Origin: a virus
IMG/VR virus record: IMGVR_UViG_3300042691_003221
Coordinates: 1 to 43,200 of that record
Direction: 5' to 3' (one strand)
DNA: 43,200 bases
The notes below the pieces were generated by a model, which saw only the letters and a list, made by a program, of their open reading frames with translations, had not been told where the DNA came from and searched no databases. Within the stretch, counting starts at the first letter, position 1; each line of letters opens with the position of its first letter. The position numbers were made by a program, and so were the translations under genes. This document shows positions 1 to 43,200 of the stretch, piece after piece.

Positions 1-2
1 AA

Positions 3-1106
3 GAAATTCTAAGAGACTACCCTAATCTTGATACAGAGACTCTGCCCAACACACCGGCAACAACTACAGACGAATTAAACAACCAGCTGTTCCCAACTGA
101 CACCGGGGCGGAAAGTACACCAATTTCAACATTTGGAACAAGTGTGGTTCAGGATGTTTTGGCTCCCACCACAAGCGATACAACTCCAACATTGCCAACT
201 CCAGAAACTCCGGCAGCGGAAACCCCAACCGCAGAAACTCCTGCGCCAGAAGAGCCCGCCAAGGAAACTTCGGCGGCAGATCAGGGGTTTGACAATACTG
301 CGCTTAACGACTTTTACGAGTCGATTGGATTAGACCCTGAGTCCATCACAAAAGCGTCTGCAATGACAGACGACCCGTTAGAAATTTACTCTCAGGCATA
401 TGACGAGCAGTTCATGCGGGATTACTACAAGTCAATTGGTATTGACCCAGACTCAATTTTGCCAGCCGTTCCAATGGAAGAGGATCCTTTGGCGTATTTA
501 AATCCTGATCCTATTGCTGCGCGGCAAAAGTCTTTGGGCCAAATGGTTAAGTCATTTATCCCGTCTAACGTCAACATGCCGGACCGCCGCTCAGTCATGC
601 CGCTTCTGCAAAATGCGGCGCTCTATGGTGGCGCTGGTGTGGCTATTTCGTCTTTGCTGGATGAGAACGGCAACCCAGTTACTTCAGAGCCCGTGCCTGA
701 GCAGAGTTTCTATTGGAATCAAATGAATCCCACGGCCCCTGAAGATGGCGCGGCATATGGTGAAGCCCAGCTTAATCCTACATATGCGGCCAATGGCGGC
801 TTGATGTCGCTGGCTCGCGGTGGCATCTCAACTTTGGGCGGTTATTCAGACGGTGGACGATTGCTCAAAGGTCCAGGCGACGGTATGTCGGACAATATCC
901 CCGCAATGATTGGTAAAAAACAACCGGCCAGATTAGCAGATGGTGAGTTTGTAATCCCGGCAGATGTTGTCTCTCACCTTGGTAATGGCTCAACAGAAGC
1001 TGGCGCTAATGTTTTGTACAAGATGATGGACAAAATTCGACGCGCTCGAACTGGAAACTCCAAGCAGGGTAAACAGATCAACCCCAACAAATTTATTCCC
1101 TCGTAA
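3..1106 (+). CDS. Virion-associated protein, 5' end outside window
   Basis: The reading frame is open from base 3, so the gene begins left of the window; the GTG at 144 is internal. The visible part has a Pro/Thr/Glu-rich linker (about 150-290), then an acidic stretch, a short hydrophobic Ala/Gly/Val segment near 630-655, and a Gly-rich C-terminus. The C-terminus has the motif GPGDGMSDNIPA followed by ADGEFVIPADVVSHLGNGST, which I recognise from structural proteins of many environmental phages; its function is not known to me. It is followed after 9 bases by the next virion gene, whose Shine-Dalgarno is AAGGAAAG. Role as an internal or tail-associated virion protein is inferred from the motif and from its place in the late operon. 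Confidence 0.8.
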   Translation, partial: EILRDYPNLDTETLPNTPATTTDELNNQLFPTDTGAESTPISTFGTSVVQDVLAPTTSDTTPTLPTPETPAAETPTAETPAPEEPAKETSAADQGFDNTALNDFYESIGLDPESITKASAMTDDPLEIYSQAYDEQFMRDYYKSIGIDPDSILPAVPMEEDPLAYLNPDPIAARQKSLGQMVKSFIPSNVNMPDRRSVMPLLQNAALYGGAGVAISSLLDENGNPVTSEPVPEQSFYWNQMNPTAPEDGAAYGEAQLNPTYAANGGLMSLARGGISTLGGYSDGGRLLKGPGDGMSDNIPAMIGKKQPARLADGEFVIPADVVSHLGNGSTEAGANVLYKMMDKIRRARTGNSKQGKQINPNKFIPS

Positions 1107-1115
1107 GGAAAGACC

Positions 1116-2345
1116 ATGGCACTCTTATCTTCTTCAGGCTTAACAGACGTCCCGTCTTCAGCTAACGTCACCGGTCCCTCAGACTATTCAAAACCGTTTG
1201 TTTCTGATGTGCTAGCCAAAGGGCAGGCGCAATTAAATGCGCCTATGCCGCAATACCAAGGGCAACTAACCGCTGGTACATCTGGCCTGCAAAGTGACGC
1301 TTGGAAGGGATTGTCAAACCTAACGCTACCGTCAACCATGACTACAGCCGGGCAGAATTTACTGGATGTTGGCCAAAAAGCTCAAGGGGTGTCTTACACG
1401 CCAACGGGATCAGACTTTACTTCCCAGTACGCCCAGCAATACATGAACCCGTATTTGCAGGCATCCCTCAATCCACAGCTGGAAGAAGCCCGACGTCAGT
1501 CATTGATCACCCAGCAGGGCAATGCAGCCAAGGCTACCTCACAAGGCGCCTTTGGTGGCTCAAGACAAGCACTGATGGATACAGAAACTCAGCGCGCTTT
1601 GGGTACAAACTTGGCCAACATCACTGGCCAGGGTTACAACACGGCTTACGATAAAGCAACGGCGCAGTTCAATGCTGACCAGGCTCGCAAAATACAAGAG
1701 TCTCAGTACGGCGCTGACTTAGGCTTGAAAGGATTGACAGCTGCTACTTCGGCCAATCAAGCGGCGGGCAATATTGGCGCTCAAGAAGCTCAGTATGGAT
1801 TGCAGAATCTACAAGCTCTGGCCACAGCTGGTAACACTCAGCAAGCCCAAGAGCAAGCTGCGCTCAATGCACAGTACAACCAGTATTTGGATCAGCGTAA
1901 CTACCCATCGACCATGCTCAAAAACCAAGCCGACCTCATCAAGAGTATTGGCGGCTCTCAAGCTGCTACTTATGGCGCCAAACCAAGCTTCTTGCAATCA
2001 GCAGTTGGTACGGCGGCTGGTGTTTCTGACCTTATCAAGAATCTTCAGGCTTCTGGTAAGAGTGTGCCCGCGATTAACAGCATTCTTAAATCAATGGGTA
2101 TCAATCCATCCACGCTGGCACCAAGTATGGATGCAACTTACCAAAACACAATTGATGCCAGCGGTAACCCAGTTAACCCAAGTGGTGGAGATACTGTTGT
2201 TAATGATCCATTGGGCGGAGATTATGGTGATGTGTATGCAGATACAAATTCAGGAGATGTATCTCAAGCTTGGGAAGATTACTACAACAATTTGTACGGC
2301 TCCAATAATGATGCTTATTATTCTGACACGCCAGTTGAGAATTAA
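1116..2345 (+). CDS. Probable internal virion protein, Ala/Gln-rich
   Basis: This encodes 409 residues and starts at ATG after a good ribosome site (AAGGAAAG). The centre is rich in Ala, Gln, Asn and Gly and includes YMNPYLQASLNPQLEEARRQ and the segments GAFGGSRQALMDTETQRALG and ANITGQGYNTAYDKATAQFN. These recur in conserved hypothetical structural proteins of environmental phages with podovirus-like gene orders. The composition predicts long helices with few charged clusters, as in proteins carried inside the capsid and ejected with DNA, but no enzymatic motif is visible. The tail is Asn/Asp/Tyr-rich and probably disordered. It lies between two other virion-type genes upstream of the giant polyvalent gene. 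The virion role is inferred. Confidence 0.75.
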   Translation: MALLSSSGLTDVPSSANVTGPSDYSKPFVSDVLAKGQAQLNAPMPQYQGQLTAGTSGLQSDAWKGLSNLTLPSTMTTAGQNLLDVGQKAQGVSYTPTGSDFTSQYAQQYMNPYLQASLNPQLEEARRQSLITQQGNAAKATSQGAFGGSRQALMDTETQRALGTNLANITGQGYNTAYDKATAQFNADQARKIQESQYGADLGLKGLTAATSANQAAGNIGAQEAQYGLQNLQALATAGNTQQAQEQAALNAQYNQYLDQRNYPSTMLKNQADLIKSIGGSQAATYGAKPSFLQSAVGTAAGVSDLIKNLQASGKSVPAINSILKSMGINPSTLAPSMDATYQNTIDASGNPVNPSGGDTVVNDPLGGDYGDVYADTNSGDVSQAWEDYYNNLYGSNNDAYYSDTPVEN

Positions 2346-2354
2346 AGGAAAACC

Positions 2355-4280
2355 ATGGCTACTGAACCCCTAAATCTCATCCAAGTTCAATCTAGGTTGC
2401 AAGACCCGCTAACGGTCACCAATCAGGATTTACTGAAATACGCCAATGGAACTAACCCACAAGTGCCATCATTCCTTGCTTTGATTGAGATGAATCGACG
2501 CAAGCAGATTGAGGACACGACGGCGCAATTTCAAAGCGCCAATGTTCCATCTGTCAAAGATCAACTGTCCCAGTCATTAACCAACCCAACCATGACTGGC
2601 GGTAATAAGATGATTCAAGTTGATCCTACCAATGCGCCTGTTGGGATTATCAATCCTACCCGCATGTCTCAGCCCGCTCAACCTACGGCTAGTCCATTTG
2701 GAATGCCTCCCCAGGTTAATATGGCAGCGCCTCCCCCTCCTCCTGTCCAAGCTGCACAGGGCGGTCTTATGACTTTGCCTGTGCGTCATTTCAACGCCTC
2801 TAGCTATGCAGGCGGCGGCATTGTGGCGTTTGGTGATCCTGAATTAAATCCAGATGAAGACCAAGTAGTTAAAGATCGTGCTGCATACATAGCTGCGCAT
2901 TCTGGCAAAGCACCAATGGACGATGGCGAGGCACTCAGACAATTGCTTGCAAGCAGAGAAAAAGCTGCCGAACAAGTATCGGATGAGAACCAGGCGATCC
3001 AGGATCGTGCTGCATACATAGCCAGCCGAACTCCTAATAAAGCTGCATATAAAGGCGGTCCAGATGCTTCTTACGATATCAAGGATAGCGGCGTTCCTCC
3101 TGTTACCGATTTGCCGTTGTACACAGAACAAAACCCCAAGTTACGCGACCCGCGCGTCAGCCCTGCTGTGGCTCCTGCGGCAAAATCAGGTTTGCCATCT
3201 ATGCTCAAGCCATTGGCGGTTTCAAAACCAGATGACCTGACTAGAGAACAAGCTTACGCTGGTATCAAGGAAAGCCAACGCATGGCTGGAGTCTCGCAAG
3301 ACCCCTACGCAGAAGTCAACAAACGCCAGAATGCGCTGGAAGCCAGACAGTTGGCTGAGTATGAGCAGGGCGGCATTGATAGACTGCTCGCCCAAGCTAC
3401 GGCATTTGCCACTGCTGATCCAGCTAAAGGGTTTGGTATTGCAGCCGCACAAAGTTCTGCGGCATCGCGGGCTTTGGAGAAAGAACAGAACGCCTTGCGT
3501 ACTCAGCAAGAGACTGCGGCAATTACTGTTCGTACCGCCATGGCCAAGGAGCAAGACGCCCGTGCGCGCGGAGATGCAGCTGCTATTGAGTCATCTGTTG
3601 CAGAGCGCCAAAAAGCCCAGACCGAATATGCCAAGCTTGTTCAACTACAGAACAAGATTGAGATTGACATGGGCACCATGCAGAATCAGGCTCAACATTA
3701 CAAAGACCAAGCTGAAATCCAAAGAGAATCTAATCGAATCAATGATGACTATCGCAAAGGCTCTCTTACTCTGGATCAGGCTAAAAACGAAATCTCTGCT
3801 GCCTTAGCTAGAGGCGAGCTTGACTACCGAGTGGCTAAGCTTGCTATTGACAAGATTGAAGCTCAGAACAAAACTACCAGCCTGATCCAACAAGGCGACT
3901 ATTGGAAGGGCATGATTGGATATCACAACCGCATGGCTGATATCTCTGAGGACACCAGACCAACCAAAGATGACAAGGCGCTTTTAGCGGTTGAGAAACT
4001 GGTGAATGCTGACCCGCGCATAAAAGAACTGGCCAAGTCTTTGAATCCGACTACTGGCGCCGTTCCTGGCTCTGAAGAATACTCAAATGTGCTGGAAACA
4101 ATGCGCCAACTTTCTATCCCGTATTACAAGAAACACAACATTGATCCGCCTGAGCGAGCCAATATTCCAGCGCCACCACCACCACCGGCCAAAAAAGGAT
4201 TTGAATGGAGTAAATTGAATCCCTTTTCACCTTCTGCTCCTGCCTCAAAAGCGGTACCATTCGACCAGCTTCCAGAATAA
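2355..4280 (+). CDS. Probable internal virion protein with coiled coil
   Basis: This encodes 641 residues and starts at ATG after AAAGGAAAACC. The N-terminal third is Pro/Gln-rich (PPPPPVQAAQGG) and then has a GGLMTL...YAGGGIVAFG motif resembling one in the C-terminal part of the gene at 3-1106. Two similar short blocks, VKDRAAYIAAHSGKAPMDD and IQDRAAYIASRTPNKAAY, form an internal repeat at about 2866-3050. From about residue 330 the protein becomes a long Ala/Glu/Gln/Lys helical region, predicted coiled coil. The C-terminus is Pro-rich (PAPPPPPAKKG). I see no catalytic motif. Its position directly before the polyvalent protein suggests it is packaged and perhaps ejected with it; that is inference. 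Confidence 0.75.
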   Translation: MATEPLNLIQVQSRLQDPLTVTNQDLLKYANGTNPQVPSFLALIEMNRRKQIEDTTAQFQSANVPSVKDQLSQSLTNPTMTGGNKMIQVDPTNAPVGIINPTRMSQPAQPTASPFGMPPQVNMAAPPPPPVQAAQGGLMTLPVRHFNASSYAGGGIVAFGDPELNPDEDQVVKDRAAYIAAHSGKAPMDDGEALRQLLASREKAAEQVSDENQAIQDRAAYIASRTPNKAAYKGGPDASYDIKDSGVPPVTDLPLYTEQNPKLRDPRVSPAVAPAAKSGLPSMLKPLAVSKPDDLTREQAYAGIKESQRMAGVSQDPYAEVNKRQNALEARQLAEYEQGGIDRLLAQATAFATADPAKGFGIAAAQSSAASRALEKEQNALRTQQETAAITVRTAMAKEQDARARGDAAAIESSVAERQKAQTEYAKLVQLQNKIEIDMGTMQNQAQHYKDQAEIQRESNRINDDYRKGSLTLDQAKNEISAALARGELDYRVAKLAIDKIEAQNKTTSLIQQGDYWKGMIGYHNRMADISEDTRPTKDDKALLAVEKLVNADPRIKELAKSLNPTTGAVPGSEEYSNVLETMRQLSIPYYKKHNIDPPERANIPAPPPPPAKKGFEWSKLNPFSPSAPASKAVPFDQLPE

Positions 4281-4289
4281 GGGGTAGGT

Positions 4290-7200
4290 ATGGATGTTTT
4301 AATGCCAGACGGCACCACGATAACTGGTGTCCCAGAGGGTACGACTAAGTCTGACTTAATGGCCAGATATGGCAAATACACGGCAGCTCAAACGCCAGCT
4401 GTTGAGCCAGGCTTGCCAACAATTGCAAAGGGTGCCACACCTCCAGGCCCAAGCTCGGGCGTCTTTGGTGGTGATGATGTGGCAAGTCAGATCTTCCCAG
4501 TTGAACCGCCAACTCCCGCCCGTAGACCATCAGCTGTACCAGAGATGCGGGCATACGAACCGTCCTTTATGGACCGGATCAACGAGATCTTTCCTGGTGA
4601 TAAAGCCAAAGCAGCCAACGAATATGCGGCTCGCCAAATTGCAACTGAGCGCGGCGTTCCCATTTCCGAAGTGTACAAAGATGTTGGCGGTGCGCGCCCA
4701 ATCTTTAATCCAGAGGGTCGCGCGCCAGTCCAGGCCGGAACTGAAGCGGCTGGAATTGTTGCGTCAGAACTGCCAAAAGTTCCGCAAGCTCTAGCAGCTA
4801 CAGCCTTGCAAACTATCCGCGCTGGAGATATTGAATCTCCCGTAGATAAAGATTGGCTGGACAGGTCTATTGCCTTTATGAAGCCGACTAGGCCTGATGG
4901 CACGGCTGATAAGAACTACCAAGCATTCCAAGGCTTGGGCGAATCTTTGGGCTTTAGCTTGGGCACCATGGTGGCCAGTGGATTGGCGGCAGTTGGTACG
5001 ACCGCAGTTACCGGTGGCAATGTCCCTGCCGGTGTTGCAGCTGGTATGGGTGCATCTGGTGCAATTGCATACCGCGCTAGCAAAGATGACTTCATGAGCC
5101 GTGTTCGTGACATGCTCAACGACAAGTCCAAGAAGCTATATGGAACCAACATCAGTCAAGAAGACTGGAACAACGCTCGAGAAGAATACAACCAGGCTGC
5201 CGTGGAGTATGGCGCTTGGGAGGCTGTGCCCGAGGCAATCAGCAATGCCATCTTCCTAAAGGCATTTACCGGTCCAGCCAAAGCTATTACTTCTGCTCAG
5301 AAGTTGGCTAGCCTGACAGAAAAGGCTATGTCGCAGGTTGCAGAGCAAGCCACAGAAACTATCACTGCACTTGGCCAAAATTCTGCCGAGCGCAAAGCCG
5401 GACTGACTCAAGAAGAACTCAACATTGTTGACGCATTCCGCCAACAATTCGTCCAAACCCTACTGATTTCCGGCGGTATGGCTGGTGGCATGAAGGGCAA
5501 AGAACTTGCCACCGACTTCTATCAAAAGAATATTGAACCAACCATTGCACCACAGAGCGCCCTTGGTCGCGCAATCAAAGCCGACTTGGATGCAGTTGGG
5601 TTCTCGCCTGAGTCCAACCGCCAAGAGGCAGTGCGTCGCCTTAGTCCTGACCGCGCCCAAATGGAAATGGTGCCAGAGGCTGGTATTACGTCTTTACGCC
5701 CAACTGTTGCGCCAGCACCGCCAGAAGAGCCAACAGGTATTGTCCCAGAAGCGCCCCCGGAAATTGTTACGCCGGTAGTAGAAGAAGCCCCGCAAGAGCC
5801 TCCGCAAACTGCTTTACCGGTTGCCGAAGAAGCCCCGGTTGCCGAGCCGGAAGCACCAATAGCCGGACCTGCTGCTCCAGCTGCTGTTGAAACTCCAACC
5901 GAAGAGCTGGCCAGACAAGTCCTGCCAGATGAGTCTCAAGACTATGAGGCAATGATCATGGAGTTGGCGACTCAGCTTGGGGAGAAGCCTGCGCCCAAAG
6001 CAGAAGAACCCATAACTGCAGGCCCAACCGCTCCAGTAGGCGGCCCTGCTGCGCCTACAAAAATAGCCAAGCCAGAAACGCCCATTGAAGAGGCTCCCGC
6101 TCAATCACTTAAAGAATGGGAAGATAAACATATAGAGCTTTCAAACAACGTGGCAGCCAAAGAAAAAGAAAGCAATCCAGAAGATTGGACTCCCGAAGAA
6201 AATTCTGCTTACGATAGCGGTGACTGGAAACAGTTTTCTAAACTAAGGGGTTATACAGAAGATGAGATTGCCGAATATCAAACTTATTTGGACTCTGTAA
6301 AAGAAGGTCAAGAAAAGTACGGCCTATCTTTGGATGATATTCAATCACTCGAGATTCCTGCGCCAGAAGCCCCCAAAGAAGGAAAGCCCGCAGAACCTAC
6401 CGCCGGACCAGCCACTCCAGTGGGTGGTCCTGCCGCGCCTACAAAAGTAGCCGAGCCAGAAGCGCCAGCGGAGCCCGCTAACATTGATGAAGTTATAAAA
6501 TCATATCGTGATGACCCAGATGTTGCCGCTGGTTTACTTGCAAACGACTTGGTTGAACAAACACATTTAAATAATGAAATACGTCAAATTGCAAAAACTT
6601 ATTTAACAGATGGGGCTGACGTAGGAAGAGTAAAACTTCAAGAAGGTATGCAAGACCCAAATAGTGGGTTTGGTATTTTGGGTTTAACACAACCTGAAAT
6701 GGACGAATACTTTAAAGAGTTAGATCAATATCTAACTGAGAAATCTAATTTATTTAAAGCAGAGCCTACGGAAGGCGCTTTACCCAAAATACCCGCCGGA
6801 GAATACAAGCCAAGAGATCAGTTCCAACACGAAGGAAGAACTTGGCAAGTTAGTTCTGTACTTCATACGGGTAAAGGTTTGGAGGCCAATACTGTAGACA
6901 AAGGAAAATTTGTTCGTCAGCGCTTTGACATTGCCACAAAAGAAGTTCCAGCGGAAGAGAAGCCTACCGCCGGTCCAACAACCCCTGCTGGCGACACTAC
7001 CACTGTTACAGTCACTCCAGAAAAGCCAACAGGCGGACCTGCCGCTCCAGCTGGACCCAAAGAACCCAAGGCGCCCAAGGTAAAGCTCTCTGAAGAAGAG
7101 AAGGCAAAGGCAGTAGAGGAAAAGGCCAAGGCCGAAGAAGAGAAAGCCAAAGCCGAAGAGCAAAAGAAAAAGGCCGAGGAATTCAACAAGCAGCCCATGA

Positions 7201-10200
7201 AGGTTGCCATGGAAGCAGGCAATGCTGATGCTGTTGCGTCTATCCTTTATGGAAGAACAGTATCCGAAGACCTGATGCCCGTCATCTTTCCTGAAGAGAT
7301 GTTGTTACGCATCCCTGTAGATACAGGAAACCTAACAGAGATTGAGGCGGCGCTGGCCAAGAATGGTTTCCGTATTACAGATCGCTCAGTTGCCGCAACT
7401 ACAGATGACCCATCCTACACAGGCCCTGAGCGTGTAACTATTTCCGCGCTATACAAACCCGAGAAGGTAAGTATCCAAGGTGGTGGCGCTGAGTTTTATG
7501 GAAACCGTAAAGACAAGGTTACCGCTCCTCCAATACCTAGAGATGCTACAGACGCCCAAATCACCAAAATGTTGGCCGCTGTATCTAAAGACATTCTGCT
7601 TGACATCACTTCAAACCCGGACAACTCGTTTGGAACAATGATGTACAAAGAGGGCATCGTGAGCTATGTCTTGCCTGCATCCGATTACATGCTTGCCGCT
7701 CTTAAAGAAGCCCGCCTTGTTCGTGTATCTGAGAGAACAGGTAGCCGCCAAGCTATCAAGATGGCTTTGGAAAACGGTAAGGAAGATGAAGTCCAAAAAC
7801 TTTTACAGGGCTATGTCGATGCGCTTCAAGGCCTGCAAAAGGTCTTTGACTCTCACGCCCGTGTAGGTGACTTAGACCTTGCGCTAAAAGAAAAGTACGT
7901 CAAAGATGAAAGCCAAAGCTCGTCGGCGTTTAAGTACACGCAAGATGGACTTGATCTCCGCAGTAAGCTGAAGGCCAACAACCTGCCGGGGCTCTTTAAC
8001 AAGATGTATCAGTTGTTTGGTGCAAATGAAGACTCCACCGACCAGACTAACCGCGTCATTAAGAAAGAAACTGAAGTACCGCCAGAGTTGGGCAACATCA
8101 TCCGTCGTGGTATGCGGGATCACCGCCAAGGCCGTGACGTTGACGTCCAAGACTTTGTAAACACGTTTGGCCTGTTCCCCGGCGGCGTTGACTTTGGTAA
8201 CTGGGTTAACCAGTCAGAGCGCGCGGCTCACTTGAATGCTATCTATGACGCCATGTATGACTTGGCGGATGTTTCTGGCATCTCACCAAAGATGCTTGGA
8301 TTGGGCGAGAAGCTCAAGATGGCAATTGGCGCCCAGGGCAAAGGTGGCAGAACTGCTGCCCACTACATTCCCAAGTTAAACGAGATCAACCTGACCAAAA
8401 CCAAAGGTGATGGATCGCTTGGCCATGAGTGGCAGCATGGTTTGGACTGGAACCTTCAGCAAGATGCTAATGGCAAGAAGTTGATGGCAGGCACAATTGA
8501 AGCCCTTAGAAACACAATAGATGCCGAGACAGTAGAAAACAATCTCAAGGCCATTTTGCGTGACACTGCCAACAGCACAGACAACCGAAACATGCCTCCT
8601 AAGAAGGCGTTCTTTGCTGCAATTACAAACCCTAATTATTATTCCCAAGCACCAATCTTCAGGGACTCGTACAAAACAACTCAGTATCTTAGAGATGCTC
8701 GAGCGCTAGATGAAGCAGAAGGCAGAAGCCCTGTTTACTGGAGCTCCAACGTCGAGCTGTTGTCTCGCGCATTTGAGTCCATGTTGTTTGATGCTTCTAA
8801 AGGTGGATCACCATACCTTGTTGGCCCCACAGTTGCTGATGGATATATATCAAAGAAGAACGGGTACGGCGGTACGTCTTATCCGGCGGGCAAAGAGCGC
8901 CCAACCCTCAATGAAGTCTATAAGCAAATGCTTGACCAGATTGACCCAGAGACTTTAAAAGTCAAAACTTACAAGATGGACACCAAGATTGTCCAAGTGG
9001 AAGAGCTGGGCTACGCAGTCTTGGATCAGTACAACTTAGATTCTGGCTCTAGCGGCGGGTTGACTTGGTTTAAAAACCAGAAAGACGCCGAAGAAGCCAA
9101 GTCCCAACGCGACGGCCAAGAGAGAGTCATGACTCCAGAGGCCATGCAACTGAGCAAGGTCAATCAGCGCATTATTGACATGGCAAAGCGGGTTGACGCC
9201 ATCATGGAAGAAATGGGTCTATTCAAGTGGCCTGAGATTAAGAATGGCTCAATGTCTGAGTCCATGTTCTATCACATGCGCCAAGGCTGGTGGCCAAAGA
9301 ATAACCGCGAGTTGGCTGAGTACGGCATCAAAGCGTACTTACAGAATCCAGAGTTGCTTGGCTTTAACCCGGCCAAGGATCAGCGGGAGATAGAGAAGTA
9401 CAAGATTGCCGACTTTGAGGGTGATCGAATCAAGCTCAAGCAAACTCAAGAAGATTTTGAGGCGGCAGCTGTACGCTTTGTCAGCCAAGTTATTACTGAC
9501 ATGAGGGTTGCAGGTTCAGATACACAGGCCATCTACGAACACATCGTTGGCCTGTATCAGACCCAACCTACATTGGATGTTCAGTCTGTCCTGAGCAAGA
9601 CGAACAACGCCTACTCCACACCCCTGCCTATTGCTTTCCTGGCCGGTATGTTGGCAAAGGTCAAGTCCACCACTACGGTCTTGGATCCAACGGGCGGTAA
9701 TGGAATGCTGGTGGTGGCAGCCAATCCACAGAACGTCACAACAATTGAGTTAGACCCTCGCCGCGCTGAAAACATGCGGTTAATGCAAATTGGCAACGTA
9801 ATTGATGGTAATGCTCTTGAAAAGATCAATGACTTGAGAGATCAAGAAGTTGATGTAATTTTAGCTAACCCGCCGTTTGATGATTTACCAAGCCCGGAAA
9901 ATGTTTTATCTTGGACTGGACAAGCTTATAAAATAAGCAAATTAGAACAACTAATTGCAGCCAAATCTTTACGAGCCATGGCCAACAATGGCCGTGCTGT
10001 ATTGATACTTGGAGCGCACCTTAAGGCTGGAACAATAACCACGCCTGATCGGGCATTTTTAAATTGGTTATATGGCAATTACAACGTAGTAGACCACTAT
10101 GAAATTGGCGGCAACTTATATCGTAAGCAGGGCGCGTCTTGGCCGTTGCGCGTCCTAGTTATTGCCGGTAGAAACCAAACGGAAAACGCTTATCCGCGTG

Positions 10201-13200
10201 ACTTCAACGTCGACCGGATAACTACATTTGATGAACTTTGGAGTAGATATGTTCAAACCAGTGATCGTAGCCAAGAAGTCGTGGTGGGTACCGGAAAGAA
10301 ACAGCCAATTACTGGCGGTGCAAATCGACCTACCGGAGGAGTACCAGCAGGCGGTACGCTGGAAGATGGAGACTTTGGCGGAGGAGTGGGGGCTGGAGAG
10401 GGCGCTGGCGTCGGCGAACAACTACCTACAACAGGACGGGGCGCTGGCGCTGCCACAACCGGCGGACGAGGAGCAGCTGGTGCAGCTGGTGCTGGAGAAC
10501 AGCAGCCGGATATCGGAAAAAATAAACGAGGGGGATCCAATACTGGCCAATCCGGCAGCTCAGAAAGAGGCGCTGATAGCGGTAGAGGATCAGAAGCTGA
10601 ACTGGGAGGACTTTCTGACTTAGACCTAGACTCAATCTTTGATGAACTAGGTAAGCCAGAAAAAGTCAAGGGCGGCCCGCGCGCGCCTCGAGGTGCTCCT
10701 AAAGAGCCCGGCGCTCCAAGAGCTCCAAGAGCGCCAGCAGTCAAAGGCCCAACAGTTATTCCAAAAGAATTGGAAGGATTGGGACTAGAGTCATTGTTGG
10801 ATGAATTGGATGTTGCCCTGAACGGCAAGGCTCCTGAAGTAACCAAAGAAACTACGCCCGAAGACAGTCAAGAGCGCTTAGACAAGCAAGCCGCCGAGGC
10901 TATGGGTCGCATTGCTCAGAACACCAAGAACACTAGCGATGACCCCAACAGTGGACAGTACTCACGCAAGGGTGATCAGGATTACGCCAACGTACAACCA
11001 ATCATCCAAAAGGTGTGGAATGCTGTAGGCGAGAAGGTTAGTGATGCAGCACAGCGTATTAAGCAAGTCTATGCGTTGCTGGTTGGTAAGTTTGGGGATG
11101 CCATCAAGGCTCATCTGCGCACGTTTGTGGACAGCTTGCGCTCAGTGGTACAGCGTCGTCCTAAGAACCAGACCCCTGTCCAAGCTGAACCTATTGATAC
11201 TGAATCCCGCGTTGTCTACCTTGGCAAATCACGGTTCTCCAGCGACGGCATTTACTTACCGCGCGCGCAGTCTCAACATGCTTACTCTGCGCTGGAAAGA
11301 TTAGAAGCCCAAGTTGGAAGCATTGATGAGTTTGTGGCAAACGAGCTTGGATACGCATCAGTTGAGAAGATGGCCAAAGGATTGGCTGGGTACCAGATAG
11401 ACGGCTTGGCTCTGGCTATCCAGGCCAACAAACTTGGCAAGGGCTTCATCATTGGTGACGACACCGGTGTGGGTAAAGGCCGTGCCGCAGCTGCCATGAT
11501 TGTCTGGGCTAAGAAAAATGGAAAGATCCCAGTCTTTGTAACGCTCAGTGATTCCTTGTACACCGCGATGTATGAGGACTTGAGCAACATTGGCCATGAA
11601 GATATCAAGATCGGCATGACCAACAATGAGTCCATGATTCAGAAGAACATTGGTAATGGCCAGACTAAGATTGTGTTTGAGAACAAGGGCAAAGCTGGCC
11701 CAGACCTTATGTCCTACATCGCCAAGAACGGCGAGTTGCCCAAGGGTATGGATGTTTTGTTTACAGCCTACTCTCAGCTTAATGGCGGAACAGGATCTCC
11801 GGCAAGACAAGGCGCCATAGCTTCTTTGGTTGCTGCCGGTAAAGCCGTCTTGATCATGGATGAGGCTCATAACGCAGCTGGCATTCCAACCAACCCGGAC
11901 TCTGTTGGCCAGAATGCTTTCTTCATGTCTTTGCTGACGGGTCAGAACTTGCTTGGCAAGGATAAGGACGCGCCAGAAGATTGGCAACCGCCTCCTGCCG
12001 TGTACTTGTCTGCGACGTTTGCAAAGCGCCCAGACAACATGCCTTTGTACATCCATACCAACTTGCGGTATGCAGCCAATACTCCAGAGGAGTTGACGGC
12101 TCTGTTCGGTAAAGGCGTGAAGACCGACGTATTGCAGCAGGTTTCATCTGAGATGCTGGTTGAGTCTGGCTCTATGTTGCGCCGCGAGAGATCGTATGAA
12201 GGTGTGAAGATGGACTTCGTTACAGACGAGGCCAATGCTCCACGCGATATCAGGGAAGTCGACAAAGTCACAACCATCTTAAGAACACTGGTCAATGCTG
12301 ATCGTGCGCTTAAAGATTGGCTGAAGACACCCGGAATCCAAGAGCAGCTCATTACGACGTTTGGCCCACCCGGCTCAATGATGGGGAAGATTGGAGCTAC
12401 CGCATTCACTGAAGCCAAAGCCAACATGTTTACCTCTGTGGTTCATAACTACATTGGCACCCTGCTGTTGTCTACCAAGACTCAAACAGCCGTAGACATG
12501 GTTGTGGACAAGATGAACAACAATGAAAAGGTTGTTGTTGGCTTGCAGAACACAAACGGCAGCGCGCTAGATGACTTTGTTTCCAAGAACGGCATCAAGA
12601 TAGGCGATGAGATACCCAACTTTGGTTGGCAGACTCTTCTTCAGCGCGCCATTGACTCAACCAGAAAAGTTACGTTGAAGTCAGCCACTGGAAACAAGAA
12701 GGACAACATCAAGGTTGAAGTCCCGTACTCGATGATGCCTCCATCTGTCAGGGCTGGCTACGATAACTTGGCCAACATGCTCAAAGACTTCCAGTCTGAT
12801 TTGCCTGTGGCTCCTATTGATTACATGCGTACTCAACTTGAGAGTAAGTATGTCTGGATAGTCGACGGCAAGACTCAGGTTGGAGACACACCTCCGCCCG
12901 GAGTTAAGGCTAGACACTTGGTGGTCAAGGAAATTACCGGCAGAAGCACAGCCGTAGATTACCGTGGTGATGTGCCTAAATACATGGCGCTGAACAACCC
13001 AGAGCGGGTTGCCATGATCTCCTCATTCCAAAACGGTGAAGACTCACAGAATGGTCCAATCGACGTATTGATCATTAACTCAGCTGGCGCGACTGGCATT
13101 TCGTTACATGCGTCTACTGAGGCGTTTGACCAGCGTCCACGCCATATGGTGGTTCTCCAGCCTCATGGAGACATCAGCGTCTTCATCCAACTGTTGGGTC

Positions 13201-16200
13201 GTATCCACCGCACTGGTCAGGTCGAATGGCCGTCATTCACCATGCTGGCTACTGGCATCCCGGCTGAACGACGCATCTTGGCCATGCTGCGCAAGAAGTT
13301 GTCCAGCTTAAAGTCCAACACTTCGGGCGGCTCTAGCAGCACCAAGGTAAACGGCGTCGACTTCATCAATAGATATGGTGACGTTGCCACTGCTGAGTAC
13401 CTGAACGAACACGCTGATATCCGCGAGTTCTTGGGTCAGCCTTTGTTTGGTGATCCCGCAGAACAAGCTGGAACAGACTTGGCTCACAAAGCTTCTGGCA
13501 CTGCCGGACTCTTGTCTTCCGCAGATCAGCAGGAGTTCTTTGACTCTATTGAGGCCAGCTACTTGGCCGAGATCGAGCTGCGCAACTCTACCGGCACCAA
13601 TGCCTTAGAGCGCCGCGTGATTCCGCTTAACGGTGAAATGATCAAGGAAAACCTGATCGAGGAAGGATTGGACAGCTCCAACCCATTTCTGACTGATGTG
13701 GTGATGGCTCAGTTGAATGTGGACGTTATCGGCTCTATACCAACCAAGCAAAACATTGATGATGATATTGCCCAGGCCCTAAACGGTCGCACTGCCCAAC
13801 AGGTTGTAGAAGAGATTGACACCGAGCTCAACACAATCTTTGTTGAGGTGAGAAACCAAATCATCTTAAAGCAGCAGGCTTTGGCTGCATCGATTGCTGC
13901 ACCTGACGCTACCGAAAAAGACATTGAAGTATTGACCAAGCAAAAAGAAGCATTGGACTTGCAGTTTGCTACCCTTGGTGAGCGCAGAGAAAGAACCCTA
14001 AACGCTTTGAGAAACCAATACCCAATCGGTATAGGCTTTGAGTCGTTCATGCTCAACAGTGTTCCAGCGAGCGCGGTTGTTGTTGGTATTAAGGTGGACA
14101 AGGCCAGGATTGGAAAGTCCAAGACCGGTAACCCATATTCACCATCCAACTTCCAAGTCATCTTTAAGCGCAACATCCCAGAGGGACGGGTTGCTCCTAC
14201 GCTGGCCACTTTGGAAGGCCCGAGCATTGACCAAAGCTCTCCATGGCGTAACCCTCCATTGAATGATTGGTTTGCCCTCAAGTCTGTAACTGGTGGTCGT
14301 ACTACTCGCTACATTGCTCTTGGAAACATCCTGAGAGCGGCGCAGTTGTTTGACAAAGACGGTGGAGAGATTGCCAAGTTCACCCTGATGAATCAGACAG
14401 AGCCAGTCTCCGGCGTGATCATGCCTGCCAAATACCAGCCTGTGGCCATCAGTGCGCAGCCGGTAAGGTTGCGCAATCCCAATGCCGCAGTGCAATACAC
14501 ACTGTCTGCTTGGCAAAAGATCCTCCAGAACAAGTACGACAGTACCCAAATGGAAGATTACAAACAAATAATAGACCAGCTGCAACCGCTGCTATTGCCA
14601 AATCTTCCAGACTTCCAGACGTTTGTTGATCTGCAAAAGGCCAGCTATACAAACATTGTTATCCGTGGCACACAGGGCATCTGGACTCTATCGCTGGATA
14701 ACTACAGGCCTGACGGGTTTAGGCTGTCTGTTGCGGGCGATGCGCCCAAGAAGTTTGTTACATCCATCAAAGACGTCCCTATGGCCAAGAAGGGTGGGCG
14801 TTACGAGATGACTGGAAGGGAAAACATATCAGACCCGGCCAAAGTTGTTTCACTCATCAAGCTCTTGCACAAGACCTATCCGGCGACCGTGGAAGCTGAC
14901 TTTGGCCAACTTGCCCGCGAGGTAATGAAGGTTGAGTTTGACGATAGCGAATCTAAGAAGGGCATGTTCTCTCGCACAGTGGCAGAGGGCGGCCAAAGCG
15001 TGGAAGATGTTAAGTCTCAAATAGTGCCTCTCAAAGGCATTAGAGTTAACGTCATCCAGTCTACAGATGAGCTGCCGGATGAAGCTGCACCGTCTGATGT
15101 TGAGGGTGCCTGGTACTCGGGCAATACCGTCTACCTAGTGGCTGACAATCTTCCAAATGCCAAGCGTGTTCAGGAAGTTCTGGCGCATGAGGCTATTGGA
15201 CATGCCGCGTTGGAAGCAATGCTTGGCAAAGACTTGATGGCAGATCTGGTCAAGAACGTGCAGAACCTAGAAAAGTCTTCGCGCCTGATTAAGCAGATTG
15301 CAGTTCAGGTAGACAACACACAACCCGGCTTGTCGGATGAGCGTCGTGCTAAAGAGATCGTTGCCGTCATGGCAGAGCGTGGCTTGTATGGTGGCTTGGT
15401 GCAGCGCGTGATCCAAGCCGTGCGTAGATGGCTCAAGGCTGCTGGCTTTACCCTCAAGTTCTCCGACAGCGATGTCTTGGCTTTACTCAAGAACGCAGAG
15501 AAGTTTGCCAATACCCCAGACTCTGCACCTAAGTTATTTGGAACACCAGAGCCTTTCTACTCTAAGAACTATCAAGGTGGCCCAGCCCCAGTAGCTCAGT
15601 GGTCTTCACCAGACTCAACGACCATGACCAACATTGAGTATCAGTTGGCTGATAAGTTTGTTGACCTCAAGCACGTTATCCGTGAGATTGAGAAGGGCGC
15701 TGGAGAGATTGAGGAAAACTTTGACGCCTATACCAAAGAGACTTTGATGCATGGAAGGGCGTCAGAGGCCATCCAGGATTTCCTGAACAAAGAACTCTTA
15801 CCCGTTCTGAAGGAAATGCGCGCCAAGAAGGTTACGCTGCCCGAGCTGGAAGAGTATCTCCATAACCGTCATGCTGAAGAGTACAACATCCAAATTGCCA
15901 ATATCAACCCAGCTATGCCGGGGACTGATGAGACAAACTCTGGCTCTGGCATCTCTACCGATAACGCAAACATTTACTTAAACAGCCTGACCCAAGAACA
16001 GAAAGACAAGTTTGAGTCACTTGCTGCAAGCGTTGACGCTATCGTAAAAGGAACGCAAGAGGTTGTGGTACAGGGTGGTTTAGAGACTCAAGAAACAATC
16101 AACCTTTGGAACAAGACATACCAAAACTATGTCCCTCTAAAGCGCGCAGACTTGGACTATGTCCATACCGGAAGTGGAATAGCTCGCGGTCTTCAAACCA

Positions 16201-18317
16201 AGGGGCCGTTTAACAAGAGGGCCATGGGCTCACTGAAAGACGTTGTTGATATTTTCTCCAACATCGCCATTCAACGAGAGAAGGCAATCATCAATGCAGA
16301 AGCCGCCCGCGTTGGACGCGCTCTGTATGGCTTGGTCATTACCAATCCAAACCCCGGCTTCTGGATGGCGGTCAACCCTGACGCTATCAAGAACAAAAAG
16401 AAGCTTGAGGAAGAGCTGATTAACCTTGGGATAAACCCATCGGAAGCTCAGAACTTATTCCAAGAACCCAAGAGCCCAAGCATTGATCCCCAAACAGGGT
16501 ATGTCAAATATCAAGTCAACCCATTGATGCGCCAGAGCGACAACGTGTTCTCTATCCGCGTAAATGGCAAAGACCGCTTCGTCTTCTTTAACGGTAATGA
16601 TCCGCGCGCTTTGCGTATGGCCAAGACCATAAAGAACCTAGAGTCTGAGCAGCTGGGCGTGGTGCTGGGAATGGTTGGCACTGCAACTCGCTGGATGGCG
16701 GCGGTTAACACTCAATACAACCCAGTGTTTGGTGCTTGGAACTTCTTGCGTGACGTTGGTTCTGCCACGATTAACCTGTCAGCCACACCTCTTGCCGGCA
16801 AACAAGCACAAGTTCTTGCTGGGACTATGCCTGCCATGGCGGCCATATACAGGGGGCTGCGCGTTACTCGCGGGGGTAAGGCGGTCAACTCATATTGGGT
16901 AGATGTTTACGACAGATACAGACACGCTGGCGGTAAGACTGGCTTTAAGGAACAGTTCAGCAAAGGAGAAAACAAACTAACCATTGTTGAAAAAGAATTG
17001 GCCAAGCTTGATCGCGGCAATGCTAGACAGCTGGCTGCCGGAGTATTTAACTGGTTGTCGGACTACAACGACACCATGGAAAACGCCGTGCGTTTGGCGG
17101 CTTTTGATGTTGCAACCAAGTCAACTTCAGAAGGTGGTTTAGGGTTGAGCGAGCAAGAAGGCGCAGCCTTGGCCAAAGACCTCACTGTTAACTTCAACCG
17201 TAAGGGTGCAGCCACTAAATGGATGCAGACTTTGTATGCTTTCTTTAATGCCTCTGTACAGGGTGGATTGAAAGTTGGCCGGACTCTCAACGGTCCAGCT
17301 GGTCGCAAGATCATGATTGGCGGCGTGATCGTTGGTATGGTTCAAGCTCTGGCTATGGCCTTGGCCGGATTTGATGACGATGATCCTCCTGAATTTATCA
17401 AGGCAAAGAACTTTGTTATCCCAACAGGCGACGGCACTTATAAAGTGTTCCCCATGCCTTTGGGTTACAGCATATTCCCCGGATTTGGCCGCTTGGTAAC
17501 AGAATACATCTTGGCTCAGAACAACATTATCAGCAGCAAGAAGAAGGCTTCTGATGTGGTGCTCGACATCATGTCGATGTCTGTGGAGGCGTTTAACCCG
17601 CTTGGCTCTGGAAGTTTGTGGCAGATGGCTATGCCTACTCTTGCAGATCCATTTGCCGCACTTTCTGCAAACAAGGATTCGTTTGGACGTCCTATCTACA
17701 AAGAAGACCGCGCCAACAATCCAACTCCTGGTTACCAGCGTTCACGCGAAAGTGCAAGCGCTGTTGGTCAGTTCGTAGCTGAGTTCTTAAACTATGTGTC
17801 ATCTCCATCTGGAACTCTCCACACCAAAGGGGCTATAAGCCCAACGGCTGATGAGGTTGACTACCTTATTGGACAAGCAACGGGCGGCGCAGGGCGTGAA
17901 GTAATGAAAGCGGCACAGTATGCTGGCGCGGTAGTCTCTGGTGAAACAGCTGAAGTGCCAACATACAAAGTGCCAATAGTTGGTAAGTTCTTGGGCGAGA
18001 CTGGTTCTGCTTCGGCAGTGTCGGCTGGCTTCTATGAAAACGTAATCAATCTGGCAAAGCATGAGAATGAGATAAAGCAACGGATCAAGAGCAAAGAGCC
18101 TACTGCCGAATATAAAGCTGACCATCCAGAGTGGCGCTTTATGGGTCGGGCTAATTACCTAGAGAACCAAATAGCAGCTATCAACGCCCAGAAAAAAGCT
18201 CTTCGCGAGCGTGGTGGCCGGGAAGAGCAAATAAAGAAATTGGATGAAAAAAAGACGGCGATGATGAAGAAGTTCAACGACGACGTTAAAAAAGCTCAAC
18301 TTACAGCAGTCCAATAA
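4290..18317 (+). CDS. Giant polyvalent protein: zincin, MTase, SNF2-like helicase, LPD38
   Basis: This is a single uninterrupted 4675-residue frame, among the longer phage genes. Start ATG follows GGGGTAGGT. Order: short MPDGTTITGVPEGTT N-terminal motif; hydrophobic Gly/Ala segment near residues 225-260; Pro/Ala linkers (about 470-920); Glu/Lys/Ala coiled coil (about 930-965); LPD-type region with zincin motif HEWQH at 1379-1383; DNA methyltransferase with DPTGGNGML at 1799 and NPPF at 1860; Gly-rich linker (about 1995-2110); Strawberry-notch-type SF2 helicase with Walker A GDDTGVGKGR at 2389, DEAH at 2524, SAT at 2574 and QLLGRIHRTGQ at 2967; HEAIGH at 3633; LPD38-like C-terminus with NFNRKG at 4301 and a hydrophobic helix near 4340-4360. 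Such polyvalent proteins are thought to enter the cell with phage DNA and counter host defence. The methyltransferase looks like the N6-adenine type (NPPF). Activity of each domain is inferred. The virion location is inferred from the late operon. Confidence 0.9.
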   Translation: MDVLMPDGTTITGVPEGTTKSDLMARYGKYTAAQTPAVEPGLPTIAKGATPPGPSSGVFGGDDVASQIFPVEPPTPARRPSAVPEMRAYEPSFMDRINEIFPGDKAKAANEYAARQIATERGVPISEVYKDVGGARPIFNPEGRAPVQAGTEAAGIVASELPKVPQALAATALQTIRAGDIESPVDKDWLDRSIAFMKPTRPDGTADKNYQAFQGLGESLGFSLGTMVASGLAAVGTTAVTGGNVPAGVAAGMGASGAIAYRASKDDFMSRVRDMLNDKSKKLYGTNISQEDWNNAREEYNQAAVEYGAWEAVPEAISNAIFLKAFTGPAKAITSAQKLASLTEKAMSQVAEQATETITALGQNSAERKAGLTQEELNIVDAFRQQFVQTLLISGGMAGGMKGKELATDFYQKNIEPTIAPQSALGRAIKADLDAVGFSPESNRQEAVRRLSPDRAQMEMVPEAGITSLRPTVAPAPPEEPTGIVPEAPPEIVTPVVEEAPQEPPQTALPVAEEAPVAEPEAPIAGPAAPAAVETPTEELARQVLPDESQDYEAMIMELATQLGEKPAPKAEEPITAGPTAPVGGPAAPTKIAKPETPIEEAPAQSLKEWEDKHIELSNNVAAKEKESNPEDWTPEENSAYDSGDWKQFSKLRGYTEDEIAEYQTYLDSVKEGQEKYGLSLDDIQSLEIPAPEAPKEGKPAEPTAGPATPVGGPAAPTKVAEPEAPAEPANIDEVIKSYRDDPDVAAGLLANDLVEQTHLNNEIRQIAKTYLTDGADVGRVKLQEGMQDPNSGFGILGLTQPEMDEYFKELDQYLTEKSNLFKAEPTEGALPKIPAGEYKPRDQFQHEGRTWQVSSVLHTGKGLEANTVDKGKFVRQRFDIATKEVPAEEKPTAGPTTPAGDTTTVTVTPEKPTGGPAAPAGPKEPKAPKVKLSEEEKAKAVEEKAKAEEEKAKAEEQKKKAEEFNKQPMKVAMEAGNADAVASILYGRTVSEDLMPVIFPEEMLLRIPVDTGNLTEIEAALAKNGFRITDRSVAATTDDPSYTGPERVTISALYKPEKVSIQGGGAEFYGNRKDKVTAPPIPRDATDAQITKMLAAVSKDILLDITSNPDNSFGTMMYKEGIVSYVLPASDYMLAALKEARLVRVSERTGSRQAIKMALENGKEDEVQKLLQGYVDALQGLQKVFDSHARVGDLDLALKEKYVKDESQSSSAFKYTQDGLDLRSKLKANNLPGLFNKMYQLFGANEDSTDQTNRVIKKETEVPPELGNIIRRGMRDHRQGRDVDVQDFVNTFGLFPGGVDFGNWVNQSERAAHLNAIYDAMYDLADVSGISPKMLGLGEKLKMAIGAQGKGGRTAAHYIPKLNEINLTKTKGDGSLGHEWQHGLDWNLQQDANGKKLMAGTIEALRNTIDAETVENNLKAILRDTANSTDNRNMPPKKAFFAAITNPNYYSQAPIFRDSYKTTQYLRDARALDEAEGRSPVYWSSNVELLSRAFESMLFDASKGGSPYLVGPTVADGYISKKNGYGGTSYPAGKERPTLNEVYKQMLDQIDPETLKVKTYKMDTKIVQVEELGYAVLDQYNLDSGSSGGLTWFKNQKDAEEAKSQRDGQERVMTPEAMQLSKVNQRIIDMAKRVDAIMEEMGLFKWPEIKNGSMSESMFYHMRQGWWPKNNRELAEYGIKAYLQNPELLGFNPAKDQREIEKYKIADFEGDRIKLKQTQEDFEAAAVRFVSQVITDMRVAGSDTQAIYEHIVGLYQTQPTLDVQSVLSKTNNAYSTPLPIAFLAGMLAKVKSTTTVLDPTGGNGMLVVAANPQNVTTIELDPRRAENMRLMQIGNVIDGNALEKINDLRDQEVDVILANPPFDDLPSPENVLSWTGQAYKISKLEQLIAAKSLRAMANNGRAVLILGAHLKAGTITTPDRAFLNWLYGNYNVVDHYEIGGNLYRKQGASWPLRVLVIAGRNQTENAYPRDFNVDRITTFDELWSRYVQTSDRSQEVVVGTGKKQPITGGANRPTGGVPAGGTLEDGDFGGGVGAGEGAGVGEQLPTTGRGAGAATTGGRGAAGAAGAGEQQPDIGKNKRGGSNTGQSGSSERGADSGRGSEAELGGLSDLDLDSIFDELGKPEKVKGGPRAPRGAPKEPGAPRAPRAPAVKGPTVIPKELEGLGLESLLDELDVALNGKAPEVTKETTPEDSQERLDKQAAEAMGRIAQNTKNTSDDPNSGQYSRKGDQDYANVQPIIQKVWNAVGEKVSDAAQRIKQVYALLVGKFGDAIKAHLRTFVDSLRSVVQRRPKNQTPVQAEPIDTESRVVYLGKSRFSSDGIYLPRAQSQHAYSALERLEAQVGSIDEFVANELGYASVEKMAKGLAGYQIDGLALAIQANKLGKGFIIGDDTGVGKGRAAAAMIVWAKKNGKIPVFVTLSDSLYTAMYEDLSNIGHEDIKIGMTNNESMIQKNIGNGQTKIVFENKGKAGPDLMSYIAKNGELPKGMDVLFTAYSQLNGGTGSPARQGAIASLVAAGKAVLIMDEAHNAAGIPTNPDSVGQNAFFMSLLTGQNLLGKDKDAPEDWQPPPAVYLSATFAKRPDNMPLYIHTNLRYAANTPEELTALFGKGVKTDVLQQVSSEMLVESGSMLRRERSYEGVKMDFVTDEANAPRDIREVDKVTTILRTLVNADRALKDWLKTPGIQEQLITTFGPPGSMMGKIGATAFTEAKANMFTSVVHNYIGTLLLSTKTQTAVDMVVDKMNNNEKVVVGLQNTNGSALDDFVSKNGIKIGDEIPNFGWQTLLQRAIDSTRKVTLKSATGNKKDNIKVEVPYSMMPPSVRAGYDNLANMLKDFQSDLPVAPIDYMRTQLESKYVWIVDGKTQVGDTPPPGVKARHLVVKEITGRSTAVDYRGDVPKYMALNNPERVAMISSFQNGEDSQNGPIDVLIINSAGATGISLHASTEAFDQRPRHMVVLQPHGDISVFIQLLGRIHRTGQVEWPSFTMLATGIPAERRILAMLRKKLSSLKSNTSGGSSSTKVNGVDFINRYGDVATAEYLNEHADIREFLGQPLFGDPAEQAGTDLAHKASGTAGLLSSADQQEFFDSIEASYLAEIELRNSTGTNALERRVIPLNGEMIKENLIEEGLDSSNPFLTDVVMAQLNVDVIGSIPTKQNIDDDIAQALNGRTAQQVVEEIDTELNTIFVEVRNQIILKQQALAASIAAPDATEKDIEVLTKQKEALDLQFATLGERRERTLNALRNQYPIGIGFESFMLNSVPASAVVVGIKVDKARIGKSKTGNPYSPSNFQVIFKRNIPEGRVAPTLATLEGPSIDQSSPWRNPPLNDWFALKSVTGGRTTRYIALGNILRAAQLFDKDGGEIAKFTLMNQTEPVSGVIMPAKYQPVAISAQPVRLRNPNAAVQYTLSAWQKILQNKYDSTQMEDYKQIIDQLQPLLLPNLPDFQTFVDLQKASYTNIVIRGTQGIWTLSLDNYRPDGFRLSVAGDAPKKFVTSIKDVPMAKKGGRYEMTGRENISDPAKVVSLIKLLHKTYPATVEADFGQLAREVMKVEFDDSESKKGMFSRTVAEGGQSVEDVKSQIVPLKGIRVNVIQSTDELPDEAAPSDVEGAWYSGNTVYLVADNLPNAKRVQEVLAHEAIGHAALEAMLGKDLMADLVKNVQNLEKSSRLIKQIAVQVDNTQPGLSDERRAKEIVAVMAERGLYGGLVQRVIQAVRRWLKAAGFTLKFSDSDVLALLKNAEKFANTPDSAPKLFGTPEPFYSKNYQGGPAPVAQWSSPDSTTMTNIEYQLADKFVDLKHVIREIEKGAGEIEENFDAYTKETLMHGRASEAIQDFLNKELLPVLKEMRAKKVTLPELEEYLHNRHAEEYNIQIANINPAMPGTDETNSGSGISTDNANIYLNSLTQEQKDKFESLAASVDAIVKGTQEVVVQGGLETQETINLWNKTYQNYVPLKRADLDYVHTGSGIARGLQTKGPFNKRAMGSLKDVVDIFSNIAIQREKAIINAEAARVGRALYGLVITNPNPGFWMAVNPDAIKNKKKLEEELINLGINPSEAQNLFQEPKSPSIDPQTGYVKYQVNPLMRQSDNVFSIRVNGKDRFVFFNGNDPRALRMAKTIKNLESEQLGVVLGMVGTATRWMAAVNTQYNPVFGAWNFLRDVGSATINLSATPLAGKQAQVLAGTMPAMAAIYRGLRVTRGGKAVNSYWVDVYDRYRHAGGKTGFKEQFSKGENKLTIVEKELAKLDRGNARQLAAGVFNWLSDYNDTMENAVRLAAFDVATKSTSEGGLGLSEQEGAALAKDLTVNFNRKGAATKWMQTLYAFFNASVQGGLKVGRTLNGPAGRKIMIGGVIVGMVQALAMALAGFDDDDPPEFIKAKNFVIPTGDGTYKVFPMPLGYSIFPGFGRLVTEYILAQNNIISSKKKASDVVLDIMSMSVEAFNPLGSGSLWQMAMPTLADPFAALSANKDSFGRPIYKEDRANNPTPGYQRSRESASAVGQFVAEFLNYVSSPSGTLHTKGAISPTADEVDYLIGQATGGAGREVMKAAQYAGAVVSGETAEVPTYKVPIVGKFLGETGSASAVSAGFYENVINLAKHENEIKQRIKSKEPTAEYKADHPEWRFMGRANYLENQIAAINAQKKALRERGGREEQIKKLDEKKTAMMKKFNDDVKKAQLTAVQ
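6015..7060 (+). repeat. Repeated Pro/Ala linker cassettes in the polyvalent gene
   Basis: A 21-residue linker of the form TAGPxxPVGGPAAPTKxAxPE is encoded at 6015-6077 (residues 576-596) and again at 6399-6461 (residues 704-724). A degenerate third copy spans about 6966-7060 (TAGPTTPAG ... TGGPAAPAGP), and a weaker AGPAAPA occurs near 5860. Between the copies lie two short globular-looking segments rich in Glu and Asp. The linkers separate small modules like beads on a string. Confidence 0.7.
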
Positions 18318-18588
18318 TCTCCTGTTCAAACATGAGGCCTATCGTTTTGCGGTGGGCCTCTTCCCACATCTCTAGTCTTTCTTGTCGGGACATCTTGGCG
18401 CCCTGATCCAGTTCTGCGTGGCAAGTAAAACATAACGAGGCAATACGGTAATCGTTTGCTTTCAAGCTCCGGCCTTTGCCATCTCGCATCTGATTGGAAT
18501 GTGCAGCCACTACCGTGCCGTCGCTGATTCCACAGTGTTGGCAGGGCAGCTGGCGAGCCGCCTCAAGCAGCTTCTTGTTTCTGTACAT
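18301..18588 (-). CDS. HNH-like nuclease, YbcO/DUF1364 family
   Basis: This encodes 95 residues from the ATG at 18588 (MYRNKKLLEAARQLPCQHCG). The family signature is clear: RNKKLLEAAR, PCQHCG, AAHSNQ, GKGRSLKANDY, and LCFTCHAELDQG. The cysteine pairs and the histidines in AAHSN and TCHAELD fit the zinc-binding HNH fold of the YbcO/DUF1364 nucleases found in lambdoid recombination regions. I prefer this start to an upstream one because it begins at the conserved RNKKL block and follows an A/G-rich ribosome site (GAGAAGAAAG). It is the last gene of the leftward recombination operon and its 3' end overlaps the end of the giant gene by 17 bases, convergently. A role in processing recombination intermediates is inferred from family and context. 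Confidence 0.82.
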   Translation of the reverse strand: MYRNKKLLEAARQLPCQHCGISDGTVVAAHSNQMRDGKGRSLKANDYRIASLCFTCHAELDQGAKMSRQERLEMWEEAHRKTIGLMFEQEIIGLL

Positions 18589-18745
18589 TTTTTCTTTCTT
18601 CTCGGGCGGATTTCTGTTGCAAAAGACAATCACCACACACCCAACGGTTGGTTCTTGGATCCTTGACCTTGCCGCCGTCTAGTGGTTTCTGGTGCTCGCA
18701 GGTTGCACAACATTTGCGGCCATAGACTCTAATCGGATTTGACAT
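18563..18745 (-). CDS. Small zinc-ribbon protein
   Basis: This encodes 60 residues with CCATCEHQKPLDGG and WVCGDCLLQQ, two CxxC knuckles 20 or so residues apart, typical of a zinc ribbon. The C-terminus is basic and Lys/Arg/Gln-rich. It overlaps the genes on both sides by 17-26 bases in other frames, which is normal for this compact leftward operon. The ribosome site is weak (AAGAAAAAA). Function unknown; nucleic acid or protein binding is likely for such ribbons. Confidence 0.7.
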   Translation of the reverse strand: MSNPIRVYGRKCCATCEHQKPLDGGKVKDPRTNRWVCGDCLLQQKSAREERKNVQKQEAA

Positions 18746-18923
18746 TGCGTTTTTTCTTGATAGTTACGATACCTTCCTCGGAAGACTTGCGCGCGTCCAT
18801 CATTGCATCGGCAATCTCATACGCGGATTCCGGCAGGTTTTCACCAGTCCGATCCCGAATAATCAAACCAGTCAATGCAAACATGGCAGCCAAGTCTCGC
18901 AAATTGTTTTCATGCTCAGTCAT
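18729..18923 (-). CDS. Small conserved phage protein, ADAM motif
   Basis: This encodes 64 residues: NLRDLAAMFALTGLI, then AYEIADAMMDARKSSEEG and a basic tail. This LRDxxAxxAL...YxxADAM pattern is widespread in small phage proteins of unknown function. A relative appears at 26647-26850 in the rightward early operon (MTLRQYYAAAALP ... FAYADAMIRHE). The gene starts 14 bases downstream of a copy of the 24-base dyad operator (18935-18958), so it and the two genes after it may have their own regulated promoter. Confidence 0.75.
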   Translation of the reverse strand: MTEHENNLRDLAAMFALTGLIIRDRTGENLPESAYEIADAMMDARKSSEEGIVTIKKKRNVKSD

Positions 18924-18934
18924 TCTTATCTTTC

Positions 18935-18958
18935 TGACTATAACAATGGTTACAGTCG
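18935..18958. promoter_or_regulatory. Dyad operator copy inside the recombination operon
   Basis: The sequence TGACTATAAC-AATG-GTTACAGTCG is an almost perfect inverted repeat with 10-base arms. It matches the dyads before the LexA-like gene at 35932-36044. It fills most of the 38-base gap between the 79-residue gene and the 64-residue gene. On the minus strand it contains TATAGT, which could serve as a -10 element for the genes at 18301-18923; no good -35 is visible. Confidence 0.7.
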
Positions 18959-18961
18959 ATT

Positions 18962-19201
18962 TCAGTGAACTTCATCAGAGTTGTGAGGCCAGTCCCAACC
19001 AAACTGTGCAACCATTGCCTTGGTGGCTTGGACAGAAGCTCGGAATTGTTCGGTGGCCTCATTTTCCGGGATTTCCAGCTCAACAATAAGGGTAGACAGG
19101 ATGACATGGACAGCCGCCACCACCACAGTCGGATCATTCTCCGGGGATGCGATGATGGCGTCGTATATCCTGGACGACAAGTCCATGATACGGTCATGCA
19201 T
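18962..19201 (-). CDS. Hypothetical protein, 79 residues
   Basis: This encodes MHDRIMDLSSRIYDAIIASP ... DPTVVVAAVHVILSTLIVELEI, then an acidic helix and WDWPHNSDEVH. It reads as an all-helical globular protein with a hydrophobic core segment around VVVAAVHVILSTLIV. The overlapping 93-residue frame (18916-19197) is Trp/Arg-rich and looks like a shadow, so I chose this one. Eight-base overlap with the preceding RHH-like gene supports operon membership. No family recognised. Confidence 0.7.
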   Translation of the reverse strand: MHDRIMDLSSRIYDAIIASPENDPTVVVAAVHVILSTLIVELEIPENEATEQFRASVQATKAMVAQFGWDWPHNSDEVH

Positions 19202-19472
19202 GGCTGGACAGTTCTTTGAGTTGATCAGCCAGAATGTCGCTCAAGTATTTACCGCGCACGGCTATGTGCTCGATGTCCTTGCAGGCGTCAATCTGTTTAA
19301 CGGCATCTCTAATAGCCTTGTTGTATCCGGCCTTAAAGCTGTCGTCCCCATCTAGGATCATGCAAATAGCGTCCCGCACCGTGCTGGATGCTTTACGCTC
19401 TTTGGCAAGTTCCTTGATCTTTTCGTGATACTCGATTGGCAAGTACACGCTGTATGGCACTAAATTACTCAC
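19194..19472 (-). CDS. Ribbon-helix-helix-like regulator
   Basis: This encodes 92 residues from a GTG start. I place the start at GTG 19472 because GGAGG lies 5 bases upstream and because GTGA overlaps the stop of the preceding gene; the ATG at 19484 would overlap that ribosome site. The segment YSVYLPIEYHEKIKELAKER then SSTVRDAICMIL has the strand-helix-helix pattern of RHH (CopG/MetJ-type) DNA-binding proteins. A second helical half follows (FKAGYNKAIRDAVKQIDAC). It may control the leftward operon; which site it binds is not visible. The RHH call rests on pattern only. Confidence 0.65.
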   Translation of the reverse strand: MSNLVPYSVYLPIEYHEKIKELAKERKASSTVRDAICMILDGDDSFKAGYNKAIRDAVKQIDACKDIEHIAVRGKYLSDILADQLKELSSHA

Positions 19473-19897
19473 GATTTCCTCCATGCATCAAAGCTGGTTT
19501 TCAAACGAACAAACAAGTCTCGAGCTTCTATGTTGGTCTTGAGCTCCTTGCGGGACTCAATATCCAGATAAGAGATCAACCACTCAGCGCAAGCCTTTTC
19601 ATTCTTCTCCATCAGCCATTCCTTTTTGTGCAGCCATTCCCAAAAGTCTGGATCCCTGCATAGGATACCCGCCATTTTTACGGCAAAGTCACCGGGAAAC
19701 TCATTCTCTCGATTCATTGGCTGCTCATCGTCGCCCAGCCGAACCATCACCACAACATACCTAGAGCCGACAAAGTCACGCATCAGGTCATCTGGCAGAT
19801 CGTCCGGGTGGACGGCAAGCGTCAAGACGTAACCGTCCTTAGACTGCTTGAGCGCAGTCTTGACGGCCTCAAACTGGATTGGGCTTGGATTTGGCAA
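19469..19897 (-). CDS. Conserved phage protein, 142 residues
   Basis: The core is FEAVKTALKQSKDGYVLTLAVHPDDLPDDLMRDFVGSRYVVVMVRLGDDEQPMNR, followed by a Trp-rich helical C-terminal half ending in KLKTSFDAW-like text. I recognise this as a conserved phage protein of unknown role that recurs in recombination and replication regions. A TTG start at 19897 with GGAG 7 bases upstream gives 142 residues; an ATG at 19927 would add 10 residues but has no clear ribosome site. It overlaps the preceding coiled-coil gene by about 29 bases. Likely fold alpha/beta; no catalytic motif seen. Confidence 0.7.
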   Translation of the reverse strand: MPNPSPIQFEAVKTALKQSKDGYVLTLAVHPDDLPDDLMRDFVGSRYVVVMVRLGDDEQPMNRENEFPGDFAVKMAGILCRDPDFWEWLHKKEWLMEKNEKACAEWLISYLDIESRKELKTNIEARDLFVRLKTSFDAWRKS

Positions 19898-20093
19898 GTT
19901 GAATCTCCAAATACCGAATGACGCCATCGGACATTTTCAATCGTGTCTCCAGCCTGTCAATCTGCTCATGCAGGTTCTCAATTGTGATTGTGTCCATGGC
20001 AGAGTCTTGCATCATTGAGTGCAGCGCCTTGTCCAAATTCTCACAAGTCTTTTCCCACTCTTTGATAGTGGTTGGTTTCTTTGACTTAGTCAT
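19869..20093 (-). CDS. Small coiled-coil protein
   Basis: This encodes 74 residues: a basic N-terminus (MTKSKKPTTIKEWEKTCENL) followed by heptad-like helices (ITIENLHEQIDRLETRL) and YLEIQLAKSK. It is predicted to dimerise as a coiled coil. Its start overlaps the end of the upstream gene (20086) by 8 bases, and it sits in the recombination operon. Function unknown. Confidence 0.7.
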   Translation of the reverse strand: MTKSKKPTTIKEWEKTCENLDKALHSMMQDSAMDTITIENLHEQIDRLETRLKMSDGVIRYLEIQLAKSKPNPV

Positions 20094-20349
20094 CCCAAGG
20101 GTCCTTTGCGTCAGTTACAGGGGCGGCTTTCTCATAGGTATCGACCTTGAGGGAAACCATGCGGCTTTCGTACTTGTCTTTCTTTAACCAAGCTTCGAGT
20201 TTGATGGTGATGAACTCTTCGCCCTCGGCTTTCTCCAGCAGTGACAGGATCAGATCCTTTTCAATCTTGATATCTCCATACATGTCTGGGGACTTCTCAT
20301 GCCGTTTTTGTTTTGTGGTGAACAGCGCACCTGAGTTTGGATATTCCAT
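20086..20349 (-). CDS. Small conserved protein next to Erf, possibly OB-fold
   Basis: This encodes 87 residues beginning MEYPNSGALFTTKQKRHEKSPDMYGDIKI, then ITIKLEAWLKKDKYESRMVSLKV and an acidic tail ending KDPWDD. Proteins with the NSGALF start and an acidic tip occur in many phages beside recombinases. The strand-rich centre and acidic C-terminus resemble small single-strand-binding proteins, but this is a structural guess. It follows the Erf gene by 2 bases in the leftward direction, so translation is probably linked. Confidence 0.72.
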   Translation of the reverse strand: MEYPNSGALFTTKQKRHEKSPDMYGDIKIEKDLILSLLEKAEGEEFITIKLEAWLKKDKYESRMVSLKVDTYEKAAPVTDAKDPWDD

Positions 20350-20351
20350 GA

Positions 20352-21044
20352 TTACTCCGCGAAAGAATCTTTTTTAGCTTTGAAGTTGGCCAGCAGGTCT
20401 TCGTACATGGTGGGGTAGTCAGACTTGAGCTTGTCAAAATGGCCTCGATTGTTCTTGAAGATGTTCTGGACGTCGGCAGCTGACTTGGCAAAGCCCAGCG
20501 CCAAGTGAGTGACCTCAATAATCATCTCCGGCCATTCGGCTTCATCATCCACCTTGCGTACCTTGATCTCCCACTCCTTGAAGTTTTCTCCCTTATCGAT
20601 TACGACAGGCTTCTTCTCGGCGGGTTTGGCCACCGGCTTCTCGGCGGGCTTTTCTACAGCCTTGGGCTTTTCCTCTTGGGGTAAGGAATCAATCACATCG
20701 TTCTCAACCAGCTCGAGCGCCATTAACCACAGGTACCTGCGAATGTAGGTATGGGTGCTGCCCAAGGACTGTATGGCCTGACCTTTGGCGTTCTCTGCAT
20801 AGACGACAGGTGTAGTGAACTCCACGCTGCCATCGCCCTCAGTGTCGTAAACAGTCAGGGTTGCTGTTTCAGCAAAGCGCACTACACCGCACAGGCCAAT
20901 CTCGTTAAAGATCTTGTGCGCAGCCGGGATGAAGTCTCCCAGCTCAAAGTAGTGGTAGTTGCTGAATTTGTTGTGGCCAGATTTCTCTATGCCTGAGTTG
21001 AGCAGCTGGTGCCTAGCCGCTTGCAGCTTCTTGAAGACAGTCAT
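20352..21044 (-). CDS. erf: Erf-family single-strand annealing protein
   Basis: This encodes 230 residues. The N-terminal half has the ERF signature: KSGHNKFSNYHYFELGDFIPA, then AIQSLGSTHTYIRRYLWLMALELVEND. ERF proteins anneal complementary single strands during phage recombination and genome circularisation. After residue 130 comes a Lys/Pro/Glu-rich linker (KPAEKPVAKPAEKK) and a short helical C-terminal domain ending FKAKKDSFAE. The start ATG overlaps the stop of the preceding gene (ATGA). The neighbouring PD-(D/E)XK exonuclease would supply the single-stranded substrate. The fold assignment is strong; the pairing is inferred from context. Confidence 0.9.
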   Translation of the reverse strand: MTVFKKLQAARHQLLNSGIEKSGHNKFSNYHYFELGDFIPAAHKIFNEIGLCGVVRFAETATLTVYDTEGDGSVEFTTPVVYAENAKGQAIQSLGSTHTYIRRYLWLMALELVENDVIDSLPQEEKPKAVEKPAEKPVAKPAEKKPVVIDKGENFKEWEIKVRKVDDEAEWPEMIIEVTHLALGFAKSAADVQNIFKNNRGHFDKLKSDYPTMYEDLLANFKAKKDSFAE

Positions 21045-21253
21045 TCCGCACCCTCAATCTTGAGCTGATCACCATCGCGAGCCATCTCAACCTTGATGCC
21101 TTTGGCCAAGTGGGCAACCAAGTCATCCTGAGATGCCACGCGGACAGTGAACAGGGACTGAGCCACATGGTTAAGGGCTTGATGACGATTGCTGGCGCGA
21201 ACCAGACGGGTTGTTAAATGGGGGTCTGCTGCCCCAATCAAATAAATACGCAT
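21041..21253 (-). CDS. Hypothetical protein, 70 residues
   Basis: This starts at ATG 21253 after a strong ribosome site (AAGGAGAG, 7 bases upstream): MRIYLIGAADPHLTTRLVRA, then ASNRHQALNHVAQSLFTVRV and a mixed-charge tail. An upstream in-frame start would run through the ribosome site and is rejected. Small alpha/beta proteins of this kind are frequent in phage early operons; role unknown. The stop overlaps the Erf start. Confidence 0.75.
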   Translation of the reverse strand: MRIYLIGAADPHLTTRLVRASNRHQALNHVAQSLFTVRVASQDDLVAHLAKGIKVEMARDGDQLKIEGAE

Positions 21254-21263
21254 TACTCTCTCC

Positions 21264-21428
21264 TTAAAAAAAGCCAAACCAAATACCGGTGCCGTGAATC
21301 CACGCAATGGGAAACACAATTGCTCCGGCAATCAAAAAACCCCAAGACGCCGTCTTGAGGCAAACCACAATGTGCGTGATCCAAGACCCAAAGAGCCATA
21401 GAACAAACGCCAATCCAAGTAAATTCAT
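21264..21428 (-). CDS. Small membrane protein, two predicted helices
   Basis: This encodes 54 residues from ATG 21428: MNLLGLAFVLWLFGSWITHIVV and, after a short loop with KTASW, LIAGAIVFPIAWIHGTGIWFGFF. Two hydrophobic segments predict two membrane crossings with a short cytoplasmic or periplasmic turn. Homologues of this composition are common in phage genomes, function unknown. The start codon overlaps the exonuclease stop (ATGA), and AGAAAGG lies just upstream. Confidence 0.78.
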   Translation of the reverse strand: MNLLGLAFVLWLFGSWITHIVVCLKTASWGFLIAGAIVFPIAWIHGTGIWFGFF

Positions 21429-22309
21429 TCTGTACCTTTCTGAGCTTCGTACTCTTTCCACTGTGAACAAAAGTCTCGGACTGAGCAGAAGTTGGCGCAA
21501 CGTGTTCTCTCGCCGGGTCGCACTTCAATCTCATAGTCCTTGCCATATTCGGCGATCTTTCCTGCCGCCTCTTCCTGAGTGGCACAGACGTTCCGCGCCT
21601 TGATGCCCCCAATCTTTTTAACCGCGTAGGTTGTTGCTTTCTCCCACATCTGGTCTGGTGTGCAGTTTGGTAGCTCTGCACCCGTTTCCAGCTCAAACAG
21701 AGCGTTAGAGTGCAGGGTGATTTGTTCCTGAATGAACTTCTCGCGGTGATCAAATGGCCACAGCTGGATGGGCACAACCTTGATGGGGGCGTCAGGATAA
21801 CCCGCTTTACTGACAACGTCCCGGCGGTTCCAATCGCGGATGATGGCCACAATCTCAAGCTTGCTGACGGGCGTCTTCTTAACCCGCTCTACCAGCCAAG
21901 CGTAGATGTTGAGCTGGTATTCCCAGTCAATCTTCTCGTTCATAACTGACCAAGCCGCACAGGTCTTGTAGTCGTTGATGGTGATGGATCCATCCTCATT
22001 CACGATCTGTAAGTCAATGGCGCCGGAGATTTTCCAGCCATCGATCTCGGTGTGCAGCCGCTCTTCGACCAGGTGGTTTTCATCCTTGCCATGCTCGAGC
22101 ACCCCGTGGATAGCGGTGCCAAAGATAGACCAGACCATCTCGGTGACGTCAGTCTCAATCTTGTCTTCGTGGAGCTTGCGCAGCTGGACAATGCGCGGGC
22201 TGTTGATCAGCTCGGTGGCTGATAGGTTGGCCTTACCTTTGGTGTAGGTAGGGCGGCGCATGATGTTGACAAACGTCTGAGGCAGGTTGTATTTGTTGGT
22301 GATGATCAT
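21425..22309 (-). CDS. PD-(D/E)XK (RecB/Cas4-like) exonuclease
   Basis: This encodes 294 residues from ATG 22309, preceded by AGGAAA and one base from the upstream stop. Visible motifs: GTAIHGVLEHG (early helix of the fold), GAIDLQIVNED then ITINDYKTCAAWS (catalytic D and D-x-K), a Gln/Tyr helix (WEYQLNIYAWLVERV), and a C-terminal cysteine cluster TRCANFCSVRDFCSQW. That cluster, with C-x3-C-x5-C spacing, resembles the iron-sulphur region of Cas4/AddB-like nucleases. Such enzymes resect DNA ends. Beside an Erf protein it most likely makes the 3' overhangs used for annealing (inference). Confidence 0.85.
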   Translation of the reverse strand: MIITNKYNLPQTFVNIMRRPTYTKGKANLSATELINSPRIVQLRKLHEDKIETDVTEMVWSIFGTAIHGVLEHGKDENHLVEERLHTEIDGWKISGAIDLQIVNEDGSITINDYKTCAAWSVMNEKIDWEYQLNIYAWLVERVKKTPVSKLEIVAIIRDWNRRDVVSKAGYPDAPIKVVPIQLWPFDHREKFIQEQITLHSNALFELETGAELPNCTPDQMWEKATTYAVKKIGGIKARNVCATQEEAAGKIAEYGKDYEIEVRPGERTRCANFCSVRDFCSQWKEYEAQKGTE

Positions 22310-22310
22310 G

Positions 22311-22640
22311 TTATTTCCTAAGTTCAAGGCCAATTTCTTTTAAGGCCAGCTTTATCTCTATCACTGTTGTTGTCCCGCAGTTGACCAACTTGAGCAAACT
22401 TGATTCGCTGTATTGGAGAAGGTCATAAACCGTGGTTATGTCTTCTGCATTGAGCACGTTGGCTGCTCTGGTTGAGAGCTTTAATTCTTTGACATTGAGC
22501 TTGGCCAGATCTGAAACACTCTTTCTCAGCACTTCGGCAGTGATCCAAGGTAGACTGCAAATCCAACAATCCTTGTACATCTTCACAAAACAAATCGTTA
22601 CCCCATTAAATACAAATGAAAATTCCTCTCTTTGCGACAT
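22311..22640 (-). CDS. Protein with RNA polymerase alpha-CTD-like domain
   Basis: This encodes 109 residues from ATG 22640 (GGAGA 5-6 bases upstream). Residues 47-109 align with the C-terminal domain of bacterial RNA polymerase alpha: ELKLSTRAANVLNAEDITTVYDLL, then SESSLLKLVNCGTTTVIEIKLALKEIGLEL. Arg58, Asn61, Gly89 and Glu95 match E. coli alpha R265, N268, G296 and E302, while the positions of K271 and K298 are Asn64 and Thr91. The first 45 residues are strand-rich with three cysteines and are not recognised. As first gene of the leftward operon it could influence host transcription or DNA binding; this is inference. An alternative is a plain helix-hairpin-helix protein. Confidence 0.72.
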   Translation of the reverse strand: MSQREEFSFVFNGVTICFVKMYKDCWICSLPWITAEVLRKSVSDLAKLNVKELKLSTRAANVLNAEDITTVYDLLQYSESSLLKLVNCGTTTVIEIKLALKEIGLELRK

Positions 22641-22670
22641 AGTCTCTCCGTTAAAGTAGAATGGACACAC

Positions 22671-22700
22671 ATTGTACCCACCATCATTCATGTCTTGCAA
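22671..22700 (-). promoter_or_regulatory. Predicted promoter of the leftward recombination operon
   Basis: On the minus strand, TTGCAA (22695-22700) is followed after 18 bases by TACAAT (22671-22676), 5 of 6 matches to the -10 consensus. Transcription would begin near 22664, about 24 bases before the ATG at 22640. It lies in the 69-base gap between divergent genes. Confidence 0.55.
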
Positions 22701-22709
22701 GGGTTTTTT

Positions 22710-23024
22710 ATGGCCACATCAACAACTCAACTTAGCCTCAAGCTAATGAGGGATAGGGGTTATTACGCGGAAGTTGTTGAAAGATATAACTATTTCACCA
22801 AGCGCAAGAATGATTTTGCCGGATTTCTAGACCTACTTTGTTTGCAGCCGGGCGACGTCACCGGTGTCCAAACCACCAGTTTGTCCAACATATCGAGCCG
22901 GATCAACAAGATTATGGAGCATGAGAACTTGGATGTTGTGCTTGCATCTGGTATCAAGGTTGAAGTTCATGGGTGGGTGAAAAGAGACAACCGGTGGCAA
23001 GTTAAGATCGTTGAGATAGAATAA
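22710..23024 (+). CDS. Putative PD-(D/E)XK-like nuclease
   Basis: This encodes 104 residues from ATG 22710, with AAGGG upstream. The pattern LKLMRDRGYYAEVVERYN, DFAGFLDLLCLQPGDVTGVQTTS, then ARINKIMEHENLDVVLASG-like text and KVEVHGWVKRDNRWQVKIVEI is a conserved phage family. The D in FLDLL and the strand GVQTTS sit where a PD-(D/E)XK core would have its D and (E/Q)xK, with the Lys replaced, so catalysis is uncertain. It stands alone, divergent from the recombination operon, and is followed by its own terminator at 23068. A Holliday-junction or VRR-type nuclease role is a guess. Confidence 0.72.
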   Translation: MATSTTQLSLKLMRDRGYYAEVVERYNYFTKRKNDFAGFLDLLCLQPGDVTGVQTTSLSNISSRINKIMEHENLDVVLASGIKVEVHGWVKRDNRWQVKIVEIE

Positions 23025-23067
23025 TTGCCGTACAAGTAATTTTGCAGTTGCCTGTACTCTCTCCTTT

Positions 23068-23100
23068 AATCCCTGGTTGGAGACAGCTGGGGATTTTTTT
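23068..23100 (+). terminator. Rho-independent terminator after 23024
   Basis: AATCCC and GGGATT form a stem around a 15-base loop-bulge segment, followed by seven T residues ending at 23100. It lies 44 bases after the stop of the nuclease-like gene. Confidence 0.7.
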
Positions 23101-23116
23101 ACGTTAAAAATAGGAC

Positions 23117-23144
23117 TTGTCTCATTTTCTAAAATATGTATAAT
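23117..23144 (+). promoter_or_regulatory. Strong predicted sigma-70 promoter for the RNA region
   Basis: TTGTCT (23117-23122) and a perfect TATAAT (23139-23144) are separated by 16 bases in AT-rich DNA. Start of transcription is expected near 23150-23152. No coding region follows for about 540 bases, so the transcript is untranslated over that length. Confidence 0.65.
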
Positions 23145-23150
23145 CCGATC

Positions 23151-23277
23151 TGTTGGCGAGTGGAATCACCAATGAATGCGAAAGCCGTTAAATCAAACTC
23201 CGACCCCTTTTGGGGTTCCGGTCTGTCCCATAAAGATAGGTCGCGATTCCACCGGGGTTTGACTTAACGGCTTTTTT
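23151..23277 (+). ncRNA. Candidate small RNA or attenuator with long terminator hairpin
   Basis: A long imperfect stem joins 23182-23201 to 23254-23273 (AAGCCGTTAA/TTAACGGCTT, then TCAAAC/GTTTGA and a CC/GG step), followed by six T residues. Inside it is ACCCC-TTTT-GGGGT (23203-23216). The 5' segment GTGGAATC (23160-23167) is exactly complementary to GATTCCAC (23245-23252) inside the loop. Both stems together would form a pseudoknot; otherwise they are alternative structures. With the promoter at 23117-23144 this is a complete transcription unit of about 125 bases. It could equally be a terminator in the leader of the early operon. Confidence 0.6.
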
Positions 23278-23280
23278 ATT

Positions 23281-23660
23281 TGCGCTTCCACACCCCAGCC
23301 GGACTCCATCCGTAGCAAGGGGTTGTATCGCCCGCGTGGAAGAAAAGACAGAACCTCGGTGTGACCCGCACCCCCAAGTAGAGCAATCGAAAGGGATATA
23401 CAAGGCTGTCAGTAATGACACATACCCCACTGACTGAGAGTTGATCGACCACAACGTGCAAACGCGGTGAATCGGGATTTCAGGGGAGGGCGGAGATGGC
23501 TACCCGATAGTCGACAGTAACTGCGAAAGCAGCCAACCCGACATAGTGCCTTGGTAAAGAGCCTAGATCGTCCCCCTGCTGGGAGGGAGGGTCTACGGGT
23601 TAGGTATGCTTGGCTTGTGGACATAGGAGATGACCCGCTTGTGTTCCATGAGATGTGTGT
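23281..23660 (+). ncRNA. ORF-free structured RNA region, candidate large ncRNA or leader
   Basis: No convincing coding frame exists on either strand. Perfect or near-perfect stems follow one another: CTTCCAC/GTGGAAG (about 23285-23342) enclosing ACCCC/GGGGT and CGGA/TCCG; GGTGTG/CGCACC (23358-23372); TGTCA-GTAA-TGACA (23407-23420); ATCGGG/CCCGAT (23471-23508); CTGC-GAAA-GCAG (23521-23532); TAGA/TCTA (23564-23595); CGGGTTA/TGACCCG (23596-23637). Two stems close with GNRA tetraloops (GTAA, GAAA) on the + strand, arguing that this strand is the RNA. The region ends at the operator and ribosome site of the early operon. Phages do carry large ornate RNAs (GOLLD, ROOL); I cannot match this one to a named class. 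Confidence 0.55.
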
Positions 23661-23664
23661 GATA

Positions 23665-23687
23665 TAACTGTAACAGTGTTATAGAGG
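23665..23687. promoter_or_regulatory. Dyad operator copy before the rightward early operon
   Basis: TAACTGTAAC-AGT-GTTATAGAGG matches the dyad family with one base missing from the centre. It overlaps a possible -10 (TATAAC at 23663-23668, with TTGTGT 18 bases upstream) and ends at the AGAGGAGG ribosome site of the gene at 23696. A protein bound here would block transcription or start of the early operon. Confidence 0.6.
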
Positions 23688-23695
23688 AGGCTGAA

Positions 23696-23815
23696 ATGTG
23701 GGATGTACTTGTGACTGTGATTCTGATGGGCTTTGGCGCATTTATGGTTATTGCTATTGGCGCGATCTTCATAGCGGCAATATTCTTTATGCAGAACGGA
23801 GGGCGTGATGACTGA
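23696..23815 (+). CDS. Tiny single-pass membrane protein
   Basis: This encodes 39 residues: MWDVLVTVILMGFGAFMVIA, then IGAIFIAAIFFMQNGGRDD. One long hydrophobic helix with an acidic tail predicts an inner-membrane peptide. The ribosome site AGAGGAGG is nearly perfect and 5 bases from ATG. The next gene starts inside its last codons. First gene of the rightward early operon; function unknown. Confidence 0.72.
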   Translation: MWDVLVTVILMGFGAFMVIAIGAIFIAAIFFMQNGGRDD

Positions 23816-24032
23816 CGAGCAGTATGAGCAGTTAAGTTCCCCGCAACCAACTGTTGTTGTTCGGTCGCTGGCGAATGACCCCGACTACACCAAGTGTCCA
23901 CGGTGTTGGCACTACACACATGAGGGGCTGCACAACTACGATGGTCTGTGCGACAGGTGTTGCCGAGTGTTGATTGACCATTACCCAAACCATGAAAGCG
24001 TTGCACATATTTTGGAAAGGAGACAAGCATGA
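23808..24032 (+). CDS. Zinc-finger protein resembling IleRS/FPG finger
   Basis: This encodes 74 residues from ATG 23808. After QPTVVVRSLANDPDYT comes KCPRCWHYTHEGLHNYDGLCDRCC, a four-cysteine finger. The CPRCWHY...LCDRC layout closely resembles the C-terminal zinc finger of isoleucyl-tRNA synthetase and the FPG/Nei finger (zf-FPG_IleRS). There is no synthetase or glycosylase domain, only the finger and a short helix. Nucleic-acid binding is likely. Starts within the preceding stop region and overlaps the next gene by ATGA. Confidence 0.75.
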   Translation: MTDEQYEQLSSPQPTVVVRSLANDPDYTKCPRCWHYTHEGLHNYDGLCDRCCRVLIDHYPNHESVAHILERRQA

Positions 24033-24358
24033 CTGAGTTCAACAAACCAACGCAAGAAGAAGACTGGGATGCGCGTGCTGAGAAGAAATTGGCGGCAATT
24101 AAGCGTTCCACGAAGGCAACCACTGAAGACGCATTGGTTCGCGCTGCGCATACCCTTACGGAGTACCAACGCGGGTATGAAGATGGGGCTGTTGATGGAA
24201 TGCAAAAGCAGACTCAATCTGATGTAACAAGAATTATGAATGGCGGCATTCGCAACGATGCCATTGAAGAAGTGGCGCTGCACATTGAGAAGCTGCAAGG
24301 CTTTGGCAAGGACACGCTTGATTCGCTGGCAATATACATCAGGGGGATGAAGAAATGA
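24029..24358 (+). CDS. Hypothetical protein, 109 residues
   Basis: The N-terminal half is charged and helical (EEDWDARAEKKLAAIKRS), then TEYQRGYEDGAVDGMQKQ and a C-terminal helix pair (NDAIEEVALHIEKLQGFG, DSLAIYIRGMKK). The YxxGYxDG motif is frequent in small phage proteins. The start ATG overlaps the stop of the preceding gene (ATGA). No function recognised. Confidence 0.75.
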   Translation: MTEFNKPTQEEDWDARAEKKLAAIKRSTKATTEDALVRAAHTLTEYQRGYEDGAVDGMQKQTQSDVTRIMNGGIRNDAIEEVALHIEKLQGFGKDTLDSLAIYIRGMKK

Positions 24359-24377
24359 ACAACCCACCGAGGGAAGC

Positions 24378-24746
24378 ATGAAGCGCCACCCCACCAGCGG
24401 CAAGCCGATACTCAACGAGCCGGATGCAGACGGGCTTTACACCTGCCAGTACACGGGACTAAAGGTGTTGCGTGAAGAGGCCATCTTTTTGGGGCCATGC
24501 GTACCGCAGGTCAACGGTACATATGTGTGCCACCCGACTGCACTGCCATTCTTTAAAAAGTCCAAGCGCCTGTTTGACGAGAGCGAGGCTAACTGCAATA
24601 CCTGCAAGCACCTTGTCCGTGTAAAGCATGAGCCGAGGAAGAGTGGCATGTTGGAAGGGGCGTGCCACACAAATCCCAAGCTGCTGTTCCACCCCGATGA
24701 CTTCATGGGAATGAATTGCTACGAACAAAGACAGGAGAAGCAATGA
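24378..24746 (+). CDS. Cysteine-rich conserved phage protein
   Basis: This encodes 122 residues with eight cysteines, including GLYTCQYTG, CNTCKHLVR, EGACHTN and MNCYEQRQ. The CNTCKHL and later ACH/NCY pattern suggests one or two zinc sites. It starts 19 bases after the previous gene, with GAGGGAAG upstream, and its stop overlaps the next start. Function unknown. Confidence 0.72.
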   Translation: MKRHPTSGKPILNEPDADGLYTCQYTGLKVLREEAIFLGPCVPQVNGTYVCHPTALPFFKKSKRLFDESEANCNTCKHLVRVKHEPRKSGMLEGACHTNPKLLFHPDDFMGMNCYEQRQEKQ

Positions 24747-24982
24747 CCCCGAAAAGTTTTGACATTGACACTGCCAAAGAAATTGTTGGCGATGAGCGTA
24801 TGCGAACCATAGAAGCTAAGGCGCGGCAAGACGCTGACAACGGAGTCATGGACAAGCCAGCGAGAGCAGAGGGTACTTACTGGGATGTTGTGCGTTCAGA
24901 CATGGAGTACGTCGTGTACATCACAGCGCACCACAAACGAATGGAACGTGTTGCAAGGATTAAAGAAAGGGAGAAAGCATGA
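24743..24982 (+). CDS. Hypothetical protein, 79 residues
   Basis: The start is ATG 24743, which overlaps the preceding stop as ATGA; the longer upstream frame lies inside the previous gene. The protein is highly charged and helical: DIDTAKEIVGDERMRTIEAK, then TYWDVVRSDMEYVVYITAHH and RMERVARIKEREKA. No family recognised. Confidence 0.7.
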   Translation: MTPKSFDIDTAKEIVGDERMRTIEAKARQDADNGVMDKPARAEGTYWDVVRSDMEYVVYITAHHKRMERVARIKEREKA

Positions 24983-25200
24983 CACAAGATGAAATTATTG
25001 AAATGGCTACACAGGTGTATGGAAAATGTGATTGGCATAAATCTGCTTTGTTACGTCTTGAAGCCTTTGTCAAACTGGTAGCCGCCAAAGCAACCGCCAA
25101 AGAACGTGAAGCCTGTGCAAAGGTGTGTGAAGAAGCGCATTGGTCGCTTGATGATTGTGCAGAATTTGCCGCCGCAATCAGAGCCAGAGGTGAAGCATGA
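24979..25200 (+). CDS. Small conserved phage protein with KEREACAKVC motif
   Basis: This encodes 73 residues. The second half, AKEREACAKVCEEAHW then CAEFAAAIRARGEA, is a very common motif in small early phage proteins of unknown role. The first half (DEIIEMATQVYGKCDW) is helical. ATGA overlaps on both sides place it within one translation-coupled string. Confidence 0.78.
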   Translation: MTQDEIIEMATQVYGKCDWHKSALLRLEAFVKLVAAKATAKEREACAKVCEEAHWSLDDCAEFAAAIRARGEA

Positions 25201-25496
25201 TTGAAGTATTGAAACAGGCAGTTGAGGCGTTCGTAGTTAAGCAATATGCAGAGCTGGAAAGCCAAGAGCCTATGGCGTTGCCTTGTTGCGGTTACACGGA
25301 TGCTAGTGCAGTCAAATGGAATCCCCTTAACGGCGTTGTGCAATGCCACAACTGTGGATGGAACTACTCACAGCGCACATGGGTAGGGCTAGCATCAGAA
25401 GACAGACTAACGGCTAAATATATGCAAGACGCACCTGATGGTATTGAGGCAGTCATTGACTACATAGAAACCAAACTAAAGGAACTCAACACATGA
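25197..25496 (+). CDS. Zinc-ribbon protein, Lar-like
   Basis: This encodes 99 residues. After a helical start come LPCCGYTDASAVKWNP and VVQCHNCGWNYSQRTW, giving two cysteine pairs in the layout of the restriction-alleviation (Lar) zinc-ribbon family. Lar proteins modulate type I restriction; whether this one does is not known. The C-terminal helix GIEAVIDYIETKLKEL is acidic and basic by turns. Starts and ends with ATGA overlaps. Confidence 0.7.
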   Translation: MIEVLKQAVEAFVVKQYAELESQEPMALPCCGYTDASAVKWNPLNGVVQCHNCGWNYSQRTWVGLASEDRLTAKYMQDAPDGIEAVIDYIETKLKELNT

Positions 25497-25696
25497 TTGA
25501 CCGACTTATCCTTAGTGCTGTGCTAGGCACAGTAGGGTTCAATGGTTTAAACCCAGAACCGCCGACACAACCGACGCTGAAAGAAAAAGCAAAGATGAAA
25601 TCCGTCAGTGCTGTGTGTGAACGCAAGAAGGGGCAGAAGCAAAGCAAGACAGTACAACAGCTATGTAAACGATGGGAGGTACAGAGAAATGCTTAG
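25493..25696 (+). CDS. Small basic protein
   Basis: This encodes 67 residues: a short hydrophobic start (MIDRLILSAVLGTVGFNG), a Pro-rich turn, and a strongly basic helix (KEKAKMKSVSAVCERKKGQK). A weak signal or membrane anchor followed by a basic tail is possible. The stop overlaps the next start codon. Function unknown. Confidence 0.62.
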   Translation: MIDRLILSAVLGTVGFNGLNPEPPTQPTLKEKAKMKSVSAVCERKKGQKQSKTVQQLCKRWEVQRNA

Positions 25697-26006
25697 ACAT
25701 AAGTTGATTACCCTGCATGAAACACTGAACAACTTCGTGCCTATTGGCAGTATTGAGTTGAAGCTGGCAGTAGCGAGAGCAGAGGGTTACAAAATCAAAC
25801 TGCAACAAACAAGGTATCACCACGTTGTTGACGGCACGACTGTTACGTCAGTGGATGAGTACAAGCCGACATACTATTACTACGACGATGCGCCGTTGCC
25901 ATGCTTTGACCCTTACCTTGTTGCAATGGAGTTTTATCTGAAGGAGAAAGGGATAACAGACAGTGACTACATTAAGCCCAAGGAGAAAAACAATGAAGTT
26001 GTTTAA
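25689..26006 (+). CDS. Hypothetical protein, Tyr/Asp-rich
   Basis: This encodes 105 residues from ATG 25689 (GGGAGG upstream). It begins MLRHKLITLHETLNNFVPIG and contains KPTYYYYDDAPLPCFDPYLV, an aromatic-acidic run, then a helical C-terminus. The longer upstream frame is inside the previous gene and is not used. No motif of known function. Confidence 0.68.
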   Translation: MLRHKLITLHETLNNFVPIGSIELKLAVARAEGYKIKLQQTRYHHVVDGTTVTSVDEYKPTYYYYDDAPLPCFDPYLVAMEFYLKEKGITDSDYIKPKEKNNEVV

Positions 26007-26364
26007 GCTGAACGGCATATCAAAGAAGTATGCACTAAGAGCGGCACACTACCGCAGAACAGCTAAAGGCCAACGAGTATCTGGCCTTGACTTCAGTGAG
26101 GCCGCTTTGCGGGAACTGTTTGATTGGGAATCCCGTGGTGTTGGAAGCGTAGACAAGGGCAAAAACGGCTACGCCTATGGCAAGTGGTGTGTTGATCTGT
26201 CTGTTGCCATGTGGGTTGAAGACTTGTTGAAGGGTGATGTTTGTAAGGCGGAGTTTTTGCAGACACGCATACAGAAATTACACAACAAAAAGAAACTGGA
26301 AGCAGTTATTCCAGCCCCATTTTTTCCACATGCAATTACTTTAGAGGAGAGACGCAATGGATGA
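25993..26364 (+). CDS. Hypothetical protein, 123 residues
   Basis: The start is ATG 25993 after AAGGAGAAAAACA. It is basic and helical with FKLNGISKKYALRAAHYRR and FSEAALRELFDWESRGVG, and a Trp-rich part (GKWCVDLSVAMWVEDLLKG). It overlaps the preceding gene by 14 bases. No family recognised; a DNA-binding role is possible from its basic helices. Confidence 0.68.
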   Translation: MKLFKLNGISKKYALRAAHYRRTAKGQRVSGLDFSEAALRELFDWESRGVGSVDKGKNGYAYGKWCVDLSVAMWVEDLLKGDVCKAEFLQTRIQKLHNKKKLEAVIPAPFFPHAITLEERRNG

Positions 26365-26515
26365 AAAGGCAATTCAAAAAGCGTGGGACATGATGTCCAT
26401 GCACAACAGCGAACTGTTACTTGAGAACGAGCAGTTAAAGAAACAGCTTATGCGCAAGAGCTTGTGGTACGCAATCAAGCGAGCGATCAACATCTGGAGG
26501 GGTAAAGATGATTGA
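26357..26515 (+). CDS. Small coiled-coil protein, 52 residues
   Basis: This encodes MDEKAIQKAWDMMSMHNSEL followed by a leucine-rich heptad stretch (LLENEQLKKQL) and a basic Trp/Arg tail. Ribosome site GAGGAGA lies 6-8 bases upstream. It overlaps the gene before by 8 bases and the gene after by 8. Likely a small dimeric helix; function unknown. Confidence 0.62.
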   Translation: MDEKAIQKAWDMMSMHNSELLLENEQLKKQLMRKSLWYAIKRAINIWRGKDD

Positions 26516-26675
26516 AGCAATCAGAACATTCTTTGGCAAGCTGCGGGGAGCCAAGGGTGCCAGACAGACAGTAATAGAACAAGGAACATTGTGGCGATGC
26601 ACCAAATGTCATTTAATTTTTTTAACCAAAACAGCAGGAGAAGACCATGAATGCAGAAGTAAAAGCGTTTCCTGA
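26508..26675 (+). CDS. Small CxxC protein, 55 residues
   Basis: This encodes MIEAIRTFFGKLRGAKGARQ, then GTLWRCTKCHLIFLTKTAGED and HECRSKSVS. The CTKC pair plus HEC could hold one zinc ion. GGAGGGG precedes the ATG. Its end overlaps the next gene by 29 bases, which has its own AGGAGA site, so both frames are probably used. Confidence 0.58.
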   Translation: MIEAIRTFFGKLRGAKGARQTVIEQGTLWRCTKCHLIFLTKTAGEDHECRSKSVS

Positions 26676-26850
26676 TCCACACATCAAGGATATGGGCGGC
26701 ATGACATTGAGACAGTACTACGCGGCAGCTGCGTTACCAGAATGTATGCGCGAGATGAGAGAGGGCAATTCATATCTATTGTCTGACGCAACCAATCTAG
26801 CCTTTGCCTATGCAGATGCCATGATTAGACATGAGGCAGAAGAAAGCTAA
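26647..26850 (+). CDS. Small conserved phage protein, ADAM motif
   Basis: This encodes 67 residues: MTLRQYYAAAALPECM after a short lead, and FAYADAMIRHEAEES at the end. It shares the LRxxxAxxAL...AxADAM pattern with the 64-residue protein encoded on the other strand at 18729-18923. The family is common in phages; function unknown. Stop and next start overlap (TAATG). Confidence 0.75.
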   Translation: MNAEVKAFPDPHIKDMGGMTLRQYYAAAALPECMREMREGNSYLLSDATNLAFAYADAMIRHEAEES

Positions 26851-27074
26851 TGGCGAGGGTAACCAAAAGAGAGCTTTTAGAAGAGGCCGAAAAGAAACTA
26901 ACCGAGGCTTACAACCTATTGCGAGTCTATGAAAAGGTCTGGCAAGACGAGTGGGACGCTGCCGCCAATCCATTTGTCGCATGGGAAGGATACAAAAAAC
27001 AACAGCCACAAAGACAAACACTTGTTCGCGCCTGGCTTGATGCCAAAAACACCCACAACAACCTGAGAGACTGA
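26850..27074 (+). CDS. Hypothetical helical protein, 74 residues
   Basis: The sequence is charged and helical: MARVTKRELLEEAEKKLTEA, then LLRVYEKVWQDEWD and a basic end. The A of its ATG is shared with the preceding stop (TAATG). Two bases separate its stop from the ParB-like gene. No function recognised. Confidence 0.7.
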   Translation: MARVTKRELLEEAEKKLTEAYNLLRVYEKVWQDEWDAAANPFVAWEGYKKQQPQRQTLVRAWLDAKNTHNNLRD

Positions 27075-27076
27075 GT

Positions 27077-27883
27077 ATGAAAATTGAATTGAGCAAGATT
27101 CGCATTGATGGCGACACACAATCCCGCGTTAAATTAAACGACGAATGGGTTGGGGAACTAACTGAGAAGCTGCTAGAGGGCAAGGTGCAGCTGCCGCCGG
27201 TGAAAGTTTATTTTGACGGCAAACATTATTGGCTGGGGGATGGGTTTCACCGGTATCACGCAAACAAGAAAGCTGGCATCAAGCTAGTCGAATGCGACTC
27301 AACCAATGGCACCAAGCGTGATGCAAAGATCTATTCTTGGAAGGCCAATCATGACCACGGCTTACCCAGAACTAACGAAGATCGTCGGGCTATTGTGATG
27401 GAGGCGCTCAAGGATATTGAGTATTGCGAAAAGAGTGACAGGGAGATTGCCGAGGCTTGCGAGGTCAGCCCTATGACCGTTGGCCGAGTTCGTAAGTCTA
27501 TGGACTTGGACAAAACCGCCAAGCGCATAACAAAGGGCGGTAGAGTAATCGACATTACCAAGATTGGCCGCGTCAAGAAAGAAGAGCCTCAAGCTATTCC
27601 AGAAGACGACAAGCTGAAAGAGCTGGCCACCGAGCACAAAGTGATTTCAGAAGAGAATGCAAAACTCAAAGACATGCTGGCCGTCAAGACATTGCCAGCG
27701 AGTGAAGATGCCAAAATCGAGGTGGCTGCCACATTAGAGGATTTGCGTAAACAGGTGGCCAGCCTAGAGTCGCAGCTGCGGGCTGTAACCAGCTCCAGAA
27801 ATGACTTCCAGAACAAGAATGCGGAGCTCATAAAACAGGTAACATATTGGAAAAGACGAGCTGAAAAGGCCGATAAACAATAA
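27077..27883 (+). CDS. ParB-like nuclease-domain protein with coiled coil
   Basis: This encodes 268 residues. The first 90 residues match the ParB/Srx N-terminal domain: IELSKIRIDGDTQSRV, LPPVKVYFDGKHYWLGDGFHRYHANKKAG, where GDGFHRY is the ParB GxxRxxA-like loop region. A helix-turn-helix follows (SDREIAEACEVSPMTVGRVRKS, about residues 121-142). From about 180 a long coiled coil runs to the end. Phage proteins of this kind act in transcription regulation or DNA modification rather than plasmid segregation. It lies at the head of the helicase-primase group. Confidence 0.82.
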   Translation: MKIELSKIRIDGDTQSRVKLNDEWVGELTEKLLEGKVQLPPVKVYFDGKHYWLGDGFHRYHANKKAGIKLVECDSTNGTKRDAKIYSWKANHDHGLPRTNEDRRAIVMEALKDIEYCEKSDREIAEACEVSPMTVGRVRKSMDLDKTAKRITKGGRVIDITKIGRVKKEEPQAIPEDDKLKELATEHKVISEENAKLKDMLAVKTLPASEDAKIEVAATLEDLRKQVASLESQLRAVTSSRNDFQNKNAELIKQVTYWKRRAEKADKQ

Positions 27884-27891
27884 ACCCGAAG

Positions 27892-27907
27892 CTGGGCGGT
27901 TTCCCAG
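27892..27907 (+). other. Intercistronic hairpin before the helicase gene
   Basis: CTGGG-CGGTTT-CCCAG forms a 5-base stem immediately upstream of the helicase ribosome site (AGGAGAGA). It has no T tail, so it is not a terminator; it could affect message stability or translation. Confidence 0.4.
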
Positions 27908-27921
27908 TAGGAGAGATTTAA

Positions 27922-29394
27922 ATGCTGCAATTACGCGAACACCAACTCGAAGTAGTGGTGAAGATAGAAGATGGCTTTAACACAGGCCATCGCTGCCAAC
28001 TGTTGTATGCGCCTACTGGCTTTGGGAAGACCGAAGTCGCTATGGCGATCATGCAGGAAGTGGCGGATAAGTACAAAAAGACAGCCATGGTCTTGGATCG
28101 GATTGTGTTGGTCAATCAAACCAGCACCAGACTTTCCAGATATGGCATCAACCATGGAGTCATGCAAGCTGACCATTGGCGGCACCGTCCTCAAGAAAAG
28201 ATTCAAATCTGTTCGGCACAAACCCTTGAGAAGCGGGAGAACTTTCCCAGCATTGATCTGCTGATCATTGACGAGTGCCATGTACAGCGCAAAAGCGTGG
28301 TGCAGTACATCAAGAGCAACCCTCAAACCAAGGTGATCGGCTTGACCGCTACGCCTTTTACTGCTGGCTTGGGGGATGTCTATACCAATGTGGTGGGAGC
28401 TAAATCTACTGGGGACTTGATCGATAAGGGTTGGCTTACCCCGCTCAAAATCTATATTGCCAAAGAGATTGATATGACCGGTGCTAAGAAGGTTGCTGGC
28501 GAGTGGTCGCAGGATGAGGTGACCGAGCGAGGTATGAAGATCACTGGGGATATCGTGGCCGAGTGGGTAAAGAAAACCAATGAGATATTTGGCGCACCGC
28601 GTAAGACTGTGGTCTTTTGCTCTGGCGTTGCACATGGCAGGGACTTGGAAAGGCAGTTCAACGAGCTGGGTTACAACTTCAAATCGATATCGTATTTAGA
28701 GGATGACGACTACAAAAAGGACATTATTGAGGAATTTGGCAAGCCTGACACCGATATTACCGGTCTGATTGCCACCGACATACTGACCAGAGGTTTTGAC
28801 GTCCCAGATGTAATGATCGGCGTTAGCGCAAGACCATTCTCTAAATCGTTCTCGAGCCATGTGCAGCAGATGGGTCGGATCATGCGTCCATACGAAGGCA
28901 AGCAATTTGGCGTTTGGCTTGATCATTCGGGCAATTACTTACGATTCCGCAAAGATTGGGATAAGCTGTTTGACGAGGGTGTAACCGAGCTCAAGAGCGG
29001 CGGTGAGTCCACCAAGAAAGAGCCTACCGAGAAGGAAAAGAAGGAGTCCAAATGTCCGGCCTGTGGATCTCTGTGGACTTGGCTTAGTAATGTGTGTGGT
29101 GAATGCGGGCATCAAAAGCCATTGCGTGGCGTGGCGTCGGTAGCTGGTGAGCTGACCGAGCTTGAAGCTACAGCCAGAAAGAGTCAGGTTGACAACCAGA
29201 ATTTCTACTCTGAGCTGCTGCAATACGCCAAGATGAGGGACTACAAAGAGGGTTGGGCGGCGCACAAGTACAAAGAGAAGTACGGCATATTTCCCCCGCG
29301 CGGTCTGCAAAAGACCTACCGAGCCCCGTCACTGTCTACAGTCAACTTCATCAAATCTAGGCAAATCGCCTGGTCGAAAGCGAAGGCAGCATGA
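27922..29394 (+). CDS. SF2 DEAD/DECH-box helicase
   Basis: This encodes 490 residues. Motifs: QLREHQ (Q-motif-like), Walker A APTGFGKTE with Lys36, IIDECH at 115-120 (Walker B, D117), LTATP (motif III), ATDILTRGFDVPDV (motif V) and QQMGRIMRP from Gln315 (motif VI). A four-cysteine zinc finger CPACGSLW...CGEC sits at 378-395, and a helical C-terminal part follows. UvsW-like phage helicases of this class remodel replication and recombination intermediates using ATP. It is distinct from the helicase inside the giant protein. Its stop overlaps the next start (ATGA). Confidence 0.9.
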   Translation: MLQLREHQLEVVVKIEDGFNTGHRCQLLYAPTGFGKTEVAMAIMQEVADKYKKTAMVLDRIVLVNQTSTRLSRYGINHGVMQADHWRHRPQEKIQICSAQTLEKRENFPSIDLLIIDECHVQRKSVVQYIKSNPQTKVIGLTATPFTAGLGDVYTNVVGAKSTGDLIDKGWLTPLKIYIAKEIDMTGAKKVAGEWSQDEVTERGMKITGDIVAEWVKKTNEIFGAPRKTVVFCSGVAHGRDLERQFNELGYNFKSISYLEDDDYKKDIIEEFGKPDTDITGLIATDILTRGFDVPDVMIGVSARPFSKSFSSHVQQMGRIMRPYEGKQFGVWLDHSGNYLRFRKDWDKLFDEGVTELKSGGESTKKEPTEKEKKESKCPACGSLWTWLSNVCGECGHQKPLRGVASVAGELTELEATARKSQVDNQNFYSELLQYAKMRDYKEGWAAHKYKEKYGIFPPRGLQKTYRAPSLSTVNFIKSRQIAWSKAKAA

Positions 29395-29585
29395 AAGTAA
29401 ATCAACTGACCAATACTCAATTTGCCAATCTTGCTGAGAAATGCGGTGTACGGATCCTGAAAAAAATGCGTTTCCACATGAAGGAAAAGAAGTTTGTTTT
29501 TGACGATTACATAATCGAGGGAGATTTTGCTGCGCTGCGTCAATTTGCAGAAGAGGTAGCAAAGCTTGATATCCATGACGTTTGA
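29391..29585 (+). CDS. Small basic protein between helicase and TOPRIM genes
   Basis: This encodes 64 residues: FANLAEKCGVRILKKMRFHM, then KKFVFDDYIIEGDFAALRQF. The mix of basic and aromatic residues could support nucleic-acid binding. It shares ATGA with the helicase stop and overlaps the TOPRIM gene start by 11 bases. Function unknown. Confidence 0.68.
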   Translation: MKVNQLTNTQFANLAEKCGVRILKKMRFHMKEKKFVFDDYIIEGDFAALRQFAEEVAKLDIHDV

Positions 29586-30363
29586 GCAGTTTGCAATCGA
29601 GCATGGGCTATTGATTGATGGCCTCATTCAAGACAGATGGATGCGCGTTGGTACAGTCGATCACCCGCACAAGAAGAATGGCGCTTACATATTTGATGGT
29701 CGTAATGGCGCGATCATTAATTTTGCGGTACACGACAAGCACATTCCCTATGTATCGCGGGAGCCCTACACACCAGACCCGCTGACGCATATCAAGCGGG
29801 AGAAGGCCGAGCGGGAACGAAAAGAAAGGCAAGCCAAAGCCAAGCACAAAGCGTCAACAATTTTGCATCATGCTAATGAATCAACCCACCCATACTTGGA
29901 ACGCAAGGGGTTGGGAGAGTGCAAAGGCTACGTCTGGAATGGCCTATTGATATTGCCTATGCGGATAGATGGGGCGTTGGTTGGCTGCCAAATGATCGCG
30001 GCTGATGGCACCAAGCGGTTCCTAACAGGCCAAATCACCAAGGGTGCAACTCTGAAAATAGACACAAAAGGTCGGAACATCGTATGCGAGGGGTTCGTAA
30101 CAGGCATGTCAGTGCGTCGGGCTATGCGGTTTCTGCGCGAGCGGTACACGATCCATGTCTGTTTTTCGGCTGGCAATATGCTGGAGATAGGTCGCCAGCT
30201 CGAGAATCCCATAGTAATTGCTGATAATGACCCGATGGGGGTTGGTACAGCCAAAAAAATAGCCTCACGTTATTGGCTAGGTGAGGCGGGGGAAGATTTC
30301 AACGATACCGAGCAGAGGATTGGCACCGAGCTGGCTGCCGAATCCCTGCGCGGCTTTCTTTAG
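29575..30363 (+). CDS. TOPRIM-domain primase-like protein
   Basis: This encodes 262 residues. The N-terminus (MTFEQFAIEHGLLIDGLI) resembles the start of phage DnaG-like/DUF7146 proteins, followed by a charged helical linker (KREKAERERKERQAKAK). The TOPRIM core is clear: VCEGFVTGMSVRRAM (Glu172) and IVIADNDPMGVGTAKKIA (Asp217, Asp219). No zinc-ribbon domain is visible, unlike full primases. Such proteins pair with the phage helicase in initiating DNA synthesis. ATG 29575 is chosen over an upstream ATG in the preceding gene. It converges with the leftward gene at 30360, overlapping by 4 bases. Confidence 0.82.
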   Translation: MTFEQFAIEHGLLIDGLIQDRWMRVGTVDHPHKKNGAYIFDGRNGAIINFAVHDKHIPYVSREPYTPDPLTHIKREKAERERKERQAKAKHKASTILHHANESTHPYLERKGLGECKGYVWNGLLILPMRIDGALVGCQMIAADGTKRFLTGQITKGATLKIDTKGRNIVCEGFVTGMSVRRAMRFLRERYTIHVCFSAGNMLEIGRQLENPIVIADNDPMGVGTAKKIASRYWLGEAGEDFNDTEQRIGTELAAESLRGFL

Positions 30364-30572
30364 GATCTTTCAATTATCACAGCCATAATCTCCAGAACTT
30401 GTTCGAGCATGGCGGCTGTTAGGTCATCCTCATCAATATTGCTTATGACATTCTCAAGGATAGCTTCGGCGGCCAAGAGCTTTATAAGGTTATCGGATCC
30501 CTCGAGCTGGGTCAGCGCATCGTTAACGGGGTGACTGTAACTCTTGTTATAGTCGGTTTTAACTGTTGTCAT
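30360..30572 (-). CDS. Hypothetical protein, 70 residues
   Basis: The start at ATG 30572 gives MTTVKTDYNKSYSHPVNDAL, then two acidic-amphipathic helices (LIKLLAAEAILENVISNI, AMLEQVLEIMAVIIERS). The longer upstream frame overlaps the neighbouring gene and has shadow composition. The dyad operator at 30532-30555 lies inside its first codons. It is the last gene of the leftward block. Confidence 0.68.
   Translation of the reverse strand: MTTVKTDYNKSYSHPVNDALTQLEGSDNLIKLLAAEAILENVISNIDEDDLTAAMLEQVLEIMAVIIERS
30532..30555. promoter_or_regulatory. Dyad operator copy inside 5' codons of a leftward gene
   Basis: TGACTGTAAC-TCTT-GTTATAGTCG is the most regular copy of the dyad, with arms matching at 9 of 10 positions. 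It lies 17-40 bases downstream of the ATG at 30572 and encodes part of TDYNKSYS. A repressor bound here could block elongation, or the site could serve a nearby promoter on either strand. Confidence 0.65.
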
Positions 30573-30876
30573 GGTCTTCCTCCGAGTATTCGTCGTCCAA
30601 AACTTCCAGAAAATCACCCTCAAACGGATTGCGCGTAATGAGATAGGCAATGCGGTTGACCAAGTGATAGCCGTTGACGACATAGGTGCCCTTGTCACCA
30701 TCCACCAGCGTCCAGACATGCGCGGGCTTCATGTCAGCCGTGGCAAGCACATAGCCTAGCTCGATGCCGTAGGTTTCAAACAAATTAGTCTCTTCGGCCA
30801 ACAATCCTCGCACTTCGATGCCTCGTAAGTGATTGGCTCGCGGCTCGTAGGTTTCTTCCCATTCTTCGTAATTCAT
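30559..30876 (-). CDS. Hypothetical protein, 105 residues
   Basis: The start is ATG 30876 (AAAGGTG upstream): MNYEEWEETYEPRANHLRG, then LFETYGIELGYVLATADMKP and VVNGYHLVNRIAYLITRNP, ending with an acidic tail (LDDEYSEEDHDNS). Its ATG overlaps the DUF6884-like stop (ATGA). Conserved in phages by look, function unknown. Confidence 0.7.
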   Translation of the reverse strand: MNYEEWEETYEPRANHLRGIEVRGLLAEETNLFETYGIELGYVLATADMKPAHVWTLVDGDKGTYVVNGYHLVNRIAYLITRNPFEGDFLEVLDDEYSEEDHDNS

Positions 30877-31280
30877 TCTGCACCTTTCGACATTTTGGAT
30901 AGAACTGCTAACTGTTGACCTATTCCCAGACCGGAAAGCGGGGTGCTTTTGTTGGCAAATCCCGTGGCGGCTCCTGCGTAGAACTTGCCAGCAAGGATCG
31001 TGGTAGGTCGGTCTTTGTACTTCGATAGCTGTTTTGCTGTGTTCTTTGCCCACTCCGCGCGCCAGCTGGTCGAGCGGCGCTTGAGAGAGCAATCGTATGG
31101 TTCTAGCGTCTGGTCGGGTTGAACAACGCCGTGCTCCGCTGACAGAATCAATATGTCGGCATCAGCTTTAAGCGCGGCCTTGACCGCGAGCTTAAAAGCC
31201 TGACCTTGATACAGATCCACAGCTGGCGCGGCATGGCTCAACTTGGACTCAGAACATGCGATCAGAAACAGTTTTTTCAT
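30873..31280 (-). CDS. DUF6884-like protein
   Basis: This encodes 135 residues: MKKLFLIACSESKLSHAAPA, DLYQGQAFKLAVKAA, ADILILSAEHGVVQPDQTLEPYD, then a helical C-terminus with FYAGAATGFANKSTP. The ACSxSK ... LYxGxxF ... LSAEHGVVxPD...PYD layout is that of the DUF6884 family, found in phages and in proteins related to nucleoside or tRNA-base exchange enzymes. The reaction here is unknown. Confidence 0.75.
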   Translation of the reverse strand: MKKLFLIACSESKLSHAAPAVDLYQGQAFKLAVKAALKADADILILSAEHGVVQPDQTLEPYDCSLKRRSTSWRAEWAKNTAKQLSKYKDRPTTILAGKFYAGAATGFANKSTPLSGLGIGQQLAVLSKMSKGAE

Positions 31281-31450
31281 TCTTGTTCTTCAATGGGTTC
31301 GTCAACATCTGCTTGCGTATAGCCAGTCAGAATCTCGGGTCGGTACTGTGAGAGCTTGTACTCCACGCACTTGACGCATACGCGAGCGAGCGGAATGCCT
31401 TGGGCATCGTTCTCCCACCAACTGTCATCTTTTGTGTGATTGCAAATCAT
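31277..31450 (-). CDS. Small zinc-ribbon-like protein, 57 residues
   Basis: This encodes MICNHTKDDSWWENDAQGIP, then LARVCVKCVEYKLSQYRPEI and an acidic end. The CNH...CVKC residues could hold zinc. AAGGAAA precedes the start and its stop overlaps the next start (ATGA). I recognise it as a conserved small phage protein, function unknown. Confidence 0.72.
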   Translation of the reverse strand: MICNHTKDDSWWENDAQGIPLARVCVKCVEYKLSQYRPEILTGYTQADVDEPIEEQE

Positions 31451-31470
31451 TTGGTTTCCTTAAAAGTTTT

Positions 31471-31677
31471 TTATCGTGCGTCAACTCGCAAAGGCGTGTC
31501 GGCATTGGCTGGGTGCGTCTGGCTGAAAGACCGCATCCATTCCAGCAGCGCGTCTTTGGCCTCGTACCGCGTCATACCAAATTCATTCATCAGGTAAGGA
31601 GCGGCACCGAACATGTTGGTTTCGCCTGAGTCGCGCAGGTCGATTAAAAATTCGTGTATCTCTTTTTTGGTGATCAT
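31471..31677 (-). CDS. Small conserved phage protein, 68 residues
   Basis: This encodes EIHEFLIDLRDSGETNMFGA, then APYLMNEFGMTRYEAKDALL and EWMRSFSQTH. This LRxSGxTNMFGAxPYLxxEF motif is frequent among small phage proteins and may be a helical regulatory domain. Function unknown. Confidence 0.78.
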   Translation of the reverse strand: MITKKEIHEFLIDLRDSGETNMFGAAPYLMNEFGMTRYEAKDALLEWMRSFSQTHPANADTPLRVDAR

Positions 31678-31687
31678 GATGTTTCCT

Positions 31688-31945
31688 TTAAAGAACTGTT
31701 AAATACTTCTTCAACACCTCAAAGTCTTCTTTGGGTATCTCGTTGCTGCCGTGGTCAAAGATCAGCGAGCAGTCAGACCAATAACCGCCGTGGTCTTCAT
31801 CCCAATCCTCTTTGTCACCGCCGCGCCACTCCATCGCCACTTTTTCGGTGTACTTGTCGGGGTTTTTCTTCGTTTCAAACAAATACTTCGTGTCGTATTC
31901 CATGTCGCCGTTGCGCTCATGTATCTCGCCAATGTAGTATTTCAT
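31688..31945 (-). CDS. Acidic hypothetical protein, 85 residues
   Basis: This encodes MKYYIGEIHERNGDMEYDTK, then KYTEKVAMEWRGGDKEDWDE and a hydrophilic end. It is strand-rich and strongly acidic in the centre. Start codon overlaps the stop of the 56-residue gene before it (ATGA). Conserved in phages by its style; role unknown. Confidence 0.72.
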   Translation of the reverse strand: MKYYIGEIHERNGDMEYDTKYLFETKKNPDKYTEKVAMEWRGGDKEDWDEDHGGYWSDCSLIFDHGSNEIPKEDFEVLKKYLTVL

Positions 31946-32112
31946 GGTGCCACCTCTCTAATCTCTAAAGTATTTTCTTCGTAGTGCTCTGGAACGTCAT
32001 CATTCAAGACGCTGAATTGTTCGTGCGCCAATTCATAAGCCAAGTCCACGTTTTCGGCCTCGACTGTGTACGTTTTTGTGACGCGGGCTTCTATGGTTAC
32101 TGCATATTTCAT
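31942..32112 (-). CDS. Small hypothetical protein, 56 residues
   Basis: This encodes MKYAVTIEARVTKTYTVEAE, then AYELAHEQFSVLNDDVPEHY and a short end. Repeating strands then a helix suggest a small alpha/beta fold. ATGA overlaps at both ends support it as a real gene in the leftward string. Confidence 0.7.
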   Translation of the reverse strand: MKYAVTIEARVTKTYTVEAENVDLAYELAHEQFSVLNDDVPEHYEENTLEIREVAP

Positions 32113-32318
32113 GATTTTGCCTTTTGTTGTTCAATCTTCCATTTGACGGCATCGTGCCAAATGCCCAGCGCGTCCATGATGGACGTATGCTCATGCGAAT
32201 ATTCAATGTCCATGCCTGTTTCGTAACGCGCAACAAACTCAGTGACAAATCTTTTAGAGTGATGAGCGACATTGTTTGAGTAGGAATCGACAAACGCGGC
32301 TTGTTCTTCTTGCGTCAT
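32109..32318 (-). CDS. Hypothetical helical protein, 69 residues
   Basis: This encodes MTQEEQAAFVDSYSNNVAHH, FVTEFVARYETGMDIEYS, then IMDALGIWHDAVKWKIEQQ. All-helical appearance; no motif recognised. Starts and stops overlap neighbours by four bases. Confidence 0.72.
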   Translation of the reverse strand: MTQEEQAAFVDSYSNNVAHHSKRFVTEFVARYETGMDIEYSHEHTSIMDALGIWHDAVKWKIEQQKAKS

Positions 32319-32611
32319 GCTGTTTCTCCTGTCTGTTTCGCGGGTATGTAGCCATGCTCTGCCATAAATTCTTTTACGGTCAAATGTTTGGCCTTATGCG
32401 TGTCGCCATGCTTGGTAAAACAGGCATAAACGGCCTCGCCATTGTCGTTATGGTCGTTGGCCTCGCCCATTAGGAAATTTTGCCCTAGCATCTTTATGGG
32501 CGGCAATACTTCCAGCATTTCCCAATACATTTTTGCGGTTGTTGGTATCCATGCGTCGGGGTTTGCGTCCATCGCATCCCACAATTCTTTCCATTCAAGG
32601 GGTTGATTCAT
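32315..32611 (-). CDS. Conserved phage protein, 98 residues
   Basis: This encodes PLEWKELWDAMDANPDAW, then MYWEMLEVLPPIKMLGQNFL, MGEANDHNDNGEAVYACF and a helical end. The MLEVLPP...FLxGEAxDHN...GEAVYACF pattern is a conserved phage family of unknown function. Stop overlaps the next start. Confidence 0.75.
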   Translation of the reverse strand: MNQPLEWKELWDAMDANPDAWIPTTAKMYWEMLEVLPPIKMLGQNFLMGEANDHNDNGEAVYACFTKHGDTHKAKHLTVKEFMAEHGYIPAKQTGETA

Positions 32612-32621
32612 GCTGTTTCTC

Positions 32622-32858
32622 CTATGCCTGTTCGGTTACAACCCTGCCGCTCTCATTGAGTGACAGTACAAAATCGGGATACTCAACAACCTCGGCGCGG
32701 CAGCTGGCTATGTGCAGGGATGCGTCTATTGCCTGTCCATACTGAGCCAGCTCCTTGGCTACGCGCCTGTACTCAGAGACTGCGTCCACCTTTTGGGCAA
32801 AGCGCAAAGCCTCTTCCAGCGTGTCGTCACCTATTCTCAGGTACCAAAAATTTTTCAT
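32622..32858 (-). CDS. Hypothetical protein, 78 residues
   Basis: The start is ATG 32858: MKNFWYLRIGDDTLEEALRF, then VSEYRRVAKELAQYGQAID and SLHIASCRAEVVEYPDFVLS. It looks like a small alpha/beta protein. Upstream residues in the longer frame lie inside the preceding gene and are not used. Confidence 0.7.
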   Translation of the reverse strand: MKNFWYLRIGDDTLEEALRFAQKVDAVSEYRRVAKELAQYGQAIDASLHIASCRAEVVEYPDFVLSLNESGRVVTEQA

Positions 32859-33025
32859 GCTTTCACCTCTGTTACGTCTATGATTTCCCAATCGCCGTCG
32901 CCGTCCGGCTTAAAGTCAGACCCATCGGCATCCTTGGCATTCATCCATGCTTGGCGGTCGTCTTCCGCCTCGATCTCCAGCGTGAAATACGAAATGCTTG
33001 ACGCAAGTACTTTGTAGGTTTTCAT
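32855..33025 (-). CDS. Small acidic protein, 56 residues
   Basis: This encodes MKTYKVLASSISYFTLEIEA, then EDDRQAWMNAKDADGSDFKP and an acidic C-terminus. Its overall plan is like that of the 56-residue gene at 31942-32112 (a MKTYxV strand pair followed by an acidic helix), so the two may be distant relatives. ATGA overlap with the next gene. Confidence 0.68.
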   Translation of the reverse strand: MKTYKVLASSISYFTLEIEAEDDRQAWMNAKDADGSDFKPDGDGDWEIIDVTEVKA

Positions 33026-33027
33026 GA

Positions 33028-33234
33028 TTAGGCCGCTTTCTTAAAGTTAGACCGGATGGTGAAAATACGGGTCAGTGCAGCCTCAGCTCGTCCAGCGGCA
33101 ATCATGTGGCGGGCTTCGGTCTGGTCGTGCGGTTTCTCCTTGTCCAGCATTGACCGGATGGTGAAAACAATGGCTTGGTCGCCGCGCTCGTACTTGTAAC
33201 CCACTTCAAAATAATCGTGCTCTGTGTGAATCAT
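33028..33234 (-). CDS. Hypothetical protein, 68 residues
   Basis: This encodes MIHTEHDYFEVGYKYERGDQ, then AIVFTIRSMLDKEKPHDQTE and AALTRIFTIRSNFKKAA. Two near-identical phrases, FTIRS, occur at the two ends of the central helix. Function unknown; moderate coding quality. Confidence 0.66.
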   Translation of the reverse strand: MIHTEHDYFEVGYKYERGDQAIVFTIRSMLDKEKPHDQTEARHMIAAGRAEAALTRIFTIRSNFKKAA

Positions 33235-33245
33235 GGTCGCGCTCC

Positions 33246-33440
33246 TTACAGTTGTTGGTAACGATACTCAGCGTGATTGCGTTGCGCGTCGTCTTCGTGC
33301 TTGATCATGTTGATGGCAACCCACAGCATGTACAAAGCGCGGATGGTGCCCACGTTGTCGCGCATTGACCAGAAGGCATAAGCCTTGCCCCAGCGTTGAA
33401 TGTTGTCTTGAACTTCAAAAGGTGATACATAGTCGAACAT
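33246..33440 (-). CDS. Hypothetical protein, 64 residues
   Basis: This encodes MFDYVSPFEVQDNIQRWGKA, then YAFWSMRDNVGTIRALYMLW and a basic end. The aromatic, hydrophobic middle could be a short membrane-linked or buried helix. A ribosome site AAGGAAA lies upstream. No family recognised. Confidence 0.66.
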   Translation of the reverse strand: MFDYVSPFEVQDNIQRWGKAYAFWSMRDNVGTIRALYMLWVAINMIKHEDDAQRNHAEYRYQQL

Positions 33441-33466
33441 TTGATTTCCTTGGTTTGTTGAACAAG

Positions 33467-33482
33467 ACCGCCTCTCGGCGGT
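33467..33482 (-). other. Perfect GNRA hairpin in an intercistronic gap
   Basis: On the leftward message, ACCGCC-GAGA-GGCGGT is a 6-base stem with a GNRA tetraloop, followed by CTTGTT. It sits in the 51-base gap between two small genes. It could be a weak terminator, attenuator or stability element. Confidence 0.5.
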
Positions 33483-33491
33483 TTCGGCTAA

Positions 33492-33704
33492 TCAAGCCTC
33501 TTCAGTTGTCCTGTGAATTTGCGCGTGTACCTCGTCCAGTTGGGTAAGGATCTGCTGGCGCGTCCCCTTGTATCCGATGCCCTTTAGGATCTTCAGGATA
33601 GATACCCCGCGCGATACTTTCATGCCCAGCAATTCAAGCTTGAGCCCTTGTCGCAGGGTCATGAGTCTGAACAGCTCGATATTCGCTTTGCCAGTGATCA
33701 TCAT
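33492..33704 (-). CDS. Hypothetical protein, 70 residues
   Basis: This encodes MMITGKANIELFRLMTLRQG, then LELLGMKVSRGVSILKILKG and QILTQLDEVHAQIHR. The first half is a pair of helices with a hydrophobic face, and the whole could be a small DNA-associated dimer. Stop precedes the hairpin at 33467. Function unknown. Confidence 0.7.
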   Translation of the reverse strand: MMITGKANIELFRLMTLRQGLKLELLGMKVSRGVSILKILKGIGYKGTRQQILTQLDEVHAQIHRTTEEA

Positions 33705-33982
33705 GATTGCTCTCCGTAGAATTTTCTTGCCAGTGAATAAAGAACTTGGCGCGGTTCCGTGTCGTCGGCACCAAACTCGCTAACATTTCTAAAAGCTTTC
33801 TCAGAATTGGTAATTGCCTCGTTTCTTGTCTCGCACTGATTGAATGCGTCGGCCACTTGTTTATTAAGATAGTCTGCCGCCAGCTCGACAAACTTCATAT
33901 TGGTGTACAACTGCCAAGCGCTTGGGGTTAGGTGCAGGGTCACCGTTTTGGTGATGACCATATTTCCTTGGTCGATTTTCAT
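33701..33982 (-). CDS. Hypothetical protein, 93 residues
   Basis: This encodes MKIDQGNMVITKTVTLHLTP, then KFVELAADYLNKQVADAFNQ and NSEKAFRNVSEFGADDTEP. A second ATG at 33961 (MVITKTVTLH) has its own AAGGAAAT site; the ATG at 33982 is preferred because it overlaps the upstream stop as ATGA. No function recognised. Confidence 0.7.
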   Translation of the reverse strand: MKIDQGNMVITKTVTLHLTPSAWQLYTNMKFVELAADYLNKQVADAFNQCETRNEAITNSEKAFRNVSEFGADDTEPRQVLYSLARKFYGEQS

Positions 33983-34281
33983 TGTGTTTCCTCTCTGTTG
34001 ACAAAGAATGCGTCCAGCAGGTGCCAGCTCGCGTAATTGCGTATTGGTGAGTCGTTGTTGGTGTAGGCCTCAGTGATGTTGATAGTCCAGCCATTGGCCT
34101 TGGCGGCCTCGATGTAGGCATTCGCGTCGCAATCCTCTTCGAGGTAAACCCTGTCACCCTTGATATGGGAATACTGGGAAGGGATGATCCCTAAGGCCAT
34201 TATGTCCAGCACTGGGACTTCGAGCCAGCCGTGCGATGGGTCAGCGTGGAATGTGAGCTTGCGTGTAGTTCTTTCAAACAT
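33979..34281 (-). CDS. Hypothetical protein, 100 residues
   Basis: The start is ATG 34281, which shares an A with the preceding TAA: MFERTTRKLTFHADPSHGWL, then VYLEEDCDANAYIEAAKANG and AYTNNDSPIRNYASWHLLDA. The longer frame upstream is a shadow of the neighbour. Strand-rich, acidic in the middle; role unknown. Confidence 0.7.
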   Translation of the reverse strand: MFERTTRKLTFHADPSHGWLEVPVLDIMALGIIPSQYSHIKGDRVYLEEDCDANAYIEAAKANGWTINITEAYTNNDSPIRNYASWHLLDAFFVNREETQ

Positions 34282-34466
34282 TACTCGTCTCCCATGGTTA
34301 TAGAGCCACAGGTATTGCCATTGCTGTCCCAAATCTTTTCGCGCGTCAAGTCTTGGTCGTCGCGCATATTGGTCGCAATAGACTCGAGGATAGATGCCAC
34401 TTCGCCCCATGGGTCGTCCTCGAATGCAGCGTTGTCAGTGTGGATGGTGATGGTTACTGTTGCCAT
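34281..34466 (-). CDS. Small hypothetical protein, 61 residues
   Basis: The start is ATG 34466: MATVTITIHTDNAAFEDDPW, GEVASILESIATNMRDDQDL and a short Gly/Asn tail. A strand then helix arrangement. I recognise this AFEDDPWGEVAxIL style from small phage proteins, function unknown. Confidence 0.72.
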   Translation of the reverse strand: MATVTITIHTDNAAFEDDPWGEVASILESIATNMRDDQDLTREKIWDSNGNTCGSITMGDE

Positions 34467-34468
34467 GG

Positions 34469-34651
34469 TTAGTTTGTCTCCAATGCGCGGGTGATAAGGG
34501 CTTTGGCCTGTGATATCTGGTTGGCGTACTGGCCTTTGATGCTCAGGCACTCTTGGTATGTACCAGTGTGAATGATGGTGTAGGTATTGCGTGGCACTTC
34601 ATCTTTGCAGACGATAAGAATGCCGTGTCTGTTGGATTGCAGGGTATACAT
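34469..34651 (-). CDS. First gene of the leftward small-gene block
   Basis: This encodes 60 residues: MYTLQSNRHGILIVCKDEVP, then TIIHTGTYQECLSIKGQYAN and a helical end. It follows a strong ribosome site (AAGGAGAGATC) and the predicted promoter at 34702-34731, so it is the promoter-proximal gene of the 30360-34651 block. Function unknown. Confidence 0.72.
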   Translation of the reverse strand: MYTLQSNRHGILIVCKDEVPRNTYTIIHTGTYQECLSIKGQYANQISQAKALITRALETN

Positions 34652-34701
34652 GATCTCTCCTTAGTTGGTTGGATTAGCCACAACACATGACTAATGTCTC
34701 T

Positions 34702-34731
34702 ATCATGTCTTGCGTGTATATACCTTGTCAA
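34702..34731 (-). promoter_or_regulatory. Predicted leftward promoter
   Basis: On the minus strand TTGACA (34726-34731, perfect -35) is followed after 18 bases by CATGAT (34702-34707, 4 of 6). Transcription would start near 34695, about 44 bases before ATG 34651. It drives the 30360-34651 block. Confidence 0.62.
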
Positions 34732-34741
34732 GCATTATTTT

Positions 34742-34760
34742 CATAGGGACTTACCCTATG
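34742..34760. promoter_or_regulatory. Perfect 19-base palindrome between divergent promoters
   Basis: CATAGGG-ACTTA-CCCTATG has two exact 7-base arms. It lies 10 bases upstream of the leftward -35 and in the region shared with the rightward promoter at 34825. It looks like a binding site for a dimeric regulator, different from the YGACTRTAAC dyad. It could also be a hairpin in RNA if transcribed. Confidence 0.6.
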
Positions 34761-34824
34761 GTTGGTTTAGGCCATATATATCGGGGGTTTGCGGGGTTTG
34801 GTAGGTCGGTGTAACTGTGGTGAT

Positions 34825-34853
34825 TTGCAATGGAGCGCGGGGTTTGCTATGCT
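34825..34853 (+). promoter_or_regulatory. Predicted rightward late promoter
   Basis: TTGCAA (34825-34830), a 17-base spacer, then TATGCT (34848-34853). It would start transcription near 34860, before the terminase small subunit at 34889. Match to consensus is moderate. Confidence 0.4.
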
Positions 34854-34888
34854 TGTGGCTATTCCTTTGATATACCTATGGAAACAAC

Positions 34889-35623
34889 ATGACTCAGAAG
34901 TTAACGCGCGAGCAGATTAGACAAGGGCTTGATCAGATCCCAATAGAAGTACTACTGTCCCCAGGTGCAGGTAAAAGACCAGAGCTTACGGGCAAGCAAA
35001 GAGAATTCGCGCGGAATCTAGCACTAGGTAAGAGTAAGGCACAAAGCTATAGAGATAGCTATAACACCAAGGCCTCACCGAAAACCCAAGGGGATAATGC
35101 CTGTCGCCTGAGCCGCGATACCCGAATACAAACGGAAGTCGAGGCGTATAAGGTCGCATTAGAGGCAGAGAAACATAGAACACCTACTCAATTGAAGGCA
35201 TTGTTGGTGCAACAACTGGTGCAGCACAGCCTAGATCAGGACTTCCCGCCAGCCCAGCGCGTCCAGTGTCTGCGCCTGTTAGGCCAGTTGTTCGAGGTTG
35301 GAGCATTCGTGGAGCGCAAGGAGATAACCACTATCAATAGGTCAGGAGATATACGAGCACGGCTACTTGCTACCTTGTCTCAGGTCACTGATATCAATCC
35401 AATAGAGCTTGACCAAGCCTCATCACTGTTAGAAGAGATACAGCGCGCGCCTGTGATGGGTGATATTGCCGCTCCCGCTGCGGTTTCGGTTGCTGCTACG
35501 GCGCTACCCACCGGTGGGGCACTCCCGCCTGAGCGCCCGCCAGCCCCCGTCCCACATATACATACTATTCCACACATAGGATCCCCAAAAAATTCGGATG
35601 TGGTTACAGATTTCGATTCCTAG
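34889..35623 (+). CDS. Terminase small subunit
   Basis: This encodes 244 residues. The N-terminal DNA-binding part reads ELTGKQREFARNLALGKSKAQSYR, then DNACRLSRDTRIQTEVEAYK, which is the classic small-terminase (Terminase_2-like) helix set that recognises the packaging site. A helical middle part (KALLVQQLVQHSL) could form the oligomer. The C-terminus is Ala/Pro-rich and disordered. Its place at the start of the packaging block, followed later by the large subunit, supports the call. Confidence 0.82.
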   Translation: MTQKLTREQIRQGLDQIPIEVLLSPGAGKRPELTGKQREFARNLALGKSKAQSYRDSYNTKASPKTQGDNACRLSRDTRIQTEVEAYKVALEAEKHRTPTQLKALLVQQLVQHSLDQDFPPAQRVQCLRLLGQLFEVGAFVERKEITTINRSGDIRARLLATLSQVTDINPIELDQASSLLEEIQRAPVMGDIAAPAAVSVAATALPTGGALPPERPPAPVPHIHTIPHIGSPKNSDVVTDFDS

Positions 35624-35685
35624 CAACCTACCCCCTATCATTTCCTGGTGAAAAGGGGTGGGGGGGTATATTTTTGGAGATGGTG

Positions 35686-35934
35686 ATGTTAAAGATTGAT
35701 GGACATGATGATGCGATAGTGGGTAAGGCGTGTATATGGGTTCCAGCTGGGGGTGGGGGGATGAACAAGGAGGATGTATTGATATACAGCGGAATCAAGA
35801 TACTGGACAAGTTGGTTGAGCGGGATGGTATGTCGGCCGAAGAGGCGCTGGAGTACATAGACTTTAATATAGAGGGCGTTTATATGGGGCCGGACACTCC
35901 TATCATCATGTGGGAATATGAAGATGAAGAATGA
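35686..35934 (+). CDS. Small conserved phage protein next to terminase
   Basis: The start is ATG 35686, with GGAG 6 bases upstream, giving 82 residues: MLKIDGHDDAIVGKACIWVP, then GGGGMNKEDVLIYSGIKILD, KLVERDGMSAEEALEYIDFN and an acidic end. The IxVGKA...DVLIYxxxKxLxxL...GMSxEEALEYxxxN layout is conserved in many phages, function unknown. The dyad operator cluster begins at its stop codon. Confidence 0.75.
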   Translation: MLKIDGHDDAIVGKACIWVPAGGGGMNKEDVLIYSGIKILDKLVERDGMSAEEALEYIDFNIEGVYMGPDTPIIMWEYEDEE

Positions 35935-36044
35935 CTGTAACAGGCGATATAGTCGACTTGACTGTAACAGTGGTTATAGTGGACTGTAACAAGTTGACTG
36001 TAACAGCTGATACAGTGAATTGACTATAACAGGTGGTACAGTGA
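35932..36044. repeat. Four tandem dyad operators before the LexA-like gene
   Basis: Four dyads, at 35932-35955, 35959-35982, 35995-36018 and 36021-36044, have left arms TGACTGTAAC, TGACTGTAAC, TGACTGTAAC and TGACTATAAC. The matching right arms are GATATAGTCG, GTTATAGTGG, GATACAGTGA and GGTACAGTGA; the 4-base centres vary. A lone left arm is at 35983. Starts are 27, 36 and 26 bases apart. The cluster fills the space between the 82-residue gene and the LexA-like gene, ending 30 bases before its ATG. This arrangement suits cooperative binding by a repressor, probably autoregulating. Confidence 0.8.
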
Positions 36045-36073
36045 AAAACTTAGAAGAGGTGATGGGGGTTCTT

Positions 36074-36295
36074 ATGACTGAGAAGCAGAGGACGATATTT
36101 TTGATAATTGATGAGCACTGGAAGCGGTTTGGGTATGGGCCGTCTATAGATGACATCATGAGGATGACGGGGGATAAGGGCAGGGGAAATGTTCACCGTA
36201 CTATTAAGAAGTTGGTAGAGTTGGGGGCTTGTAAGAAGCTGGCCAATAGTGCCAGGGCGGTGAGGCCGTCTTACATTAAGTACAGGAACATATGA
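36074..36295 (+). CDS. LexA-like winged-helix DNA-binding protein
   Basis: This encodes 73 residues: MTEKQRTIFLIIDEHWKRFG, YGPSIDDIMRMTGDKGRGNV, HRTIKKLVELGACKKLANSARAVRP. It follows the LexA N-terminal domain order: TxKQxxIxxxIxxxxxxxGYxPSIxxI, then a recognition helix (GNVHRTIKKLVELG) and a wing. The LexA protease domain is absent, so it is a stand-alone DNA binder. Starts at TTG 36020, GTG 36041 or ATG 36062 are possible in frame; ATG 36074 begins exactly at the domain. It sits directly behind four dyad operators, which suggests autoregulation (inference). Confidence 0.75.
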   Translation: MTEKQRTIFLIIDEHWKRFGYGPSIDDIMRMTGDKGRGNVHRTIKKLVELGACKKLANSARAVRPSYIKYRNI

Positions 36296-36552
36296 AAACC
36301 ATCATCCATGTGAACCAGCACGTTATTAAGTCTAATAGGAAGAATGGGGTTAATGATCCGGTGCTTACTGTTAAGACTTACAAGGATAACCAGTATGCCC
36401 ATGAGGTAAGCATCTTAGGCCCGAGTAAGGTTGTTTATGCGGCGGATAAGCCGTTATCTTGCGGGGCGCATGTTTGGATAGAGACACAGAGTGAGGTTGT
36501 AATCATGCCGACAGAAGAAGACTACCTTGCGGCACTGGGGCCATGCAAGTGA
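36292..36552 (+). CDS. Small conserved phage protein before terminase large subunit
   Basis: This encodes 86 residues: MKTIIHVNQHVIKSNRKNGV, then DPVLTVKTYKDNQYAHEVSI, GPSKVVYAADKPLSCGAHVW and an acidic C-terminus. I recognise this HVNQHxIKxNxKxG...PVxTVKTYKxNxYAHEV...GPSKVVY family from many phages; it always seems to be near terminase or regulators, function unknown. ATG overlaps the LexA-like stop (ATGA). Confidence 0.78.
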   Translation: MKTIIHVNQHVIKSNRKNGVNDPVLTVKTYKDNQYAHEVSILGPSKVVYAADKPLSCGAHVWIETQSEVVIMPTEEDYLAALGPCK

Positions 36553-38045
36553 ACATTGATACTGTTATAGCCAAGATCATGGAGCTTCCGATAAATGAGC
36601 AGGAAGCTTTCTTCGATAGTCTGTCGGAGTATGAGAACAGTATTAAGAGGGAGAGAGCCCAGAGTGACTTTGCCAGTTTTGTAAAAGACATGTGGCCTGG
36701 GTTTATAGATGGTAGACACCACAAGGTAATGGGGAAGAAGTTCCAGGAGATTGCTGACGGGAAGTTAAAGAGACTAATCATAAATATGCCGCCTCGGCAT
36801 ACTAAGAGTGAGTTTGCATCTTTCTTGCTTCCGGCTTGGTTTTTGGGGAAGTTTCCGGGTAAGAAGATTATTCAGACATCGAACACTGCTGAACTGGCGG
36901 TGGGGTTTGGCCGTAAGGTCAGGAACTTAGTGGACAGTGAACAATATGCCAAAACATTTCCCAACGTCAGTCTTCGGTCAGATAGTAAGGCTGCTGGCCG
37001 GTGGGCTACTAACGCTGGTGGGGAGTATTTTGCTATCGGCGTGGGCGGTACGGTTACAGGTAAAGGTGCGGACTTACTTATCATCGATGACCCGCACTCT
37101 GAGCAAGAAGCCGCGTTAGCCGCTACAAGTCCTGAGATATTTGATAAGGTGTATGAGTGGTACACCTCTGGTCCTAGACAGCGTTTGCAACCAGGCGGGG
37201 CGATTATTGTCGTTATGACCCGCTGGTCTAAGAAAGATCTGACCGGTAAAATTCTCCAATCCATGATTGATAAAGATGGAGAGCACTGGGAGGTTATTAG
37301 TTTCCCTGCAATCCTGCCTAGTAATAATCCCCTATGGCCAGAGTTCTGGAGTTTGGCCGAACTGGAAGCGCTGAGGTTAGAACTCCCGGCGGGTAAGTGG
37401 AATGCACAGTACCAACAGGAGCCAACGTCCGAAGAAGGCGCTATTATTAAGCGGGAGTGGTGGAGGCTGTGGGAGCCAGAGAAACCGCCACGGTGTGAGT
37501 TTGTGATACAGAGCTGGGACACGGCGTTTACAAAATCTGAGCGGTCCGACTATTCTGCTTGTACAACTTGGGGGGTGTTTTACCTAAATGAGAATCCCAA
37601 TGATCCCAATGTAATTTTGCTCGATGCATATAAGAAGCGCATGGAGTTCCCAGAGCTGAAAGAGAAGGCGTTTAACTACTACAAGGAGTGGGAGCCGGAT
37701 GCATTTATCGTTGAGGCCAAGGCTTCTGGCGCGCCGCTGATATTTGAATTAAGGGCGATGGGGATCCCTGTGCAAGAGTTTACGCCAAGCAGGGGTAATG
37801 ATAAGATGGTCAGGATCAATTCTGTATCTGATTTGTTTGCAAGTGGGAAGGTCTGGGCGCCAGCAACAAGATGGGCAGACGAGCTGATAGAAGAGATGGC
37901 CGCCTTTCCAAACTCTGACCACGATGACTTGGTTGACTCCAGCACACAAGCGCTGATCAGGTTCAGGAAGGGTGGATTTTTGCGTCTACAGACAGACGAG
38001 GAAGACGAGCCTCTCAAATTTAGACGCAAGATGGCTTATTATTAA
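36543..38045 (+). CDS. terL: Terminase large subunit
   Basis: This encodes 500 residues. It cuts concatemers and pumps DNA into the capsid. The ATPase half has Walker A MPPRHTKSE (82-90) and Walker B LLIIDDPHSEQ with VVMTRWS downstream. The nuclease half has SWDTAF (Asp326), VEAKASG and HDDLVDS (Asp461-Asp462), the RNase H-fold metal site. Length is usual for this family. The start ATG overlaps the end of the preceding gene by 10 bases. It is followed 8 bases later by the portal gene, the standard order. Confidence 0.95.
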   Translation: MQVNIDTVIAKIMELPINEQEAFFDSLSEYENSIKRERAQSDFASFVKDMWPGFIDGRHHKVMGKKFQEIADGKLKRLIINMPPRHTKSEFASFLLPAWFLGKFPGKKIIQTSNTAELAVGFGRKVRNLVDSEQYAKTFPNVSLRSDSKAAGRWATNAGGEYFAIGVGGTVTGKGADLLIIDDPHSEQEAALAATSPEIFDKVYEWYTSGPRQRLQPGGAIIVVMTRWSKKDLTGKILQSMIDKDGEHWEVISFPAILPSNNPLWPEFWSLAELEALRLELPAGKWNAQYQQEPTSEEGAIIKREWWRLWEPEKPPRCEFVIQSWDTAFTKSERSDYSACTTWGVFYLNENPNDPNVILLDAYKKRMEFPELKEKAFNYYKEWEPDAFIVEAKASGAPLIFELRAMGIPVQEFTPSRGNDKMVRINSVSDLFASGKVWAPATRWADELIEEMAAFPNSDHDDLVDSSTQALIRFRKGGFLRLQTDEEDEPLKFRRKMAYY

Positions 38046-38053
38046 GGACGATC

Positions 38054-40522
38054 ATGATTGACAAAAGCCTATACGAAGCACCGGCTGGTTTAGAAACTCT
38101 AGACGCAGGTGAACCCGACATTGAAATTGAAATTGTCGACCCCGAAGAGCTCAATGTAAAGATAGGCGATACAGAGATATCGTTGGGCGAGGAGGAGGAC
38201 GACACGTTTGATGAAAACCTGGCCGAGACTTTACCCGACGACGTTATCCAAGAGATAGTCTCTGACCTGCTGGCCGACTACGAGGACGACGTAGCTTCCA
38301 GGAAAGACTGGATGCAGACCTATGTTGACGGTCTTGAGCTTTTAGGTATGAAGATAGAAGAGCGCGCGGATCCTTGGATTGGGGCTTGTGGTGTCTACCA
38401 CCCACTCTTGTCTGAAGCACTGGTTAAGTTCCAGGCTGAGATCATGATGAGCACTTTTCCGGCTGCCGGACCAGTAAAAACACAGATTATTGGCAAAGAA
38501 ACACCGGAAAAGAAAGATGCAGCCACTCGAGTTCAAGATGATATGAACTACGAACTGACTGATCGGATGGTTGAGTTCCGCCCAGAGCACGAAAGAATGC
38601 TGTGGGGCTTGGGTTTATCGGGCAATGCGTTCAAGAAAGTCTATTTTGACCCCGTAAAAGACCGTCAAACGTCAATTTTTGTGCCAGCAGAGGATATTGT
38701 TGTCCCGTATGGCGCTTCGGATATCGAAACATCCGACCGTGTCACCCATGTTATGCGCAAAACAGAGAACGAATTGCGCAAATTACAGGTTGATGGCTTC
38801 TATATAGACGTAGACCTTGGTGAACCAGAGAACAATCTAGACGAAGTAGAGAAGAAAATTGCCGAAAAGATGGGATTTCGGGCAACTACAGACGACCGAT
38901 ACAAGATTCTTGAGATGAACGTGAACCTGGACCTAGAAGGCCATGAGCACGAAGATGAAGACGGCGAACCCACTGGAATTGCACTCCCTTACATCGTTAC
39001 CATTGAAAAAGGGAGCGAGAAATGCTTGGCGATCCGCCGGAACTGGCGCCCAGAGGACAAGAAAAACACCAAGCGCCAGCATTACGTCCATTATGGATAT
39101 GTGCCAGGGTTTGGCTTCTATTGTTTTGGCTTAATCCATTTGATTGGGGCTTTTGCCAAGTCTGGAACCTCTATCCTGCGCCAACTGGTGGACGCCGGTA
39201 CTCTATCCAACCTCCCAGGCGGCTTTAAGACTCGCGGTCTTCGGGCAAAAGGGGACGATACACCCATCGGACCGGGTGAGTGGCGCGATGTTGACGTTCC
39301 AAGCGGAGCGATCAAAGACAACATCATGGCTTTGCCCTACAAGGAGCCGAGCCAGGTTTTGGCCGCATTGCTTGACAAGATTGTTGACGAAGGCCGTCGC
39401 TTTGCCTCGGCTGCTGACATCCAAGTTGCGGATATGTCGGCCAACTCACCGGTGGGAACTACGCTGGCCATCTTGGAGCGCTCACTTAAAGTCATGACTG
39501 CCGTACAGGCGCGCATCCATTACTCTTTCAAACAAGAGTTGTGTTTGCTCCGAGACATTATTAGAGACTACACGCCGCCAGACTATTCTTATGAGCCGGT
39601 TGAGGGCAAGAAAACCGCCAAGCGCGCTGACTACGATTTGGTTGACGTCATTCCTGTTAGCGATCCCAACGCGGCCACCATGGCGCAGAAGATTGTCCAG
39701 TACCAGGCGGTTATTCAACTGTCCCAACAAGCCCCGCAGATCTATGACCTCCCGCAGCTGCACCGCCAGATGCTCGATGTCTTGGGTATTAAGAATGCAG
39801 AGAAGCTGGTTCCCTTGGAAGATGATGAAAAGCCCAAAGACCCGGTGACTGAGAACATGAACGCACTCAAGGGTAAACCCATGAAGGCGTTTATCTATCA
39901 AGACCACGATGCCCACATCATGGTTCACCAGTCATTCATGCAAGACCCCAACATCACTAAGACGATTGGCCAAAACCCACAAGCCAACCAGATCATGGCG
40001 GCGTTGCAAGGACATATTGCAGAACACCTTGGGTTTCACTATCGCAATGAGATTGAGCGACAGATGGGCGTCACCATGCCTAACCCTGAAGATCAATTGC
40101 CACCAGAAGTTGAAGCCGAGCTCTCCAAGCTTATTGCTACCGCAAGCCAACAGCTGCTGCAAGAGAACAAAGGCGAAGCTGCTCAGGCACAAGCGCAAGA
40201 GCAGGCCAAAGATCCTTTGGTACAGATGCAGATGAAAGAATTGCAGATCAAGGAAAAGGATGTGCAGATCAAGGAGCAAAAAGCACAGCTCGACGCCCAG
40301 GCCAAACAGGCTCAGATTGCAAACGAGTCCACCCGTATTGCCAATCAGAAGGAAGTCGACTTTGCCCGCATACAGGCAGACATGTCCAAGCAGTCTGGCT
40401 CTTTGGAACAGCAAAGAATGTCTCTAGAACAGCAAAGAACAATGGAAAGAACGCGAATGAATTTGGATTTGGCCAAGACCACAGCCCAGCTGAGATCACA
40501 ACAAAACAAGCCTAAACAATGA
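38054..40522 (+). CDS. Portal protein (P22-like type)
   Basis: This encodes 822 residues. The N-terminus is acidic (LGEEEDDTFDENL) and then WIGACGVYHPLLSEALVKFQAEIMMSTFPA-type text, AGPVKTQIIGKETPEK and ERMLWGLGLSGNAFKKVYFDP match the large podovirus-like portal family. The second part has a C-terminal coiled coil from about 690 to the end (MKELQIKEKDVQIKEQKAQ and EQQRMSLEQQR), expected for the tunnel-barrel extension. Portal dodecamers form the DNA entry vertex. It follows terminase by 8 bases, and its stop overlaps the next gene by ATGA. Confidence 0.9.
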   Translation: MIDKSLYEAPAGLETLDAGEPDIEIEIVDPEELNVKIGDTEISLGEEEDDTFDENLAETLPDDVIQEIVSDLLADYEDDVASRKDWMQTYVDGLELLGMKIEERADPWIGACGVYHPLLSEALVKFQAEIMMSTFPAAGPVKTQIIGKETPEKKDAATRVQDDMNYELTDRMVEFRPEHERMLWGLGLSGNAFKKVYFDPVKDRQTSIFVPAEDIVVPYGASDIETSDRVTHVMRKTENELRKLQVDGFYIDVDLGEPENNLDEVEKKIAEKMGFRATTDDRYKILEMNVNLDLEGHEHEDEDGEPTGIALPYIVTIEKGSEKCLAIRRNWRPEDKKNTKRQHYVHYGYVPGFGFYCFGLIHLIGAFAKSGTSILRQLVDAGTLSNLPGGFKTRGLRAKGDDTPIGPGEWRDVDVPSGAIKDNIMALPYKEPSQVLAALLDKIVDEGRRFASAADIQVADMSANSPVGTTLAILERSLKVMTAVQARIHYSFKQELCLLRDIIRDYTPPDYSYEPVEGKKTAKRADYDLVDVIPVSDPNAATMAQKIVQYQAVIQLSQQAPQIYDLPQLHRQMLDVLGIKNAEKLVPLEDDEKPKDPVTENMNALKGKPMKAFIYQDHDAHIMVHQSFMQDPNITKTIGQNPQANQIMAALQGHIAEHLGFHYRNEIERQMGVTMPNPEDQLPPEVEAELSKLIATASQQLLQENKGEAAQAQAQEQAKDPLVQMQMKELQIKEKDVQIKEQKAQLDAQAKQAQIANESTRIANQKEVDFARIQADMSKQSGSLEQQRMSLEQQRTMERTRMNLDLAKTTAQLRSQQNKPKQ

Positions 40523-40719
40523 TTGACAAGTACTTAGAACACTTGACCTCCAAGGTCAATGACAAAATTTTGCAACTCCAAGAGGCTATGGGTGACGGTA
40601 ACGCCGCCGACTTTGCGGAGTACAAAAAGATGTGCGGAGAGATTAAAGGTCTTCTCACCGCGCGTTCCTACATCAAAGACCTACAGGAAAGATTAACCAA
40701 CAATGACGACGACAACTGA
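40519..40719 (+). CDS. Small helical protein beside portal
   Basis: This encodes 66 residues: MIDKYLEHLTSKVNDKILQL, EAMGDGNAADFAEYKKMCGE, then LTARSYIKDLQERLTNND. It starts with the same MIDK as the portal and overlaps its stop. Conserved small helical proteins of this style follow portal genes in many phages; the role is not known, perhaps in head assembly. Confidence 0.75.
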   Translation: MIDKYLEHLTSKVNDKILQLQEAMGDGNAADFAEYKKMCGEIKGLLTARSYIKDLQERLTNNDDDN

Positions 40720-41134
40720 AATTTTGTTTGCGACCAACCCCAACAATCCCGTTGTAATTGGCAGCTCACAAAAAACAGAAGAAGAAAAAGCATCTCAACT
40801 TCCAAAGCCATCTGGCTACAAAATCTTGTGCGCAATTCCTGAACAGGAAAAAGAGTACGAGGGAGAAATTGGGATTATCAAAGCAGACGAAACCATGCGA
40901 TACGACGAGCTGCTGACTACAGTCTTGTTTGTTGTTGCCCTGGGGCCAGACTGCTATATGGACAAGGCAAAGTTTCCAACCGGGCCTTGGTGTCAAAAGG
41001 GTGATTTTGTGTTGACTAGACCCAACGCAGGCTCACGTTTACAAATTCACGGCAGAGAATTCCGCATCATCAACGACGATTCAGTTGAAGCTGTTGTAGA
41101 AGATCCCCGTGGTATCAAACGCAAAACTTATTAA
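40703..41134 (+). CDS. GroES-like co-chaperonin
   Basis: This encodes 143 residues. After a short polar lead, LPKPSGYKILCAIPEQEKEYEGEIGIIKADET, then VLFVVALGPDCYMDKAKFPTGPW and QKGDFVLTRPNAGSRLQIHG look like the Cpn10/GroES beta-barrel: a PxGYKIL strand, a mobile-loop region (around EIGIIKADETMRYDELLTT) and a VVALGPD...GD strand pair. Phages carry such proteins (T4 gp31 type) to fold capsid proteins with host GroEL. The location between portal and scaffold fits that role. Overlaps the previous gene by 17 bases. Confidence 0.75.
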   Translation: MTTTTEILFATNPNNPVVIGSSQKTEEEKASQLPKPSGYKILCAIPEQEKEYEGEIGIIKADETMRYDELLTTVLFVVALGPDCYMDKAKFPTGPWCQKGDFVLTRPNAGSRLQIHGREFRIINDDSVEAVVEDPRGIKRKTY

Positions 41135-41143
41135 GGAGCGTAC

Positions 41144-42067
41144 ATGTCACGATTCGGCGGAGAATACAAGTTCCCAGATGAGCAGGAACAAAAAGATCAG
41201 GTGGACGACGAGATTGAATTAGAGATCGAAGACGACACCCCGGAGCAAGACCGGAACAAAGACCCACTTCCCAAGGAAGTTAAAGAGGAGCTTTACAACG
41301 ATGAGTTGGAAGACTACTCGGCCAAAGTAAAGAAAAAACTGGTCCAACTCAAGAAGCTGGCGCATGACGAGCGCCGAGAAAAAGAAGCGGCCATGCGTGA
41401 GCAGCAAGAGGCCGTTAACCTGACTCAGCGGGTAATTGAGGAGAACAAGCGCCTCAAAGCCACCCTGAATAACAGCGAAAAGAATGTACTCAGCTCTATC
41501 CAAAGAGCAGTCGATCTCGAGCTGGACGCGGCCAAAAAGGCTTACCGCGAGGCTTATGATTCCGGGGATACTGACCGAGTCATGGAAGCTCAGGAGCGCC
41601 TGACTGAGATATCGCTCAAAAAAGACAAAGTCAAAAACTTTAAGCCGCCCGCTTTACAGACTGAAGAATATGAGGTACAAACGGCACCAAGACAACCCGA
41701 GCCCATCGCTGTTGACCCAAGCGCCCAAAGTTGGCAAAAGAGGAACCAGTGGTTTGGTGAGGACAAGTTGATGACAGGCATGGCCATAGCCCTGCACGAA
41801 CAACTTAAAGAAGAGGGTGTTGTCCTTTCTTCACAAGAGTATTACCGTCGCATTGATGAAACGATGCGATATAGGTTCCCAGAGAAATTTGAGAACGAAA
41901 AGCCCGAGGGAACTCGCGGCACAAGACCTAGCTCGGTGGTGGCGTCAGCCAGCCGCAGCACAGCATCAAAGCGAGTTCGATTGAGCACAAGCCAACTGAA
42001 CCTTGCTAAAAAACTTAACTTAACTCCTGAGCAATATGCCAAAGAGTTACTCAAATTGGAGGCCTAA
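41144..42067 (+). CDS. Probable scaffolding protein
   Basis: This encodes 307 residues. An acidic lead (VDDEIELEIEDDTPEQDR) precedes a long charged coiled coil (LVQLKKLAHDERREKEAAMR, VIEENKRLKATLNNSEK) and then a Trp-containing region (SWQKRNQWFGEDKLMTG) and a basic, helical C-terminus (SQLNLAKKLNLTPEQYAKEL). High charge, coiled coil and basic C-terminus are typical of scaffolds, and the position between GroES-like gene and capsid genes fits. The last helix probably binds coat protein, by analogy. No catalytic site. Confidence 0.68.
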   Translation: MSRFGGEYKFPDEQEQKDQVDDEIELEIEDDTPEQDRNKDPLPKEVKEELYNDELEDYSAKVKKKLVQLKKLAHDERREKEAAMREQQEAVNLTQRVIEENKRLKATLNNSEKNVLSSIQRAVDLELDAAKKAYREAYDSGDTDRVMEAQERLTEISLKKDKVKNFKPPALQTEEYEVQTAPRQPEPIAVDPSAQSWQKRNQWFGEDKLMTGMAIALHEQLKEEGVVLSSQEYYRRIDETMRYRFPEKFENEKPEGTRGTRPSSVVASASRSTASKRVRLSTSQLNLAKKLNLTPEQYAKELLKLEA

Positions 42068-42517
42068 ATGGCTGAAAACAGAAAACCAAGAGAGCTCGCC
42101 GAGCGAGTAATCACAGAACGCCCTAAACAGTGGCAACAAGCTGAACTTCTTCCTGAGCCGGATAAACAGCCAGGATACGATTACAGATGGGTTCGGGTAT
42201 CAGTTTTAGAGAAAGTTGACCAGCGCAACATTACCGGCAAGTTTCGGGAAGGTTGGGAGCCGGTGGCAATCGAAGAACAACCCAAATTTCAACTTTTAAT
42301 CGACCCCGATAGTCGATTTAAAAATAATATCGAAATAGGTGGGTTATTGCTTTGCAAGTGCCCGTCTGAGTTTATGGAACAGCGAGATTCACATTTTGCA
42401 AAAGTTACACAAGCCCAGACAGATGCTGTAGACAATAGCCTAATGCGTCAAAGTGACCCGAGGATGCCACTCTTCCGAGAGAACAAGTCGTCGACAAGCT
42501 TTGGCAAAGGTGTTTAA
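42068..42517 (+). CDS. Conserved phage structural-module protein
   Basis: This encodes 149 residues: ELAERVITERPKQWQQAELL, then GYDYRWVRVSVLEKVDQRN and FREGWEPVAIEEQPKFQLLI, ending with basic helices. The RWVRV...REGWEPV...GLLLCKCP style is a conserved family in head modules of environmental phages; role unknown. It starts directly after the scaffold-like stop. Confidence 0.75.
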   Translation: MAENRKPRELAERVITERPKQWQQAELLPEPDKQPGYDYRWVRVSVLEKVDQRNITGKFREGWEPVAIEEQPKFQLLIDPDSRFKNNIEIGGLLLCKCPSEFMEQRDSHFAKVTQAQTDAVDNSLMRQSDPRMPLFRENKSSTSFGKGV

Positions 42518-42533
42518 TTCAAGGAGTCCTTAA

Positions 42534-43200
42534 ATGGCTTATCCCGCTGTATCAGCCCCATACGGGTTGTTGCCGCAGAACCTAATTGGTGGTCAAGTAT
42601 TTGCGGGTTCTACCCGTATGTACCCCATCCAGTACGGTTATGCAACCGACATCTTCTATGGTGATTTCGTCGTACTATCGCGTGGTTCTGTAACTCGTGC
42701 CTCAGTTTCTACTGGCACTGGTTTAAACCAAACGGTTGGTATTTTCTTGGGTTGTACTTATACAAATCCGTTAAACAAGCAAAAGCAATTCGCTCAATAC
42801 TGGCCTTCAGGAACCCTCGCAGGTGACTGCCAAGCCTATGTATTGGATGACCCTGATGCTGTGTTCAAGGCTGTTGTATGTTCCGCCACTACTGTTGTTG
42901 CTTCTGCTGCTATGGCTATGATTGGTACTAACCTATCTGCCATTAACAATACAGGTAGCACAACCACTGGCAACTCTGCTAACGCAGTGTTGGCTCCAAC
43001 AGCAACTCCAGTAACAACCACCTTACCTTTGCGTTTGGTTGGCTTGGTGCAGGAATCTGCCATTTCAGTAAGTGCCACCGGCTCTTCATCTACTACAACA
43101 ATTACCTTAACTGGTTCTGGCTTGCCTATTGCAATCCCTGTTGGAACAGATGTAGCCTACGTTGCAGCAAATGGACAAATCATTCAAACAGGTTCTTTTG
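42534..43200 (+). CDS. Virion structural protein, 3' end outside window
   Basis: The ATG at 42534 follows AAGGAGTCCTTAA, and the frame remains open to the last base (222 codons visible). The sequence MAYPAVSAPYGLLPQNLIGG, STRMYPIQYGYATDIFYGDF and VGIFLGCTYTNPLNKQKQF is followed by many Ser, Thr and Val residues, giving a beta-rich protein. It resembles a conserved head protein of environmental phages that lies close to the major capsid gene. I would call it a probable head decoration or capsid-stabilising protein. The true length is not visible. Confidence 0.75.
   Translation, partial: MAYPAVSAPYGLLPQNLIGGQVFAGSTRMYPIQYGYATDIFYGDFVVLSRGSVTRASVSTGTGLNQTVGIFLGCTYTNPLNKQKQFAQYWPSGTLAGDCQAYVLDDPDAVFKAVVCSATTVVASAAMAMIGTNLSAINNTGSTTTGNSANAVLAPTATPVTTTLPLRLVGLVQESAISVSATGSSSTTTITLTGSGLPIAIPVGTDVAYVAANGQIIQTGSF

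Follow-up and report, generated by a model that had tools for sequence, protein, structure and literature searches.

A structured RNA gene of two separable modules, each with a pseudoknot, in a tailed-phage genome and its relatives

The RNA gene and its surroundings

The window analysed here is a 43,200-base IMG/VR virus record with tailed-phage genes, encoding a large terminase, a portal, a ParB-like protein, a helicase and a primase. It also contains one open frame of 4,675 codons (4290-18317) and, adjoining the portal gene, a gene for a GroES-like co-chaperonin (PHROG 3188; 40703-41134). A structured noncoding RNA gene of about 465 nt occupies 23150-23616 on the + strand and has its own sigma70-type promoter. 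On the 5′ side it is preceded by a small gene ending at 23024 and then by a terminator-like hairpin, whereas on the 3′ side a run of small genes starts at 23696 (Table 1). The first-pass annotation had delimited an ORF-free structured region at 23151-23660; the conserved RNA, however, stops at about 23616. Comparison of the window with L096 (L-numbers denote loci or records of relatives) gave a conserved block with 81% identity over about 430 nt, between flanks without a match. The gene is composed of two modules, a 5′ module (23153-23277) and a 3′ module (about 23285-23616).

Table 1. Features of the RNA gene and its immediate flanks in the window.
Feature	Position	Strand	Basis or remark
Terminator-like hairpin ATCCC..GGGAT + T7	23069-23100	+	Sequence; separates the upstream gene from the RNA gene
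Sigma70-type promoter: -35 TTGTCT (23117-23122), 16-nt spacer, -10 TATAAT (23139-23144)	23117-23144	+	Sequence, relatives
P1 hairpin TTGG/CCAA, loop carrying strand A GTGGAATC (23160-23167)	23153-23172	+	Relatives
P2 long stem, arms 23181-23202 (5′) and 23253-23274 (3′)	23181-23274	+	Covariation; G-U pairs fitting a + strand RNA only
P3 and P4, both enclosed by P2	23203-23216 and 23218-23243	+	Covariation
Strand A′ GATTCCAC, partner of A in the P1 loop (pseudoknot)	23245-23252	+	46/46 relatives; 0/2000 permutations
T-run directly 3′ of P2, terminator-like	23272-23277	+	Sequence; at least 5 T in 44/45 elements
CTTCCAC, possible alternative partner of A (A″)	23285-23291	+	Weak; observed value reached in 62/2000 permutations
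Module M hairpin CGG(ACTCCAT)CCG, loop CTCCA pairing with TGGAAG (within 23336-23342), enclosing a GGG/CCC hairpin	23300-23342	+	Covariation
P5 hairpin GGTGTG(ACC)CGCACC	23358-23372	+	100% paired, one pair with a compensatory change
GNRA hairpin GA(GCAA)TC	23381-23388	+	Compensatory change at both pairs
Long-range stem P6 CAAGGC (23401-23406)/GCCTTG (23548-23553), enclosing hairpin TGTCAGTAATGACA and further helices	23401-23553	+	Type F alignment
Terminal helices, end of the conserved RNA, G-rich GGGAGGGAGGG	23563-23616	+	Conservation stops at about 23616
First downstream small ORF, ribosome-binding site AGGAGG	23696-23815	+	Outside the RNA

The strong -10 hexamer noticed in the first reading is indeed present, with a -35-like hexamer upstream. 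In most relatives the -35 is TTGACA; at least 10 of the 12 hexamer positions are matched in 40 of 46 relatives, and 2-13 nt separate the end of the -10 from P1. A palindrome seen between the two hexamers was near the shuffled level and was dropped.

Folding of the + strand of 23140-23700 was better than in 100 of 100 dinucleotide shuffles (z -3.65), with a weaker signal on the - strand (z -2.15). No long frame occurs on the + strand, where the longest stop-to-stop runs (27-84 codons per frame) shift frame between relatives, and no single frame is maintained by the mechanical ORFs of the - strand either, bearing out the earlier impression that a convincing coding frame is lacking. In MW202545.1 (5652-6109, equivalent to L004 4947-5404), the hypothetical proteins UOF78434 and UOF78433 are annotated over the RNA; these are probably not genes. 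An Rfam search of the window returned no family at the gathering threshold and, up to E 10, only chance-level eukaryotic or sRNA names. Compensatory changes in relatives, a check named beforehand, are abundant in both modules and, together with the lack of an Rfam match, support the initial proposal of a novel large RNA or regulatory leader. The segment 23150-23616 is almost certainly a genuine structured RNA and not a protein-coding region.

The 5′ module and its pseudoknot

Strand A lies in the loop of P1, and its partner A′ just before the 3′ arm of P2. An alignment of 5′ modules (A1) had 95.5% of cells paired and 11 pairs with double changes, matched by 0 of 500 shuffles; slid versions fell to 34-54%. 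A and A′ are complementary in all 46 distinct relatives, forming a helix with a mean of 7.63 bp versus 5.65 bp with permuted partners (46 distinct sequences; 0 of 2,000 permutations reach it). Because the relatives' sequences are related, these shuffles and permutations overstate significance. This pseudoknot was not among the structures listed in the earlier sequence-only reading. In divergent sister elements A is nearly free to vary and A′ follows, as in GTCGTTC/GAACGAC, GTAGTGGT/ACCACTAC and GTTGCGGA/TCCGCAAC; the mean is 7.27 bp versus 5.23 bp permuted (maximum 5.61 in 1,000) over 89 of 126 sites, namely those found by a strict stem-plus-T-run rule, a few of which are poor parses. The case for the predicted A/A′ contact rests on the number of different complementary pairs, and because the two strands vary freely but together, the 5′ pseudoknot is testable by simple compensatory mutation. 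The heptamer CTTCCAC, considered as an alternative partner of A, was set aside as weak (Table 1).

The same covariation bears on a self-assembling multimer, in which A and A′ would pair between molecules to build a ring or cage comparable to those involving phi29 pRNA loops or GOLLD/ROOL kissing loops. Freely varying strands that stay complementary are expected of a specificity code, and the cages of GOLLD and ROOL do use kissing loops (PMC12286853); nevertheless, A′ sits in a junction rather than in a hairpin loop, and P2, at about 20 bp, is long enough for P1 plus A/A′ (about 14 bp) to lie beside it, making an intramolecular contact possible, so that we regard multimerisation through A/A′ as very improbable.

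P2 has many pairs that are G-U when read on the + strand, assigning the RNA to that strand. A DNA element (origin, operator or recombination site) in place of an RNA is barely credible: inverted repeats are palindromes in DNA too, but the 57 + strand G-U cells of P2 would read as A-C mismatches in the opposite strand, and the promoter directly before P1, the GNRA loops and the strand-specific pseudoknots also argue against it.

A run of at least five T ends 44 of the 45 model-detected 5′ modules. P2 followed by T6 has the sequence form of an intrinsic terminator, with a 50-nt multibranch interior instead of a small loop. The window carries the type I features throughout, namely the P1-A/P2-A′ pseudoknot, P2 with its T-run and a promoter in front, and its 5′ module scored 91 bits (E 2e-24) with the type I model R1, the window itself being in the training set.

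The 3′ modules and the wider family

The 3′ module of the window is of type F, as are those of L032, L059, L078, L089, L096 and L236. RNAalifold, applied to an alignment of six type F sequences, yielded 108 pairs, 33 of them with compensatory changes versus 12.6 in shuffles. Pairing reached 92.6% of cells versus 85.0% shuffled and 33-49% slid, the slid control being generous because that alignment was also the source of the structure, and the covariation score was reached by 0 of 500 shuffles. Double changes are spread over many helices, including CAAGGC/GCCTTG, the hairpin TGTCA/TGACA and the GNRA hairpin; L236, added later, displays more variants of the same stems by eye. The GNRA loops reported at first reading were confirmed, with GCAA at 23383-23386 in the window and GUAA, GCAA and GAAA in relatives, accompanied by compensatory closing pairs. 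A terminator following the 3′ module is no general feature (5 of 46 relatives, about 1 expected), and the window has no obvious one. G-runs such as GGGAGGGAGGG..GGG (window 23579-23600) recur at the 3′ ends of different 3′ types, including type B, and could form a G-quadruplex.

A second pseudoknot, module M, is found in types B, C and F, where the loop of a hairpin CGN(ACTCCRY)NCG pairs with a downstream RYGGAAG. Sites were taken by a strict regular expression that fixes part of the stem, and only the free positions were therefore tested. The covarying position was G-C in 44 of 73 distinct copies, A-T in 27 and T-A in 1, being paired in 72 of 73 (shuffle mean 53.7, maximum 61), and the next position outward (y-z) has no pairing excess. 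Of the nested pairs proposed in the first-pass annotation, CGG/CCG stands, with 73 of 73 copies paired at the variable position, whereas CTTCCAC/GTGGAAG and ACCCC/GGGGT are not kept in relatives; the outer one is probably wrong, since GTGGAAG pairs with the hairpin loop CTCCA in the covarying pseudoknot.

A 16-base pattern from P2 retrieved about 15 true relatives among chance matches, the P2 3′ arm pattern 61 viral contigs, and the P2 5′ arm pattern, without the T-run, 56 viral contigs, all but one seen before. Neither exact arm pattern occurred in 84,980 bacterial and archaeal genomes, in scans limited to exact type I patterns, by which diverged bacterial copies could be missed. Every searched genome record with a match holds one site, second rows being the mirror strand of the same site. 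BLAST in phages identified one record only, MW202545, an uncultured phage from Manatee Spring; BLAST in plasmids gave no match, nor did a type B/type II query, and no isolate with a named host carrying the RNA was found.

Beyond the T-run, the relatives' sequences fall into at least six 3′ types without resemblance to each other, and the same 5′ architecture thus precedes at least six unrelated 3′ folds. Scans with 3′ motifs recovered at least 120 contigs for type B and 36 for type A, most of them with an upstream 5′ element of the same plan and different sequence. Of 58 loci, almost all selected through their 3′ motif, most gave a 5′ element with a covariance model built from type I modules only, other sequence types included.

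The carriers' terminases are diverse: compared with that of the window, identity is 76% in L032 and 73% in L096, two others have 34-35% over part of the protein, and six others, some of them fragments, have no match. Genes for tRNA lie directly upstream on the same strand in L004, L025, L032, L036, L052, L066, L114 and L188, and Rfam reports another upstream tRNA in L080; most records, and the window, have none. Inserts were also observed within the RNAs. On the reverse strand of L107 (3327-3442), a type B RNA contains an insert resembling a tRNA, which scored 33.7 bits with the Rfam tRNA model and was not called by ARAGORN. The long stem GATTGATGATGG/CCATCATCAATC closes it, and the type B RNAs of L099, L163 and L198 have other inserts at that place. 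Just 3′ of the T-run in L065, L073, L080, L189 and L201, RNAs of different type, an extra stem-closed module stands between the 5′ and 3′ modules, e.g. GGAACTAG..CTAGTTCC with GTTGGGTTAGCGCC.

The two modules are usually joined but separable: the T-run is missing behind the 5′ module of L102 and L185, no 5′ module accompanies the type A 3′ module of L218 and L234, and L214 has a protein gene between the two. The L214 protein (122 aa) resembles type I restriction HSDR_N weakly, at a score below the cut-off. An alternative is a pair of neighbouring RNAs, the first a terminated sRNA of 125 nt whose U-tail would be like that of Hfq-bound sRNAs, the second a 3′ RNA derived from other transcripts. 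Such a pair would agree with the terminator-like end of the 5′ module and with the solitary 3′ modules of L218 and L234; however, no promoter was seen in the short gap from the T-run to the 3′ module, and the 5′ module precedes most type A and B 3′ modules, leaving this arrangement quite improbable.

Possible function and relation to known RNAs

Judged from sequence, the explanation towards which we lean, with modest confidence, is a standalone ornate phage RNA of about 465 nt whose 5′ module would act as a compact cap and partial terminator. Host RNA polymerase would start at the sigma70-type promoter, and the first 125 nt would fold into the cap, with P1 alongside P2 and the P1 loop pairing with A′ at that stem's far end. 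P2 and the T-run would probably stop part of the transcripts, giving a short RNA, while read-through would give the full RNA, with a 3′ module folded into an ornate structure bearing GNRA loops and a pseudoknot. The 3′ module may be the effector in the infected cell, acting in trans as GOLLD and ROOL may. Compensatory changes in both modules, the promoter directly before P1 in nearly all relatives, the conserved block between unmatched flanks, the upstream tRNAs in at least eight records, the single site per record and the absence of bacterial or archaeal pattern matches and of an Rfam match point to a standalone RNA. On the other side, P2 with the T-run resembles a full intrinsic terminator, which would block the making of the 3′ module, terminators at the 3′ end are not general, and the terminator-like 5′ module occurs apart from the 3′ module, the two being separable in L214, L218 and L234.

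The main rival, though on balance unlikely, is an attenuator or antitermination leader, in which the 5′ module would open the early operon as a conditional terminator, and A/A′ pairing, or an RNA-polymerase contact like that of HK022 put, would set read-through into the 3′ module and early genes. The promoter, P1, P2 and T-run are clustered at the 5′ end, 44 of 45 elements of otherwise differing sequence have the T-run, small early genes follow the RNA in the window, the L214 5′ module lies directly before a protein gene, and several relatives precede ParB-like genes. Nevertheless, the 3′ module is itself large and conserved in its fold, exceeding what a leader would require, the downstream genes appear, by eye only, to have their own promoters in several relatives, and L102 and L185 retain the 5′ module without the T-run. 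A standalone RNA is favoured over a leader, although sequence does not fully separate the two.

For the group as a whole, we tentatively propose a modular phage RNA system, in which a 5′ module common to the group, pseudoknotted and terminator-like and with an A/A′ pair private to each phage, might have recombined with six or more unrelated ornate 3′ RNAs and with tRNA-like inserts. The outcome would be interchangeable effector RNAs, perhaps shaped by an arms race. The group is large, mostly undescribed and widespread in phages, combining a constant 5′ module with many different ornate 3′ modules.

One fragment of it is already in Rfam. The 120-nt model RF02932 (Betaproteobacteria-1) matches the first part of type A 3′ modules at 93-107 bits, and the matching modules follow the same 5′ module in L004, L014 and L029 and related 5′ elements elsewhere; no match was obtained for the window. 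Starting only past the T-run, the model covers neither the 5′ module nor the remaining 3′ types, and this orphan motif can now be placed as part of a bigger two-module RNA. Among other phage RNAs, phi29 pRNA is small and has complementary loops that vary together; the present RNA differs in architecture and has no Rfam match, and this phage has an ordinary large terminase. To our knowledge, the put RNA of HK022 is without an ornate 3′ module. Like the present RNA it is a structured phage RNA, and it acts on early-gene transcription, working by binding RNA polymerase (PMC9378689).

GOLLD and ROOL are phage RNAs often located near tRNA islands that form cages with kissing loops and have no known function, and GOLLD linkers are reported to hold tRNAs (PMC12286853). 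The present RNA resembles them in kind, being phage-encoded, large and ornate, with some copies near tRNA genes and with covarying kissing or pseudoknot contacts, and GOLLD likewise has one conserved and one less conserved half. It is not a member of either family, which the first reading had cited for their similar size without matching the region to them: no match to their Rfam covariance models was obtained up to E 10, it is shorter, its 5′ half is constant while its 3′ half swaps between unrelated folds, and a terminator-like stem with a T-run lies inside it. To the elaborate structures of GOLLD and ROOL, the present group adds a clear internal logic.
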